The notes under the pieces: model-generated
What the model was told of the DNA's origin: nothing
What the model saw: the letters and a program-made list of their open reading frames with translations, nothing else
The model's database searches: none
Program-made: the position numbers and the translations under genes
DNA from: an uncultured Oscillospiraceae bacterium
GTDB lineage: Bacteria; Bacillota; Clostridia; Oscillospirales; Oscillospiraceae
Length of the DNA: 49,133 nucleotides
Reading direction: 5' to 3'
NCBI GenBank assembly: GCA_944386975.1
Contig: CALXDC010000016.1
Location: 1-49,133 of the forward strand
Shown here: piece by piece, positions 1 to 49,133 of the stretch
Layout: each line of letters starts with the position of its first letter
Numbering within the stretch: the first letter of the stretch is position 1

Positions 1-76
1 CGGGTGTGGCGAAGTTTGGTATCGCGCCTGAATGGGGTTCAGGAGGCCGCTGGTTCAAGTCCAGTCACTCGGACCA
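1..76 (+). tRNA. tRNA-Pro (anticodon GGG), first base outside window
   Basis: A cloverleaf can be drawn. The anticodon stem is CCTGA/TCAGG around the 7-base loop ATGGGGT, so the anticodon is GGG (proline) with G37. The D-stem is GCG/CGC, the T arm is GCTGG-TTCAAGT-CCAGT, and the 3' acceptor strand CACTCGG is followed by A and an encoded CCA. The 5' acceptor strand lacks only its first C, which lies just before base 1. A terminator follows directly. Confidence 0.93.
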
Positions 77-111
77 ATCGGAGTATCCTTCGGGATGCTC
101 CGATTTTTTTT
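77..111 (+). terminator. Rho-independent terminator of tRNA-Pro
   Basis: A 12-bp stem (77-88 with 93-104), closed by a TTCG tetraloop and followed by a run of eight T, starts at the base after the tRNA CCA end. Confidence 0.92.
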
Positions 112-197
112 GTGTAGTTACACGGGAATGCGCAGCTTTCGTTGTTTGGGAGCCTGTATGTAGAAGGACTTATTCCTTAACATGCAGGAGGCTTCAT

Positions 198-704
198 ATG
201 ACCGAAGAAAACTACGACTACCGAACGAGTCAGACGCTGCTTTGTAACCAGTTTCCCGGCAAAGGAAAATTAAAAATCCCCGTCATTCCCAAGTTCCAAG
301 AAAAGCCCGGGGACTTTGATGATCTTTTGTTGATCGGTTTTGACAAAACCCATTTGGAGGATCAGAATTACCTCGACCGAGTGGTACACTTCATCCTATT
401 GGATGATCGCTTTGGGTGGGTTTGGAGGAATCCAGACAACGACATTGAAAGACTCTCCCGTTACCCTGCGGTGCTGTCGCCGAATTTTAGTATGTACCTG
501 GAGATGGCGCCTGTCATGCAGCTTTACAATGTATTTCGTAATCGCTGGTGTGGCGTTTCACCGCCTTTTTGTGATACAATAGAGCCGTTCCTGATTGGCA
601 AGGGCGGCGGTAGTGCGTATGGCGCAGACTGGAAACCGGATCCGGATAAGCCAAATGAAGTGATTCTACAAGGTCCGCCAAATACCGTTCAAAAATTTTT
701 CTAA
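198..704 (+). CDS. DUF4417-family protein, probably with an internal deletion
   Basis: This 168-residue protein of unknown function starts at the ATG that follows AGGAGG (186-191). Residues about 60-115 match what I recall of DUF4417: a VHFILLDDRFGWVW strand, a VLSPNFSMY motif and YNVFRNRWCG. In the family these are followed by a further conserved stretch (about VIPTVSW onward) before a Gly-rich tail. Here the tail (GKGGGSAYGADWKP) comes only some 16 residues after RNRW. The protein is therefore shorter than the usual 220 or more residues and may have lost its middle. Base composition is clearly less GC-rich than the rest of the window, and the gene sits just behind a tRNA gene; DUF4417 proteins are frequent on mobile DNA. 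Transfer is inference. An intact short variant is also possible. Confidence 0.68.
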   Translation: MTEENYDYRTSQTLLCNQFPGKGKLKIPVIPKFQEKPGDFDDLLLIGFDKTHLEDQNYLDRVVHFILLDDRFGWVWRNPDNDIERLSRYPAVLSPNFSMYLEMAPVMQLYNVFRNRWCGVSPPFCDTIEPFLIGKGGGSAYGADWKPDPDKPNEVILQGPPNTVQKFF

Positions 705-727
705 AATCGAGAATATTTTTTGAACGA

Positions 728-762
728 CAAGGGCAGGCGTATACGCCTGTCCTTGCTTTTTT
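728..762 (+). terminator. Terminator of the DUF4417 gene
   Basis: A 12-bp stem with one G-T pair (CAAGGGCAGGCG with CGCCTGTCCTTG) and a TATA-type loop is followed by CTTTTTT. Confidence 0.88.
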
Positions 763-833
763 GTATAATTTTGGCGGAACAAAATAACAAGAAACTCGTC
801 TAAATAGACACAAGAAGAAAAGGAGGTATTCTT

Positions 834-1979
834 ATGAAGAGATGGGCTATTTTTGCGGTTTCCTTTCTTTTGGTGCTTGCCGTCGGATGTAGTAATGAGA
901 ATGAACAGTCCTTAGATGAGAGCGCGCTCTCTTTCGAAGGATCGGTATCCGAACCTGCTACCTTAGATGTGTCTGATCTCCACGACCTTCTTGCCTCTGT
1001 TGATTTATTTGCGGCTGACCTGACCTATTTCTGTGAAGGAACAGAAGAAACATTCCCTGCCAACAATGCCATCCGGGCAAAAAGCTACCTCGAAGAATTG
1101 GGGGCATTTACCTGGGAAAGCTATCAGCCTCCCGCAGAGTTGGATGACCTCGAGGATTACCGTTACCAACTGACCATTCCCGGTGCGACCCTCACCGCTT
1201 TTCAGAGCGGATATGCAGACGCCCGTCCCCTCCATGTGGAGACCGAGGAGGGCGAGGGATGGTTCGTCCTGCCCGTGGCCACGGAGCCGACGGAACAGTA
1301 TAGCTGGATGCTCTATGACACTTTTGGACGATGGTACGGAGAGGCCCAGGCCGCCTCCCTTTATAGCGGGAAGGGAAGCCCTCTCACAAAGGAGGAATTG
1401 GATTGGTTTGAAGGCTATACCGAAAGCACGTGGACACACTATGATGAAACATGGGGCGGGTTCGTTAGCGGAGCCACGCCCATCAGCTGTTTCTTCACCT
1501 CCCGATACAGTGACCCCCGAGACATGGCTGTAGGGGAGTTCCTTTACTATTGTCCCGACCAAGGTGTTCTTGAAGCCGGGGACGAAGAGGAGTTCGGCAT
1601 TGTGCAGGAAAAACTCGACTGGCGAATCGGCGAAGACAACCACCTTGCCACGATTGATGAAATGCCGGTACCCTGTCATCGGCTGTCCCGCAGCTATATC
1701 AATGAGATTTTGACAAAATACGCGGGGATCACGGTGGAGGAAATGCATACCGATTGGTTGAAAGAAGCTTTTTACATTCCGGAAACTGACTGCTTCTACA
1801 CGTTCAGCAGCGACTTCGGCCCTGGTATGTTCATCCCATGCTACGGCGAAAAAAATGGCGACATCGTGACCCTATGGGAAGCCCCCAACACAGAAAGCGG
1901 AGTCTCGGATATGCTGGTGCTTCAGAAGAGCGGCGAGAATTGGCATATTCTTTCCCATTGTCCCGCCACTATCTTATAA
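834..1979 (+). CDS. Putative lipoprotein of unknown function
   Basis: This 381-residue protein starts at an ATG preceded by AAGGAGG at good spacing. Its N-terminus (Lys-Arg, hydrophobic core, then LAVGC with Cys19) is a lipoprotein signal peptide, so the mature protein should be anchored on the outer face of the membrane. The Ser/Glu/Asp-rich stretch after Cys19 looks like a flexible linker. The rest is rich in Trp, Tyr and acidic residues with no family I recognise. Codon use and GC are lower than in most of the window but similar to the upstream DUF4417 gene, so the two may have arrived together. It appears to be monocistronic. Confidence 0.85.
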   Translation: MKRWAIFAVSFLLVLAVGCSNENEQSLDESALSFEGSVSEPATLDVSDLHDLLASVDLFAADLTYFCEGTEETFPANNAIRAKSYLEELGAFTWESYQPPAELDDLEDYRYQLTIPGATLTAFQSGYADARPLHVETEEGEGWFVLPVATEPTEQYSWMLYDTFGRWYGEAQAASLYSGKGSPLTKEELDWFEGYTESTWTHYDETWGGFVSGATPISCFFTSRYSDPRDMAVGEFLYYCPDQGVLEAGDEEEFGIVQEKLDWRIGEDNHLATIDEMPVPCHRLSRSYINEILTKYAGITVEEMHTDWLKEAFYIPETDCFYTFSSDFGPGMFIPCYGEKNGDIVTLWEAPNTESGVSDMLVLQKSGENWHILSHCPATIL

Positions 1980-2025
1980 AATTTTTGCCTCTGTCCTATA
2001 GTCGGAAAAAGAGGGAGAATCTGTT

Positions 2026-2193
2026 TTGAAAATCGTCACGAAAATTCCCAGCAAGGCCCTTTCGGCAGATGAAATTTATTTTGAAATTGACGACAAAGCG
2101 TGCCGGATCCACTGCTTTTGCAGATGGTTTTGTGAGTTCCGCCAGCCCAATATCAGGAGATACTATTACCGGGTGGAGAGAGTAGACGACTGA
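2026..2193 (+). CDS. Small hypothetical protein (55 aa), TTG start
   Basis: An uninterrupted 55-codon frame starts at TTG, 46 bases after the lipoprotein stop. A GAGGGAG run lies about 8 bases upstream as a fair ribosome site. The product begins MKIVTKIPSK, has a CxC-type cluster (residues 30-36, CFCRWFC) and ends in a basic, Tyr-rich tail. A hairpin follows it at 2206. I recognise no family. It could be translated together with the lipoprotein gene. The short length and TTG start make this a tentative call. Confidence 0.5.
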   Translation: MKIVTKIPSKALSADEIYFEIDDKACRIHCFCRWFCEFRQPNIRRYYYRVERVDD

Positions 2194-2205
2194 AGCGTGT
2201 GCAGA

Positions 2206-2240
2206 GGCGGGAGCATCCCCGAGATGCTCCCGCCTTGTGT
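2206..2240. terminator. Hairpin between convergent genes
   Basis: A perfect 12-bp stem (2206-2217 with 2223-2234) with a 5-base loop lies between the + strand small ORF and the convergent regulator that ends at 2265. The T-tracts are weak on both sides, so terminator function is inferred from position. Confidence 0.55.
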
Positions 2241-2264
2241 CCCTCTGCGTTCCACAGCCTCTCC

Positions 2265-2849
2265 TCACACCCGGCGCTTCATCAGACCGTGGTGGTTGCA
2301 GCAGATATAGAGCACCCCGTGGCCCTGGAAACGGAACCGGCAGGCGGCGCTGCCCTCGGGATACAATTTCACCAGCTGGAGCCGGTCCGAGGTGGCATAG
2401 GCCAGGAAGGAGAGAAAATGGCCCTTGGTCATGGGGTGGTCCAAAGTAACATACTCCTCGTCCTCCACCTTCTCGATCCGGGGCTGGTGATCCCCGTCGG
2501 CCTCCTCCGCCTCCAGGGGGGGCAGGGTGATGCCGCAGCAGCTGACCACCGCCTCCCCCATGGTGTGGATCACGTTGCCGCAGAGAGGGCAGACGTAAAA
2601 CCGGGAGCGGAGCATATTGGCCGACCGGTTGCGGTTGGTGACGGCGTCGCCGGACATGAGCTCCATGACGGAAACTCCCAGGGCCGCCGCCAGAGGCTCC
2701 AGCAGGGAGATGTCCGGCAATCCCTTGCCTGTCTCCCACTTGGACACGGTTTTGCTGCTCACGTCAATCCGGTTCGCCAGCTCTGCCTGCGTCAATCCCC
2801 TGGCCTCCCGCAGACCCTTGATGGCGGCGCCGGTTACATAAGAATCCAT
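2265..2849 (-). CDS. XRE-type helix-turn-helix protein fused to a desulfoferrodoxin-like iron domain
   Basis: The product is 194 residues. Residues 7-62 are an XRE helix-turn-helix (AELANRIDVSSKTVSKWETGKG). Residues 84-190 align with desulfoferrodoxin (superoxide reductase). The rubredoxin-like part has C87-x2-C90 and C104-C105. The neelaredoxin part has H121, HPMTKGH (H138, H144) and CNHHGL (C184, H187), which match the ligands of both iron centres of the family. The catalytic Glu-Lys pair that precedes the first His in known enzymes is Gly-Asp here (119-120), so an iron or redox sensor is more likely than an efficient enzyme (inference). A good promoter lies upstream and reads away from the divergent membrane-protein promoter. 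Confidence 0.88.
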   Translation of the reverse strand: MDSYVTGAAIKGLREARGLTQAELANRIDVSSKTVSKWETGKGLPDISLLEPLAAALGVSVMELMSGDAVTNRNRSANMLRSRFYVCPLCGNVIHTMGEAVVSCCGITLPPLEAEEADGDHQPRIEKVEDEEYVTLDHPMTKGHFLSFLAYATSDRLQLVKLYPEGSAACRFRFQGHGVLYICCNHHGLMKRRV

Positions 2850-2881
2850 CGTGTTTGACCTCCTGTGAAATGGATGGCGTC

Positions 2882-2910
2882 ATTATAGCAGGCGGACGCC
2901 GCCGGTACAA
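2882..2910 (-). promoter_or_regulatory. Promoter of the HTH-desulfoferrodoxin gene
   Basis: On the minus strand, TTGTAC (2905-2910), a 17-base spacer and TATAAT (2882-2887), about 32 bases ahead of the start codon. Confidence 0.78.
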
Positions 2911-2931
2911 CCTACGCTTCGGAGACATGCC

Positions 2932-2960
2932 TTGCCTTGGGACTCCGGCTGTGCTACAAT
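2932..2960 (+). promoter_or_regulatory. Promoter of the membrane-protein gene
   Basis: TTGCCT (2932-2937), a 17-base spacer and TACAAT (2955-2960), 40 bases ahead of the start at 3000. Confidence 0.68.
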
Positions 2961-2999
2961 TTTGATACGCATATTCTGTGGAGAAAGGAGTCGGAGCCT

Positions 3000-3893
3000 A
3001 TGAAGGACGCGCTGATGGTTTTTCGGGGGGCCCTCCGGTGTTTCCGGCGTTTTCCCTGTTGTATCCTTCCCCTGCTGCTGGCCTGGTGCGGCTACGCCGC
3101 CGTCACGCTATGGCTGCGATTCGGGGCGGACCTGAGTCGGTACACGGCGGGGCAGACCCTGGCTCTGGCCTTTGGCATCTACTTCCTCTTCTCGCTCCTC
3201 TTCGGCATTGCCTGTCTCATTCTGCTGGAGCTCCTCCAGCAGCTGGAGCATGGCCGGAAGCCCAGTCTCCTCCGGGCAGTCCGGGACACGCTGGTCCGGG
3301 ATCTGGGGAAGGCCTTTCCCATCCTGTTGGTTTGGGCGGCTCTGTGGTTTCTCCTGGCGCTGCTGGACGCTCTCCTCTCCCCAAGGGACCGGAAGGAGAA
3401 GGAGAGCTTTTCCCCCAAGGCGGCGGTGGGGGTTCTCACCGGGGCGGGGCGGCGGCCCTCCCTCCTCCGGGCGGGGCTGGCGGCAGCCGCAAAGGCCCTG
3501 CGGATGTTCGCTTTTTTGGTGCTGCCCGCCGTGGCCTGGGAGGACTTGGGCCCCGTGGCCTCAGTGAAAAAAGGCGTCCGGACCCTCCGCAGCCAGACGG
3601 GGGCCTTCCTGGCGGCTTACGGTCTGACGGAGCTCTTTGCCCTGGTGGTTCTCCTGCCTCCGGCCCTGCTCTACGCCCTGGACGACTGCCTGACCCTCTC
3701 ACTGCCCGACGGGCTCTGGTGGGGACTCCTTCTCTATGTGGCCCTGGCCTCCAGTCTCACCTTCCTGGTAGAGCAGCTCTATGTGGCTCAGCTCTATCTC
3801 CGGGCTCTCCGTCAGGAGCGGGGCTTGAAAATGAGCGCCCCCTCCCCGCTGGACACTCTCTGCCCGCCGCCTGCTGTCCGGCGGAAGGGCTGA
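3000..3893 (+). CDS. Multi-pass membrane protein of unknown function
   Basis: This 297-residue protein starts at the ATG behind GAAAGGAG; an upstream in-frame ATG at 2937 overlaps the promoter and is unlikely. There are about five or six hydrophobic segments (around residues 20-40, 50-80, 105-125, 165-185, 205-230 and 240-262), with a basic loop at 128-160 and a basic C-terminus. The arrangement of paired helices around a soluble loop recalls DUF6159-type bacterial membrane proteins, but I am not sure of that link. It is divergent from the HTH-desulfoferrodoxin gene and is followed by a long hairpin at 3904. Confidence 0.78.
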   Translation: MKDALMVFRGALRCFRRFPCCILPLLLAWCGYAAVTLWLRFGADLSRYTAGQTLALAFGIYFLFSLLFGIACLILLELLQQLEHGRKPSLLRAVRDTLVRDLGKAFPILLVWAALWFLLALLDALLSPRDRKEKESFSPKAAVGVLTGAGRRPSLLRAGLAAAAKALRMFAFLVLPAVAWEDLGPVASVKKGVRTLRSQTGAFLAAYGLTELFALVVLLPPALLYALDDCLTLSLPDGLWWGLLLYVALASSLTFLVEQLYVAQLYLRALRQERGLKMSAPSPLDTLCPPPAVRRKG

Positions 3894-3903
3894 TATGAAA
3901 GCA

Positions 3904-3943
3904 CGCGCAGCGCCCCGGGGTGGTCCTCCCGGGGCGCTGCGCG
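3904..3943. terminator. Long hairpin between convergent genes
   Basis: A perfect 16-bp GC-rich stem (3904-3919 with 3928-3943) lies between the membrane-protein gene and the convergent oxidoreductase gene that ends at 3974. It lacks a strong T-run on either side. Confidence 0.65.
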
Positions 3944-3973
3944 GTTCCTATGGATGCTTATTCACGCGGCTGC

Positions 3974-5083
3974 TCAGCCGGTGATCTCAGAGATCTTGAC
4001 CTTCCGGTCCTCCCGCAGGGAGCGGGTGGCGGCGTCCGCCGTGGCGATGGCCGCCCGGGCTGCCGCACCGGTCATCAGAGGACGGAACTCGTCGGGGACG
4101 GGCTCGCCGTGCATGATGCCGTTAAAGTAGCGCATCTCGTTTTTCATGATGCCGTGGAGCCACATGGGGGGCTTCTTGCCGGGGTGGCCGTACTGGATGG
4201 CGCCGTCCATCTCCGTGCTGTGGTAGATGCGGGTCCGGTCGTCGTCCTCCTCCTTGGTCTCGTGGACCAGATAGTGCTCCTCGGAGCCATCCTTGGTCTT
4301 CACCGTCATGCCCACGTTGCACATGTCGATGCGGATGGCGCCCTCGGTGCCCTGGATGAGGACGTAGTGCTCAGGCCAGTGGAAAGCGGAGCCGTACTCA
4401 ATGACGCCGTAGGTGTTGTTGGCAAACTGCAGGTTCAGAAACAGCATATCGTCCTCATCGCCGAACTGCTCGCCCTGATGGGCCACGTTGCCGCCGATCA
4501 TGGTGACCTCCACGGCAGGACCCATGATGAACTGGATGCAGTCCAGCTCGTGGATGTGGTGGTAGAGGTGGCCGCCGGACTTGGCACGGATCTTCTTCCA
4601 GCTGATCTCCGGCTGGGGCTCCTCCCAGCCGTTGCGGGCGGAGTGGGCATAGAGCACACGGCCGATTTTGCCCTCGGCGATGAGCTGCTTGGCATGGCGG
4701 ACGCCACGGAAGAAGTTCATCACGTGGCCGGCCATGAAGATGACCCCGTTCTCCTCCGCGGTCTTCACCATCTCGTCGCAGTCCTGATAGCTCAGGGCGA
4801 TGGGCTTCTCACAGAACACGTGCTTCTTGTGGCGGGCGGCGGTAAGCACCGGCTCCTTGTGGAGGTAGTTGGGGGTGGCCACAATCACCGCGTCCACATC
4901 GGGGCGGGCGCAGAGAGTGTCCAGATCCGTCTCCACCTCGCAGCCGTACTCCTTGGCGATGGTCTCACCGTTTTCCGGGTCCAGAACGGCCACCACACGG
5001 GCACCCTCCTGCTCGTTCATGATGCGCCCCAGCTCAGCGCCGAAGTAGCCGGTCCCTACGATCGCGTAACCAATAGTCTTCAT
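3974..5083 (-). CDS. Gfo/Idh/MocA-family NAD(P)-dependent oxidoreductase
   Basis: This 369-residue cytosolic protein has an N-terminal Rossmann fold (IVGTGYFGAELG, residues 8-19). The family motif appears as CEKPIAL near residues 92-98, whose Lys is the usual catalytic or structural residue. A C-terminal alpha/beta domain carries HIHELDCIQF, typical of the substrate side. These enzymes oxidise or reduce sugar or inositol hydroxyls. It is the last gene of the ABC importer transcript, 45 bases after the permease, so it probably acts on the imported sugar or sugar-acid. The substrate cannot be told from sequence. Confidence 0.9.
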   Translation of the reverse strand: MKTIGYAIVGTGYFGAELGRIMNEQEGARVVAVLDPENGETIAKEYGCEVETDLDTLCARPDVDAVIVATPNYLHKEPVLTAARHKKHVFCEKPIALSYQDCDEMVKTAEENGVIFMAGHVMNFFRGVRHAKQLIAEGKIGRVLYAHSARNGWEEPQPEISWKKIRAKSGGHLYHHIHELDCIQFIMGPAVEVTMIGGNVAHQGEQFGDEDDMLFLNLQFANNTYGVIEYGSAFHWPEHYVLIQGTEGAIRIDMCNVGMTVKTKDGSEEHYLVHETKEEDDDRTRIYHSTEMDGAIQYGHPGKKPPMWLHGIMKNEMRYFNGIMHGEPVPDEFRPLMTGAAARAAIATADAATRSLREDRKVKISEITG

Positions 5084-5128
5084 ACGTTTGACCTTCCTTT
5101 CAGTATCTGTCGGTTCAGATGTGAGTTG

Positions 5129-5965
5129 TTACTTGACGGCGCCGTCGGCCAGACCGCCGGCGATCTTGCTCTGGATGAGGCAGAAGAAGATGATAGACGG
5201 GATGACCACGATGGCGCTGGCGGCCATCATGGAGCCCCAGTTGAGGATGTCGGCGCCCTCCAGGGTCTTTACCGCCACGGAGATGGTGGTTTTGCTGGAG
5301 CTGCTGACGAGCAGCAGGGCGTACAGGAACTCGTTCCAGGCATTGATGAACACGTAGATGGCCGTGGACACCACGCCGGGGGCCACCAGGGGCAGCACCA
5401 CCTTATAGAACACCTGCAGGCGGTTTGCTCCGTCGATACGGGCCGCCTCCTCAATGCCGATGGGTACTGTTTTGAAGAAGCCTACCAGCATCCACACGGC
5501 ATAGGGCACGCTGAAGGACATGTACACCAGCACCAGACCGATACGGGTGTTGGTCAGGTGCAGGGTGCTCATGACCACCGCATAGGGGATGACCAGCATG
5601 ATGGACGGGAACATATAGGTGGTGATCAGAATTTTGGTCATCACGTTGCCCAGCTTGGGGAAAAACCGCACAATGCCGTAGGCGGCCAGGGCGGAGATGA
5701 AGGTGGCCACCACGGTGGTGGACAGGGCCACAATGAGGCTGTTTTTGATGTTGACGGTGAAGTTCAGGGTGAAGAGCACCGTCTTGAAGTTCTCCAGGGT
5801 CCAATCCTTGGGGAAGATCACAGTGGGGTTGGCCAGCATCTCCGTGCTGCTCTTGAAGGCGGACACCAGCAGCCACAGCAGCGGGAATACCGCGCAGATG
5901 GAGAGGATGGTCAGGTACAGGTAGGAAAAGCCGCCGCTGACGGAAAGACGTCTGATCTTTTTCAT
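5129..5965 (-). CDS. Carbohydrate ABC transporter permease (MalG-type)
   Basis: The 278-residue inner-membrane protein starts at MKKIRRL, with GGAGG just upstream and only two bases after the stop of the other permease. It has six predicted membrane helices. The EAA loop that contacts the ATPase reads EEAARIDGANRLQVFYKVVLP, the CUT1 MalG-type signature, near residue 190. It pairs with the MalF-type permease encoded before it. A longer in-frame extension upstream lies inside that gene and is not needed. Confidence 0.93.
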   Translation of the reverse strand: MKKIRRLSVSGGFSYLYLTILSICAVFPLLWLLVSAFKSSTEMLANPTVIFPKDWTLENFKTVLFTLNFTVNIKNSLIVALSTTVVATFISALAAYGIVRFFPKLGNVMTKILITTYMFPSIMLVIPYAVVMSTLHLTNTRIGLVLVYMSFSVPYAVWMLVGFFKTVPIGIEEAARIDGANRLQVFYKVVLPLVAPGVVSTAIYVFINAWNEFLYALLLVSSSSKTTISVAVKTLEGADILNWGSMMAASAIVVIPSIIFFCLIQSKIAGGLADGAVK

Positions 5966-5967
5966 AG

Positions 5968-6879
5968 TCACTTCTCCTCCTTCTCCCAGTGGCGGATGAC
6001 GCTGAAGTACAGGATGCACAGCAGCACCAGGAACAGCAGCAGCAGGATCGAGGCGGCAGAGGCCCGGCCCACCATGCGGCCCGTCCAGCCCATGTTGTAG
6101 ATGTAGATGGGCATGGTGGTGCTGGAGCCGGCGGGACCGCCGGCGGTCATCATGAAGATGATATCGAAGTTGTTGAACACCCACACCGTCCGCAGTACCA
6201 CCAGCAGACCCACCACGATGCGGATGTGGGGAGCGGTGATGTGGCGGAAGGACTGCCAGCCGGAGGCGCCGTCGATCTGGGCGGCCTCATACTGGTCCTG
6301 GGGGATGGTCTGGAGGGCGGCGTAAACGTTGACCAGAATCAGCGGCGCACCGAACCAGATGTTCACCATCATCAGCGTGGGCAGCACCAGATCCGGGTCG
6401 GAGAGGAACTGGACCATGCCGTCGGTGATCCCCAGCTGCATCAGCAGGGAGGGGATAAAGCCCTGGATGCCGTTGAGCATCCACTTCCAGGTCATGGCGA
6501 TGGCGATGGCCGGGAAGGCCCAGGGAATGATGGCGCAGATACGGAAGAGGTTCTTGCCCACCCGGCTTTTGATCCGGTTGAGGCAGAGGGCCCCCACGAA
6601 GCCCACCACGATCTGGCCCAGGAGGCTGCCGATGGTCCAGAGAATGGTGTTGCCGAAGGCCTGGAAGAAATCCTCGTCGGTGAGGATGCGGATGTAGTTT
6701 TCAAATCCCACCGGATCGAAGTCGGTGCGGATCAGGGTCTTGTTGGTGAAGCTGTAGATCACCGTGGACACCAGCGGGTAGATCAGCAAACAGACCACCA
6801 CCGCCAGTGCGGGAAGAACAAACAGCCAGCGGGTCAGACTGCTGCCGTTGACGCCCCCCCGAAGTCGTCTTTCTCTCAT
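5968..6879 (-). CDS. Carbohydrate ABC transporter permease (MalF-type)
   Basis: This 303-residue protein has six membrane helices, the first at about residues 17-38. Its EAA loop YEAAQIDGASGWQSFRHITAP is typical of CUT1 MalF-type permeases. It lies between the solute-binding protein gene and the second permease on the same transcript. No ATPase gene is present in the operon, so a shared MsmX-like ATPase encoded elsewhere is the likely partner (inference from known CUT1 systems). Confidence 0.93.
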   Translation of the reverse strand: MRERRLRGGVNGSSLTRWLFVLPALAVVVCLLIYPLVSTVIYSFTNKTLIRTDFDPVGFENYIRILTDEDFFQAFGNTILWTIGSLLGQIVVGFVGALCLNRIKSRVGKNLFRICAIIPWAFPAIAIAMTWKWMLNGIQGFIPSLLMQLGITDGMVQFLSDPDLVLPTLMMVNIWFGAPLILVNVYAALQTIPQDQYEAAQIDGASGWQSFRHITAPHIRIVVGLLVVLRTVWVFNNFDIIFMMTAGGPAGSSTTMPIYIYNMGWTGRMVGRASAASILLLLFLVLLCILYFSVIRHWEKEEK

Positions 6880-6901
6880 ATCGTTCTCCTCTTACTTGGG
6901 C

Positions 6902-6929
6902 CCGGCCGGGAGGTTTTCCTCCCGGCCGG
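6902..6929 (-). other. Intercistronic hairpin in the ABC operon
   Basis: A perfect 12-bp stem with a 4-base loop lies between the binding-protein stop (6956) and the first permease start (6879). No T-run follows on the minus strand. In ABC operons such hairpins often protect the upstream message and raise binding-protein output over the permeases; that role is inference. Confidence 0.7.
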
Positions 6930-6955
6930 TGATGTTGGTTGACTGTCCGCTGGGG

Positions 6956-8302
6956 TCAGGCTACCATGGTATCGAAGATTTCGTTGAGGCGGGCTTCCGC
7001 GGCGGCAGCGGCGGTCTTCACGTCGGTGCCGTTGGTGATGATATCCTGGAACATCTCCTCGATGACGCCCTGGCTGGTCAGAAGGCCGGCCTGGACGCTG
7101 GGACCGTTCTCAAAGCCGATGGCGCAGCCCGCGTCCACAGCCTCGCTGATCACAGCGGCCTCGTCGGCAAACTTCTGGACAGTGGGGTTGCTCTTGTAGG
7201 CCTCGGTGTCGGCAATGCCGCTGAGAGAGGGCAGCATGCCCACGGGCACGGCGGCCAGGAAGTCCACATAGTTGTCCTCCTGATAGAGGTACTCGATGAA
7301 GGCCTGGCAGATCTCAGGATGCTCGGAATTCTGCCAAGTCACCAGGGGGATGTGGGTGGCCTCAGCGCTGTAGTAGGGATCGCCCTCGTTCATCACGGGC
7401 AGGGGGGCGCAGGAGATGTAGTCCACCAGGTCGGGGCGGTTGGACTCCACACCGCTGATCATGAAGCCAGAGTTGAAGTCAAAGGCAGTGGTGCCCTGGT
7501 AGAAGAGGGTGGCGTGGTCGTTGACGGTGTAGTTGATGGTCTCCGCGGGGGAGCAGTTCTCGTACACATCCAGCCAGAAGTTGATGCCCTCGATGGCCAG
7601 ATCGCTGGTCAGGTTGGCGGTGAGGTCCTCATTGAGGAGGCTGCCGCCGCCGGAGCGGACGTAGAAGTTGAGATAACGGGTGCTCAGAAGGTCGTTGGGG
7701 CTCATGGACACGGCAGCGCCGTAGACGCCGTCCTTGGTGAGAGCCACTGCGGTGTCATAGAACTCGTCCCAGGTGGTGGGAACCTCCAGACCGGCGGCAT
7801 CCAGCAGATCCTGCCGGTACCACATGACCTGGGCGTGGGAGTAGTAGGGGATGCCGTAGGTGACGCCGTCCACCGTCATGTCGCTGAGGGCGTTGGCGGA
7901 GAAGCGGTCCCGGCCAATGGCGTCGATGGTGGCGTCGCTGGAGGCCAGCACGCCGGCGTTGACCATCTCCACCACCTCGCCGGTGTTCTGGGCGGTGCTG
8001 ATGTCGGGCAGGTCACCGGTGGTGATGCCGGCGTTCCACTTGGTATTGAAGTCGCCCCAGGCCATGGTCTCAATGTTGATGGTGACGCCGGGGTGATCCT
8101 TCATGAACTGGTCGGCGGCTGCCTGGACAGCCTCCATGCGGGCGCCCTGGGTGAAGGAGTGCCAGAAGGTGATAGTGCCGTTGAGCTCGCCGGTCTCACC
8201 GCCGCTCTCACCGCCGCTGTTGCCGGCGTTGTTGTTGCCGCAGGCGGTCATGAGGGACAGGGCCAGGATCAGTGCCAGGACAAGAGATATCGCTTTTTTC
8301 AT
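6956..8302 (-). CDS. ABC transporter extracellular sugar-binding lipoprotein
   Basis: The product is 448 residues from the ATG behind GGGAGGA. A signal peptide with lipobox LMTAC (Cys21) is followed by a Gly/Asn/Ser linker and a family-1 extracellular solute-binding fold beginning GTITFWHSFTQGA, the usual start of CUT1 binding proteins. It delivers a carbohydrate to the two permeases encoded next. The promoter at 8355-8383 and the AraC regulator gene upstream suggest substrate-induced expression. The ligand is not evident. Confidence 0.93.
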   Translation of the reverse strand: MKKAISLVLALILALSLMTACGNNNAGNSGGESGGETGELNGTITFWHSFTQGARMEAVQAAADQFMKDHPGVTINIETMAWGDFNTKWNAGITTGDLPDISTAQNTGEVVEMVNAGVLASSDATIDAIGRDRFSANALSDMTVDGVTYGIPYYSHAQVMWYRQDLLDAAGLEVPTTWDEFYDTAVALTKDGVYGAAVSMSPNDLLSTRYLNFYVRSGGGSLLNEDLTANLTSDLAIEGINFWLDVYENCSPAETINYTVNDHATLFYQGTTAFDFNSGFMISGVESNRPDLVDYISCAPLPVMNEGDPYYSAEATHIPLVTWQNSEHPEICQAFIEYLYQEDNYVDFLAAVPVGMLPSLSGIADTEAYKSNPTVQKFADEAAVISEAVDAGCAIGFENGPSVQAGLLTSQGVIEEMFQDIITNGTDVKTAAAAAEARLNEIFDTMVA

Positions 8303-8354
8303 GTTCCAAAATCCTCCCAATCTAAAATGTTTTGTTGGTTTTGACCACACTTCG

Positions 8355-8383
8355 AGTATAGAGGATTCCTGAAAATTAAACAA
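8355..8383 (-). promoter_or_regulatory. Promoter of the sugar ABC operon
   Basis: Minus strand: TTGTTT (8378-8383), a 17-base spacer and TATACT (8355-8360), about 53 bases upstream of the binding-protein start. Confidence 0.75.
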
Positions 8384-8407
8384 GATAACAAAACGATAAA
8401 AAGTAGC

Positions 8408-8436
8408 ATAAAACAATCATTATTTGATTGTTTTAT
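8408..8436. promoter_or_regulatory. Perfect 12-bp inverted repeat, probable regulator site
   Basis: ATAAAACAATCA and its exact reverse complement are separated by five bases. The repeat is centred about 41 bases upstream of the -35 box of the ABC operon and lies between that promoter and the AraC gene end. The position fits an activator site. Being AT-rich and followed by TTTTT on the minus strand, it could also act as a weak terminator for the araC-type gene. Confidence 0.6.
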
Positions 8437-8476
8437 TTTGATGATTTTGTACAAAGTTTACAAATAGAATAAAAAT

Positions 8477-9355
8477 TTATTGTGCATTTTTTCGGTACTC
8501 CTGGGGAGAGACGCCGAAGTTCATGCGGAAGAGGCGGGAGAAATAGTTGGGGTCCTCGAAGCCGGCCTCGTAGGCGATGACGGAGATGCGCTTGTTGGTG
8601 ACCAGGAGGCGGCGGGCGGCCACCATGAGCCGCAGGTCCTGAATAAAGTCGCTGGGGGATTTGCCGGTATACTTCTTAAATAGGCGGCGCATGGAGGAGG
8701 GGCTCATGTTGGCCATTTGACTGAGAGATTCTGAGGTAAAGTGCTCAGTGGGATGGCTGACGATGTACTCTACCAGAGCGTTGACCCGCGGGTCCTGCTT
8801 GAATTGACTGGAGCGGCTCGCACGATGGAAGAGGTTCTCCATGGAGAAGCCGGCCTCCGGGCGGTCACTGGAGGCCACCGCCCGGTCTGCGGCCTGTTCG
8901 GTGAGCCAGGCGATGATAAGCTCCAGATTGCCCCGAATGCGAAAGAGCTTTCCAGGGTTGTCGGAGGTGGCATTGAGGTAGACCTCCATGAAGTAGTCCA
9001 GAATCTTCTCATCCCCCAGGGCGGTGTTCACAGTTTTGATCTTGTAGTAGTCGGAGAGGAAATCCCCCGCGTCCAGCTGGACGGTGGGCTTGAAGCGGAT
9101 GCTGATGAATTCGAAGTAGTCCCCCAGGGAGTGGCACTCCAGCTCCACGCCGTCAGGGATGTAGATGACCTGGTCCTCCCCCACGATGTACTCCACGCCG
9201 TTGATGCTGAAGGAGGCGGCCCCCTTCAGGATGTAGCGGACCATGCTATAGGGCACATAGCTCTCAGGAAACACCCAGCCGGAGCGGAATACATACCGGT
9301 CTACGTACAGGAAATTGAAGCGCATGGCGGTGAACAGGGCCTGATCGACCTCCAT
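8477..9355 (-). CDS. AraC-family transcriptional regulator
   Basis: The product is 292 residues from the ATG behind GAGGAGG; an upstream in-frame extension has no ribosome site. Residues 1-150 form a cupin-like ligand-binding domain (VRYILKGAASFSINGVEY, then IPDGVELECH). Residues about 190-292 contain the paired helix-turn-helices ending in the family signature VIAYEAGFEDPNYFSRLFRM and GVSPQEYR. It is encoded directly upstream of the sugar ABC operon on the same strand and most likely activates it. A weak extended -10 (TGGCATACT, near 9400) precedes it. Confidence 0.92.
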   Translation of the reverse strand: MEVDQALFTAMRFNFLYVDRYVFRSGWVFPESYVPYSMVRYILKGAASFSINGVEYIVGEDQVIYIPDGVELECHSLGDYFEFISIRFKPTVQLDAGDFLSDYYKIKTVNTALGDEKILDYFMEVYLNATSDNPGKLFRIRGNLELIIAWLTEQAADRAVASSDRPEAGFSMENLFHRASRSSQFKQDPRVNALVEYIVSHPTEHFTSESLSQMANMSPSSMRRLFKKYTGKSPSDFIQDLRLMVAARRLLVTNKRISVIAYEAGFEDPNYFSRLFRMNFGVSPQEYRKNAQ

Positions 9356-9440
9356 GGGCGATTCCTCCTCTCTTCGGCCCAGTGGGCCGTCTCTCTCCAG
9401 TATGCCAAAAAATTTCCAATTGGGGAAGTAGGTTTTGGTA

Positions 9441-9494
9441 AAAAGCGCGAAAAATGGCGCCGCCGGGGAAGTGCATCTCTTCCCCGGCGGCGCC
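9441..9494 (-). terminator. Terminator of brnQ
   Basis: A perfect 15-bp stem (9456-9470 with 9480-9494) is followed on the minus strand by ATTTTTCGCGCTTTT. Confidence 0.85.
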
Positions 9495-9549
9495 GGAAGG
9501 TGGTCCCGCAGGGCTGCGGGCACGGCTTATGCGGCAGGGGACGGCTGCG

Positions 9550-10857
9550 TCATCGCCTGGGAGCCGGTCGTAGCAGGGACAGAGCCAGCCCCAGCAGCAC
9601 CCCCGCGGCGGCGGGCAGCACCCAGCCGAGCCCCTGCCTGGCCAGGGGGATGGCCTGCACCCAGGCGGTAAGGCCCGGCAAAATCACCTTTGCCTGCCGC
9701 AGCGCGTCGATGACGCTGACCACGCATACGAAGGCCAGCGTAACGGGGTACACCAGACGGAACCGGCAAAGCCGCTCCCCGGCCATGGCCAGCAGAATCA
9801 GCACCAGGGCTGCCGGGTAGATGGCGTTGAGCACCGGTACGGACAGCTTCAAAATTCCCGCCAATCCCAGATTGGAGATCAGCATGCTGACAACGGCAAA
9901 GAACACCACCCAGGCCCGGTAGGAGAACCGGGGCAGGAGGCGGTGAAAGTATTCGCTGCAGCAGGAGAGGAGGCCGGTGCAGGTGTTGAAGCAGGCGATC
10001 ATGAAGATGGCCGCCAGCAGCACGCCTCCCGGGGTGCCGAAGAGGGCGGAGACGATGCGGGTGAGGGTATCCGCTCCGGTCGCTCCGCCGGGGAAGGCCG
10101 CTCCGGAGAGGACCCCCACGTGGGTCAGCATCGTGTAGATCACCAGCAGCAGGCCGCCGGCGATCCAGCCCGCCCGGACGGTGCCCCGAACCACCTCCCG
10201 GTCCTCCGTTACGCCCAGCGCCCGAATATTGAGGGCAATTACTGCCCCAAAGTTCAAAGCGGCGATGGTGTCCATGGTCTGGTACCCTCCTAAAAAGCCG
10301 GCGATGACGGGGAGATCGGCGTAATCCCCCACGGGGAGACCGTAATGGTCCGCCACGGGCTTCAGGACGCACCCGGCGAAGAGAACCAGAATCAGAACGA
10401 TCAGCGCCGGGCAGAGGAGCTTCCCCAGCCGGTCCGTCAGCTTCTCTGGCCGCAGGGCCACCGCTGCCGCCAGGGCGAAGAACACCAGGGAGTAAGCCGC
10501 CTGGACCCACCGGCCGCTCCCCAGGAAGGGGGCTACCATCTCAAAGGAGGTGCTGGCGGTGCGGGGGATGGCCAGTCCCGGGCCAATGGAGAGGTAAATG
10601 AGCAGAGTGAACACCGCTGCAAATTTGGGGTGGACTCGCCCGGCCAGATGCTGGAGTCCTCCGGACTTGGCCACTTCGATGACCCCCAGAATGGGGAAGC
10701 CGATGGCAGTGACGGCAAAGCCCACCATGGCGGGCCAGGCAGCCGTACCGGCCTGGGCCCCTAAAAAGGGCGGAAAGATCAGGTTTCCCGCGCCGAAGAA
10801 CATGGAGAAGAGGGTGAAGCCCACCAGGAGAAGATTTTTGCCGCGAAGCCGCTCCAT
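9550..10857 (-). CDS. brnQ: Branched-chain amino acid:cation symporter (LIVCS family)
   Basis: The 435-residue protein has about twelve membrane helices. Its N-terminus GFTLFSMFFGAGNLIFPP is the hallmark of BrnQ carriers, followed by the conserved GPGLAIPRTASTSFEM region near residue 95. The family imports Leu, Ile and Val with Na+ or H+. It is transcribed alone from the promoter at 10923-10951 and ends at the strong hairpin at 9456-9494. I see no T-box in its 65-base leader. Confidence 0.95.
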   Translation of the reverse strand: MERLRGKNLLLVGFTLFSMFFGAGNLIFPPFLGAQAGTAAWPAMVGFAVTAIGFPILGVIEVAKSGGLQHLAGRVHPKFAAVFTLLIYLSIGPGLAIPRTASTSFEMVAPFLGSGRWVQAAYSLVFFALAAAVALRPEKLTDRLGKLLCPALIVLILVLFAGCVLKPVADHYGLPVGDYADLPVIAGFLGGYQTMDTIAALNFGAVIALNIRALGVTEDREVVRGTVRAGWIAGGLLLVIYTMLTHVGVLSGAAFPGGATGADTLTRIVSALFGTPGGVLLAAIFMIACFNTCTGLLSCCSEYFHRLLPRFSYRAWVVFFAVVSMLISNLGLAGILKLSVPVLNAIYPAALVLILLAMAGERLCRFRLVYPVTLAFVCVVSVIDALRQAKVILPGLTAWVQAIPLARQGLGWVLPAAAGVLLGLALSLLRPAPRR

Positions 10858-10922
10858 ATGGTCGCCTCCTTTTCATAAAAACTTCCAGAAACTGCCGCAA
10901 AAGGGCAAAAAGCTTCCTGTCT

Positions 10923-10951
10923 ATCGTACCATACTTGTCAAGAGACGGCAA
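10923..10951 (-). promoter_or_regulatory. Promoter of brnQ
   Basis: Minus strand: TTGCCG (10946-10951), a 17-base spacer and TACGAT (10923-10928). The -35 box touches the upstream terminator. Confidence 0.6.
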
Positions 10952-10985
10952 AAGCGCCCTGTCCGCCGGACAGGGCGCTTTTTGC
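10950..10985. terminator. Terminator of the bceAB-type operon
   Basis: A perfect 15-bp stem (10950-10964 with 10968-10982) carries A/T runs on both flanks, so it can work in both directions. It lies six bases after the end of the permease gene. Confidence 0.87.
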
Positions 10986-10990
10986 CGGGA

Positions 10991-13009
10991 TTACCGGCTG
11001 ACGATGTGGTAGTAGACCCGGGCGGTGAGAGCGAAGACGGCGGCGTAGATGGCCCCGAACACCAGCAGGGTTCCCAGGGTGCACAGAGCGGTGGGCAGCA
11101 CGTCCGTCACCGAGAAGATCTGCAGCAGCTGCAGCATGAGGCGAAAGTCAAAGGCCACATGGACCGCCGCCACGATCAGAGGCAGGAAGAATACCGTCAG
11201 TACCTGGCTGTTGATGGACCGGCGGATCTCCCGCTGCTCCAATCCCACCTTCTCCATGATCTGGAATCGCTGGCGGTCCTCATACCCCTCGGAGATCTGT
11301 TTGTAGTAGATGATGAGCACGGCGGCCATGAGGAAGAGGAGCCCCAGGTACACCCCCAGGAACAAAAAGCCCCCGGCGATGCCGAAATTCTCGTTGTAGA
11401 TCTGCTCCCGGGAGGTGATGTGCAGGACGCTCCACTCTCCGGTGCCGGTGAAGTTCGTCTCATGGCTGAGATAGTGTCCCACGTCGTACTTCTCGTCCGC
11501 CGTGCCGCTGAGATCCAGGCGGCATTCGTAGGTGATCTGCGTGTAAGAATCCGAGGCCTCCGCATCCCACCTGGGAAGCTGCTGGAGGACCGCCTGATCC
11601 TTTACCACCACCATGGCCGGCCGCCCCACCAGGCCAAGGCCGATTCCGCCGGATATGGTGGGAAAATCCTCCGGATGCTCCACTGCCTGAAAGGAGAAGA
11701 TGGGCGTTTCTCCTCTTGTAAACGTCAAAGAATCGTCGGGTATGCCGTAGAGAAGCACTTGGTCCTCCTTCAGCTCCGGCGTCGGCTGGTCGGTGAGGGA
11801 AGCGTAGTCCTGGGCGGTGAGGAAGGTGAAGGTGGTGAAGGAGCCGTAGCGCATGCTGGCGCCGGAATAGAGATCATAGGTCCCGTTCCTTCCGCTGCCG
11901 CTGAAGCAGTAATAATTATTCCCCTCCAGCTTCGTCACCTTCTGGCCCTGGGAGGCCACCTGGGCGGAAAGCCGCTCCTCCAGAGCCGGGACGTCCGGAC
12001 CCCTCTGTCCCCGGATGGGGTCATAGTTCACCCGGACGATGAGGTCCGCCGGGGCCCGCTGGGCCACCACCTCCTCCGTGCCGAGGTAGAGGGACAGGGT
12101 GCCCGACAGCATCACCAGCACCATGGTGGAGAGGATGCAGATGTTGGCGAGGCCCACGGCGTTTTGCTTCATGCGGTAGAGCATGCCGGAGATGCCGATG
12201 AAATGGCGGGTCTGGTAGTAGAATTTCTTATTGCGCCTGAGGAGCTTCAGCACCGCGATGCTGACGGCGGTGAAAAGGCAGTAGGTACCGATGATGACCA
12301 GAATCACCGCCAAAAAGTAGACCACCATGGCCTCCATGGAGTTCTGCGTCATCATGGCAAGACCATAGCCGCCCCCCAGCGTGAGGATTCCCAACAGGGC
12401 CAGGAGCCACCGGGTCTTGGGTTCCCGCTCCCCCACGTTCTCCCCGTGAAGAAGGGCGATGGGGTTCACCACCGTGATCCGCCGGAGATTGTAGAGGAGG
12501 GTCAGCAGCAGAATACCGCCGAAGAGGATGGCGGTAGCCGCCATGGCCCTGGGAGAGAGTTCGAAGCCGAAGGGCACCTCCAGCCGCAGCAGCCGGTGGA
12601 GACTGAGAGTCACCAGCTTGTAGAGCAAAACCCCGGCGCTGAGGCCCCCCACGATGCCGATCAGGGCGGTGTAGAGGCTCTCCCACAAAAGGATCAGGGC
12701 GATGTGCCGTTTGCCCATGCCTAAGATGTTGTAGAGCCCCAGCTCCTTACTGCGCCGCTTCATGAGGAAGCTGTTGGTGTAGAAGAGAAAGATGGCGGCG
12801 AAGACCGCCACGATAAAGACGCCGATGGAGGAGAACACGGCCACGTACTCCGCTCCCCGCAGCTGCCGCATCCCCTCATCATAGGCGATGGCGGCGATGT
12901 CGTAAAAAGCGGCGGCGGTGCCGATGATGGTGAGAAGGTAGGGGAAGTAGAAGCGGCGGCTCAGGACAATGTTCTGCACCGCCAGCTTGGGAAAGAGTCC
13001 TTTACGCAC
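10991..13009 (-). CDS. BceB-type ABC transporter permease (FtsX family)
   Basis: This 672-residue membrane protein starts at GTG (13009), with GGGAGG eight bases upstream, and overlaps the ATPase gene by eight bases. The layout is the Bce type: one N-terminal helix, FtsX-like helix bundles at about 55-300, a large extracellular region at roughly 320-540 and C-terminal helices. BceAB transporters release cell-wall precursors from peptide antibiotics and signal to a partner kinase. The adjacent two-component genes and operator support that role. The antibiotic cannot be predicted. Confidence 0.9.
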   Translation of the reverse strand: MRKGLFPKLAVQNIVLSRRFYFPYLLTIIGTAAAFYDIAAIAYDEGMRQLRGAEYVAVFSSIGVFIVAVFAAIFLFYTNSFLMKRRSKELGLYNILGMGKRHIALILLWESLYTALIGIVGGLSAGVLLYKLVTLSLHRLLRLEVPFGFELSPRAMAATAILFGGILLLTLLYNLRRITVVNPIALLHGENVGEREPKTRWLLALLGILTLGGGYGLAMMTQNSMEAMVVYFLAVILVIIGTYCLFTAVSIAVLKLLRRNKKFYYQTRHFIGISGMLYRMKQNAVGLANICILSTMVLVMLSGTLSLYLGTEEVVAQRAPADLIVRVNYDPIRGQRGPDVPALEERLSAQVASQGQKVTKLEGNNYYCFSGSGRNGTYDLYSGASMRYGSFTTFTFLTAQDYASLTDQPTPELKEDQVLLYGIPDDSLTFTRGETPIFSFQAVEHPEDFPTISGGIGLGLVGRPAMVVVKDQAVLQQLPRWDAEASDSYTQITYECRLDLSGTADEKYDVGHYLSHETNFTGTGEWSVLHITSREQIYNENFGIAGGFLFLGVYLGLLFLMAAVLIIYYKQISEGYEDRQRFQIMEKVGLEQREIRRSINSQVLTVFFLPLIVAAVHVAFDFRLMLQLLQIFSVTDVLPTALCTLGTLLVFGAIYAAVFALTARVYYHIVSR

Positions 13010-13769
13010 GGTGTTCACCTCCCGCGCTGAGGAGGGTGAGGGTGTCGTTGATGCGCTGGTAGAAGCGCTGGTCCCCGTCCTCCCCCCGGTAGAGCTGGTG
13101 GAACACCTGGCCGTCCTTGATGAACAGCACCCGGCCCGCCCGGCTGGCGGCGGTGACAGAGTGGGTGACCATGAGAATGGTCTGGCCGGTGCGGTTGACG
13201 TCGGCAAAGAGGGTGAGAAGCTCGTCGGAGGACTTGGAGTCCAGGGCCCCTGTGGGCTCGTCGGCCAGGAGGATGCTGGGGTTTGTGATGAGGGCCCGGG
13301 CCACGGCGGTGCGCTGCTTCTGGCCGCCGGAGATCTCGTAGGGAAACTTGGGGAGAAGGGCCGTCAGCCCCAGCCGCGCCGCCAGGGGCTTCAGCCGCCC
13401 CTCCATCTCCCTGGGGCTCTTTCCCGAGAGTACCAGGGGCAGGAGGATGTTGTCCTGGACGGAGAAGGTGTCCAGGAGGTTGAAGTCCTGGAACACGAAG
13501 CCCAGGTTGTCCCGGCGGAAGGCGGCCATCTCCCGCTCACGGATCTCCGAGAGGCTCCGGCCCTGGAGCCGCACCTGACCGCCGGTGGGCTTGTCGAGGG
13601 CCGCCAGGATGTTCAGCAGCGTGGTCTTGCCGGACCCGGACTCGCCCATGATGGCGATGAACTCCCCCTCCTCCACGGAGAAGGTCACGTCCGTCAGGGC
13701 CTGCACCTGCTGGCCGCCGAAGCGGGTGGTATAGACCTTTTTCAGGTTGTTGACTTCAAGCAATGTCAT
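13002..13769 (-). CDS. BceA-type ABC transporter ATPase
   Basis: The product is 255 residues from the ATG behind GGGAGGAA. It has a Walker A (GESGSGKTT, residues 42-50), signature SGGQKQRTAVARALI, Walker B ILLADEPTGALDS and the H-loop VTHSV. The MacB/LolD-like pattern fits the BceA family. It forms the cytosolic motor for the permease encoded just downstream. Transcription probably starts between this gene and the kinase gene, under the operator at 13859-13896. Confidence 0.93.
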   Translation of the reverse strand: MTLLEVNNLKKVYTTRFGGQQVQALTDVTFSVEEGEFIAIMGESGSGKTTLLNILAALDKPTGGQVRLQGRSLSEIREREMAAFRRDNLGFVFQDFNLLDTFSVQDNILLPLVLSGKSPREMEGRLKPLAARLGLTALLPKFPYEISGGQKQRTAVARALITNPSILLADEPTGALDSKSSDELLTLFADVNRTGQTILMVTHSVTAASRAGRVLFIKDGQVFHQLYRGEDGDQRFYQRINDTLTLLSAGGEHRA

Positions 13770-13858
13770 GGAAATTCCTCCCAGTGATGTGGGGCGGCGC
13801 CCCGGTGGTTTTGACACTGCTATGGTACACCCTCCGGCGGCTTTGTTCCATCGATTTA

Positions 13859-13896
13859 CCTTACAATCCGGGGGCGAACCTTACAATTTTGTAAGG
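13859..13896 (-). promoter_or_regulatory. BceR-type operator
   Basis: TTACA-N4-TGTAA lies at 13881-13894, inside the wider dyad CCTTACAA/TTGTAAGG. A second half-site CCTTACAA is at 13859-13866, closer to the ATPase gene. This matches the known BceR consensus TNACA-N4-TGTAA with a secondary half-site. A candidate -10 (TACCAT on the minus strand) lies near 13823-13828. Confidence 0.82.
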
Positions 13897-13904
13897 GTAG
13901 ACTG

Positions 13905-14897
13905 TCAGGCGATAGGTGGAATCTCCCGAGTGGTGAGATCGATAGTGACGGCGGTGCCCTCCCCGGGACGGGAGGCGAGACTGATGGTGTGGCCGAGCCG
14001 GCTGAGTACCTTCCGGCAGAGGTAGAGGCCGATGCCGGTAGAGCGCTGGTCCGCCCGGCCGTTTCGGCCGGTGTACCCCTTCTCCCACACCCGGGGCAGA
14101 TCCTCCGGGGCGATGCCCACCCCGGTGTCCCGGACCGTCAGGACCATGCCCTGGGCGGAGATGGAGATGGTCCCGCCCCGGGGAGTGTACTTCACGGCGT
14201 TGGTGAGGACCTGCTCCAGCACGAAGCACAGCCACTTCTCGTCGGTGACCACCTCAGCGGACAGATCCCCCAGCTCAAGATGGATGTCCTTTCGGATGAA
14301 GAGGGGGGCCAGGCGGCGCACCGATTGACGCACCAGGTCTTCCAGGACACAGCGGCGGATGAGGAAGTCGGTGGTGTCGGCGGTGGAGCGGACGAAGGCC
14401 AGCACCATCTCCACATACTGCTCCGTCTGGAGAAGCTGGGCCCTTAACTCCCCTGCCCGGTTCCCGCCCTCCTCCTGGAGAATCAGGTCCATGGCGGCCA
14501 AGGGGGTCTTGATCTGGTGGGCCCAGAGGGTGTAGTAATCCCGCATCTCCGATTTCGCCTCCTCCAGTTCTCCCTGGGCCCGGCGCAGGCGGATGGTGAG
14601 ATCCTCCAGCAGCTGCTGGTAGTCCTCCTCGGTGAGATCCCGGCAGGAGGGCAGCTGGTCCATGGTCCAAAGGCCCTGGGTCAGCAGGCCCTGAAGCCTT
14701 CGATGGCGGCGGACGTAGCGGAGAAAGCCCGCCAGAAAGAGAAGCCCTCCGGGCAGAGCGGTGAGGAGGGCGGCGTAAAAGACGGCCTCCGGAGGCGTCC
14801 GGTAGAGGTAGAACACCCCGGCGAAAATGGTCAGAGCCGCCGCCAGCAGCGCAAGCTGCCACAGGTGGCGGCGGAGATAGGTCAAAAGCTCTCTCAT
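13905..14897 (-). CDS. BceS-type intramembrane-sensing histidine kinase
   Basis: The product is 330 residues. Two closely spaced membrane helices (about 12-30 and 40-60) with almost no extracellular loop are typical of kinases that sense through an ABC transporter. The phosphoacceptor is in WAHQIKTPLAAM (His127). The ATPase domain shows LEQVLTNAVKYTPRGG, VRDTGVGIAPEDLPRVWEKGYTG and TGIGLYL. Its start overlaps the response-regulator stop (ATGA). The neighbouring transporter should supply the signal. Confidence 0.93.
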   Translation of the reverse strand: MRELLTYLRRHLWQLALLAAALTIFAGVFYLYRTPPEAVFYAALLTALPGGLLFLAGFLRYVRRHRRLQGLLTQGLWTMDQLPSCRDLTEEDYQQLLEDLTIRLRRAQGELEEAKSEMRDYYTLWAHQIKTPLAAMDLILQEEGGNRAGELRAQLLQTEQYVEMVLAFVRSTADTTDFLIRRCVLEDLVRQSVRRLAPLFIRKDIHLELGDLSAEVVTDEKWLCFVLEQVLTNAVKYTPRGGTISISAQGMVLTVRDTGVGIAPEDLPRVWEKGYTGRNGRADQRSTGIGLYLCRKVLSRLGHTISLASRPGEGTAVTIDLTTREIPPIA

Positions 14898-15565
14898 GGC
14901 GTCACCAGATAGCCGACGCCCTTCTTGGTGACGATCAGATCCCCGGCCCCCAGCTGCTCCAGCTTTCGCCGCAGCCGGGCCACGTTCACCGTCAGGGTGT
15001 TGGTGTCCACAAACAAGTCCGTCTCCCACAGCCGTTCCATCAGAGTCTCCCGGTTCACCGCCTTTCCCTTGGCGGCGAAGAGGACCTGGAGAATCCGCTG
15101 CTCGTTGCGGGTCAGCTCCACGGTCCTGTCCCCCCGGACGGCCACGCCGTCGTCCAGCCGCAGTGTCACGCCGCCGCAGCAGAGGAGCCGGGCGGGAGCG
15201 GCGAAGTCGTAGGTCCGGCGGAGGAGAGCCTGAATCTTGGCGGTGAGCACCTCCAGGTCGAAGGGCTTGGGCAGGAAGTCGTCGGCCCCCATGTGGATGG
15301 CGGTGACGATGTTCATATTGTCTCCCGCGGAGGAGAGAAAGAGGATGGGCACCTTGCTGCGCTTGCGGATCTCCCCGCACCAGTAGTAGCCGTTATAGTA
15401 GGGGAGGGAGATGTCCAGCACCACCAGCTGGGGGTCGAATTGGACGAACTCCTCGGTTACCTGCCGGAAGTCCACGGCGCACCGGCACCGGCAGCCCCAG
15501 CCCTCTAAATGGCGGCAGATGGCCCCGGCGATGACCTCGTCGTCCTCCACCAGAAAAATCTTCAT
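14894..15565 (-). CDS. BceR-type response regulator (OmpR/PhoB class)
   Basis: The product is 223 residues from the ATG behind GGGAGGTGA. The receiver domain has acidic residues at 8-9 (EDDE) and the phosphorylated Asp51 (LVVLDISLP). The C-terminal winged helix spans about 125-223 (ELTRNEQRILQVLF, then TVNVARLRRKL). It is the first gene of the minus-strand set and overlaps the kinase gene by four bases. The operator at 13859-13896 is its predicted target. Confidence 0.94.
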   Translation of the reverse strand: MKIFLVEDDEVIAGAICRHLEGWGCRCRCAVDFRQVTEEFVQFDPQLVVLDISLPYYNGYYWCGEIRKRSKVPILFLSSAGDNMNIVTAIHMGADDFLPKPFDLEVLTAKIQALLRRTYDFAAPARLLCCGGVTLRLDDGVAVRGDRTVELTRNEQRILQVLFAAKGKAVNRETLMERLWETDLFVDTNTLTVNVARLRRKLEQLGAGDLIVTKKGVGYLVTP

Positions 15566-15684
15566 ACGGATCACCTCCCGGGTATCATACCACAGCGGAG
15601 GGGGAATTTCCACCGGTCCGGAAAAGGGGGCGGCGGACAGATCGGACCTTCGAAGCGGCGATGGGCGACGGACAAATAAATCCC

Positions 15685-15714
15685 TTGACAGTGGGGGGTG
15701 TTATAGGCTAAGTT
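15685..15714 (+). promoter_or_regulatory. Promoter of the YhcH/YiaL-family gene
   Basis: A consensus TTGACA (15685-15690) is followed 18 bases later by TAAGTT (15709-15714). The -10 is weak. Confidence 0.55.
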
Positions 15715-15775
15715 ATTGGTAAGAGCCGCCGGTGAAGTGCAGCCGGTAATTTACGATGGAGAAGGAGAGGCAGCA

Positions 15776-16249
15776 ATGATTTTTTCCAAGCTGAACGGCG
15801 GAGACGATTTCTCCGGCTATGCCAAGGCCATTCAGAAGGCGCTGGCCTTTTTGAAGGAGACGGATATCATGGCCCTGGAGCTGGGCCGCCACGACCTGGA
15901 CGGGGATAAGATGTTTGCCAACATCATGGATATGACCACCCACCCCTTTGAGGGGTCCCACCCGGAGGTCCACCAGAAGTACATCGACCTGATGTATTGG
16001 CCGGAAGGGGGCGAGCGCATCGGCGTGGCGCCCTACCTGGGCACGGAGGCGGTATACGAGGCCCATCCGGAAAACGACATTGCCCTGCTGGAGTCGGTGG
16101 AGGACGAGAGCATTCTCACCGCCAAGGCGGGCTTCTTCGGGCTGTTCTTCCCCTGGGACGCCCACCGCCCGGCGCTGATGCTGGGGGACGCGCCGGCCAC
16201 CAGCCGCAAGTGCGTCGTCAAGATCAGCGTGGAGCTGCTGAAGGACTGA
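15776..16249 (+). CDS. YhcH/YjgK/YiaL-family protein (DUF386, cupin-like)
   Basis: The 157-residue length is usual for the family. The start is the ATG behind AAGGAGAGG. Conserved features include EGSHPEVHQKYIDLMYWPEGGE and a late FFPWDAHRPAL, whose His and acidic residues line a cupin pocket that binds a metal in solved family members. Relatives occur with sialic acid, beta-galactoside and 2,3-diketogulonate genes and are thought to act on sugar anomers or sugar acids. Here the gene stands alone between a promoter and a terminator, so the substrate is open. Confidence 0.9.
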   Translation: MIFSKLNGGDDFSGYAKAIQKALAFLKETDIMALELGRHDLDGDKMFANIMDMTTHPFEGSHPEVHQKYIDLMYWPEGGERIGVAPYLGTEAVYEAHPENDIALLESVEDESILTAKAGFFGLFFPWDAHRPALMLGDAPATSRKCVVKISVELLKD

Positions 16250-16263
16250 ACATGATGAACAGG

Positions 16264-16302
16264 AGAAGGGCCTCCCCCACAGCGGGGAGGCCCTTCTTCC
16301 TT
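16264..16302 (+). terminator. Terminator of the YhcH/YiaL-family gene
   Basis: A perfect 13-bp stem (16265-16277 with 16284-16296) is followed by TTCCTT, 15 bases after the stop codon. Confidence 0.8.
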
Positions 16303-16329
16303 GCGCTTGTCCGGAAGCGCCGGGCGAAA

Positions 16330-16360
16330 GAAGGCCGCTGCCGGAATGGCAGCGGCCTTC
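16330..16360 (-). terminator. Hairpin after the first UroD-fold gene
   Basis: A perfect 13-bp stem with a 5-base loop lies 8 bases past the minus-strand stop codon at 16369. Only TTTCG follows, so termination may be partial. Confidence 0.6.
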
Positions 16361-16368
16361 TGGGCTAT

Positions 16369-17358
16369 TTACTTGAACAGCTCCTTGCTCATCTTGTCGA
16401 TTTCCTCGCAGACGGCCTCGTACACACCGGGGTAGGTGCTCATGGCACCGCCCTGAGAGGTGTTGGGGATGTAGAACTTGGTGCCGCAGCTCTCGCAGGC
16501 CTTGCGGACCTCGGTGGCCACCATCTCACGGGTCCAGTCGGGGCGGTCCACGGTGGCGCTGTCCACGCCGCCCATGAAGGTGAGCTTGCCGCCGTACTGC
16601 TTGATAAGCTCGGGGATGTTGTTGGTGTTCATGACGCCCTGCCAGATGTCGATGCCCATCTCGATCATGTAGGGTACCAGGGTGGCGGCGTAGGAGTCGG
16701 AGTGGTGGACGATCAGCTGCACGCCGTGGTCCTTGTAGTAGCCGTACACCTTCTTGTAGGCGGGCAGGAAGAACTCCTCAAACATGGCGGGGGAGATGAA
16801 GGTGGACTGCTGGCTGCCCCAGTCGTCGTGGTGGAACAGCGCGTCGGGGTGCAGGTGCTTGCACACCTCCTCGGCGTATTTCAGCTCCCACTCGGTGATG
16901 TAGTCGATGAGCTCGTGCATGGCCTCGGGCTCCTCGTAGAAGTTGATGAGGCAGTTCTGGATCTCCTGGAGGTAGTGGCACTGCTCGAAGATGCCGGGGG
17001 CCACATAGTGGGTCACAAAGTACTCGTTGCGGTCCACCTTCTCCGCCATCTCCACATAGGGGGCCCACTCCTCGTCGCTGAAGACCACGTTGGGGGCGTG
17101 GACAGTCTTCCGCCACTCGGTGATGTCGGGGCAGACAATGTGGGCGGCATCGTGGATGGGGAAGGGGCCGGGGGTGCCGGCGGGCCAGGACTTGGTCACG
17201 CCCCACAGGTTCACCACGTTCTCCTCACCCATCTTGGGATTGCGGTTGGCCACGCTGAAGGGGTTGGGGATAATGGCGTAGGGCTCGAACTGATTGACGT
17301 AGCGGTCGGGGTTCCCGCCCCGGATGGTTTCGATGAGGTTCTGGCGCTTGGTCAGCAT
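16369..17358 (-). CDS. UroD-fold corrinoid methyltransferase, tandem copy 1
   Basis: The 329-residue protein starts at MLTKRQNLIETIRGG behind GGAAGGTGG; an ATG seven codons earlier lacks a ribosome site. It belongs to the uroporphyrinogen-decarboxylase superfamily, whose MtaA/MtbA/CmuA and O-demethylase branches move methyl groups to or from corrinoid proteins on a Zn site. The barrel features PAMFEEFFLPAYKKV, VHHSDSYA and GGVDSATVDRP are present. The HxC zinc motif of thiol-methylating MtaA/MtbA is replaced by H-S-D, so a non-thiol methyl donor is more likely (inference). Nearby corrinoid, activator and methyl-THF genes support a methyltransferase I role rather than heme synthesis. It is nearly the same as copy 2. 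Confidence 0.85.
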   Translation of the reverse strand: MLTKRQNLIETIRGGNPDRYVNQFEPYAIIPNPFSVANRNPKMGEENVVNLWGVTKSWPAGTPGPFPIHDAAHIVCPDITEWRKTVHAPNVVFSDEEWAPYVEMAEKVDRNEYFVTHYVAPGIFEQCHYLQEIQNCLINFYEEPEAMHELIDYITEWELKYAEEVCKHLHPDALFHHDDWGSQQSTFISPAMFEEFFLPAYKKVYGYYKDHGVQLIVHHSDSYAATLVPYMIEMGIDIWQGVMNTNNIPELIKQYGGKLTFMGGVDSATVDRPDWTREMVATEVRKACESCGTKFYIPNTSQGGAMSTYPGVYEAVCEEIDKMSKELFK

Positions 17359-17428
17359 AAGTTGTCTTCCACCTTCCATAAAAAATCTTGTGCTTCCGGC
17401 CTGAAAAACAGGCGCAATTTACAACGCT

Positions 17429-17458
17429 ATTGTACTCCTTTCTCCCGCTTCTGCGCAA
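17429..17458 (-). promoter_or_regulatory. Promoter of UroD-fold copy 1
   Basis: Minus strand: TTGCGC (17453-17458), an 18-base spacer and TACAAT (17429-17434). The same boxes occur before copy 2. Confidence 0.75.
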
Positions 17459-17480
17459 TCGCCCATTGATGTCCCGGAAC

Positions 17481-17577
17481 GATTTCCACATTTTCTGCGA
17501 ATTTGATTTTCTCTAATCTACGCATTGTAGGAATCGAATGCGGCCGCCGGGGGCTTGCATTGGACGGAAATACAATG
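17481..17577 (-). promoter_or_regulatory. Upstream control region of UroD-fold copy 1
   Basis: A 24-bp block at 17481-17504 differs at only two positions from 18778-18801 ahead of copy 2. It is followed by CTACG-CAT-TGTAG with the TGTAGGA box (17526-17532). An ATTGTA/TACAAT pair has its second half at 17571, at exactly the same 48-base offset as in copy 2. The whole region looks duplicated along with the gene. No ORF is credible in the 309-base gap. Confidence 0.65.
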
Positions 17578-17600
17578 TGTTCAAAGACGCTCGCTCTGCG

Positions 17601-17647
17601 GTTTGCTGCAGCAAACAGGGCCGCCGGGGACTCGCCCCGGCGGCCCT
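17601..17647 (-). terminator. Hairpin after UroD-fold copy 2, with adjacent palindrome
   Basis: A perfect 13-bp GC-rich stem (17617-17629 with 17635-17647) lies 20 bases past the copy 2 stop. Directly beyond it is the perfect 16-bp palindrome GTTTGCTGCAGCAAAC (17601-17616). Together they probably end or slow transcription between the copies. Confidence 0.6.
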
Positions 17648-17667
17648 GCCGCGTCGGTTCCTGTGGT

Positions 17668-18660
17668 TTACTGGAAAAGCTCGCGGCTCATCTTGTCGAT
17701 CTCCTCGCTGACGGCCTCGTACACGCCGGGGTAGGTGCTGATGGCCAGACCCTGGGAGGTGTTGGGAATGAAGTACTTGGTGCCGCAGTTTTCGCAGGTC
17801 TTTCGCACCTCAGCGGCCACCATCTCACGGGTCCAGTCGGGACGGTCCACGGTGGCGCTGTCAATACCGCCCATGAAGGTAATCTGCCCGCCGTACTTCT
17901 TGATAAGCTCGGGAATGTTGTTGGTGTTCATGACACCCTGCCAGATGTCGATGCCCATTTCGATCATGTAGGGCACCAAAGTGGCGGCGTAGGAGTCGGA
18001 GTGGTGAACGATGAGCTCCACGCCATGGTCCTTGTAGTAGCCGTACACCTTCTTGTAGGCGGGCAGGAAGAACTCCTCGAACATGGCAGGGGAGATGAAG
18101 GTGGACTGCTGGCTGCCCCAGTCGTCGTGGTGGAATAGGGCGTCGGGCTTCAGATACTTGCAGATCTGCTCGGCGTACTGCAGCTCCCACTCGGTGAGGT
18201 AGTCGATGAGCTCGTGCATGGCCTCGGGCTCTTCATAGAAGTTGATAAGGCAGTTTTGGATTTCCTGGAGGTAGTGGCACTGTTCGAAGATGCCGGGGGC
18301 CACGAACTGGGTGACGAAATACTCCTTCCGGTCAATCTTCTCCATCTGCTCAATGTAGGGCTCCCACTCCTCGGCGGGGAACACCACGTTGGGGGCGTGG
18401 ACGGTCTTCTTCCACTCGGTGATGTCGGGACAGACGATGTGGGCGGCATCATGGACGGGGAAGGCGCCGGGCGTCCCCTCCGGCCAGGACTTGGTGATAC
18501 CCCAGGCGTTCACCACATTGTGCTCTCCAGGCTTGGGAGCGGGGTTGCGCGCGGAAAAGGGATTGCCGATCAGCATGGCAAAAGCCTCATACTGATTGAC
18601 GTAACGATCAGGCGTTCCGCCCCGGATGGTTTCGATCAGATTCTGGCGCTTTGTCAGCAT
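17668..18660 (-). CDS. UroD-fold corrinoid methyltransferase, tandem copy 2
   Basis: The 330-residue protein is close to 85-90% identical by eye to copy 1 and shares its start context (GGAAGGTGG). It has the same VHHSDSYA motif in place of HxC and the same GGIDSATVDRP and IPNTSQG segments. Differences concentrate at the N-terminus (MLIGNPFSARNPAPKPGE) and at scattered surface sites, which could tune donor choice. Its promoter region is shared head-to-head with the RACo-like activator gene, tying it to corrinoid chemistry. The methyl donor is unknown. Heme-pathway UroD is unlikely because the N-terminal RxPxWxMRQAG motif is missing. Confidence 0.86.
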   Translation of the reverse strand: MLTKRQNLIETIRGGTPDRYVNQYEAFAMLIGNPFSARNPAPKPGEHNVVNAWGITKSWPEGTPGAFPVHDAAHIVCPDITEWKKTVHAPNVVFPAEEWEPYIEQMEKIDRKEYFVTQFVAPGIFEQCHYLQEIQNCLINFYEEPEAMHELIDYLTEWELQYAEQICKYLKPDALFHHDDWGSQQSTFISPAMFEEFFLPAYKKVYGYYKDHGVELIVHHSDSYAATLVPYMIEMGIDIWQGVMNTNNIPELIKKYGGQITFMGGIDSATVDRPDWTREMVAAEVRKTCENCGTKYFIPNTSQGLAISTYPGVYEAVSEEIDKMSRELFQ

Positions 18661-18727
18661 AGCGTTTCCACCTTCCATAAAAAATTTTGATGAATCTGCC
18701 AAAAATGCAGAGGCTTTCCTGAAAACT

Positions 18728-18756
18728 ATTGTAATCTTTTTTTACCGGCTGCGCAA
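18728..18756 (-). promoter_or_regulatory. Proximal promoter of UroD-fold copy 2
   Basis: Minus strand: TTGCGC (18751-18756), a 17-base spacer and TACAAT (18728-18733). It is conserved with copy 1. Confidence 0.75.
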
Positions 18757-18814
18757 TCCGTCGAGGAAAACTCCACTGATTTCCGCATTTTCTGCAAATT
18801 TAGAGTCTTAAAAA

Positions 18815-18873
18815 CTACACATTGTAGGAATTGCGAAGAGCTGTTGCAAGGGGCGGTCAGACTGCGGTACAAT
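18815..18873. promoter_or_regulatory. Divergent promoter pair sharing one palindromic -35, with TGTAGGA box
   Basis: TTGCAA at 18844-18849 reads the same on both strands. On the + strand TACAAT lies 18 bases on (18868-18873), serving the activator gene. On the minus strand TACAAT lies 17 bases away (18821-18826), serving UroD copy 2. The minus -10 sits inside CTACA-CAT-TGTAG (18815-18827) and the TGTAGGA box (18823-18829). The conserved 24-bp block is at 18778-18801. Confidence 0.7.
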
Positions 18874-18917
18874 GTGTCTGAGAACTTAGTTCGACCACGG
18901 GAAAGGAGGGGTCCCTT

Positions 18918-20495
18918 TTGGCCCACACGACATATACCGTCACATTTCCGGAGCGGGGCGCTGCCGCCGCTGTGGCCCCGGGAACCACAGTGCTGGCTGC
19001 GGAGATTGCCGCCGGGCTGAAGCCGGACGCCCCCTGCGGCGGCCGGGGTACCTGCGGCAAGTGCAAGGTGCGCGTCCTCGGCGGAAGGGAGCATCTGCGG
19101 ATGGAGGGAAAGCCCCTTCCCCCTGAGGAGCTGCTGCCCGCCTGTCAGCTGACGGTGGAGGGAGACGTGTCCATCGGTCTTCCCCGTGCCGGGGAGAATC
19201 GGATTCTCACCGGCGGCGCTTCCTTTGCCGCCGAGACCGGCGAGGGGGAGGGCGACTTTTTTGCCCTGGCCGCCTTCGATATCGGTACCACCTCTCTGGT
19301 GGGCTACCTGCTGGACGGCCGCACCGGGGCCCAGCTGGCGGTAGACAGCCGCCTCAACCCCCAGACTCAGTTCGGCGCCGACGTGGTGGCCCGGGGCAGC
19401 TACGCCATGGAGCACGGCACGGAGCCCCTGACGGCGGTGATCCGGGAGGCCCTGGAGGAGATGCTGGGGAACCTGGCGGAGAAAGGAAACATCCGCCGGG
19501 AGGAAATCCGGCGGATGTCGGTGGTGGGGAATACCTGTATGCACCATCTCTTTTTAGGGTACTCCCCCGCTCCTCTGATGGTGGCACCCTATATGCCGAA
19601 GTACCGCCTCCCGGAGATCCGCCGGGCAGCGGACTTGGGGCTCACCATCGCCCCCGACGGGGAGCTGTGGATGCTGCCCTGCATCGCCGGCTTCGTGGGG
19701 GCGGACACCATTGGCTGCCTGCTGGCGGCGGACTGGAGCCGCCGGGAGCCCCTGACGCTGATGATCGACATCGGCACCAACGGGGAGATGGTGCTGGGGA
19801 ACCGGAACCGCTCCGTCACCTGCTCCACCGCTGCCGGACCCGCCTTTGAGGGGGCCAAGATCCAGTGCGGCATGCGGGGCAGCGACGGGGCCATCGACCA
19901 CGTCTTCGCCCGGCCCGACGGGACCATCGGCTTTACGGTGGTGGGGGGCGGCGCGCCCCGGGGGATCTGCGGCTCCGGCCTTCTGGACGCGGTGGCGGTG
20001 CTGCTGGAGAAGGGAATTCTCAGCGGTGCAGGCCGCCTGGGGGCCGACCCGGCCTGGCGGAAGCGACTGGGGGAGGTGGACGGGAAGCCCGCCTACTTTT
20101 TCTCCAAGGACGTGTATCTGGCCCAGTCGGACATCCGGGAGGTGCAGCTGGCCAAGGGGGCCATCGCCGCCGGCATCCAGCTCCTCTGCCGCCACCTGGA
20201 GGTGGAGATCGGGGACATTCAGGAGGTTCTCATCGCCGGGGCCTTCGGCAACTACATGTCCCCCGCCAGCGCCTGCGCCATCGGCCTTCTGCCCAAGGCG
20301 CTCTACGACCGGATTACCCCGGTGGGCAACGCCGCCGGAGAGGGGGCCAAGCTGGCGGTGCTGCGTCGGGACCAGTACGACCTGGCCCGGCGGCTGATGG
20401 ATGAGGTGGATTTCATTGAGCTGGCCATGGACCCGGACTTCCAGGATATCTTCGTGGATCAGCTGGCCTTCTGTGACGACGACGAGGACGAATAA
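18918..20495 (+). CDS. RACo-like corrinoid protein reductive activator (2Fe-2S ferredoxin + ASKHA domain)
   Basis: The 525-residue protein starts at TTG behind AAGGAGG. The N-terminal [2Fe-2S] domain has C40-x5-C46-x2-C49 and C76 (GGRGTCGKCKVRV, LLPACQL). The ASKHA-type ATPase part follows, with FDIGTTSLVGYLLDG, MIDIGTNGEMVLGN, STAAGPAFEGAKI and IAGAFGN, typical of RACo/RamA-related activators (DUF4445). Such proteins use ATP and an electron to return inactive Co(II) corrinoid to Co(I). It lies head-to-head with UroD copy 2 and in line with the DUF2284 gene, so it probably services the corrinoid protein encoded at 23693. Confidence 0.93.
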   Translation: MAHTTYTVTFPERGAAAAVAPGTTVLAAEIAAGLKPDAPCGGRGTCGKCKVRVLGGREHLRMEGKPLPPEELLPACQLTVEGDVSIGLPRAGENRILTGGASFAAETGEGEGDFFALAAFDIGTTSLVGYLLDGRTGAQLAVDSRLNPQTQFGADVVARGSYAMEHGTEPLTAVIREALEEMLGNLAEKGNIRREEIRRMSVVGNTCMHHLFLGYSPAPLMVAPYMPKYRLPEIRRAADLGLTIAPDGELWMLPCIAGFVGADTIGCLLAADWSRREPLTLMIDIGTNGEMVLGNRNRSVTCSTAAGPAFEGAKIQCGMRGSDGAIDHVFARPDGTIGFTVVGGGAPRGICGSGLLDAVAVLLEKGILSGAGRLGADPAWRKRLGEVDGKPAYFFSKDVYLAQSDIREVQLAKGAIAAGIQLLCRHLEVEIGDIQEVLIAGAFGNYMSPASACAIGLLPKALYDRITPVGNAAGEGAKLAVLRRDQYDLARRLMDEVDFIELAMDPDFQDIFVDQLAFCDDDEDE

Positions 20496-20545
20496 GAGAA
20501 TCCGAAGGAACAATACGAAAACAATACGAGAAAGGACGAAATCAG

Positions 20546-21085
20546 ATGGAACAGGAAAAGGAACTGCTGGAGCTGGCCCTTCAGTGCGGCTTCACCCACG
20601 CCGCGCCCCTGGATGTCTCCACCCTCCATGTGATGCAGGAGGTGCGGGACATGTGCGCAGTGAATACCTGCGGCATGTATGGCAAGCGCTGGTCCTGCCC
20701 TCCGGGCTGCGGCACCATTGAGGAGTGTGAGGAGCGCATCCGCCGCTACCACGGCGGCGTGGTGGTCCAGACTGTGGGACAGTTGGAGGACAGCTTTGAC
20801 GTGGAGGGGATTCAGGACGCTGCCAAGCGGCAGAAGGAGGCCTTCGCCCGGATGACCGAGGAGATGCGCAAGCGCTACCCCGACATGCTGCCTCTCGGCA
20901 CCGGCTGCTGCCAGCAGTGTGCGGAGTGCACCTATCCCGACGCTCCCTGCCGTTTCCCGGACAAGGCCATGAGCTCCATGGAGTCCTACGGCCTTCTGGT
21001 CAACCAGGTCTGCACGGACAACGGCCTACGGTACAACCACGGCCCCAACACCATCGCCTACACCGGGTGCTTTCTCCTCCCGTGA
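20546..21085 (+). CDS. DUF2284 metal-binding protein
   Basis: The 179-residue cytosolic protein has many Cys residues in DUF2284 order: CGMYGKRWSCPPGCG (about residues 42-56), then CCQQCAECTYPDAPC (121-135) and a C-terminal TGCFLLP. The pattern suggests an Fe-S or other metal centre. DUF2284 genes often sit beside corrinoid methyltransferase genes, and this one follows the activator by 50 bases; an electron-donor role is inference. Its last 60 bases overlap the convergent regulator gene. Confidence 0.86.
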   Translation: MEQEKELLELALQCGFTHAAPLDVSTLHVMQEVRDMCAVNTCGMYGKRWSCPPGCGTIEECEERIRRYHGGVVVQTVGQLEDSFDVEGIQDAAKRQKEAFARMTEEMRKRYPDMLPLGTGCCQQCAECTYPDAPCRFPDKAMSSMESYGLLVNQVCTDNGLRYNHGPNTIAYTGCFLLP

Positions 21086-22600
21086 GGCCGGCTCCTCCCG
21101 CTCCATCAGCCGGAAGGACAGCATCAGATAGAGAATTTCGTCCGGATCGGTGAGGTCCGTGCCCAGCACGGACCGAATCCGGTCCAGGCGGTAGAGAAAG
21201 GTGCTGCGGTGGACGAAGAGGTCCCGGGCCGTCTGGACGGCGTTGAGGTGATTATCCAGATACAGGCGCAGAGTACGCATGTACTCTGTGCCGTTTTCTT
21301 CATCCACGTACTTCAGCTTCAAAAGCCGCTCGTGGCTGATCATGTACCCCGGCAGCTTCCGGGTGGCCTGCTCCAGAATGTAGTCGAAGGCGATGTCGTT
21401 GAAGCGGTGAATCCAGAAGGAGGGGTTGCGGCGGCTGCCCACTTCCAGGGCGATGCAGGCCTGCTCATACTGCCGTCGGAGGTTGAAGTGGCCCAGCAGC
21501 ACCCGGCTGTATCCCGCCTTCAGGAGACTGTCTCGGACAAAGCAGCTGAGGCGGGCGGAGATGTCCGTGAGGGACATGGAGCTGAGGGTCAGATCCACAA
21601 AGACGGCAATGTCATCCTTGAACTGAAAGGCGCAGGAGCCGGAGAGGATGTTCTCAATATAGCTGCAGATGGCGTGGACCGTCAGATTCTTCTGGTCCAG
21701 ATAGGACAGCTGCAGTACGATGCAGAGGTAGTCGTGGCTGCTGTGCCAGCCGCTGGCCTCCAGCCGCTGGCTGACGGTGACGTAGTCGGCGGTGCGGTCG
21801 CTGATGGCGGTGTGGAGCACCGTGCGGATGGCCTGGTCCTTCATGGCCAGAGGGGAGGTGTTATGGAGCAGGGCGTGCTCCACCAGCCCCGCCAAAATCT
21901 CCAGCAGAAAGCCGTCGGTGAGTTCCTGGCGGTTGTCTGTGTCGATCATCAGCAGGCGATAGGTAGTCTGTTCATACTTCTTGATGTTCACACACAGGCA
22001 GTTAGCCCCGTCGTACTCCGCGTGGTAGTAGAAATACCCGTCCAGATCCCGGACGGCGTGATACTCCTCATTCTGCTTCAGGGAGGTAACCACGGAGTAG
22101 GTGCTGTCGGTGGAGCCGAAGACCCCCCGCACCATCTCCACCGCCTCCCCGTGGACCGAGGCGATGATGGAGAAGTCCATGCCCACCACCACCAGAGGAT
22201 GGCGCAGCAGAGGGTAGGACAGTTCCAGCAGGGCCTGGATGGACTGGCCCTGGAGCCGGGACTCCGCCAGCTCACTGCGCCAGGCGTCATACCGGTCGAA
22301 GATCCGCTGGACCAGGTTGTATACCTCCCCCACGGAGGGGGCGTCCACCTGAATCTGGTTGGGGGGTGTCAGGCGCCCACCCATCCCCACAATGAGGAAG
22401 AGGGAGCCGGGCAGCGGCGGCATGCTGTAGGTGGCACAGTCCTCCTTTGATAAAATGTATAATTTTCCAGAGAGGGGCGGTTCCCCCTCCGTCAAAAAGG
22501 CGGGCCGCCCCAGGGTGGGTTCCAGGGACATATTGGCCCCGGATACCACCGGATAGACGGCGGAAAGCTCCCGGTAGAGCAGGGCGGGACTCAGCAGCAA
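21026..22600 (-). CDS. PucR/CdaR-type transcriptional regulator of the corrinoid locus
   Basis: The product is 524 residues. The C-terminus carries the PucR-type helix-turn-helix (YLDNHLNAVQTARDLFVHRSTFLYRLDRI), preceded by a GGDEF-like/CdaR middle region and a novel N-terminal sensory part. I place the start at TTG 22600, with GGAGG nine bases upstream. The in-frame ATG at 22633 has no ribosome site and falls about where transcription should begin. The promoter's -10 box is itself the TGTAGGA site (minus-strand TCCTACAAT), which suggests autoregulation. The unusual tail beyond RLMEREEP overlaps the end of the DUF2284 gene. Likely controls the surrounding methyl-transfer genes. Confidence 0.87.
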   Translation of the reverse strand: MLLSPALLYRELSAVYPVVSGANMSLEPTLGRPAFLTEGEPPLSGKLYILSKEDCATYSMPPLPGSLFLIVGMGGRLTPPNQIQVDAPSVGEVYNLVQRIFDRYDAWRSELAESRLQGQSIQALLELSYPLLRHPLVVVGMDFSIIASVHGEAVEMVRGVFGSTDSTYSVVTSLKQNEEYHAVRDLDGYFYYHAEYDGANCLCVNIKKYEQTTYRLLMIDTDNRQELTDGFLLEILAGLVEHALLHNTSPLAMKDQAIRTVLHTAISDRTADYVTVSQRLEASGWHSSHDYLCIVLQLSYLDQKNLTVHAICSYIENILSGSCAFQFKDDIAVFVDLTLSSMSLTDISARLSCFVRDSLLKAGYSRVLLGHFNLRRQYEQACIALEVGSRRNPSFWIHRFNDIAFDYILEQATRKLPGYMISHERLLKLKYVDEENGTEYMRTLRLYLDNHLNAVQTARDLFVHRSTFLYRLDRIRSVLGTDLTDPDEILYLMLSFRLMEREEPASREEKAPGVGDGVGAVVVP

Positions 22601-22637
22601 GGTTTTGTTCCTCCAATCTTTCAGGCTCTTCATACAT

Positions 22638-22667
22638 ATTGTAGGAAATAGAGGAGTAATTTGTCAA
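22638..22667 (-). promoter_or_regulatory. Promoter of the PucR-type regulator with TGTAGGA box
   Basis: Minus strand: TTGACA (22662-22667), an 18-base spacer and TACAAT (22638-22643). The TGTAGGA box (22640-22646 on +) covers the -10. Confidence 0.75.
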
Positions 22668-22679
22668 TAGGTTGCGGGA

Positions 22680-22708
22680 TTCAAATTGCGTGGATTTTGA
22701 GATATAAT
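22680..22708 (+). promoter_or_regulatory. Promoter of the methyl-THF methyltransferase/corrinoid protein pair
   Basis: A perfect TATAAT (22703-22708) lies 17 bases after a weak TTCAAA (22680-22685), divergent from the regulator promoter. Confidence 0.6.
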
Positions 22709-22775
22709 GCAAGTATCAGATAAAAATGCCCTATTTTTTCGTCAATTTCAACAAAAATAAGGAGGTGTCTTTTCA

Positions 22776-23627
22776 TTGATCATCATCGGTGAGAAACTCA
22801 ATGGCGCCATCCCCGCGGTGGCAAAGGCAATTGCGGAGCGTGACGCGGAGTTCATCCGCCAGCGGGCCCGCGCCCAGGCCATGGCCGCCCAGGATGAGGA
22901 TTATTTTGAGGAGCCTGTTCCCCTGTACATCGACGTGTGTGCGTCCACCGATCCCGCTGTGGAGGTGGAGACCCTGAAGTGGATGATCGAGGAGGTGGAG
23001 GCTGCCATCCCCGAGGAGCTGGAGCATGTGGCCATCGCGGTGGACAGCCCCAGCGCCGCCGTCTGCGCCCAGGCCTTCAAGTTCTGCAGCCGTCCCGGCA
23101 TCGTCAACTCCGTGTCCATGGAGAAGGACGCCGACGGCGTGGTGAAGACGGACATCGTATTCCCCGCCATTGCCGACACCGACTGGGGCTGCATCGCGCT
23201 TCTGTGCGAGAGCGGCATTCCCAAGAGCGTGGAGGACCGGATGCAGGTCTTTGACAAGATCATGGCCAAGGCGGAGCAGTACGGCATTGCCCCCAGCCGC
23301 CTGTACATTGATCCTCTGGTAGAGGCTGCGGCCACCAATCAGGAGGCCTTCACGCTGTTCTCCGAGTGCTGCAAGCAGATCAAGAGCCGCTATCCCGACA
23401 TCCACATCACCAGCGGCCTGAGCAACATCTCCTTCGGCTTCCCCGGCTTCCGCAAGCCGCTGAACATGGCCTTCATGGCTCTGGCGATGAACGCCGGTAT
23501 GGACAGCGCCATTGTTGACCCCACCAACAAGGATATGCTGGGCCTGATGTATGCCGTGGAGCTGTTGAAGGAGCAGGATGAGGACTGCATGAACTACATC
23601 TCTGCCCACCGCCAGGGCCTGTTGTAA
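22776..23627 (+). CDS. Methyltetrahydrofolate:corrinoid methyltransferase (MeTr/AcsE-like)
   Basis: The 283-residue TIM barrel of the pterin-binding (dihydropteroate synthase-like) family starts at TTG behind AAGGAGG. It opens with IIIGEKLNGAIP, has VAIAVDSPS at the pterin pocket, and carries the MeTr-type SGLSNISFGFP loop. It lacks the sulfonamide-site features of FolP. The probable reaction moves the methyl group from methylcob(III)amide to tetrahydrofolate, the methyltransferase II step of O- and N-demethylase systems. The corrinoid protein gene follows at 66 bases, so the two are co-transcribed. Confidence 0.92.
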   Translation: MIIIGEKLNGAIPAVAKAIAERDAEFIRQRARAQAMAAQDEDYFEEPVPLYIDVCASTDPAVEVETLKWMIEEVEAAIPEELEHVAIAVDSPSAAVCAQAFKFCSRPGIVNSVSMEKDADGVVKTDIVFPAIADTDWGCIALLCESGIPKSVEDRMQVFDKIMAKAEQYGIAPSRLYIDPLVEAAATNQEAFTLFSECCKQIKSRYPDIHITSGLSNISFGFPGFRKPLNMAFMALAMNAGMDSAIVDPTNKDMLGLMYAVELLKEQDEDCMNYISAHRQGLL

Positions 23628-23692
23628 GGCATCCCCTTTCACAAAGCACAAACACAAAGACGTTTTCTATATTTTTAAGGAGGTAGCGCACC

Positions 23693-24337
23693 ATGTCCAA
23701 CGAGAAGATTCAGGAAGTATACGCCGCTGTTGAGGCCGGCAAGGCCAAGAAGGTCCCCGCCGCCGTGCAGGAGGCTCTGGATGCCGGCTGTGATCCCACC
23801 GCCATCCTCAACGAGGGTATGATCGCGGCCATGGATTCCGTCGGCGCCAAGTTCAAGGCCGGCGAGATCTTTGTTCCCGAGATGCTGGTGGCCGCCCGCG
23901 CCATGAAGAAGGGCGTGGACGTGCTGAAGCCCCACCTGGCTTCCGGCGAGGCCAACGCCGCTGGTAAGATCATCATCGGCACCGTGGCCGGTGACCTGCA
24001 CGATATCGGCAAGAACCTGGTGGCCATGATGATGGAGAGCGCCGGCTTCGAGGTCATCGACCTGGGCGTGGACGTTCCCAAGGAGAAGTTCGTGGAGACG
24101 GTTGAGGCCAACCCCGACACCAAGATCGTGGGCTGCTCCGCTCTGCTGACCACCACCATGCCCTCCCTGAAGGAGACCGTGGCCGCTCTGAACGCCGCTC
24201 CCTTCCGCAGCAACATCAAGGTCATGGTGGGCGGCGCCCCCATTACCCAGGCCTTTGCTGACGAGATCGGCGCCGACGCCTACACCGAGGACGCCGCTTC
24301 CGCCGCCCAGAAGGCCAAGGAGCTGGCCGGCTGCTGA
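23693..24337 (+). CDS. Corrinoid (B12-binding) methyl-carrier protein
   Basis: The 214-residue protein is of MtaC/MttC/MtvC size, behind an AAGGAGG site. Residues 1-85 form the helical cap (AVQEALDAGCDPTAILNEGM, VPEMLVAARAM). Residues 90-214 form the Rossmann cobalamin domain with DLHDIGKNLV, where His103 is the lower cobalt ligand, plus SALLTTTM and VGGAPIT. It should accept methyl groups from a UroD-fold methyltransferase and pass them to the methyl-THF enzyme. Codon use is strongly biased, suggesting high expression. A terminator follows. Confidence 0.96.
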   Translation: MSNEKIQEVYAAVEAGKAKKVPAAVQEALDAGCDPTAILNEGMIAAMDSVGAKFKAGEIFVPEMLVAARAMKKGVDVLKPHLASGEANAAGKIIIGTVAGDLHDIGKNLVAMMMESAGFEVIDLGVDVPKEKFVETVEANPDTKIVGCSALLTTTMPSLKETVAALNAAPFRSNIKVMVGGAPITQAFADEIGADAYTEDAASAAQKAKELAGC

Positions 24338-24369
24338 CGTACTTCCGATTCCCCTTTATGAGATGAAAA

Positions 24370-24411
24370 GAGCCGCCGTGGAAGGAATGCCTTCCGCGGC
24401 GGCTCTCTTTT
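24370..24411. terminator. Bidirectional terminator after the corrinoid protein gene
   Basis: A 16-bp stem with one mismatch (24370-24385 with 24390-24405) is followed by TCTTTT on + and by CTTTTC on the minus strand. It also serves the convergent HD-domain gene, whose stop at 24410 lies inside it. Confidence 0.88.
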
Positions 24412-24991
24412 ACTGCGCCATGGCCTGATTGATCCGGTCCTCACAGCTGCGCATAGCCAGGATGGTTTTCTCCATCAGCTCCTCCAACGTCCAGCCCAGA
24501 CGCTCCGCCCCCTGGGCAATCACGTCCCGGCTGCACCCGGCGGCGAACTTCTTGTCCTTGAACTTCTTCTTCAGACTGGAGACCTCCATGTCCTGGACGC
24601 TCTTGCTGGGCCGCATCCGGGCGGCGGCGCCGATGAGACCGGTGAGCTCGTCGGCGGCGAAGAGCACCTTTTCCATCTGGTGGGTGGGCTCCACGTCGCT
24701 GCACAGGCCGTAGCCGTGACTGCAGACGGCGTGGATAAAGTCCTCACTGAGCCCGGCGGAGCGGAGGAGCTCCGGAGCCTTCCGGCAGTGCTCCTCCGGC
24801 CACTTCTCAAAGTCAATGTCGTGGAGGAGGCCCACCATAGCCCAGAACTCGGCATCCTCTCCATAGCCCAATTCCTTGGCGTACCAGTCCATGACCCCCT
24901 CCACCGTCAGGGCGTGCTGGATGTGGAAGGGCTCGCTGTTGTACTGCTTCAGCAGGTCCAGGGCCTGCTGCCGCGTCAGATGTTCCTGCAT
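24410..24991 (-). CDS. HD-domain hydrolase (HDIG type)
   Basis: The product is 193 residues behind an AAAGGAG site. The metal-binding HD pattern is visible as HIQHALTVEG (residues 23-32), GLLHDIDF (His/Asp at 57-58) and AVCSHGYG (His about 91), followed by FAADELTGLI. Such small HD proteins hydrolyse phosphate esters of nucleotides or similar compounds; the substrate is unknown. It is transcribed toward the corrinoid operon and shares its terminator. No functional link is evident. Confidence 0.85.
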   Translation of the reverse strand: MQEHLTRQQALDLLKQYNSEPFHIQHALTVEGVMDWYAKELGYGEDAEFWAMVGLLHDIDFEKWPEEHCRKAPELLRSAGLSEDFIHAVCSHGYGLCSDVEPTHQMEKVLFAADELTGLIGAAARMRPSKSVQDMEVSSLKKKFKDKKFAAGCSRDVIAQGAERLGWTLEELMEKTILAMRSCEDRINQAMAQ

Positions 24992-25064
24992 CGGTCATTC
25001 TCCTTTGTATGCTCCGCCTCTGCGGGCGGCTTTTCTCACAGTATACCCCCTCCAGGCCCTTCCG

Positions 25065-25685
25065 TCAACAGATCACAGCACCCAGAAGGTTCACGAAGGT
25101 TTCCGCGTGGCGGGCCCGGGAGTTGCCCAGCCGCTCGAAGAGGGCCCGCAGGCAGGGGTCCGGGGCCCCGGCGGCGGCCCGGAAGTAGTTGAAGCTGCCG
25201 CAGGTGGCCTCATGGTAGGCCGCCCGCAGGGTGTCGCAGTAGGGCCCGATCTCCGGCATGGGGATCTGACGGGTGGAGTGGAAGCACTCCCCGGTGATGA
25301 GGTAGTAGATGGCCCGCAGCCGCCGGACGTGGTCCATCTCATCCAGCATCATCTGCCGGATGGCCCGGGCCGCCGCCGGGTTGGGGGCCTTGGGATAGAA
25401 GCACCGGTAGAACCGGCAGTTGGCCATCTCCACCTCCAGAAACCCGATGATCACGTTGATGGAGTTCTGGGCGGCGGTGCCGAGACAGCAGGGGTTGCGC
25501 TGGGCCCCCGGCAGTTCCATCAGCTCATCGTCCCCGGGGATGGGGGTGCCGGGCAGGTCCCCGTCCTCATTTCGGGACTCGGGAAAGGTGTTCAGTTCCG
25601 GCAGTACCCGCTGCCAGATCCGGTCGTAGTCCTCGTAGTCATAGGTCTGCGGCGCCGCCTGGGGCGCCGTTTGGTATGTATCCAT
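25065..25685 (-). CDS. Ferritin-like (rubrerythrin-type) diiron protein
   Basis: The product is 206 residues from the ATG behind AGGAGG. After a Pro/Gln-rich, acidic first 65 residues comes a four-helix bundle: FLEVEMANCRFYRCFY (Glu84/86), LDEMDHVRRLRAIYYL (Glu116, His119), AAYHEATCGSFNYF (Glu159) and SRARHAETF (His193). In the last helix the usual Glu three residues before the His is Arg190, so the second metal site may be altered. The family handles peroxide or stores iron. The gene follows aroQ, and a hairpin in between covers its ribosome site. Confidence 0.8.
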   Translation of the reverse strand: MDTYQTAPQAAPQTYDYEDYDRIWQRVLPELNTFPESRNEDGDLPGTPIPGDDELMELPGAQRNPCCLGTAAQNSINVIIGFLEVEMANCRFYRCFYPKAPNPAAARAIRQMMLDEMDHVRRLRAIYYLITGECFHSTRQIPMPEIGPYCDTLRAAYHEATCGSFNYFRAAAGAPDPCLRALFERLGNSRARHAETFVNLLGAVIC

Positions 25686-25693
25686 GAAAACCA

Positions 25694-25731
25694 GCCTCCT
25701 TTGCATGCCATTCTATGCCGCAAAGGAGGCT
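25694..25731 (-). promoter_or_regulatory. Hairpin that ends the aro operon and covers the next ribosome site
   Basis: Perfect 12-bp arms AGCCTCCTTTGC/GCAAAGGAGGCT (25694-25705, 25720-25731) with a 14-base loop. On the minus strand the 3' arm contains AAAGGAGG, the ribosome site of the ferritin-like gene, and is followed by GGTTTTC. It may act as a partial terminator, as a translational lock, or as both. Confidence 0.65.
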
Positions 25732-25740
25732 GTGGTGCTG

Positions 25741-26199
25741 TCAGGACCGGGCCGAGCCGATGACGCCTCCCAGCAGGGCCGCCAGATACTCCGCCGCCAT
25801 GACGTAGCCGTCAAAGCCGTGGCCGGCGATGGTCTTCACGCAGGCGGCGCGGATATAGGATACCTGGCGGAAGTCCTCCCGCTGGGACACGTCGGAGATA
25901 TGGACCTCCACCGTGGGGATGCCCACCGCCTTCACCGCGTCCAGCAGGGCCACGCTGGTGTGGGTATAGGCGGCGGGGTTGATGATGATGCCGTCCACAT
26001 GGTCGAAATAGGCCTGCTGGATGGCGGTCACCAGATCCCCCTCGTGGTTGGACTGGAAAAAGGACACCTCCGCCCCCAGCTTCTCGCAGCCCTGCCGCAC
26101 GTAGGCCAGCAGGTCCTCATAGGTGCGCTTGCCGTAAATATCCGGCTCCCGGATGCCCAACATGTTGATGTTGGGGCCGTTGAGTACAAGAAATTTCAT
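25741..26199 (-). CDS. aroQ: 3-dehydroquinate dehydratase, type II
   Basis: The 152-residue protein is the standard size for the dodecameric type II enzyme, which removes water from 3-dehydroquinate (third shikimate step). Diagnostic segments are LVLNGPNINMLGIREPDIYG with the catalytic Tyr22, FFQSNHEGDLV, INPAAYTHTSVAL with His101 after a conserved Asn, and VEVHISDVSQRE. It follows the shikimate dehydrogenase/kinase fusion after four bases and is the last aro gene of the operon. Confidence 0.97.
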   Translation of the reverse strand: MKFLVLNGPNINMLGIREPDIYGKRTYEDLLAYVRQGCEKLGAEVSFFQSNHEGDLVTAIQQAYFDHVDGIIINPAAYTHTSVALLDAVKAVGIPTVEVHISDVSQREDFRQVSYIRAACVKTIAGHGFDGYVMAAEYLAALLGGVIGSARS

Positions 26200-26203
26200 G
26201 GTC

Positions 26204-27433
26204 TCACTCTCCCAAAAAAGCGTGTATCATCCGCTCCGATAATTCCTCCGGCTTTCCGCTGTTGAAAAGCGTCCAGTCTGCGGCGGCGGCGTAGTAGGGC
26301 TCCCGCTCCACCTCCATCTCCCGCAGGCGCTGGGGGGAGGAGGACAGGGGGCGGCCCGACAGGGGCAGCTCCTCCACCGGGCGGCGCAGGCGGCAGATCC
26401 AGCCGTTTTGCCGCAGAAGAGGCAGATTTTCTTTCCGCAGCACCGCACCGCCGCCGGTGGCAATGACCACCCCGGACCGCTTGCCAAGCTCCGCCAGCAC
26501 CTCAGTCTCCCGCAGCCGAAAGCCCGCCTCCCCCTCCTTTTCAAAGATCTCTGGAATGGACATGCCCGCTTTTTCCGCAATGAGGCAGTCCGCGTCCAGG
26601 AAGGGACGGCCCAGCTGTTTCGCCGCCAGACGGCCCAAGGTGGACTTGCCGCTGCCGGGCATGCCGATGAGAATGAGGTTGGTGACGTCGGCCTGAACCT
26701 TCCGCAGCACCGCCTCCATCTTCTCTTCGGAAATCGTCTCTCCTGTGAAGAGCTCGGCGGCCCGCTTGGCCTGGGCCACCAGCATGGGGAGGCCCCCGGC
26801 GTGAGGGGCGCCCAGTGCCTCCGCCTGGAGGAGAAAGGCGGTTTTCAGGGGGTTATACACCACGTCCGCTACGCCCTTCAGGTTGGGAAAGCGGCTGAGG
26901 TCCAGGGCGGCGTTCCCGTTATTGGGGAACATGCCCACAGGGGTGGTGTTGACAATGATCTCCGCGTCGGCGCGGTCATAGACGTTGTCGTAGCTGAGGG
27001 AGCCGGACCGGGAGACCCGGTCCACGGAGGCAGCCCCCAGGTCCTCCAGAGCCTTGGAGGCGGTGAGGGAGGTGCCCCCGCTGCCCAGCACCAGGCAGCG
27101 GCGGCCTTTGGGGTCCACGCCTCCCCGGCGGAGGGTGGTGCAAAAGCCGTAGTAGTCGGTGTTGTCCCCGAAGAGGGAGCCGTCGGCCCGCCGGACCAGG
27201 GTGTTGACGCAGCCGATGCGCCGGGCCCCCTCTCCCAGCGCATCGCACCAGGGGAGAACGGTTTTTTTATAAGGAATGGTCACGTTGAGACCCCGGAAGT
27301 CCCGGGCCTCCAGGAAGGCGGGGAGCTCCTCCGGGGAGATCTCCCGCAGCTGGTAGTCATAGTCGGCCAGCAGGCCGTGGATGCGGGGGGAGTGGCTGTG
27401 GCCCAGCCGCTCGCCAATCAATCCATACTCCAA
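26204..27433 (-). CDS. aroE/aroK: Bifunctional shikimate dehydrogenase / shikimate kinase fusion
   Basis: The product is about 409 residues. The N-terminal part (1 to about 245) is AroE: YGLIGERLGHSHSP, NVTIPYKK with the catalytic Lys, DNTDYYGF with the catalytic Asp, and LGSGGTSLTASKAL at the NADP fold. The C-terminal part (about 253-409) is AroK, with P-loop GMPGSGKST, LDADCLIAEKAG, ATGGGAVLR and the Arg lid GRPLSSSP. I chose TTG 27433 (MEYGLIGERLGHS) because it matches AroE N-termini and has GAGGTGA upstream; GTG or an ATG at 27472 remain possible. The fusion lets one chain catalyse two consecutive steps. The nested-repeat element lies directly upstream. Confidence 0.93.
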   Translation of the reverse strand: MEYGLIGERLGHSHSPRIHGLLADYDYQLREISPEELPAFLEARDFRGLNVTIPYKKTVLPWCDALGEGARRIGCVNTLVRRADGSLFGDNTDYYGFCTTLRRGGVDPKGRRCLVLGSGGTSLTASKALEDLGAASVDRVSRSGSLSYDNVYDRADAEIIVNTTPVGMFPNNGNAALDLSRFPNLKGVADVVYNPLKTAFLLQAEALGAPHAGGLPMLVAQAKRAAELFTGETISEEKMEAVLRKVQADVTNLILIGMPGSGKSTLGRLAAKQLGRPFLDADCLIAEKAGMSIPEIFEKEGEAGFRLRETEVLAELGKRSGVVIATGGGAVLRKENLPLLRQNGWICRLRRPVEELPLSGRPLSSSPQRLREMEVEREPYYAAAADWTLFNSGKPEELSERMIHAFLGE

Positions 27434-27532
27434 AAAGGTCACCTCTTTTTTGCCCCTCAGACGCCGGAGCATCGCTTTTTTGCCCTCTGACGAGGGGGTC
27501 GTCTTTTTTGTCGGTACCCGACGGTTTTTCCT

Positions 27533-28163
27533 ACCTTCTTTGCCTCCGGCGGCCTACTTTTGTCGCTGAACAAAAGTAGACAAAAATCAGCTTAGAACCT
27601 ACGGTTCTAAGGACTCCCTTATTTCCTGAGCTTGAAAATCATGATGTTCTGGCGTGGTTGTATTCTTCTGACGCAGCAAGGGGGTGACAGTTCCCCTCTC
27701 TCCGCGCTTCGGCGCGCTTCCCTGGTGGTTGTTGGGGCCTCTGCTTCGTTAGCATTCCCCTGAGGGAAGGTGCCTCCGAAGGGGGAGGATGAGGGGAAAG
27801 ACATCGGAATCCGCATATTCATTTGGAGAAGACCCTTTTCCAGACAAATTATCACTCTCTTCCCTCGCGTCGGCTATGTGCATTTTGGCGGTGTTCCCCT
27901 CATCCGGCGCTTCGCGCCACCTTCCCCCAGGGGAAGGCTTGAGACGAACCAACCATCGTCACCCCGCCGCATCAGCGCGGAGCGCGGCGCAGGAGCAGAA
28001 GATGACCCAAATCGGCGTCACTCGTACAATTTCTCGATAAAAAGCTTCCCTGACTATCCGGTTTTGGTAATGACAAGGGAGTTCTTAGAACCGTAGGTTC
28101 TAAGTCAACTTTTGCCTACTTTTCTTTGATGAGAAAAGTAGGCCGCCGGAGGCAAAACAAGGT
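27533..28163. mobile_element. Non-coding nested inverted-repeat element (MITE-like)
   Basis: Outer inverted repeats of about 85 bases (27533-27617 and 28077-28163) read alike in opposite orientation. Each contains two small hairpins: CTACTTTTGT/ACAAAAGTAG (27554-27579) or CCTACTTTTC/GAAAAGTAGG (28115-28142), and TTAGAACC/GGTTCTAA (27592-27610, 28085-28103). A second, inner inverted pair lies at about 27757-27797 and 27893-27935 (TCCCCTGRGGGAAGGTG and GGATGAGGGG type). No transposase or convincing ORF lies inside, and the small frames are repeat by-products. This accounts for most of the 838-base gap between pheA and aroE/K. Confidence 0.8.
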
Positions 28164-28206
28164 AACAGTACCCCGTCGGCCAAACCAGAACAAACCCCAA
28201 CCGTCA

Positions 28207-28258
28207 GAAAAAACAAAAAAAGGGGGAGAGGCCCCGGGGGAGGGGGACCATCCCCTCC
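28207..28258 (-). terminator. Possible terminator after pheA
   Basis: On the minus strand, GGGAGGGG-N5-CCCCTCCC type pairing and a C-rich stretch are followed by TTTTTTTGTTTTTT (28207-28220). The stem is not directly adjacent to the T-run, so its strength is uncertain. Confidence 0.4.
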
Positions 28259-28271
28259 CGCCGGAAAACCC

Positions 28272-29411
28272 TCACACCTCGCTATAGGCACCCAGGAGGA
28301 CGAAGAACTCCAGCTCCTGCTCCAGCTCGCTGAGGAGCTTCACCACCTGCTCGTCGTAGATGCTGCCCTCAAAGTCCATGTAGAACATATAGTGGAAGTC
28401 CGCGCCGGTGATGGGGCGGCTCTCCAGCTTGGTCATATTGAGCCCAAGAGAGGAGAACCGGGACAGAATCCGGGTCAGGGAGCCGGGGGTGTGGCCCACC
28501 TTGAACATGAGGCTCAGGTGGTTGGCACCCGGATAAATCTCCGTATTTTTGGAGATGACGATGAACCGGGTGTAGTTGTTGTCCGTGTTCTGAATGCCGT
28601 GCTGGAGCTCGCTGAGGCCATAGATTCCGGCGCACACCGGGCTGGAGATGGCCGCCACGTCGTCACGGCCGCTCTCCGCCACCATTTTGGCCGCCATGGC
28701 CGTGTTCTCACACACCGTCACCGTCACCATGGGCATAGTCTTCAAGAACTCGCTGCACTGGCCGATGGCCTGCTCATGGGAAAAAATCTCCGTAATCTTC
28801 TTCACATCTGTGCCGGGCTTTGCCATGAGGCTGTGACTCACGTGGAGCTTCACGCTGCGGACGATGTGAAAATCAAAGGACCGCATCAGGTCGTAGACCC
28901 CGTTGACGCTGCCGTGGGAGCTGTTCTCAATGGGCAGGATACCGTACTGGCACATGCCCTTCTGCACCGCCGAGAACACCCCCTCCCAGGTGCGGAAGTA
29001 CATGATATCCGCAAAGGCGAAGGCCTTGTCGCAGGCCTGCTGGGCATAGGAGCCCTCCACACCCTGGCAGGCCACCACCGCCTTCTTGGGGAAGAGCTGG
29101 GGGGTGGTTTCCAGAGCGTGCTGGATGTCCCGGGCCACGGCGGACTCCGGGGCCATCAGCTGGCCCTGGTAGGTGCGGCTGAGATCAAACAGAGTGGAGA
29201 AGAGAATGCGGGCATAGCCGTCCAGCTGGTCCCCCGCCTGGGCGGAGATCCGGGATAAAATTTCACGCTCCCGGCCCTGGTTCACCACCGCCAGGCCGTG
29301 CTCCTTCTTGTACTCCGCCACCTGGCGGCACAGGTCCATCCGCCGGAGAAAGACGTCGGTGAGTTCCGTGTCCACCTCGTCCAGATTCTTGCGCAGTTGT
29401 TCGAGATCCAT
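28272..29411 (-). CDS. pheA: Bifunctional chorismate mutase / prephenate dehydratase (P-protein)
   Basis: The product is 379 residues. Residues 1-85 form an AroQ-type chorismate mutase (LRKNLDEVDTELTDVFLRRM). Residues about 105-285 are the prephenate dehydratase (CQGVEGSYAQQA, PIENSSHGSVNGVYDLM, NNYTRFIVIS with the catalytic Thr-Arg-Phe). Residues about 298-379 are the ACT domain (GHTPGSLTRILSRFSSLGLNMTKLESRP), which gives feedback inhibition by phenylalanine. It follows aroC by 54 bases. The start is the ATG preceded by AAGGAAG. With tyrA upstream it splits chorismate between Phe and Tyr. Confidence 0.96.
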   Translation of the reverse strand: MDLEQLRKNLDEVDTELTDVFLRRMDLCRQVAEYKKEHGLAVVNQGREREILSRISAQAGDQLDGYARILFSTLFDLSRTYQGQLMAPESAVARDIQHALETTPQLFPKKAVVACQGVEGSYAQQACDKAFAFADIMYFRTWEGVFSAVQKGMCQYGILPIENSSHGSVNGVYDLMRSFDFHIVRSVKLHVSHSLMAKPGTDVKKITEIFSHEQAIGQCSEFLKTMPMVTVTVCENTAMAAKMVAESGRDDVAAISSPVCAGIYGLSELQHGIQNTDNNYTRFIVISKNTEIYPGANHLSLMFKVGHTPGSLTRILSRFSSLGLNMTKLESRPITGADFHYMFYMDFEGSIYDEQVVKLLSELEQELEFFVLLGAYSEV

Positions 29412-29465
29412 AGTTTCTTCTTCCTTCCTCCCGCCGCCGGCGGGCCCTTTGATATCCAATATGGT

Positions 29466-30548
29466 TTATTCTCCCAAAATTACGTCCGCCAAGGCGATGG
29501 CGGCGGCGGCTTCCACACAGGGCACCGCCCGGGTCACCACGCAGGGGTCGTGGCGGCCCTTGATGATCAGCTCTGTCTCCTCCATGGCGGCGAGGTCCAC
29601 CGACCGCTGGGGCCGCGAGATGGAGGGGGTGGGCTTGAAGGCGCACCGGAACAGCAGGGGCATGCCGGTGGAGAGCCCCCCCAGGATGCCGCCGTGGCGG
29701 TTGGTCTCCGTGACCACCTTTCCCTCCCGGACGCGGAAGGGGTCGTTGTTCTCCGAGCCGTGGAGCTTCGCCGCGGCAAAGCCCGCGCCGAACTCGATGC
29801 CCTTCACCGCCGGGATGCCGAACACCGCCCGGGCGATGAGGTTTTCAAGCCCGTCGAACATGGGGCCCCCCAGCCCCACTGGCAGGCCCAGCACACAGCA
29901 CTCCACCGTGCCGCCCACGCTGTCCTGGTGGGCGGAGGCGTCGTAGATGGCGGCCAGCATCCGCTGCCCAGCCGCCTCGTCCACCACCGCTAAGGGGCGG
30001 CGGGCAGAGACGGTCTCCAGCTGCGCCGCCGTTACCTCCACCGGGTGGAAGGGGGTGTCCTTCACCCCGGCGATGGCGTCGATGTGGGCGCCGATGGTAA
30101 CGCCCCGGCGGCGATAAAGCTGGAGGAGGATGCCTCCGGCGATGCACAGGGGCGCGGTGAGGCGGCCGGAGAAGTGGCCGCCCCCCCGGACGTCGTTGTG
30201 ACCGCCCCACTTCACCCAGGCGGGGTAGTCGGCGTGGCCGGGCCGGGGTACGGTGAGGACGTTCTCGTAGTCCTTGGAGCGGGTGTCGGTGTTTTCAATG
30301 ACGGCGCAGAGGGGTGCGCCGCAGGTGCGGCCGTCCACCAGCCCCGAGAGGATCTTGGGCACGTCCCCCTCCTTCCGGGCGGTGGTGTGGAGGCCCTGGC
30401 CGGGGCGGCGGCGGTCCAGGAAGGCCTGGAGCTCCTCCAGGTCCACCGCCTCCCCGGCGGGGAGACCGTCCACCACCACGCCGATGCCCTGGGCGTGGGA
30501 TTGGCCGAAGATGGAAATTTTGATCTGTTCGCCGAACTCAGAGGACAT
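29466..30548 (-). CDS. aroC: Chorismate synthase
   Basis: The 360-residue FMN-dependent enzyme converts EPSP to chorismate. Signatures include GQSHAQGIGVVVDGLPAG, the Arg-rich loop DRRRPGQG, KWGGHNDVRGGGHFSGRLT and the C-terminal PQRSVD region. The ATG behind GGGAGGGG overlaps the aroA stop by eleven bases, indicating translational coupling. The length and conserved His residues (HAQ, GGHFSGR) are normal. Confidence 0.97.
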   Translation of the reverse strand: MSSEFGEQIKISIFGQSHAQGIGVVVDGLPAGEAVDLEELQAFLDRRRPGQGLHTTARKEGDVPKILSGLVDGRTCGAPLCAVIENTDTRSKDYENVLTVPRPGHADYPAWVKWGGHNDVRGGGHFSGRLTAPLCIAGGILLQLYRRRGVTIGAHIDAIAGVKDTPFHPVEVTAAQLETVSARRPLAVVDEAAGQRMLAAIYDASAHQDSVGGTVECCVLGLPVGLGGPMFDGLENLIARAVFGIPAVKGIEFGAGFAAAKLHGSENNDPFRVREGKVVTETNRHGGILGGLSTGMPLLFRCAFKPTPSISRPQRSVDLAAMEETELIIKGRHDPCVVTRAVPCVEAAAAIALADVILGE

Positions 30549-31770
30549 GGACTTCCCCTCCCAACCGTTGGTATTCCTCCCAGAAATCCGGGTAGGACTT
30601 TTTGACGCACTCCGCGCCGGTCAGCGTCACCGGGCCGTCGGCGCGGGTGGCCAGCACCGCCGCCATCATGGCGATGCGGTGGTCGTTGCAGCAGTCCACG
30701 GCTACATTTCCACGCAGCTGCTGCCGGCCGCAGATGGAGAGACTGTCGGGCCTCTCCTCCACCCGGACGCCGAAGGTTTCCAGAGTTTCCCGGACGGTGG
30801 TGAGCCGGTCGCTCTCCTTCAGCCGCAGCCGTCCGGCATTTTTCAGCCGGGTGCAGCCCTCATTTCCCGCCGCCAAGGCCGCCAGAGGCGGCACTAAGTC
30901 CGGAATATGGCGGACATCCAGCCCTCGGTCTGCCGGAACGCCGTCAAAGAAATCCAGCAGATCCACAATGGAGCGGTCCCCTTGAGGGGAGCGGGGGTTC
31001 ATGCCGGTGACGGCGACGTCGCTGCCCAGATTGGCCGCAGCGTACCAGAAGGCGGCCTGGGACCAGTCCGCCTCCACCTGGGCGGTGCAGGGGCGATAGG
31101 CCTGATTTCCGGCAATCCGGAACCCCTCCGGCCGCAATCCCCCCACCCGGACGCCGAAGCGCTCCTGGGCCTCCCGGGTGATGGCCAGATAGCCCGCCGA
31201 CTCCAAATCGGTGGTGGGCACTACTGCCGATTCCCCGTCCAGGAGGGGCAGGGCGAAGAAGAGACCGGTGAAAAATTGGCTGGACACGTTCCCAGGCAGT
31301 GCGTAGCGCCCGGGCTGAGGGTCCCCCGCCACGGTGAGAACGTCCCCCTCCTGCTCCCAGGAGACGCCCTTCTCCCGAAACAGCGTCAGATAGGGCCCCT
31401 GGGGCCGCTCCATGAGCCGGCCTCGACCGGTGAACACCCCGCCGCCCCGGAGGGCCAGGGCGATGGGAATGAGGAAACGGAGGGTGGAGCCGGACTCCCC
31501 GCAGTCCAGATGGGGCAGCTCTCCGCCCCGGGTCCGCCGTCCTCCCATACCCTGCACTTGAATAACGCCGGGACCCGTCTCCTGCCAGGAGGCCCCCAGG
31601 GCCTCCATGCACCGGAGGGTGGCTGCCACGTCCTGAGAGAAGGCCACGTTCTCAATGGTGCTGGTCCCATCCGCCAGGGCGGCGGCAATGATGAGGCGGT
31701 GGGCCTGGGATTTGCTGGGGGGCGGAGTGACGGTACCCCGCAGCTTCTTTGGTACAATGGTCAGATTCAC
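30538..31770 (-). CDS. aroA: 5-enolpyruvylshikimate-3-phosphate synthase
   Basis: The 410-residue enzyme joins shikimate-3-phosphate and phosphoenolpyruvate. Seen are PPPSKSQAHRLIIAAALADG at the N-terminus, LDCGESGSTLRFLIPIAL (the LDxGNxGTxxR equivalent with E and S changes), GNVSSQFFTGL, and KESDRL with DHRIAMM near the end. The glyphosate-loop variation (G-E-S-G-S) resembles class II-like enzymes. The start overlaps the aroB stop by four bases (ATGA). Confidence 0.96.
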   Translation of the reverse strand: MNLTIVPKKLRGTVTPPPSKSQAHRLIIAAALADGTSTIENVAFSQDVAATLRCMEALGASWQETGPGVIQVQGMGGRRTRGGELPHLDCGESGSTLRFLIPIALALRGGGVFTGRGRLMERPQGPYLTLFREKGVSWEQEGDVLTVAGDPQPGRYALPGNVSSQFFTGLFFALPLLDGESAVVPTTDLESAGYLAITREAQERFGVRVGGLRPEGFRIAGNQAYRPCTAQVEADWSQAAFWYAAANLGSDVAVTGMNPRSPQGDRSIVDLLDFFDGVPADRGLDVRHIPDLVPPLAALAAGNEGCTRLKNAGRLRLKESDRLTTVRETLETFGVRVEERPDSLSICGRQQLRGNVAVDCCNDHRIAMMAAVLATRADGPVTLTGAECVKKSYPDFWEEYQRLGGEVHVL

Positions 31771-32819
31771 AGCGCCGCCTCCACAAAGTCCTTCAGCTCC
31801 GGCATGGTGAGCTGCACCGTTTCCGCCCGGCCGATTTCCCGGAGGACCACCACGTCGATATGGTCGCCGCTGCGCTTCTTGTCCCCGGCAGCGGCAGCCA
31901 GCAGCTCTTCCGCCGCGTAATCGCAGGCGGTGGGCAGATCGTACCGGCGGTTGGCCTCCAGAATCTCCTCCAGCACCCCTACCGGGGTGTGACCGAGGCG
32001 CTCCGCCGCCCGGGTTATCAGCACCATGCCGATGGCCACGGCGTGACCGTGGGGCACCCGGTAGCCGCTACACCGCTCCACCGCGTGACCCAGGGTGTGG
32101 CCGAAGTTCAAAAGCTTCCGCCGTCCCCGCTCATATTCATCCTCCGCCACCACGGCGGCCTTGATTTCCACATTCCGGCGTACCGCCTGGGGAAGCCAGC
32201 CGTGGACGTCCTCCGCCAGCAGACGGCGGAAGAAGGCGGCGTCGGCGATGAGACCGTGCTTCAGGGTCTCTGCCGCCCCGTCGGCAAAGGTCTCCGGTGG
32301 GAGGGTGGCGAAGGTGTCGCAGTCGCAGACCACCATCCGAGGGGGCCAGAAGGCCCCCACCAGGTTCTTCCCCGCCTCCAGGTCCACGGCGGTCTTACCC
32401 CCCACGGAGGAGTCGGAGGCCGCCAGGAAGGTGGTGGGCACCTGGATGTAGTCGATGCCCCGCTGGTAGGTGGCGGCGGCAAAGCCCGCCATATCTCCGG
32501 TGACCCCGCCGCCCAGGGCCAGGATGCAGTCGCTGCGGGTCAGATGGTTGGCGGCTAAAAATTCCAGGATCTCCCCGTAGGTGGAGAGAGTCTTGCTCCG
32601 CTCCCCGGCGGGGAAGGTGCAGAGGAGGGGGGTGAATCCCGCGCTCTGAAGACTCTTTCCCACCCGGTCGGCGTAGAGCTTCCGGACAGTGGTGTCCGTC
32701 ACCACGCAGCACCGGCGGGAGCCGGTGATCCCCTTCAGAAGCGCCCCGCATTGGTCCAAAAGGCCGCTGCCGATATACACCGGGTAGTCCCGGGACGCCT
32801 GTACCTGTACCGTCTCCAT
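31767..32819 (-). CDS. aroB: 3-dehydroquinate synthase
   Basis: The 350-residue Zn- and NAD-dependent enzyme makes 3-dehydroquinate from DAHP. Diagnostic stretches: FPAGERSKTLSTYGEILEFL, LGGGVTGDMAGFAAATYQRG, PTTFLAASDSSVGGKTAVD, the metal ligands in ETLKHGLIAD and NFGHTLGHAVE, and GHAVAIGM. The start codon overlaps the tyrA stop by one base, and its own stop overlaps the aroA start, so translation is tightly coupled. Confidence 0.97.
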   Translation of the reverse strand: METVQVQASRDYPVYIGSGLLDQCGALLKGITGSRRCCVVTDTTVRKLYADRVGKSLQSAGFTPLLCTFPAGERSKTLSTYGEILEFLAANHLTRSDCILALGGGVTGDMAGFAAATYQRGIDYIQVPTTFLAASDSSVGGKTAVDLEAGKNLVGAFWPPRMVVCDCDTFATLPPETFADGAAETLKHGLIADAAFFRRLLAEDVHGWLPQAVRRNVEIKAAVVAEDEYERGRRKLLNFGHTLGHAVERCSGYRVPHGHAVAIGMVLITRAAERLGHTPVGVLEEILEANRRYDLPTACDYAAEELLAAAAGDKKRSGDHIDVVVLREIGRAETVQLTMPELKDFVEAAL

Positions 32820-33667
32820 CAGTCCGACCCCTCCTCTCGATCCAGCTGTGTCTTCCGCTCCCGTCCCTCCCGGAGAAGGGCGGTGAGGGCCTCCTCGTCG
32901 CCGTCCACGATGGCTCTGTCGTACTCCTCCAGCCGCTCTACCAAGCCCCGAATCTCATGGTGGAGGTCCTCCCGGTTCAGCATAAAGAGCTCCGCCCACA
33001 TTTTCTCATTGAGGAAGGCCACTCGGGTCATATCCCGGAAGCTGCCCGCCGAGAACCCCCGGTGTTCCGGGGCGGTGGGGCTTTTCACATAGGCACTGGA
33101 CACCACGTGGGCCAGCTGGCTGGTGAGGGCGATGATCCGGTCGTGCTGCTGAGGGGTGGCGATCTGGTAGCGGGTGAAGCCGATGGCGTCGAAGACGTCC
33201 TTCAGCCGCTTCATGGTCTCGATGTCGATGTCCCGGTGGGGCACCAGAATCATGGAGGCGTTCACAAACAGGTCCCGCCGGGAGTGCTCGAAGCCCAGCT
33301 TGGCCATGCCCTCCATGGGGTGGCCGCCGATGAAGGTAAAGCCGTGTTCCTCGGCGATCTTCCAGCAGGGCTCACACACCGCCTGCTTCACCCCGGCGCA
33401 GTCCACCACCACGGCCCCCTTCTGGATAACCTCCGCGTGGCCGCGGACCCATTCCACCGTGTCCCGGGGGTAGAGGGCCAGGATGATGAGGCTGCACTCC
33501 CCAAGGCGCTCCTCAGTGAGCTCCTCGTCGATAACCTCCAGGAGCTTGGCCCGGTACACCACCGGCCTTGCCAGATCCGCCCCCAGCACGGTGTGGGCGG
33601 TGTTGGCCTTCACGGCCCGGGCCAGGGAGCCGCCGATGAGGCCCAGACCCACGATGCCGACTGTCAT
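32819..33667 (-). CDS. tyrA: Prephenate dehydrogenase
   Basis: The 282-residue enzyme converts prephenate to 4-hydroxyphenylpyruvate on the tyrosine branch. An N-terminal NAD fold (IVGLGLIGGSLA, residues 5-16) and family motifs FIGGHPMEG and SQLAHVVSSAYV are present; the His of GGHPMEG is catalytic in homologues. There is no C-terminal ACT domain, so control of the Tyr branch would fall to other layers. It follows the DAHP synthase gene by 18 bases. Confidence 0.96.
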   Translation of the reverse strand: MTVGIVGLGLIGGSLARAVKANTAHTVLGADLARPVVYRAKLLEVIDEELTEERLGECSLIILALYPRDTVEWVRGHAEVIQKGAVVVDCAGVKQAVCEPCWKIAEEHGFTFIGGHPMEGMAKLGFEHSRRDLFVNASMILVPHRDIDIETMKRLKDVFDAIGFTRYQIATPQQHDRIIALTSQLAHVVSSAYVKSPTAPEHRGFSAGSFRDMTRVAFLNEKMWAELFMLNREDLHHEIRGLVERLEEYDRAIVDGDEEALTALLREGRERKTQLDREEGSD

Positions 33668-33685
33668 AATCCTGTTCCCCTTTCC

Positions 33686-34705
33686 TCAGATTTGCTCGTA
33701 ATTATATTGGCAGTAGGGCAGGATGTGGCGCACGTCCTCCGCCAGAGCGGCGAAAGCGGCGGGAGTGATGGACTGGGGACCGTCGCACCAGGCGTGCTGG
33801 GGGTCGTTGTGGACCTCGATCATCAGGCCGTCGGCCCCGGCGGCGGCGGCAGCCATGGCCATGGGCCGCACCAGGGAGGCCTTTCCGGTGGCGTGGCTGG
33901 GGTCGATGACCACCGGCAGGTGGCTCATGGACTTCAAAACCGGCACGGCGCTGAGGTCCAGGGTGTTCCGGGTGGCGGTCTCAAAGGTGCGGATACCCCG
34001 CTCACAGAGAATCACCTGCTCGTTGCCTCCGGCCATGACGTACTCGGCGCTCATGAGGAGCTCCTGGAGGGTGGCGGACATGCCCCGCTTGATGAGGATG
34101 GGCTTGCGGAGGTGGCCCAGCTCCTTGAGAAGCTCGAAGTTCTGCATGTTCCGGGCCCCCACCTGGATGATGTCCACCTCGTCGAAGCAGTCCAGCTGGT
34201 GGAGGTCCATGATCTCGGTGATGATGGGCAGGCCCGTCTTCTCCTTGGCCTCCAGCAGAAGGCGGATGCCCTCGGCGCCGAGACCCTGGAAGGAGTAGGG
34301 GGAGGTGCGGGGCTTGAAGGCGCCGCCCCGGAGGATTCCCGCCCCGGCGGCCTTCACGTCGGCGGCCACGGCGCAGATCTGCTCCTCCGTCTCCACGGAG
34401 CAAGGGCCCGCGATGAACTGGAAGTTGCCGCCGCCCAGCTTGACATCCCCCACCTGAATCACCGTGTCCTGGGGGTGGAACTTCCGGTTGGCGTTTTTAA
34501 AGGGCTCCTGGATCCGTTTGACGGACTCCACGATGTCCAGAGCTTTGATGAGATCAATATCCACCACGGAGGTGTCGCCCACCAGCCCCATCACCGTCTG
34601 GTTGGCGCCGTTGCTGATGTGAAGCTCCAGACCTAAGCTCTGCAGCCAGTTCTTCAGATTCTCCAGCTGCTTCTCGTTGGGATTTTTTTTCAGAATGACA
34701 ACCAT
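33686..34705 (-). CDS. aroF: DAHP synthase (class I-beta, with N-terminal regulatory domain)
   Basis: The 339-residue enzyme condenses phosphoenolpyruvate and erythrose-4-phosphate. The start is the ATG behind GGGGAGGAAA. Residues 1-70 form a ferredoxin-like regulatory domain of the Thermotoga type (VVILKKNPNEKQLENL). The barrel has FIAGPCSVETEEQI, GAFKPRTSPYSFQGLG, ILIKRGMSATLQELLMSAEY, VIDPSHATGKASLV and GLMIEVHNDP. It is the first structural gene of the aromatic operon, after the leader peptide and attenuator, so both transcription and activity probably respond to Phe or Tyr. Confidence 0.96.
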   Translation of the reverse strand: MVVILKKNPNEKQLENLKNWLQSLGLELHISNGANQTVMGLVGDTSVVDIDLIKALDIVESVKRIQEPFKNANRKFHPQDTVIQVGDVKLGGGNFQFIAGPCSVETEEQICAVAADVKAAGAGILRGGAFKPRTSPYSFQGLGAEGIRLLLEAKEKTGLPIITEIMDLHQLDCFDEVDIIQVGARNMQNFELLKELGHLRKPILIKRGMSATLQELLMSAEYVMAGGNEQVILCERGIRTFETATRNTLDLSAVPVLKSMSHLPVVIDPSHATGKASLVRPMAMAAAAAGADGLMIEVHNDPQHAWCDGPQSITPAAFAALAEDVRHILPYCQYNYEQI

Positions 34706-34747
34706 AGCTGTTTCCTCCCCGCCCACAGGCGTGTGTATAGTTTGTGT

Positions 34748-34788
34748 CAAAAGAAAAGGGCTTCACAGTGCACCCACCGTGAAGCCCC
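34748..34788 (-). terminator. Attenuator terminator ahead of aroF
   Basis: Minus strand: GGGCTTCAC (34779-34787) pairs perfectly with GTGAAGCCC (34758-34766) and is followed by TTTTCTTTT (34749-34757). The 5' arm segment CTTCACGGTG (34775-34784) can instead pair with CACCGAGAAG (34832-34841) inside the leader peptide gene (9 of 10 bases), which would break the terminator. Confidence 0.87.
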
Positions 34789-34804
34789 GAAAAACGCCGG
34801 CTCG

Positions 34805-34924
34805 TTATGCCGCCTCCATCGCGTGCATACTCTTCTCGGTGAACGCCAAATAAGCCTTACCGGCAAAAAAGCTGGTAAAGCTAAAGAAGAAGTAGTATGC
34901 CTTTGTCAGAAGGCTGCGATCCAT
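34805..34924 (-). CDS. Phe/Tyr-rich leader peptide of the aromatic operon
   Basis: The 39-residue peptide has ten aromatic residues (seven Phe, three Tyr), including the uninterrupted run YYFFF at residues 10-14 (34883-34897), then FF at 19-20, Tyr25 and Phe28. AGGAG lies 11 bases before the ATG, and a strong promoter ends about 35 bases before it. The Phe codon run CTTCTT can pair with GAGAAG of the antiterminator segment (with one G-U), giving the 1:2, 2:3 and 3:4 choices of a classical attenuator. Stalling at scarce charged tRNA-Phe or tRNA-Tyr would favour read-through into aroF. The peptide itself is probably not functional. Confidence 0.85.
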   Translation of the reverse strand: MDRSLLTKAYYFFFSFTSFFAGKAYLAFTEKSMHAMEAA

Positions 34925-34958
34925 TGCGTCATACGCTCCTGCTTTTGAAATCGGAGAT

Positions 34959-34987
34959 AGTATAGCACGGCTTTTTCCCTTTGTAAA
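34959..34987 (-). promoter_or_regulatory. Promoter of the aromatic amino acid operon
   Basis: Minus strand: TTTACA (34982-34987), a 17-base spacer and TATACT (34959-34964). The expected start near 34952 gives a leader of about 250 bases to aroF. Confidence 0.85.
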
Positions 34988-35009
34988 GCCCTTTTTCCTC
35001 CTCAAGCGC

Positions 35010-35053
35010 ACAAAATCATCCCCCGACGGACTGCAGTCCGCCGGGGGATGATT
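35010..35053 (-). terminator. Terminator of dnaX-ybaB
   Basis: A long stem (12 outer pairs 35014-35025 with 35042-35053, one mismatch, then CGGACT/AGTCCG) is followed on the minus strand by TTTTGTG. Confidence 0.87.
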
Positions 35054-35063
35054 GAAACCTGTA

Positions 35064-35432
35064 TTATAGCTTGAATCCGGGGATGTTCAGCCCGCCGGCC
35101 AGGCCCTCCATGCTCTTGTTCATGGCCTCCTCCGCCTGACGCAGCACCTCGTTGACGGCGCTGAGGACCATATCCTGGACCGTCTCCGCGTCCTCGGGGT
35201 TCAGCACCTCGGGGCTGATGATCAGCTCCGTCAGCTCCTTCTTGCCGTTGGCCACCGCCTTCACGGCTCCGCCGCCCACCGTGGCGGTGAAGAGAGTCTT
35301 CTCCACTTCCTCCTGCTTCTGGGCCATCTCCTGCTGCATCTTCATGATTTTCTGCTGCATCTGGGCCTGCTGGCGCATCATATTGCCGCCGCCGAAGCCG
35401 CCCATACCCTTGGGAAATCCGCCTTTTGCCAT
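35064..35432 (-). CDS. ybaB: YbaB/EbfC-family nucleoid-associated protein
   Basis: The 122-residue protein begins at the ATG with GAGGA seven bases upstream; a TTG two codons earlier is less likely. A Gly/Met-rich start (MAKGGFPKGMGGFGGGNMM) leads into a long Gln/Lys/Glu helix (QQKIMKMQQEMAQKQEEVEK) and the family core TATVGGGAVKAVANGKKEL. The dimer binds DNA. The gene follows dnaX after ten bases, the usual order, but recR, its common next neighbour, is absent; a terminator and the aro leader come instead. Confidence 0.95.
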   Translation of the reverse strand: MAKGGFPKGMGGFGGGNMMRQQAQMQQKIMKMQQEMAQKQEEVEKTLFTATVGGGAVKAVANGKKELTELIISPEVLNPEDAETVQDMVLSAVNEVLRQAEEAMNKSMEGLAGGLNIPGFKL

Positions 35433-35442
35433 GTCCAATTCC

Positions 35443-37122
35443 TCACTTTACCTTAAAATTATCAAATTGACTGCCAAGCCCGATGAGGGCGTCCAGCTTG
35501 TCCTCCGGATGAGCTGCCGGGGCCCTCGTCGCTGCAGGGAGCTTCCCCACGGTGAAGGCCACGGACACAGGCCGCCCCACAGCGGCGCTGGTGATCTCCT
35601 GCAGCACCCCCTGGACCTTGTCGTTGTGAAGCTGATTTTTGGTGAGATCGCTGGCGCAGGTCACCGTCAGCAGATCCCCCTCCAGAACGCCCCAGGCGCT
35701 GTCCAGAAAGGCCCGGTTCATGGCCGGGAGACGGCCCTTATAGCTGTTGAGGAGCCGGGGCCACAGGTTTCTGTCCTCCGCCGGTGCGTCCTGTGCCGCA
35801 GCCGGAGCCGCCGGTGCGCTCTCAGCCGGGGCGGGGGGCGTTTCCCCCTCCACCGGGGGCGGTCCCTCCTGCAGAAGGGCGTCCCAGGGGATGTCGTCCT
35901 CCGCCGCCGGAGGCGGAGCCTCCCGGATCGGAGCCGCCGCCTGGGCGGGGGCTGCCTGGACCGGGGCCGCGGCGGCGGGGCGGAACTCCCCCGCCTCCAG
36001 CCGCTCAATCCGGGCGGCCAGGGCCGTCAGATCTCCGGAGAGACTGTCGTCACAAAGACGGAGAAGACACAGCTCCGCGTCGGTGCGCCGGCTGGCGCTG
36101 AGGGCCAGACCGGCGGCAGTGGACTGGAGCAGGGTGGTGATGTGAATGAGACGCTGGGGGGAGGCCAGAGCGGCCAGCCGGTCCAGCACCTCCGCGGGAT
36201 AGCCGCCGCTGAGGAGAGCGTCTCCCCCTCTGGGGGCGGTCATACGGATGAGCAGGTCTCTCGCCAGAGTGGACAGCTCTCCCAGAAGGGCCCCGATGTC
36301 CTTGCCGCCGCTATAGAGCTGGTGGAGGAGGAGAATCGCCGCCTGCTGGTCCCGCTTCAGAATGTCCTCCAGCATCTCCGACACCTGGAGGTTTCCTGCA
36401 AGGCCCAGTACCTCCAGCACCTTGGCCTCGTCCACGTCGCCGCCGGCGGCGCCGCACTGGTCCAGCAGGGACAGGGCGTCCCGGAGGGCCCCGTCGGCAA
36501 GCCTTGCCAGCAGGTCCGCGCCCCCGGGGGTGAGGCCGATGCCCTCCTCCCGGGCCACATACAACAGACGCTGAGCGATGTCCCGGGGCAGAATCCGCTT
36601 GAAAGCGAAGCGCTGGCACCGGGAGAGAATGGTGGCGGGCACCTTGTGCAGCTCCGTGGTGGCCAGGATGAAGATGAGGTGGGCGGGAGGCTCCTCCAGA
36701 ATTTTCAGCAGGGCGTTGAAGGCGGAGACAGAGAGCATGTGGACCTCATCCACGATATACACCCGGTACTTCACATGGGCGGGGGGATAGATGGCCTCCT
36801 CCCGCAGGGCCCGGATGTAGTCCACGCCGTTGTTGGAGGCGGCGTCCATCTCCAGCACGTCCAGGAGGCTGCCGTTGTCGATGCCGAGGCAGGCGGGACA
36901 CCGGTTGCAGGGGCGGCCGTCCTCCGGGTGCTCGCAGTTTACCGCTTTGGCCAGAATCTTGGCGCAGGTGGTCTTTCCGGTGCCGCGGGTGCCGGTGAAG
37001 AGGTAGGCGTGGGACAGCTTTCCCTCGGCCACCTGGCGCTGGAGGGTGCGGGTGATGTGCTCCTGGCCCACTACGTCCTCAAAGTCCCGGGGACGCCACT
37101 TGCGGTATAGCGCCTGGTACAT
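35443..37122 (-). CDS. dnaX: DNA polymerase III subunits gamma/tau
   Basis: The product is 559 residues. The AAA+ clamp-loader part has Walker A GTRGTGKTT (44-52), a Zn module with Cys63, Cys72, Cys75 and Cys78, Walker B VYIVDEVHML, sensor ATTELHKVPATILSRCQRF, and the lid and collar up to about residue 370. An Ala/Pro-rich linker (about 385-450) and a tau-type C-terminal domain (LWPRLLNSYKGRLPAMNRAFL) follow. It loads the sliding clamp in replication. The SRP RNA gene lies upstream on the same strand, a common Firmicutes order. Confidence 0.97.
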   Translation of the reverse strand: MYQALYRKWRPRDFEDVVGQEHITRTLQRQVAEGKLSHAYLFTGTRGTGKTTCAKILAKAVNCEHPEDGRPCNRCPACLGIDNGSLLDVLEMDAASNNGVDYIRALREEAIYPPAHVKYRVYIVDEVHMLSVSAFNALLKILEEPPAHLIFILATTELHKVPATILSRCQRFAFKRILPRDIAQRLLYVAREEGIGLTPGGADLLARLADGALRDALSLLDQCGAAGGDVDEAKVLEVLGLAGNLQVSEMLEDILKRDQQAAILLLHQLYSGGKDIGALLGELSTLARDLLIRMTAPRGGDALLSGGYPAEVLDRLAALASPQRLIHITTLLQSTAAGLALSASRRTDAELCLLRLCDDSLSGDLTALAARIERLEAGEFRPAAAAPVQAAPAQAAAPIREAPPPAAEDDIPWDALLQEGPPPVEGETPPAPAESAPAAPAAAQDAPAEDRNLWPRLLNSYKGRLPAMNRAFLDSAWGVLEGDLLTVTCASDLTKNQLHNDKVQGVLQEITSAAVGRPVSVAFTVGKLPAATRAPAAHPEDKLDALIGLGSQFDNFKVK

Positions 37123-37202
37123 GAACAGCCACTCCTTTTTCGAAAAGTATGGAAAAAGAGGGACATGAGTTCCTCACGTCCCCTCAACACACAAAATAGG
37201 AA

Positions 37203-37352
37203 AACCCTCCGCAAGCATCCCCTCAGAATCGGCTTCCTCGCGGCACATGGTGTTCCGCTTAATGCTGCTCGGTTCCCCGCCTGACATGGTTCACGGGCAT
37301 CCATTGCGCGAGACCGACTCCTCGACGGGAATGCTTGCGGAGGATCTTCCTC
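37203..37352 (-). ncRNA. ffs: Signal recognition particle RNA
   Basis: Minus strand: the two ends pair (CCTCCGCAAGCAT with ATGCTTGCGGAGG). The middle holds the conserved domain IV, with TGTCAGG and GGGGAACCGAGCAGCA around the tip. The rod also pairs AGTCGG/CCGATT. At about 140-155 bases it is longer than E. coli 4.5S, but I see no Alu domain. A strong promoter lies upstream and dnaX downstream. The exact ends are inferred. Confidence 0.88.
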
Positions 37353-37365
37353 AATAGCGGACATT

Positions 37366-37394
37366 AGTATACCACAGTCCTCTCCAAATTACAA
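37366..37394 (-). promoter_or_regulatory. Promoter of the SRP RNA
   Basis: Minus strand: TTGTAA (37389-37394), a 17-base spacer and TATACT (37366-37371). Confidence 0.82.
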
Positions 37395-37423
37395 CACCCA
37401 AAATGAGAAAGCTCCGGCGGCGC

Positions 37424-37457
37424 CAAAAAGACCGCCGGGGAGGATTCCCTCCCCGGC
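37424..37457 (-). terminator. Terminator of the third UroD-fold operon
   Basis: A perfect 10-bp stem (37434-37443 with 37448-37457) is followed on the minus strand by GGTCTTTTT. Confidence 0.8.
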
Positions 37458-37474
37458 AGTTTGCTCCGTATGGA

Positions 37475-38533
37475 TCAGCCCTCGGCCTTCTCCAGATACT
37501 TCAGGCGGCTGTAGCGGTACAACTCGTCGGCCAGGTTGACCTCCCGGTCCGGCTTCTCGTCCCGAAGGCGGCAGGCCCAGCGGCCGGTCATGGCCAGGGT
37601 GTCCACCCGGCGGTGGATGTCGGCCACGGCGTCCTCGGTGGACATGGTGGCGGGAATGATGTAGAGGAACAGCTGGGCCAGATCCTTACCGTACTCCTCC
37701 ATGATAGAGGCCATGTCGTTGGCGCTCTCCTGGCCCTCCCAGGCGTCAAAGCCCGCCTCAATGATGAGGGGCATCAGAGTCTTGATGCAGCCGCAGGAGT
37801 GGAGGGCGATGTACATGCCCATGTCGTGGGCGGCCTTGGTGATCTTCTTGTACTGGGGCAGGAACAGCTCCTTGTAGGTGTTGGGGGAGAAGAAGGTGCT
37901 GATCTGGGTACCCATATCGTCGTGGAAGAGGATCATATCCGTGTGATAGACCTCCTTGGCGATGCGGATGAGCTGGATGTGCCACTCCGCCAGCTTGTCG
38001 TAAAAGGCGGTCAGCTCCTCCGGCTCCTCCAGGAGATAGCAGAAGGCGTCCTCAAAGCTGGTGAGGTCCGCCAGCCGCTCAAAGAAGCCGTTGACGATGA
38101 CGAAATAGGAGAAACGGTCCTCGGCGATGCGGCCCTTGTAGTTCTCCTCGTAATCCTTCTGCCAGTCAATGGCGTTGAGGTCGGGGAACTTGATCTCTTC
38201 CCGCCAGTTGGTGAGATCGGACAGTGCCCGGGTGCCGGGCTTTACCATGGCCGCCTTGGTGAGAGGCTCATACTCCCACTCGATGCCGAACCAGTCGATG
38301 CCGCCGTGGTTGCGGGCCTTGGCATCCAGCATGATCTCCGGCTGGATGGCATTGTTGTCCTGGGTCTGGTTGGGGACCCAAAGGGGCATCTCTCCCCGGA
38401 GCATCCGCAGCATGTTCTCCTTGGGGGTGATGGGGTAGTTGTGCTTGGGCACAATGCTGTCCGGTGCGCCGTAGATGCCGGGCATGCTATACTGACCGAC
38501 GATTTCCAGTTCTTTTTCGTTGAACACAGCCAT
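37475..38533 (-). CDS. UroD-fold methyltransferase with MtaA-type HxC zinc motif
   Basis: The 352-residue protein is distant from the tandem pair but of the same fold (FSPNTYKELFLPQYKKITKA, then a His/Cys motif and FDAWEGQESAND). Unlike the pair it has the sequence ALHSCGCIKTL, matching the HxC zinc ligands of MtaA/MtbA methyltransferases, with a later Cys in GRWACRL. It could transfer methyl groups between a small molecule and a corrinoid, using the carrier encoded at 23693 or another one. It is the last gene of a transcript with two transporters, so the substrate is probably imported. ATG behind GGAGG. Confidence 0.85.
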   Translation of the reverse strand: MAVFNEKELEIVGQYSMPGIYGAPDSIVPKHNYPITPKENMLRMLRGEMPLWVPNQTQDNNAIQPEIMLDAKARNHGGIDWFGIEWEYEPLTKAAMVKPGTRALSDLTNWREEIKFPDLNAIDWQKDYEENYKGRIAEDRFSYFVIVNGFFERLADLTSFEDAFCYLLEEPEELTAFYDKLAEWHIQLIRIAKEVYHTDMILFHDDMGTQISTFFSPNTYKELFLPQYKKITKAAHDMGMYIALHSCGCIKTLMPLIIEAGFDAWEGQESANDMASIMEEYGKDLAQLFLYIIPATMSTEDAVADIHRRVDTLAMTGRWACRLRDEKPDREVNLADELYRYSRLKYLEKAEG

Positions 38534-38572
38534 GGAAAATGCACCTCCTAATATTGCAGTGAATGGATAGGA

Positions 38573-39964
38573 TCAAAACCCGATCAGCCTCAGGGACACA
38601 GGCAGCCACAGGGCCAGACACAGCGCCAGAAACAGCTGGATGGCCACGGAGACCTTGGGCATGTCGGTCATCTTGTAGTACCCGGTGCCATAGGTGAGCA
38701 GGGGCACTGTATCCAGGGGCAGCAGGTAGCAGTTGGATGCGCAGAGGATCAAAGGCATGATGAGACATACCGGCGACACACCCCATACCTCCGCCATCTC
38801 CAGAAAGGGGGCCCCCAGCATGGAGATAAGGGCGGGTCCGATGGGAATGGGGATCAGTAGAACGAAGACCACCAGACTGATCACCAGGGTGATGAGCCAT
38901 ACCGGCATGGCATCGGGGGCGGACTGGAACAAGAGGCCCACCAGCCAGTGGCTGACGCCGTTCTCCGTCAAGGCGCCCCCCAGGGTCATCATGGTGCCTA
39001 CCAGAAAGAACGAGGACCAGCTGACGGTGTCGGTGAACTCCCGCCAGGAGAGGATCTCGATCTTGGGCAGGAACAGGAAGGCGAAGCCCACGATTCCCAC
39101 CACCGTGATGTTCAAAACGGGGAACCAGGAGGAGAGAATCCACAGGGTGAAGAGAATCAGCACCAGCACCAGCACATACCGCTCCCGGAAGTCCATGCGC
39201 CTGGGGATGTCCATATCCCGCACATAGGCAAGCACCCGCTCCTCGGGCACCTCCTGGGGTGGAAAGACCCGGCAGATGAAGAGCCACGCGAAGAGCAGAC
39301 AGGCCACCGACACGGGGATGCCGATGAGCATCCACTGGAGAAAGGTGACCTGATGGCCCGACTGGATGAGGAAATCCATGCCGAGGAGGTTCAGGGGGCT
39401 GCCCGCCGGGGTGATCATGCCGCCGATCATGCTGGCGATGGGCAGGGCGATCATGAAGGTCCGGCCGCTGCGCCGCCGCTGTCCCTGGTCCTCATAGATG
39501 GAGAGGAAGCGGATCACCACGCTCATGAGCATGGCGGTGGTGGCCACGTTGGACATGATGGAGGACAGCGCCGCCGCACAGACCATGATGGCCAGAAGAA
39601 TCCTCCTGATCCGGGTGCCGAACACCCGGATCAGGAAGGCCAGAAGCCGCTGGGAGAGAGGGACCCGCGCCACCGCCTCAGAGATGGCGAAGGACACCAG
39701 AATGAAAAACAAAATGTGATTGGTGTAGCCGCTGAGGGCGGCGGACACCGAGGAGGAGACCCCGAAGATGACACACAGGGGAATGCCGAGAATACAGGTG
39801 ATGCCGATGGGGATAGGCTCTGTCACCAGCGCGATGATAAGGGCGATGAGGACGCCGATGGTGTGGATGCCCGCCCGGCTGAGCCCGATGCTCTCCGGAA
39901 TCAGGGTCATGCCGAACAGGACGCCCAGGGCCAGCACTGCGCCGATGATTTGGGATTTCTTCAT
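38573..39964 (-). CDS. SLC13/DASS-type anion transporter
   Basis: The 463-residue protein has about eleven or twelve membrane helices in an inverted duplicate plan. The two substrate loops are recognisable: SNVATTAML near residue 135 in the first half and CASNCYLLPLDTVPLLTYGTGYY near 410 in the second, corresponding to the SNT motifs of the family. DASS carriers import di- or tricarboxylates and related anions with Na+. Its place between the GPH-type carrier and the UroD-fold gene suggests an anionic, perhaps methylated, substrate (inference). Confidence 0.88.
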   Translation of the reverse strand: MKKSQIIGAVLALGVLFGMTLIPESIGLSRAGIHTIGVLIALIIALVTEPIPIGITCILGIPLCVIFGVSSSVSAALSGYTNHILFFILVSFAISEAVARVPLSQRLLAFLIRVFGTRIRRILLAIMVCAAALSSIMSNVATTAMLMSVVIRFLSIYEDQGQRRRSGRTFMIALPIASMIGGMITPAGSPLNLLGMDFLIQSGHQVTFLQWMLIGIPVSVACLLFAWLFICRVFPPQEVPEERVLAYVRDMDIPRRMDFRERYVLVLVLILFTLWILSSWFPVLNITVVGIVGFAFLFLPKIEILSWREFTDTVSWSSFFLVGTMMTLGGALTENGVSHWLVGLLFQSAPDAMPVWLITLVISLVVFVLLIPIPIGPALISMLGAPFLEMAEVWGVSPVCLIMPLILCASNCYLLPLDTVPLLTYGTGYYKMTDMPKVSVAIQLFLALCLALWLPVSLRLIGF

Positions 39965-40021
39965 CGGTATGGTCGCCTTTCTTCTGTTTTTTCAGTGTTT
40001 CCGCTGGATGATGGAAGGATG

Positions 40022-41431
40022 TTAAGCCTGAGCCTTGCGAGCGGCGATCTCGTCCTGATACTGGACCACCTTTTCCTTGGTCAGACGGAAGCCGAACAGC
40101 AGCAGCAGCCCGGCGATGACCAGGGCAACAGCGGGGACAATCATGAAGGCCAGGCAGACAGCCTTCTGCAGCTCCACAGGCACGTTGGCCATATCCACGT
40201 TCTTGGCGTCGAAGCTGGCAACGGCCAGGCAGGCGGTGATGACGATGCCGCGGGCCAGGACGCCCAGCTTCAAAGGCACGTTCTGCAGTCCGGAGATCCA
40301 GCCGGTGGCGTTCTTGCCGGTCTTCCACTCGGAGAAGATGATGGTGTCGGCGTAGAGGGCGGGGGTCAGGGAGTAGGCCACGCCGTAGCCGAACTGGGCC
40401 AGGGCCATGAGGCCGATGACGGCGTACACATTGGCGTACAGGAAGTTGCAGATCACCAGCACCACGGCCATGATGAAGAACATGCCGATGGCGCTGTTGC
40501 GGGCGGAGAACTTCTTGGCAAAGCTCTTGGCGGCATAGGAGCCGAAGACGCAGAAGACGTTGGTCAGCAGGATGTAGGGAGCCTGGAGCTTGATGTCCAG
40601 AGCCACATAGGTGAAGTAATAGAAGGCGGAGCCGGCCACCACGAAGTTGAAGAGGAACTTGGCGATGTCGGCCAGCAGCAGGGCGATCAGGGGGGGATTC
40701 TGCAGCAGGGCCCGGATCAGGTCCATGCCGCCGGTGCGGTCGGCGCTCTTGACCTTCCGGTTGGCGGTGAGCTCGGCGGGGTCCACCACCTCGTAGCCCT
40801 CAAACATCTTGAAGTGGGCATAGTACAGGGCGGCCATGATGCAGCCCAGCACAAAGGCGGTGGCGCCGTACTGGTTGGTCTCGCCGATGATGCCGGCGAA
40901 GAAGGTGGCGATGACGGGGCAGACATAGGAGAAGACCACCTTGGACAGGTTGGCGTAGGCGCCGCGGGTGGAGGCCAGGGCCGCCCGCTCATCCGGCGTC
41001 TTTCCGGCCACGGCGATCATGGACACGTTGGCCACATAGGGGAAGTTCCAGCAGATGTGGCTGGAGATGAAGCCAAGGGTCACGATGATGGCGGCAACCG
41101 CTCCGTCGCCGATCTTCAGGAACTGGAAGGCGTAGAGGAAGGGGACAATCCAGGGCATCATGATCAGCCAGGAGCGGTAGCGGCCCCACTTTTTGGGCTT
41201 GACGCTGTTGATCACGGCGCCGTAGATCCAGGACAGGCAGGCGTCCACCGCGGTGGTCACCGTGGAGATGATGCCGGCGGTGCTGTTGCTGAACATAGCG
41301 AGGTTGGTGAGGAATCCTTGGAAGTAGTAGCTCTCTACGTTGGTCATCAGGGTAAAGCCGAAGTCTCCGACGCCGTAGAAGCGGCGGAGGGCCTTGCTGA
41401 TGCCCTTGCGCTCAGTTGTGGGCTTGCTCAT
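40022..41431 (-). CDS. MFS transporter, GPH (MelB-like) family
   Basis: The 469-residue protein has twelve predicted helices. The opening RFYGVGDFGFTLMTNVESYYF is typical of the glycoside-pentoside-hexuronide group, as is the cytosolic loop PKKWGRYRSWLI after helix 2; a C-terminal WKTGKNATGWISG corresponds to the GPH ExxTG motif. Relatives import glycosides or uronides with Na+ or H+. It is the first gene of the three-gene transcript, behind a promoter flanked by a TGTAGGA box. Confidence 0.9.
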   Translation of the reverse strand: MSKPTTERKGISKALRRFYGVGDFGFTLMTNVESYYFQGFLTNLAMFSNSTAGIISTVTTAVDACLSWIYGAVINSVKPKKWGRYRSWLIMMPWIVPFLYAFQFLKIGDGAVAAIIVTLGFISSHICWNFPYVANVSMIAVAGKTPDERAALASTRGAYANLSKVVFSYVCPVIATFFAGIIGETNQYGATAFVLGCIMAALYYAHFKMFEGYEVVDPAELTANRKVKSADRTGGMDLIRALLQNPPLIALLLADIAKFLFNFVVAGSAFYYFTYVALDIKLQAPYILLTNVFCVFGSYAAKSFAKKFSARNSAIGMFFIMAVVLVICNFLYANVYAVIGLMALAQFGYGVAYSLTPALYADTIIFSEWKTGKNATGWISGLQNVPLKLGVLARGIVITACLAVASFDAKNVDMANVPVELQKAVCLAFMIVPAVALVIAGLLLLFGFRLTKEKVVQYQDEIAARKAQA

Positions 41432-41492
41432 AGTGCGCCTCCTACAAGAAAAAATTTGTGGGGCGGCCACACACTGCCGCCTCTTCCCTTTT

Positions 41493-41520
41493 ATTATAAA
41501 TGTTCTGACTTGTGAGACAA
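41493..41520 (-). promoter_or_regulatory. Promoter of the GPH-SLC13-UroD operon
   Basis: Minus strand: TTGTCT (41515-41520), a 16-base spacer and TATAAT (41493-41498). A TCCTACA box (+) abuts the -35. Confidence 0.77.
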
Positions 41521-41570
41521 TCCTACACCCGGGTGAATTGTGACGAAAAAGATTTGAACGCAATGTAGGA
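41521..41570. promoter_or_regulatory. Inverted pair of TGTAGGA boxes between divergent genes
   Basis: TCCTACA (41521-41527) and TGTAGGA (41564-41570) face each other with centres 43 bases apart, close to four helical turns. The first adjoins the -35 of the transporter operon. The same box occurs at three sites in the corrinoid locus. A PucR/CdaR-type protein is the likely reader (inference). Confidence 0.62.
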
Positions 41571-41621
41571 GGAAAAAAGGGGCGGAATCGTCAAGAAAAT
41601 AACGAGATGTCCACAATCCAT

Positions 41622-41650
41622 TTGCGCCGCCGGGCGCGGTGTGCTACAAT
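41622..41650 (+). promoter_or_regulatory. Promoter of the second PucR-type regulator
   Basis: TTGCGC (41622-41627), a 17-base spacer and TACAAT (41645-41650), the same hexamers as the UroD-fold copies. Confidence 0.75.
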
Positions 41651-41707
41651 AAGGACGAATGTATCATCCGCCCCGGGAAGGACAGGGGCAGAGAGAGGAG
41701 ACGGGAT

Positions 41708-43273
41708 ATGCAGAGTGCCTATATTGAGCACCCGCCCCAGCGCTACCGGTTGAACATGCAGGTTTTGGCGGACGAGCTGGAGGCCCGCAGGGTAGGCCTT
41801 CGCTTCTACTGCCGGGGGGAGGAGGCCTCCCTCAGCGGCGTACGATTCTACCGCAAGGGGGAGCCGCCCCGGCGGGACTATGTCTATCTTCTCTATCAGG
41901 AGGACCGGGCCCAGGACTTCCGGTCCTGGGAGCACGTCCACTTTGTGGTGATGGGGGAGGTAAATCTGGAGGAGTTTTCCTTTACCAGCTCCGTCATCGG
42001 GATCTACTCCGGAGAGGATCCCCACGGGACCTACAACACACTTCAGGAGATTTTTGAGAAGTATGCCATGTGGGACGAGCAGCTGCAGTGGGCCCTCCAG
42101 AGTGAGAACCCCCTGGAGAAGATGCTGAAGGTCAGCCGGAATGTTTTTGAAAACCCGATTTTTGTACATGACACCGATTTCTATGTGCTGGCCTGCCCCC
42201 GGTGGGTGGAGGGGATGCTCCACTGGGAGAAGGAGGCCCGGACAGGCCGGGAGATGGTACCGCTGGAACTGATCAATGAGTTCAAGGTGGATGAGGAGTA
42301 TCTCTCCGGGCTGAAGGCCCGGGAGGTGACGATGTTCTCCTCCGCCATCCGGGGCTACCGGATTCTTTTCGCCAACCTGTGGAGCCAGGACCGGTACGAC
42401 GGACGAATCTGTGTCGACGAATTGGAGCGGCCTCTCCGCAAAAGCGACTATCTCCATCTCCAGCACCTGGCGAATATGGTCATGCTGTGCTTGGAGCGGC
42501 AGAAGCTGTTCTGGCTGTCTCTGGGCAGTGATATTGACCGCTTTTTTACCCAGATGCTGGAGGGAGGGGGAGTCGATCCCCACATGGCCCAGGACTATCT
42601 CCGGTATCTGCGGTGGAACCGGGAGGACAAGTACCTTGTTTTGAAAATTGCGCCGGACCGGGAGGACTACAGCGCCATGACCCCGGCGGGCCTCTTCGGC
42701 TACATTGAGGCCCAGATCGCCGAGGGCCGGGCTCTGCTGTTCCGCCAGGATATCGCGGTGATTGTCAACCTGACGGCAGGGAACACTACGGTGGCGGAGG
42801 TGCTGAGCAACCTGGCCTACATTCTGCGGGAGGGCTTGTTCAAGATGGGAGTCAGCGCGGAGCTGAGCAGCTTCCTGGACGTGCGGGACGGCTATACCCA
42901 GGCGTCCATCGCTCTGGAGTACGGGAAGAAGAGCCGCAGCATGCTGTGGTACTATCACTTTGAGGACTACGCCCTGCGGTTCCTGCTGGACTGCGCCAGA
43001 CGGGAGATTCACCCCCACCTGCTGGGGTCGGAGAAGCTTCGGAAGCTGAAGGAATACGACGAGAAGAACAACACGGAGCTCTACCACACCATGGAGGTGT
43101 ACCTCCAGCTGGAGCGGAATGTGGTGCAGACCTCCAAGGCCCTGTTTATCCACCGCAGTACCCTCTTCTACCGGCTGGATCGGATTCAGAAGATTGTAGA
43201 GGTGGACTTTGAGAAGGAAGACGAACGGCTCTATCTGGCCCTGTCCTACCACTTGGACCGTCTGGACGATTAA
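41708..43273 (+). CDS. PucR/CdaR-type transcriptional regulator of the transporter locus
   Basis: The 521-residue protein is similar in plan to the regulator at 21026-22600. The C-terminal segment VYLQLERNVVQTSKALFIHRSTLFYRLDRIQKI is the PucR-type helix-turn-helix, preceded by KLKEYDEKNNTELYHTM. A CdaR/GGDEF-like middle part (about 290-400) and an N-terminal ligand region not assigned to a family come before it. The start is the ATG after AGAGGAG. It is transcribed away from the transporter/UroD operon, a layout typical of local regulators, with TGTAGGA boxes between them. Confidence 0.88.
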   Translation: MQSAYIEHPPQRYRLNMQVLADELEARRVGLRFYCRGEEASLSGVRFYRKGEPPRRDYVYLLYQEDRAQDFRSWEHVHFVVMGEVNLEEFSFTSSVIGIYSGEDPHGTYNTLQEIFEKYAMWDEQLQWALQSENPLEKMLKVSRNVFENPIFVHDTDFYVLACPRWVEGMLHWEKEARTGREMVPLELINEFKVDEEYLSGLKAREVTMFSSAIRGYRILFANLWSQDRYDGRICVDELERPLRKSDYLHLQHLANMVMLCLERQKLFWLSLGSDIDRFFTQMLEGGGVDPHMAQDYLRYLRWNREDKYLVLKIAPDREDYSAMTPAGLFGYIEAQIAEGRALLFRQDIAVIVNLTAGNTTVAEVLSNLAYILREGLFKMGVSAELSSFLDVRDGYTQASIALEYGKKSRSMLWYYHFEDYALRFLLDCARREIHPHLLGSEKLRKLKEYDEKNNTELYHTMEVYLQLERNVVQTSKALFIHRSTLFYRLDRIQKIVEVDFEKEDERLYLALSYHLDRLDD

Positions 43274-43274
43274 A

Positions 43275-43310
43275 AAAGGTCCTCTGCAGGCTTGCAGAGG
43301 ACCTTTCTCG
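43275..43310 (+). terminator. Terminator of the second PucR-type regulator
   Basis: A perfect 14-bp stem (43275-43288 with 43293-43306) begins two bases after the stop codon and ends in CTTTCTC. Confidence 0.82.
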
Positions 43311-43438
43311 GTCAGGCTTCCCGCGGACGGGGCGGGTCGTTTGGCCGGCACACCGTAAGTCCCGACGAAAAGGAAGACCCCGTCAGAAGGACAGCGCACA
43401 GTTTGCGTTATTTATAAATGTATATGGAAGAGAGAGCG

Positions 43439-43463
43439 GGCGGGAGACCGCCAGTCTCCCGCC
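43439..43463 (-). terminator. Hairpin at the end of the IclR gene
   Basis: A perfect 10-bp stem (43439-43448 with 43454-43463) directly abuts the IclR stop codon; only GCTCTCTCTTCC follows. The rest of 43311-43438 shows nothing I can assign. Confidence 0.6.
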
Positions 43464-44237
43464 TTATTTCTGCTCCCGATACCCCATATCGAAGGAGATC
43501 TCCGCCGCCGCACGGCACACCAACTCCCGGGCGTACTGGAACTCCTCCGACTGCACCCGCCGGAACATGCCCACTACCCCCAGGGCGGCGCACACGCCGC
43601 CGTCCACGCCGAAGATGGGGGCCGAGGCGCTGCGCAGACCGATGCGGTATTCCCCGTCCTCCGTGGCGTACCCCTGGCTTCGGATGGCTGTCAGCTCCGC
43701 CTCCAGCCGTTGGGGGCTGTCGATGGTGTGGGGGGTGTAGCTCTGGTAGCTCAGCCGCTGGAGCAGCAGCCGCCTCTGCCCGGCGGGCAGATGGGCCAGC
43801 AGCAGCTTTCCCTGGGAGGTGCAGTGGAGAGGAACCCGGCTGCCCTTCTCCGACACCACCCGGAAGGACCCGGTGGCCGCCGCCGTCTCGATGACCATGG
43901 CGCTGTCCTCCTCCAAGGTGGAGAGAAACACCGTGTTTCCCGTTTTCAAAGCGATGTGGTCCATCTTCTCCCGGCTGTGGCGCACGACATCCCAGGAGGC
44001 GCTGACAATGCAGCCGTAGGAGAAGAGCCGGATGCCCAGCCGGTATTTCCCGTCGGCCCCGCTCTGTTCCACCACCCCGTTTTGCCGCATGGCCGCCAGA
44101 AGACCGTGGACCGAGGCCTTGGGCCACCCCAGCTCCGCCGACAGCTCCCCCAGGCTCATGGGGCCCTGCCGCCGGGCCAGACAGTCCAGCACCGCCATGG
44201 CCTTCACCACCGATTGCACGCCGCTTCGCTCACCCAT
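43464..44237 (-). CDS. IclR-family transcriptional regulator
   Basis: The product is 257 residues. An N-terminal winged helix (VKAMAVLDCLARRQGPMSLGE, GWPKASVHGLLAAM) is followed by the IclR effector domain (about 80-255), with HCTSQGKLLLAHLP and the SASAPIFGVDGGVCAALGVVG segment near the ligand pocket. It overlaps the end of the XdhC gene by eight bases, so the two are translated together. Target and effector are unknown; a role in purine or other hydroxylase-linked catabolism is possible from the XdhC neighbour. Confidence 0.93.
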   Translation of the reverse strand: MGERSGVQSVVKAMAVLDCLARRQGPMSLGELSAELGWPKASVHGLLAAMRQNGVVEQSGADGKYRLGIRLFSYGCIVSASWDVVRHSREKMDHIALKTGNTVFLSTLEEDSAMVIETAAATGSFRVVSEKGSRVPLHCTSQGKLLLAHLPAGQRRLLLQRLSYQSYTPHTIDSPQRLEAELTAIRSQGYATEDGEYRIGLRSASAPIFGVDGGVCAALGVVGMFRRVQSEEFQYARELVCRAAAEISFDMGYREQK

Positions 44238-45201
44238 GGCGCTCCAGCTTTCCCGACCGGTAGGCGACCAGCTCCGCCGCTACGGACACGGCGATCTCCT
44301 CCGGCGTCTCGGCGCCGATGGGCAGGCCGATGGGGGAGTGGATGGCGTCGATGACCGCCTCGGAGAACCCCGCCTCCAGCAGCAGCGCCCGGGTGGCGGC
44401 GATCTTCCGGCGGCTGCCGATGCAGCCGATGTACCCCGCCTCTGTCTTCAGCACCTGGGTGAGAATCTGAAAGTCCATCCTGTGGCCGGGACTCATCACC
44501 ACCGCGCAGTCGTCGGGCCCCAGGGAGAGGCCGATTTTCTCGTAGTCCCCCAGAATACACCGGACCCCCTGGGGGAAGGTCCCCTCCCGGAGGGCGTGGG
44601 GGCGATCATCAAACACCGTTACCCGCTGGCCCATCCAGCAGAGCAGCCGGGCCAGGGCCGCCCCCACGTGGCCCGCGCCGAAGATGTATACACTCCCTGC
44701 CGGGCACAGGGGCTCCACATACCGCTCCCCTCCCTCCGCCAGCATGGGGCGGCGGGTAAAGAGGGGGCCGTCCCCGGTCCGGTCCACCGCCATCTCCCAC
44801 CGGCCGTCGGCCCACAGGTCCGTCACCAGCCAGCTGGGGCTCGCCTCTCCCAGGGCGGCGGCAATGTCCTCCAGAAGAGGCAGCAGGTCCGGGGAGAGGT
44901 GCTGGAACAGCACCGTCACGTCCCCGCCGCAGATCATGCCGATGTCCTCGATGTCCCCCGGCGTCAGGTGGAAGGAGCAGGTCCGGGAGCCTCCGGTCTC
45001 CAGCAGCTCCGCTGCCAGCCTTGCTGCCCGCAGTTCCACCGCCCCGCCGCCGATGGTACCGGCGGTGCTCCCGTCCCGGAACACCGCCATCCGGGCCCCG
45101 GCCCCCCGGGGGGTGGAGCCGGAGGCGTCCACGATCCGGCATAGTACCGCCGCCTCTCCCGCCTTTAAACGGTCTCGAATTTGGGAGAACAGGTCGCCCA
45201 T
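44230..45201 (-). CDS. XdhC/CoxI-family molybdenum hydroxylase maturation protein
   Basis: The product is 323 residues from the ATG behind AAGGAGGG. The N-terminal XdhC/CoxI domain has VDASGSTPRGAGARMAVF and GTIGGGAVE; the C-terminal Rossmann domain starts at VYIFGAGHVGAALARLL and ends with YIGCIGSRRK. XdhC proteins bind and finish the molybdenum cofactor for xanthine dehydrogenase-type enzymes. No hydroxylase subunit is in the window, so the client is elsewhere or the gene serves a selenium-dependent hydroxylase system. First gene of a two-gene transcript with the IclR regulator. Confidence 0.92.
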   Translation of the reverse strand: MGDLFSQIRDRLKAGEAAVLCRIVDASGSTPRGAGARMAVFRDGSTAGTIGGGAVELRAARLAAELLETGGSRTCSFHLTPGDIEDIGMICGGDVTVLFQHLSPDLLPLLEDIAAALGEASPSWLVTDLWADGRWEMAVDRTGDGPLFTRRPMLAEGGERYVEPLCPAGSVYIFGAGHVGAALARLLCWMGQRVTVFDDRPHALREGTFPQGVRCILGDYEKIGLSLGPDDCAVVMSPGHRMDFQILTQVLKTEAGYIGCIGSRRKIAATRALLLEAGFSEAVIDAIHSPIGLPIGAETPEEIAVSVAAELVAYRSGKLERHG

Positions 45202-45233
45202 AGGAATCCCTCCTTCTTCTTTTTATAGAATCA

Positions 45234-45262
45234 AGCCTACCACGACTTTCGACTGCCGTCAA
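45234..45262 (-). promoter_or_regulatory. Promoter of xdhC-iclR
   Basis: Minus strand: TTGACG (45257-45262), a 17-base spacer and TAGGCT (45234-45239). Confidence 0.65.
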
Positions 45263-45303
45263 CCACAATTCGGCAATAGCGAACACGATGGTGGGGCACC
45301 GGC

Positions 45304-45334
45304 GCAAAAAAAGCGGAGGAATTGCATCCTCCGC
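45304..45334 (-). terminator. Minus-strand terminator between xdhC and rpoB
   Basis: A perfect 8-bp stem GCGGAGGA/TCCTCCGC (45313-45320 with 45327-45334) is followed on the minus strand by TTTTTTTGCG. No minus-strand gene lies upstream of it in this window. Confidence 0.7.
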
Positions 45335-45345
45335 CGAAAAAACCA

Positions 45346-45374
45346 TTGACTTTTGAAAAAAAACATGGTATCAT
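45346..45374 (+). promoter_or_regulatory. Promoter of rpoB
   Basis: TTGACT (45346-45351), a 17-base spacer and TATCAT (45369-45374). The expected start near 45381 gives a leader of about 220 bases. Confidence 0.78.
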
Positions 45375-45537
45375 AAGGCACTTATGTGTGGAAGTGCGCA
45401 AAGCACCCCTAATCCCACTGTGGGAATTGTAGCACATCCCCCAAGGAAGCGCAAGAGGGAACGAGATAAATATAGCAACGCTCCCGGGCGTTTCAAAAAG
45501 CAAAAACGACCAGACACCACCGGGACCCGCAGACCGG

Positions 45538-45565
45538 CCCTCCGCCGCAAGGCAGGGGCGGAGGG
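45538..45565 (+). promoter_or_regulatory. Hairpin in the rpoB leader
   Basis: A perfect 9-bp stem CCCTCCGCC/GGCGGAGGG with a 10-base loop lies 38 bases before the rpoB start. No T-run follows, so it is not a terminator. It could affect mRNA stability or initiation, since the rpoB ribosome site (AAAGGCAG or GAGAG) is weak. Confidence 0.5.
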
Positions 45566-45603
45566 GGTCGGAATCTTGAACGAAAGGCAGATGAGAGTTC
45601 GAC

Positions 45604-48600
45604 ATGGCCAAGGACAAGTACTACGGCAAGACGCTGCGAAAGAATTTCGCCCGCTATGAAGAAGTGATGGAGATGCCCAATCTCCTGGAGATCCAGAAGA
45701 GCTCCTACAAGTGGTTTTTGGAGGAGGGGCTTCAGGAGGTCTTCAACGATGTGGGCTGCATCACCGACAACTCCGGCACCCTGGAGCTGAGCTTCATCAA
45801 GCACATCATGGATGAGCCTCCCAAGTACGACGTGGAGGAGTGCAAGGCCCGTGATGTGAACTACGCCGCCCCTCTGAAGGTGAGCGTCCGCCTGCGCAAC
45901 ACCGAGAGCGACGAGATTCAGGAGCAGACCATCTTCATGGGCGACTTCCCCCTGATGACCGACGCCGGCACCTTTATTGTCAACGGCGCCGAGCGCGTGG
46001 TGGTTTCCCAGATCGTCCGCTCCCCCGGCATCTACTACGGCAAGGAGATCGACCCCAAGACCGATCTGCCCCTCCTCACCTCCACTGTCATCCCCTACCG
46101 GGGCGCCTGGCTGGAGTATGAGACCGACACCAGCGAGATTTTCTGGGTCCGCATCGACAAGAACCGGAAGCTCCCCATCACCTGCCTCATCCGCGCTCTT
46201 GGGCTCAAGACCGACGCGGAGATTCTGGAGTACTTCGGCGACGATCCCCGGATCGTGGCCACGTTGGAGAAGGACGCCTGCAAGACCTATGAGGAGGCCC
46301 TGCTGGAGATCTACCGGAAGCTCCGTCCCGGCGAGCCCCCCACGGTGGACAGCGCCCAGGTGCTGATCGACAACCTGTTCTTTGACCCCCGCCGCTACGA
46401 CCTGAGCATGGTGGGCCGGTACAAGTTCAACAAGAAGCTGGCCCTCTGGGCCCGGGTGTCCAACCAGAAGCTGGTGTACCCGGTGGCCCACCCCGTCACC
46501 GGCGAGCTTCTCTTTGAGGACGGCCACGTCCTCACCCGGGAGGAGGCCCGGGAGCTGGACGCCATCGGCGTCAACGAGATCACCGTGGAGGTGGACGGCG
46601 CTCCCCTGAAGATCTTCTCCAACCACATGTGCGATTTGAGCCGCTACGTAAACTTCGACCCCCTGAAGGAGTGCGGCATCAAGGAGCGGGTTCGCTTCGA
46701 CGTGCTCCAGGAGCTGCTGGGCCAGTATGAGGGCGAGGAGCTGAAGGAGCAGCTGCGCCTCCAGGCCGACAAGCTGGTACCCAAGCACATCATCATCGAC
46801 GACATCCTGGCCTCCATCAACTATATGAACGCCCTGGCCAAGAACCTGTGCGTGAAGGACGACATCGATCACCTGGGCAACCGCCGCCTGCGCTGCGTGG
46901 GCGAGCTGCTGCAAAACCAGTTCCGTATCGGCTTTTCCCGCATGGAGCGTGTGATCCGGGAGCGCATGACCATCCAGGATCTGGACATCGTCACCCCCCA
47001 GAGCCTCATCAACATCCGTCCCGTCACCGCCGCCATCAAGGAGTTCTTCGGCAGCAGCCCCCTGAGCCAGTTCATGGACCAGACCAACCCCCTGGCCGAG
47101 CTGACCCACAAGCGCCGTCTCTCCGCTCTGGGCCCCGGCGGCCTCAGCCGTGAGCGGGCCAACATGGACGTCCGTGACGTGCACTATAGCCACTACGGTC
47201 GTATGTGCCCCATCGAGACCCCTGAAGGTCCCAACATCGGTCTGATCTCCTATCTGGCCACCTACGCCAAGATCAACGAGTACGGCTTCATCGAGGCCCC
47301 CTACCGGGCCGTGGACCACGCCACCGGCAAGGTCAGCGACGAGGTCACCTATATGACCGCCGACGTGGAGGACCAGTACGTGGTGGCCCAGGCCGCCGAG
47401 CCCACCGACGAGAACGGCTGCCTCATCCACGAGCGTATTACCTGCCGCCACCGGGACGAGATCATCGAAGTGGACCGGGACCGTGTGGACTATATCGATA
47501 TCTCCCCCCGGATGATGGTGTCCATCGCCACCGCCATGATCCCCTTCCTGCCCAACGACGACGCCAACCGTGCGCTGATGGGCGCCAACATGCAGCGCCA
47601 GGCGGTGCCTCTGCTGCGTCCTGAGGCCCCCATCATCGGCACCGGCATGGAGCACAAGATCTGCATCGACTCTGAGGTGGCCCTGCTGGCCGAGGGTGAC
47701 GGCGAGGTTACCCGGGTGGACGCCTGCGGCGTGTCCGTCAAGTACGACAACGGCGAGACCAAGGATTACAAGCTCACCAAGTTCCTCCGCTCCAACCACG
47801 GCACCTGCATCAACCAGCGGCCCATCGTGTCCGTTGGCGACCGGGTCCACGGCCGGTATGTGGCCGAGGACGGCCACGTGGAGGATCCCACCGTCCTGGC
47901 CGACGGTCCCGCCACCGATCAGGGCGAGATCGCTCTGGGCCGGAACATCCTGGTGGGCTTCATGACCTGGGAGGGCTACAACTACGAGGACGCCGTGCTG
48001 CTCAACGAGCGCATGGTCCGGGAGGATGTGTACACCTCCATCCACATCGAGGAGTACGAGATCGACTCCCGCGATACCAAGCTGGGGCCCGAGGAGATCA
48101 CCCGGGATATCCCCAACGTGGGCGAGGACGCTCTGAAGGATCTGGACGAGCGGGGTATCATCCGCATCGGCGCCGAGGTCCGCAGCGGCGACATTCTAGT
48201 GGGTAAGGTCACCCCCAAGGGCGAGACCGACCTCACCGCCGAGGAGCGGCTGCTCCGGGCCATCTTCGGTGAGAAGGCCCGTGAAGTCCGCGATACCTCT
48301 TTGAAGGTGCCCCACGGCGAGAGCGGCATCATTGTGGATGCCAAGGTGTTCACCCGCGCCGCCGGCGACGAGCTGGGGCCCGGCGTCAACCAGGTGGTCC
48401 GTGTCTACATCGCCCAGAAGCGTAAGATCAGCGTGGGCGACAAGATGGCCGGACGTCACGGTAACAAGGGCGTCGTCTCCCGGATTCTGCCCCAGGAGGA
48501 TATGCCCTTCCTGCCCGACGGTACTCCCCTGGATATCGTGCTGAACCCCCTGGGCGTGCCTTCCCGTATGAACATCGGTCAGGTGCTGGAGGTCCACCTT

Positions 48601-49133
48601 GGCTACGCCGCCAAGAAGCTGGGCTGGAAGGTGGCCACCCCCATCTTCGACGGCGCTACCTACGAGGAGGACATCAAGGGCGCTCTGGAGCTGGCGGGCC
48701 TCGATCCCGAGGGCAAGACCTGGCTCTATGACGGCCGTACCGGCGAGCGCTTTGACAACAAGGTCACCGTGGGCTACGTCTACTTCCTCAAGCTCCACCA
48801 CCTGGTGGATGATAAGATCCATGCCCGTTCCACCGGCCCCTACTCCCTGGTCACCCAGCAGCCTCTGGGCGGCAAGGCCCAGTTCGGCGGCCAGCGCTTC
48901 GGCGAAATGGAAGTGTGGGCCCTGGAGGCCTACGGCGCCTCCTACACCCTGCAGGAGATTTTGACCGTCAAGTCCGACGACGTCACCGGCCGTGTCCGGA
49001 CCTACGAGGCCATCGTCAAGGGCCACAACGTGCCCAAGCCCGGTGTGCCCGAGTCTTTCAAGGTGCTGGTGAAGGAGCTGCAGTCCCTGTGCCTGGACAT
49101 CCAGGTGCTGGACAAGGACGGCGAGATCATCGA
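45604..49133 (+). CDS. rpoB: RNA polymerase beta subunit (3' end outside window)
   Basis: An open frame of 1,176 codons runs from the ATG ([20 protein letters not shown]) to the window edge and lacks only its last few dozen residues. Core motifs of the transcription enzyme are present: [13 protein letters not shown], the rifampicin-pocket region [30 protein letters not shown] split over codons 491-520, the [16 protein letters not shown]-type segment, the DRVHGRYV and [11 protein letters not shown] regions, and [14 protein letters not shown] near the active site. Codon 486 encodes Pro where the usual residue is Gln. It is transcribed from its own promoter and not behind rplJL. The reverse-strand 850-codon frame over it is a GC-rich artefact. 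Confidence 0.97.

Follow-up and report, generated by a model that had tools for sequence, protein, structure and literature searches.

Accounts of amino acid operons in clostridia usually centre on T-boxes and repressors. In an uncultured Oscillospiraceae bacterium, the operon for aromatic amino acid synthesis is preceded by a short reading frame rich in Phe and Tyr codons and by a terminator. What does this leader do, and how widely is it used? The window, that is the whole stretch of 49,133 nucleotides analysed here, carries the operon aroF-tyrA-aroB-aroA-aroC-pheA-aroEK-aroQ, which holds both tyrA and pheA behind a leader with both Phe and Tyr codons. We consider it very probable that this leader is a classical ribosome-mediated transcription attenuator of the trp/phe type. 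A preliminary description of the DNA had come to the same reading, and the comparison supports it, since relatives keep the ORF, the terminator and the antiterminator, the pairing covaries and the codons track the operon. What sequence and comparison bear on directly are the parts of the leader, their conservation, the covariation of the antiterminator and the agreement of leader codons with operon content where a genome has two aroF copies.

The operon and its leader

The genes of the operon were assigned from Pfam matches:

33686..34705, minus strand: aroF (DAHP synthase), first gene of the operon (DAHP_synth_1 and a ferredoxin-like domain)
32819..33667, minus strand: tyrA (prephenate dehydrogenase; PDH_N, PDH_C)
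31767..32819, minus strand: aroB (3-dehydroquinate synthase; DHQ_synthase, DHQS_C)
30538..31770, minus strand: aroA (EPSP synthase; EPSP_synthase)
29466..30548, minus strand: aroC (chorismate synthase; Chorismate_synt)
28272..29459, minus strand: pheA (chorismate mutase-prephenate dehydratase; CM_2, PDT, with ACT below its cut-off)
26204..27472, minus strand: aroE-aroK fusion (Shikimate_dh_N, SDH_C, SKI)
25741..26199, minus strand: aroQ (type II dehydroquinase; DHquinase_II)

The leader consists of the following parts:

34959..34987, minus strand: sigma-70-type promoter TTTACA-17-TATACT with an extended -10 TG (promoter search and genus alignment)
34936..34940, minus strand: Shine-Dalgarno (SD) motif AGGAG, 11 nt 5' of the leader ATG (sequence)
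34805..34924, minus strand: leader peptide ORF, from the ATG at 34924 to the stop at 34805 (sequence)
34883..34897, minus strand: Tyr-Tyr-Phe-Phe-Phe codon run, the proposed stall site and part of segment 1 (sequence)
34853..34882, minus strand: inner hairpin P1, AGCTTTACC / GGTAAGGCT, with aromatic codons in its loop (predicted, -15.0 kcal/mol)
34825..34900, minus strand: segment 1:2 stem (anti-antiterminator), enclosing P1 (predicted, -29.1 kcal/mol including P1)
34832..34846, minus strand: segment 2, the 5' strand of the antiterminator, inside the ORF (pairing and covariation)
34770..34784, minus strand: segment 3, terminator 5' arm and loop, the 3' strand of the antiterminator (pairing and covariation)
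34757..34788, minus strand: intrinsic terminator, a 14-pair stem with 8 G-C pairs, followed by U-rich TTTCTTTT (-25.7 kcal/mol)

Promoter, AGGAG, aromatic ORF, terminator and aroF thus follow one another on the minus strand from 34987 to 34705. The promoter has 10 of 12 matches and is the only one found in the leader, against a mean of 0.2 in shuffles; a TTTACA...TATACT or TATAAT block is aligned across the 10 complete leaders of the genus. The ORF (MDRSLLTKAYYFFFSFTSFFAGKAYLAFTEKSMHAMEAA) has 39 codons, 10 of them aromatic (7 Phe, 3 Tyr and 0 Trp). The preliminary description had named a promoter before the ORF, which we find as TTTACA-17-TATACT at 34987..34959, and a 39-codon ORF with YYFFF and ten aromatic codons, which agrees exactly with 34924-34805. 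It had also placed a 9-bp terminator before aroF; the terminator stands, and the length does not, as the stem comprises 14 pairs (34788..34757). An out-of-frame ATG at 34932 lies nearer to the SD motif than the leader ATG (minus strand, 34906-34968) and opens a short ORF that ends MTQWIAAF and overlaps the leader start.

Folding of the leader, a check already proposed in the preliminary description, gave -92.1 kcal/mol for 34987-34740 against -69.0 +/- 4.6 kcal/mol in 200 shuffles (z -5.0). In the predicted antiterminator duplex, 34846-34832 pairs with 34784-34770 in 14 of 15 positions, G-U included (-15.9 kcal/mol). The earlier observation that 34841-34832 can form 9 of 10 pairs with 34784-34775 was right and covers two thirds of this longer duplex. 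The earlier proposal that segment 2 can also pair with the Phe codon run is likewise borne out by the predicted stem 34900-34825 (-29.1 kcal/mol), in which the Tyr/Phe run pairs with 34837-34825. Segment 2 is therefore predicted to have two alternative partners, the terminator arm and loop or the Phe/Tyr run. The 1:2 stem is stable in prediction, and there is little covariation outside P1 in the genus.

In the window leader, no family of Rfam 15 (4227 models, T-box included) was found at its gathering cut-off. The best match inside the leader in a lax scan was ctRNA_p42d on the terminator hairpin (24.7 bits against a cut-off of 50, E 0.003); this sub-threshold match was taken as a look-alike hairpin, and the remaining lax matches were weaker. 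A His_leader match (24.4 bits against a cut-off of 49) lies outside the leader at 35011-35060. A strong hairpin occupies the same positions on the minus strand, 3' of a YbaB-like gene (35064-35438) and upstream of the leader promoter, and probably marks where the upstream dnaX-ybaB unit ends (gene names by eye).

The genome from which the window derives contains 13 T-box (RF00230) matches, five of them over the cut-off. None lies on the window's contig, and a T-box occurs at aroF in some relatives, so that the contrast with T-boxes drawn in the preliminary description holds. NCBIfam named the next gene at four of ten T-box loci examined: glyS, pheS, a TrpB-like gene and a protein truncated at the locus end, whose best match, indolepyruvate oxidoreductase alpha, is below the model cut-off; the T-box matches at pheS and at the TrpB-like gene are below the T-box cut-off. 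By these scans the bacterium possesses T-boxes and appears to use none at aroF. Two T-boxes over the cut-off (L194, L195; contig C4 near 50-54 kb) precede two genes, one by eye an AMP-dependent ligase, the other with indolepyruvate ferredoxin oxidoreductase alpha as its best match; a PaaK homologue lies on the same contig at C4:56906. Arylacetate genes in this genome also appear to be amino-acid regulated.

Conservation, covariation and ribosome position

Leader DNA was matched in 11 of 11 genus genomes examined, always before aroF; the aroF of the ten other genus genomes shows 82-98% identity by tblastn. Ten leaders are complete, the eleventh (L011) being cut by a contig end. The ORF is present in all ten, with peptides of the same design such as MANKLLTSVYFFFFSFTYYFMGKAYLGFTEKGRRACQAA, and both length changes inside these ORFs are of 3 nt. 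P1 and segment 2 are very highly conserved at the nucleotide level. All ten leaders have the same terminator 5' arm, CTTCACGGTG, and three 3'-arm positions vary among them without loss of pairing, a pattern to be expected of a 5' arm with two partners. In the two closest relatives (L002, L003) the extra upstream ATG is in frame. In L007 and L008, a cobalamin-riboswitch-like stretch (GCCACCGCGGCAGGGGGAAGTCCGGTGAAAATCCGGCGCAGTC, by eye) is found on the opposite strand not far from the leader, past its promoter.

Alignment of relatives, the other check proposed beforehand, extended this beyond the genus: the antiterminator covaries, and aromatic codon runs recur. In 116 leaders with a G-K-A type motif, segment 2 was defined as the 10 nt that begin 12 nt downstream of the Lys codon's first base, and was scored against the terminator 5' arm and loop in the best gapless register. 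With their own partners, 56/116 leaders formed 10/10 pairs and 76/116 at least 9 (mean 8.99); swapped partners, from segments differing in at least 3 of 10 positions and with equal freedom of register, gave a mean of 7.14 and at least 9 pairs in 594/6560 cases. When only one leader per distinct segment was kept, 31 of 39 beat the swapped mean (8.36 versus 7.25, Wilcoxon p 9e-6). In a formal count over 71 distinct segment pairs, whose shuffles did not share the freedom of picking the best register, 87.0% of cells pair versus 71.0% in shuffles, double-change cells number 89 versus 23.1 +/- 3.9, covariation is 0.502 versus 0.213 (0.059-0.132 in registers slid by 1-3 columns), and all 10 pairs change on both sides, as they do in 13 of 500 shuffles. 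Examples of segment 2 and arm are GCGTTCACCG/CGGTGGGTGC in the window, GGTTTGGCTG/CAGCCAAACC, CGTTTGGCTG/CGGCTAAACG and CATTGCGCTG/CGGCTCAATG (9/10). Judged by these comparisons, the covariation of the antiterminator is strong. For P1, the 116 leaders contain 20 distinct arm pairs, 84 leaders sharing one of them, with three compensated positions and 7.8 of 9 pairs for own versus 7.3 for swapped partners; the small number of versions is partly due to the fact that named loci were found by P1 sequence.

The effect of ribosome position was modelled in 41 leaders by folds in which the terminator 3' arm was not yet made and the ribosome was masked at each codon, footprint and timing being assumed. 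The score is the fraction of segment 2 paired with the terminator arm. It averaged 0.20-0.39 with the ribosome at positions -19 to -1 before the Lys codon, 0.18 at Lys, 0.08 at +1 and 0.00 from +2 to +10, rising to at most 0.16 at +13/+14 (few leaders); a ribosome at the stop codon gave 0.07, and leaving the ribosome out gave 0.16. The aromatic codons cluster between -13 and -2, immediately 5' of the masking boundary near Lys, and 0.90 of the leaders have a further one at +2, beyond the boundary. The antiterminator also forms in these folds with the ribosome at many upstream non-aromatic codons. The window leader scored 0.00 both without a ribosome and at the stop codon, 0.32-0.42 for stalls at L6 to Y11 and at F14 (0.39), only 0.02 at F12 and F13, and 0.09, 0.02 and 0.00 at F16, F19 and F20. 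Within YYFFF, masking favours the antiterminator at both Tyr codons and the third Phe codon, not at the first two Phe codons. The model thus predicts the antiterminator for part of the window's aromatic codons, a matter of compatibility and not of proof. A generic test of duplex energy between leader and terminator arm was noisy (mean z -1.5; 74/213 leaders below z -2) and did not single out the window leader (z +1.03).

Distribution and codon content

Upstream regions of aroF were scored for an aromatic ORF, the threshold being at least 6 aromatic residues in 15 codons. In a sample of the window's family not chosen by the element, 81/105 upstreams pass (four partial places left out; L221, L226, L234 and L247 shortened by contig ends). 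In the order outside the family 58/88 pass (eleven lower-ranking or partial places left out), at least two of them falsely: L361 and L362 passed the threshold, but carry T-boxes. All aroF upstreams pass in f7 (8/8), f8 (3/3), f10 (6/6), f15 (6/6), f16 (3/3), f20 (3/3) and f23 (6/6), and few or none in f13 (4/14), f2 (1/7) and f6 (0/4). Relatives with aroF and without the ORF, which the preliminary description would have counted against its reading, do not occur among the genus genomes examined, and are found in most of f2, f6 and f13 and, by the threshold, in 24/105 places of the window's own family. Farther out, 17/29 upstreams pass in other orders of the class and 5/28 in other classes of the phylum (best-matching loci only, one per genome; own-family locus L445 left out). 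All three controls stay within 3-8%: 59/2100 upstreams shuffled in two-base blocks, 21/278 upstreams read on the reverse strand, and 3/45 upstreams of other genes in the 78 named loci.

An aromatic ORF with a terminator is present in 213/278 distinct upstreams, 78 of the 278 having been found by the P1 pattern. Among these 213 leaders, 187 have an SD-like motif within 18 nt and 208 start with ATG, which the choice of ORF preferred. A covariance model built from the 10 genus leaders found 56/300 sampled family genomes, in 33 of 106 genera, at E<=0.1. Of 24 matched loci examined outside the genus (L019-L042), 23 lie before aroF and one, L037, before tyrA (by eye). The exact P1 pattern occurs at a minimum of 118 loci in named genomes, the carriers including Oscillibacter valericigenes Sjm18-20, O. 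ruminantium GH1, Oscillibacter sp. 1-3, PC13 and MSJ-31, and Dysosmobacter MAGs. Among the listed matches, 91 have aroF on the same strand, for 89 of these 100-260 nt downstream of the pattern, and 87 of the 90 listed with aroF within 500 nt have an ORF with at least 6 Phe/Tyr. Four of the 27 listed matches that lack a same-strand aroF have leader-like ORFs (L128, L133, L136, L145); the 23 others have none and look like chance matches.

Some leaders stand before other genes. In L128 the element precedes pheA (5515-6654; best NCBIfam match chorismate mutase/prephenate dehydratase, below cut-off). Together with the tyrA locus L037 this implies that the leader element has moved between aromatic genes, or that aroF was lost. 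In L133 (4570-5934, minus strand) and L136 (4824-6140, minus strand) a Phe-rich leader with terminator precedes a gene whose best match is the phenylacetate-CoA ligase PaaK, below the model cut-off, with a small ACT-type protein next (by eye). The same kind of leader is found at L495, a locus with a homologue of the L136 ligase in G090, a 100% complete genome without an aroF match. These loci suggest that the PaaK-type ligase is regulated as a gene of Phe synthesis. On a wider look, 66/150 family genomes match paaK; in 30 paaK loci examined, an aromatic ORF passes the threshold only at L495 (8 aromatic residues) and L470 (7), and with 2/30 loci the use of the leader at paaK is sporadic.

At aroF itself, a T-box (RF00230) over the cut-off was found in 9 of 20 order loci scanned, most of which had been picked for want of a convincing leader (seven in f13, two in f3); the 11 others have neither a T-box over the cut-off nor, mostly, a convincing leader. 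In the class, L437 and L439 (aroF-pheA) carry T-boxes.

Genomes with more than one aroF allow leader codons to be compared with operon content. The set comprises all 23 family genomes with at least two aroF matches (47 loci), 20 of the loci having been picked first for different-looking leaders and the rest to complete the set, and only leaders with at least 5 of 15 aromatics were compared. Before aroF-tyrA operons without aroB or pheA, Tyr outnumbers Phe in 15/17 leaders (one with more Phe, one tie; 34 F and 89 Y in all). Before aroF-aroB...pheA operons without tyrA, Phe outnumbers Tyr in 15/15 (77 F, 19 Y, 15 W). The split by operon type is significant with a Fisher p of 6e-8, kinship in these multi-copy genomes being ignored, and the leaders are mostly alike, suggesting one related group. 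A typical pair is that of G098, with MALYFGYAYGYYRYYRSGYFACP before aroF-tyrA and MSRSALTTASFFFTFGWARFMSAGYFVLGK before aroF-aroB...pheA. Four leaders of operons with both tyrA and pheA contain 19 F and 16 Y. Below the threshold were 11 of the 47 loci: 2 aroF-tyrA, 4 aroF-aroB and 5 without other aro genes. Over all loci with downstream DNA (fifteen had too little and two had neither gene), the median F/(F+Y) is 0.80 for aroF-aroB leaders (14 distinct peptides) versus 0.55 for aroF-tyrA leaders (101; p 1.5e-7, kinship ignored), and two aroF-pheA leaders are pure Phe. Other orders show only a trend (p 0.077; 5 versus 11 distinct peptides with at least 6 aromatics). This tracking of operon content by codon content is the strongest hint of function. 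Thirteen of the 15 Phe-type leaders of the multi-copy genomes also contain Trp, as one or two codons that mostly belong to a GWARF-like motif (L364, L366, L368, L370, L372, L374 and others); joint sensing of Trp is possible.

Mechanism, alternatives and known systems

In the mechanism that we propose, RNA polymerase would start at about 34950 and a ribosome would translate the 39-codon leader. With Phe-tRNA and Tyr-tRNA in ample supply, the ribosome would pass segment 2, which would then pair again with the Phe/Tyr run (segment 1) around P1; the terminator would form and transcription would end near 34750. With Phe-tRNA or Tyr-tRNA in short supply, the ribosome would stall in YYFFF and cover segment 1. 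Left free, segment 2 (34846-34832) would pair with 34784-34770 ahead of synthesis of the 3' arm, and transcription would continue into the operon. If the leader were not translated at all, the 1:2 stem would likewise favour termination. From the arrangement of the leader we infer translation, stalling, dependence on tRNA, transcription-translation coupling and premature termination. Classical attenuation requires such coupling, which has been reported to be absent in B. subtilis.

Could the leader act without its peptide being read? In a metabolite-binding riboswitch, or a tRNA-sensing RNA of the T-box kind, one frame would be open by accident. This would suit the very high nucleotide conservation of P1 and segment 2 in the genus, where the peptide can vary (T to A or I, G to D or S) while the P1 pairs stay. 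It is hard to reconcile with the lack of any Rfam match, T-box included, at gathering level in the window leader, with genus ORFs that change length by 3 nt, with the SD-like motif and the ATG in 187/213 and 208/213 leaders, and with dissimilar leaders in many families that keep aromatic codons and terminator; nor would an aptamer explain why the Phe:Tyr ratio tracks operon content in two-copy genomes. We therefore regard it as very unlikely. Another alternative is that the ORF encodes a small functional peptide, in the membrane or acting in trans, whose own 3' end would be the terminator, with the aroF promoter elsewhere. The 39-residue product is hydrophobic and well conserved in the genus, and a leader peptide with a function in trans, peTrpL of Sinorhizobium, is reported (PMC7298713). 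Yet the sequences differ widely across families while position, aromatic codons and terminator recur, no Pfam family matches, and the ORF and the terminator 5' arm covary, so that we think this explanation very unlikely indeed. Finally, an aromatic ORF might stand by chance next to the terminator of an upstream unit, with no regulation at all; T-rich hydrophobic ORFs arise easily, and 21/278 reverse-strand controls pass the threshold. Recurrence in 11/11 genus genomes and in family, order and class, together with the covariation, contradicts chance, which we find scarcely credible.

Classical attenuation thus remains our preferred reading of the window leader. Beyond it, we lean slightly towards a joint reading of all loci, in which a large and fast-diversifying set of leader-peptide attenuators trades with T-boxes at aroF across Clostridia, separate sensors arose after aroF duplication, and the element also serves pheA, tyrA and, sporadically, the ligase. 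A Tyr-codon leader would then belong to aroF-tyrA and a Phe-codon leader, mostly with a Trp codon, to aroF-aroB-aroA-aroC-pheA, and a leader before the phenylacetate-CoA ligase suggests that this enzyme works there in Phe synthesis from phenylacetate. Phenylalanine and tyrosine would probably be made only when short, by means of a switch that folds into or out of a stop signal, and similar switches appear to stand before aroF in many related Clostridia. If many Oscillospirales attenuate aroF via the ribosome, coupling of polymerase and ribosome would be needed at least over the leader. The aromatic codons of the leader would moreover provide a rule, readable from sequence, for the amino acid served by each aroF paralogue in common gut bacteria.

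The mechanism is known and the leader family new, apparently undescribed: neither Rfam 15 nor the papers listed in searches of open-access literature yielded a description of an aromatic leader peptide at aroF in Oscillospirales. What is surprising is the unusually wide spread and the division of labour for Phe and Tyr between aroF copies. In the enteric pheA, trp and his leaders, an ORF with runs of codons for the regulated amino acid is combined with alternative 1:2, 2:3 and 3:4 hairpins and an intrinsic terminator. The window leader resembles them in its short ORF with end-product codon runs, its predicted alternative hairpins and its terminator before a biosynthetic operon. In contrast to the enteric leaders, the whole of segment 2 is contained in the ORF, some 30 nt short of the stop, and the element stands before aroF in Clostridia, has Phe and Tyr codons together and matches no Rfam leader family at cut-off.

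The uORFC-13-1 motif (PMC8632094) is an Acholeplasma uORF with a Phe-coding U run directly before a terminator and aroF. The section on this motif proposes attenuation, gives 24 representatives from Acholeplasma and environmental sequences only, and reports a further base-paired substructure. Both it and the window have the order uORF-terminator-aroF; neither Tyr codons nor an antiterminator are mentioned in that section. According to PMC9413887 and PMC2965389, His-leader attenuators are used in Firmicutes, in places where others have a T-box; they serve the histidine operon or hisS/hisZ (17 genomes in PMC9413887), whereas the window leader stands before aroF. The Leu-rich attenuator peptide of S. 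aureus ilv-leu is genetically supported in a Firmicute (PMC5794164); it differs from the window leader in its Leu (and Ile) codons, in its operon and in being also under CodY. For T-boxes, the survey PMC2494555 places tyrosine biosynthesis in B. anthracis under T-box control. The T-box (RF00230) at aroF in relatives, absent at the window, shares with the leader the gene and the presumed signal, uncharged tRNA, and reads it without a leader peptide.
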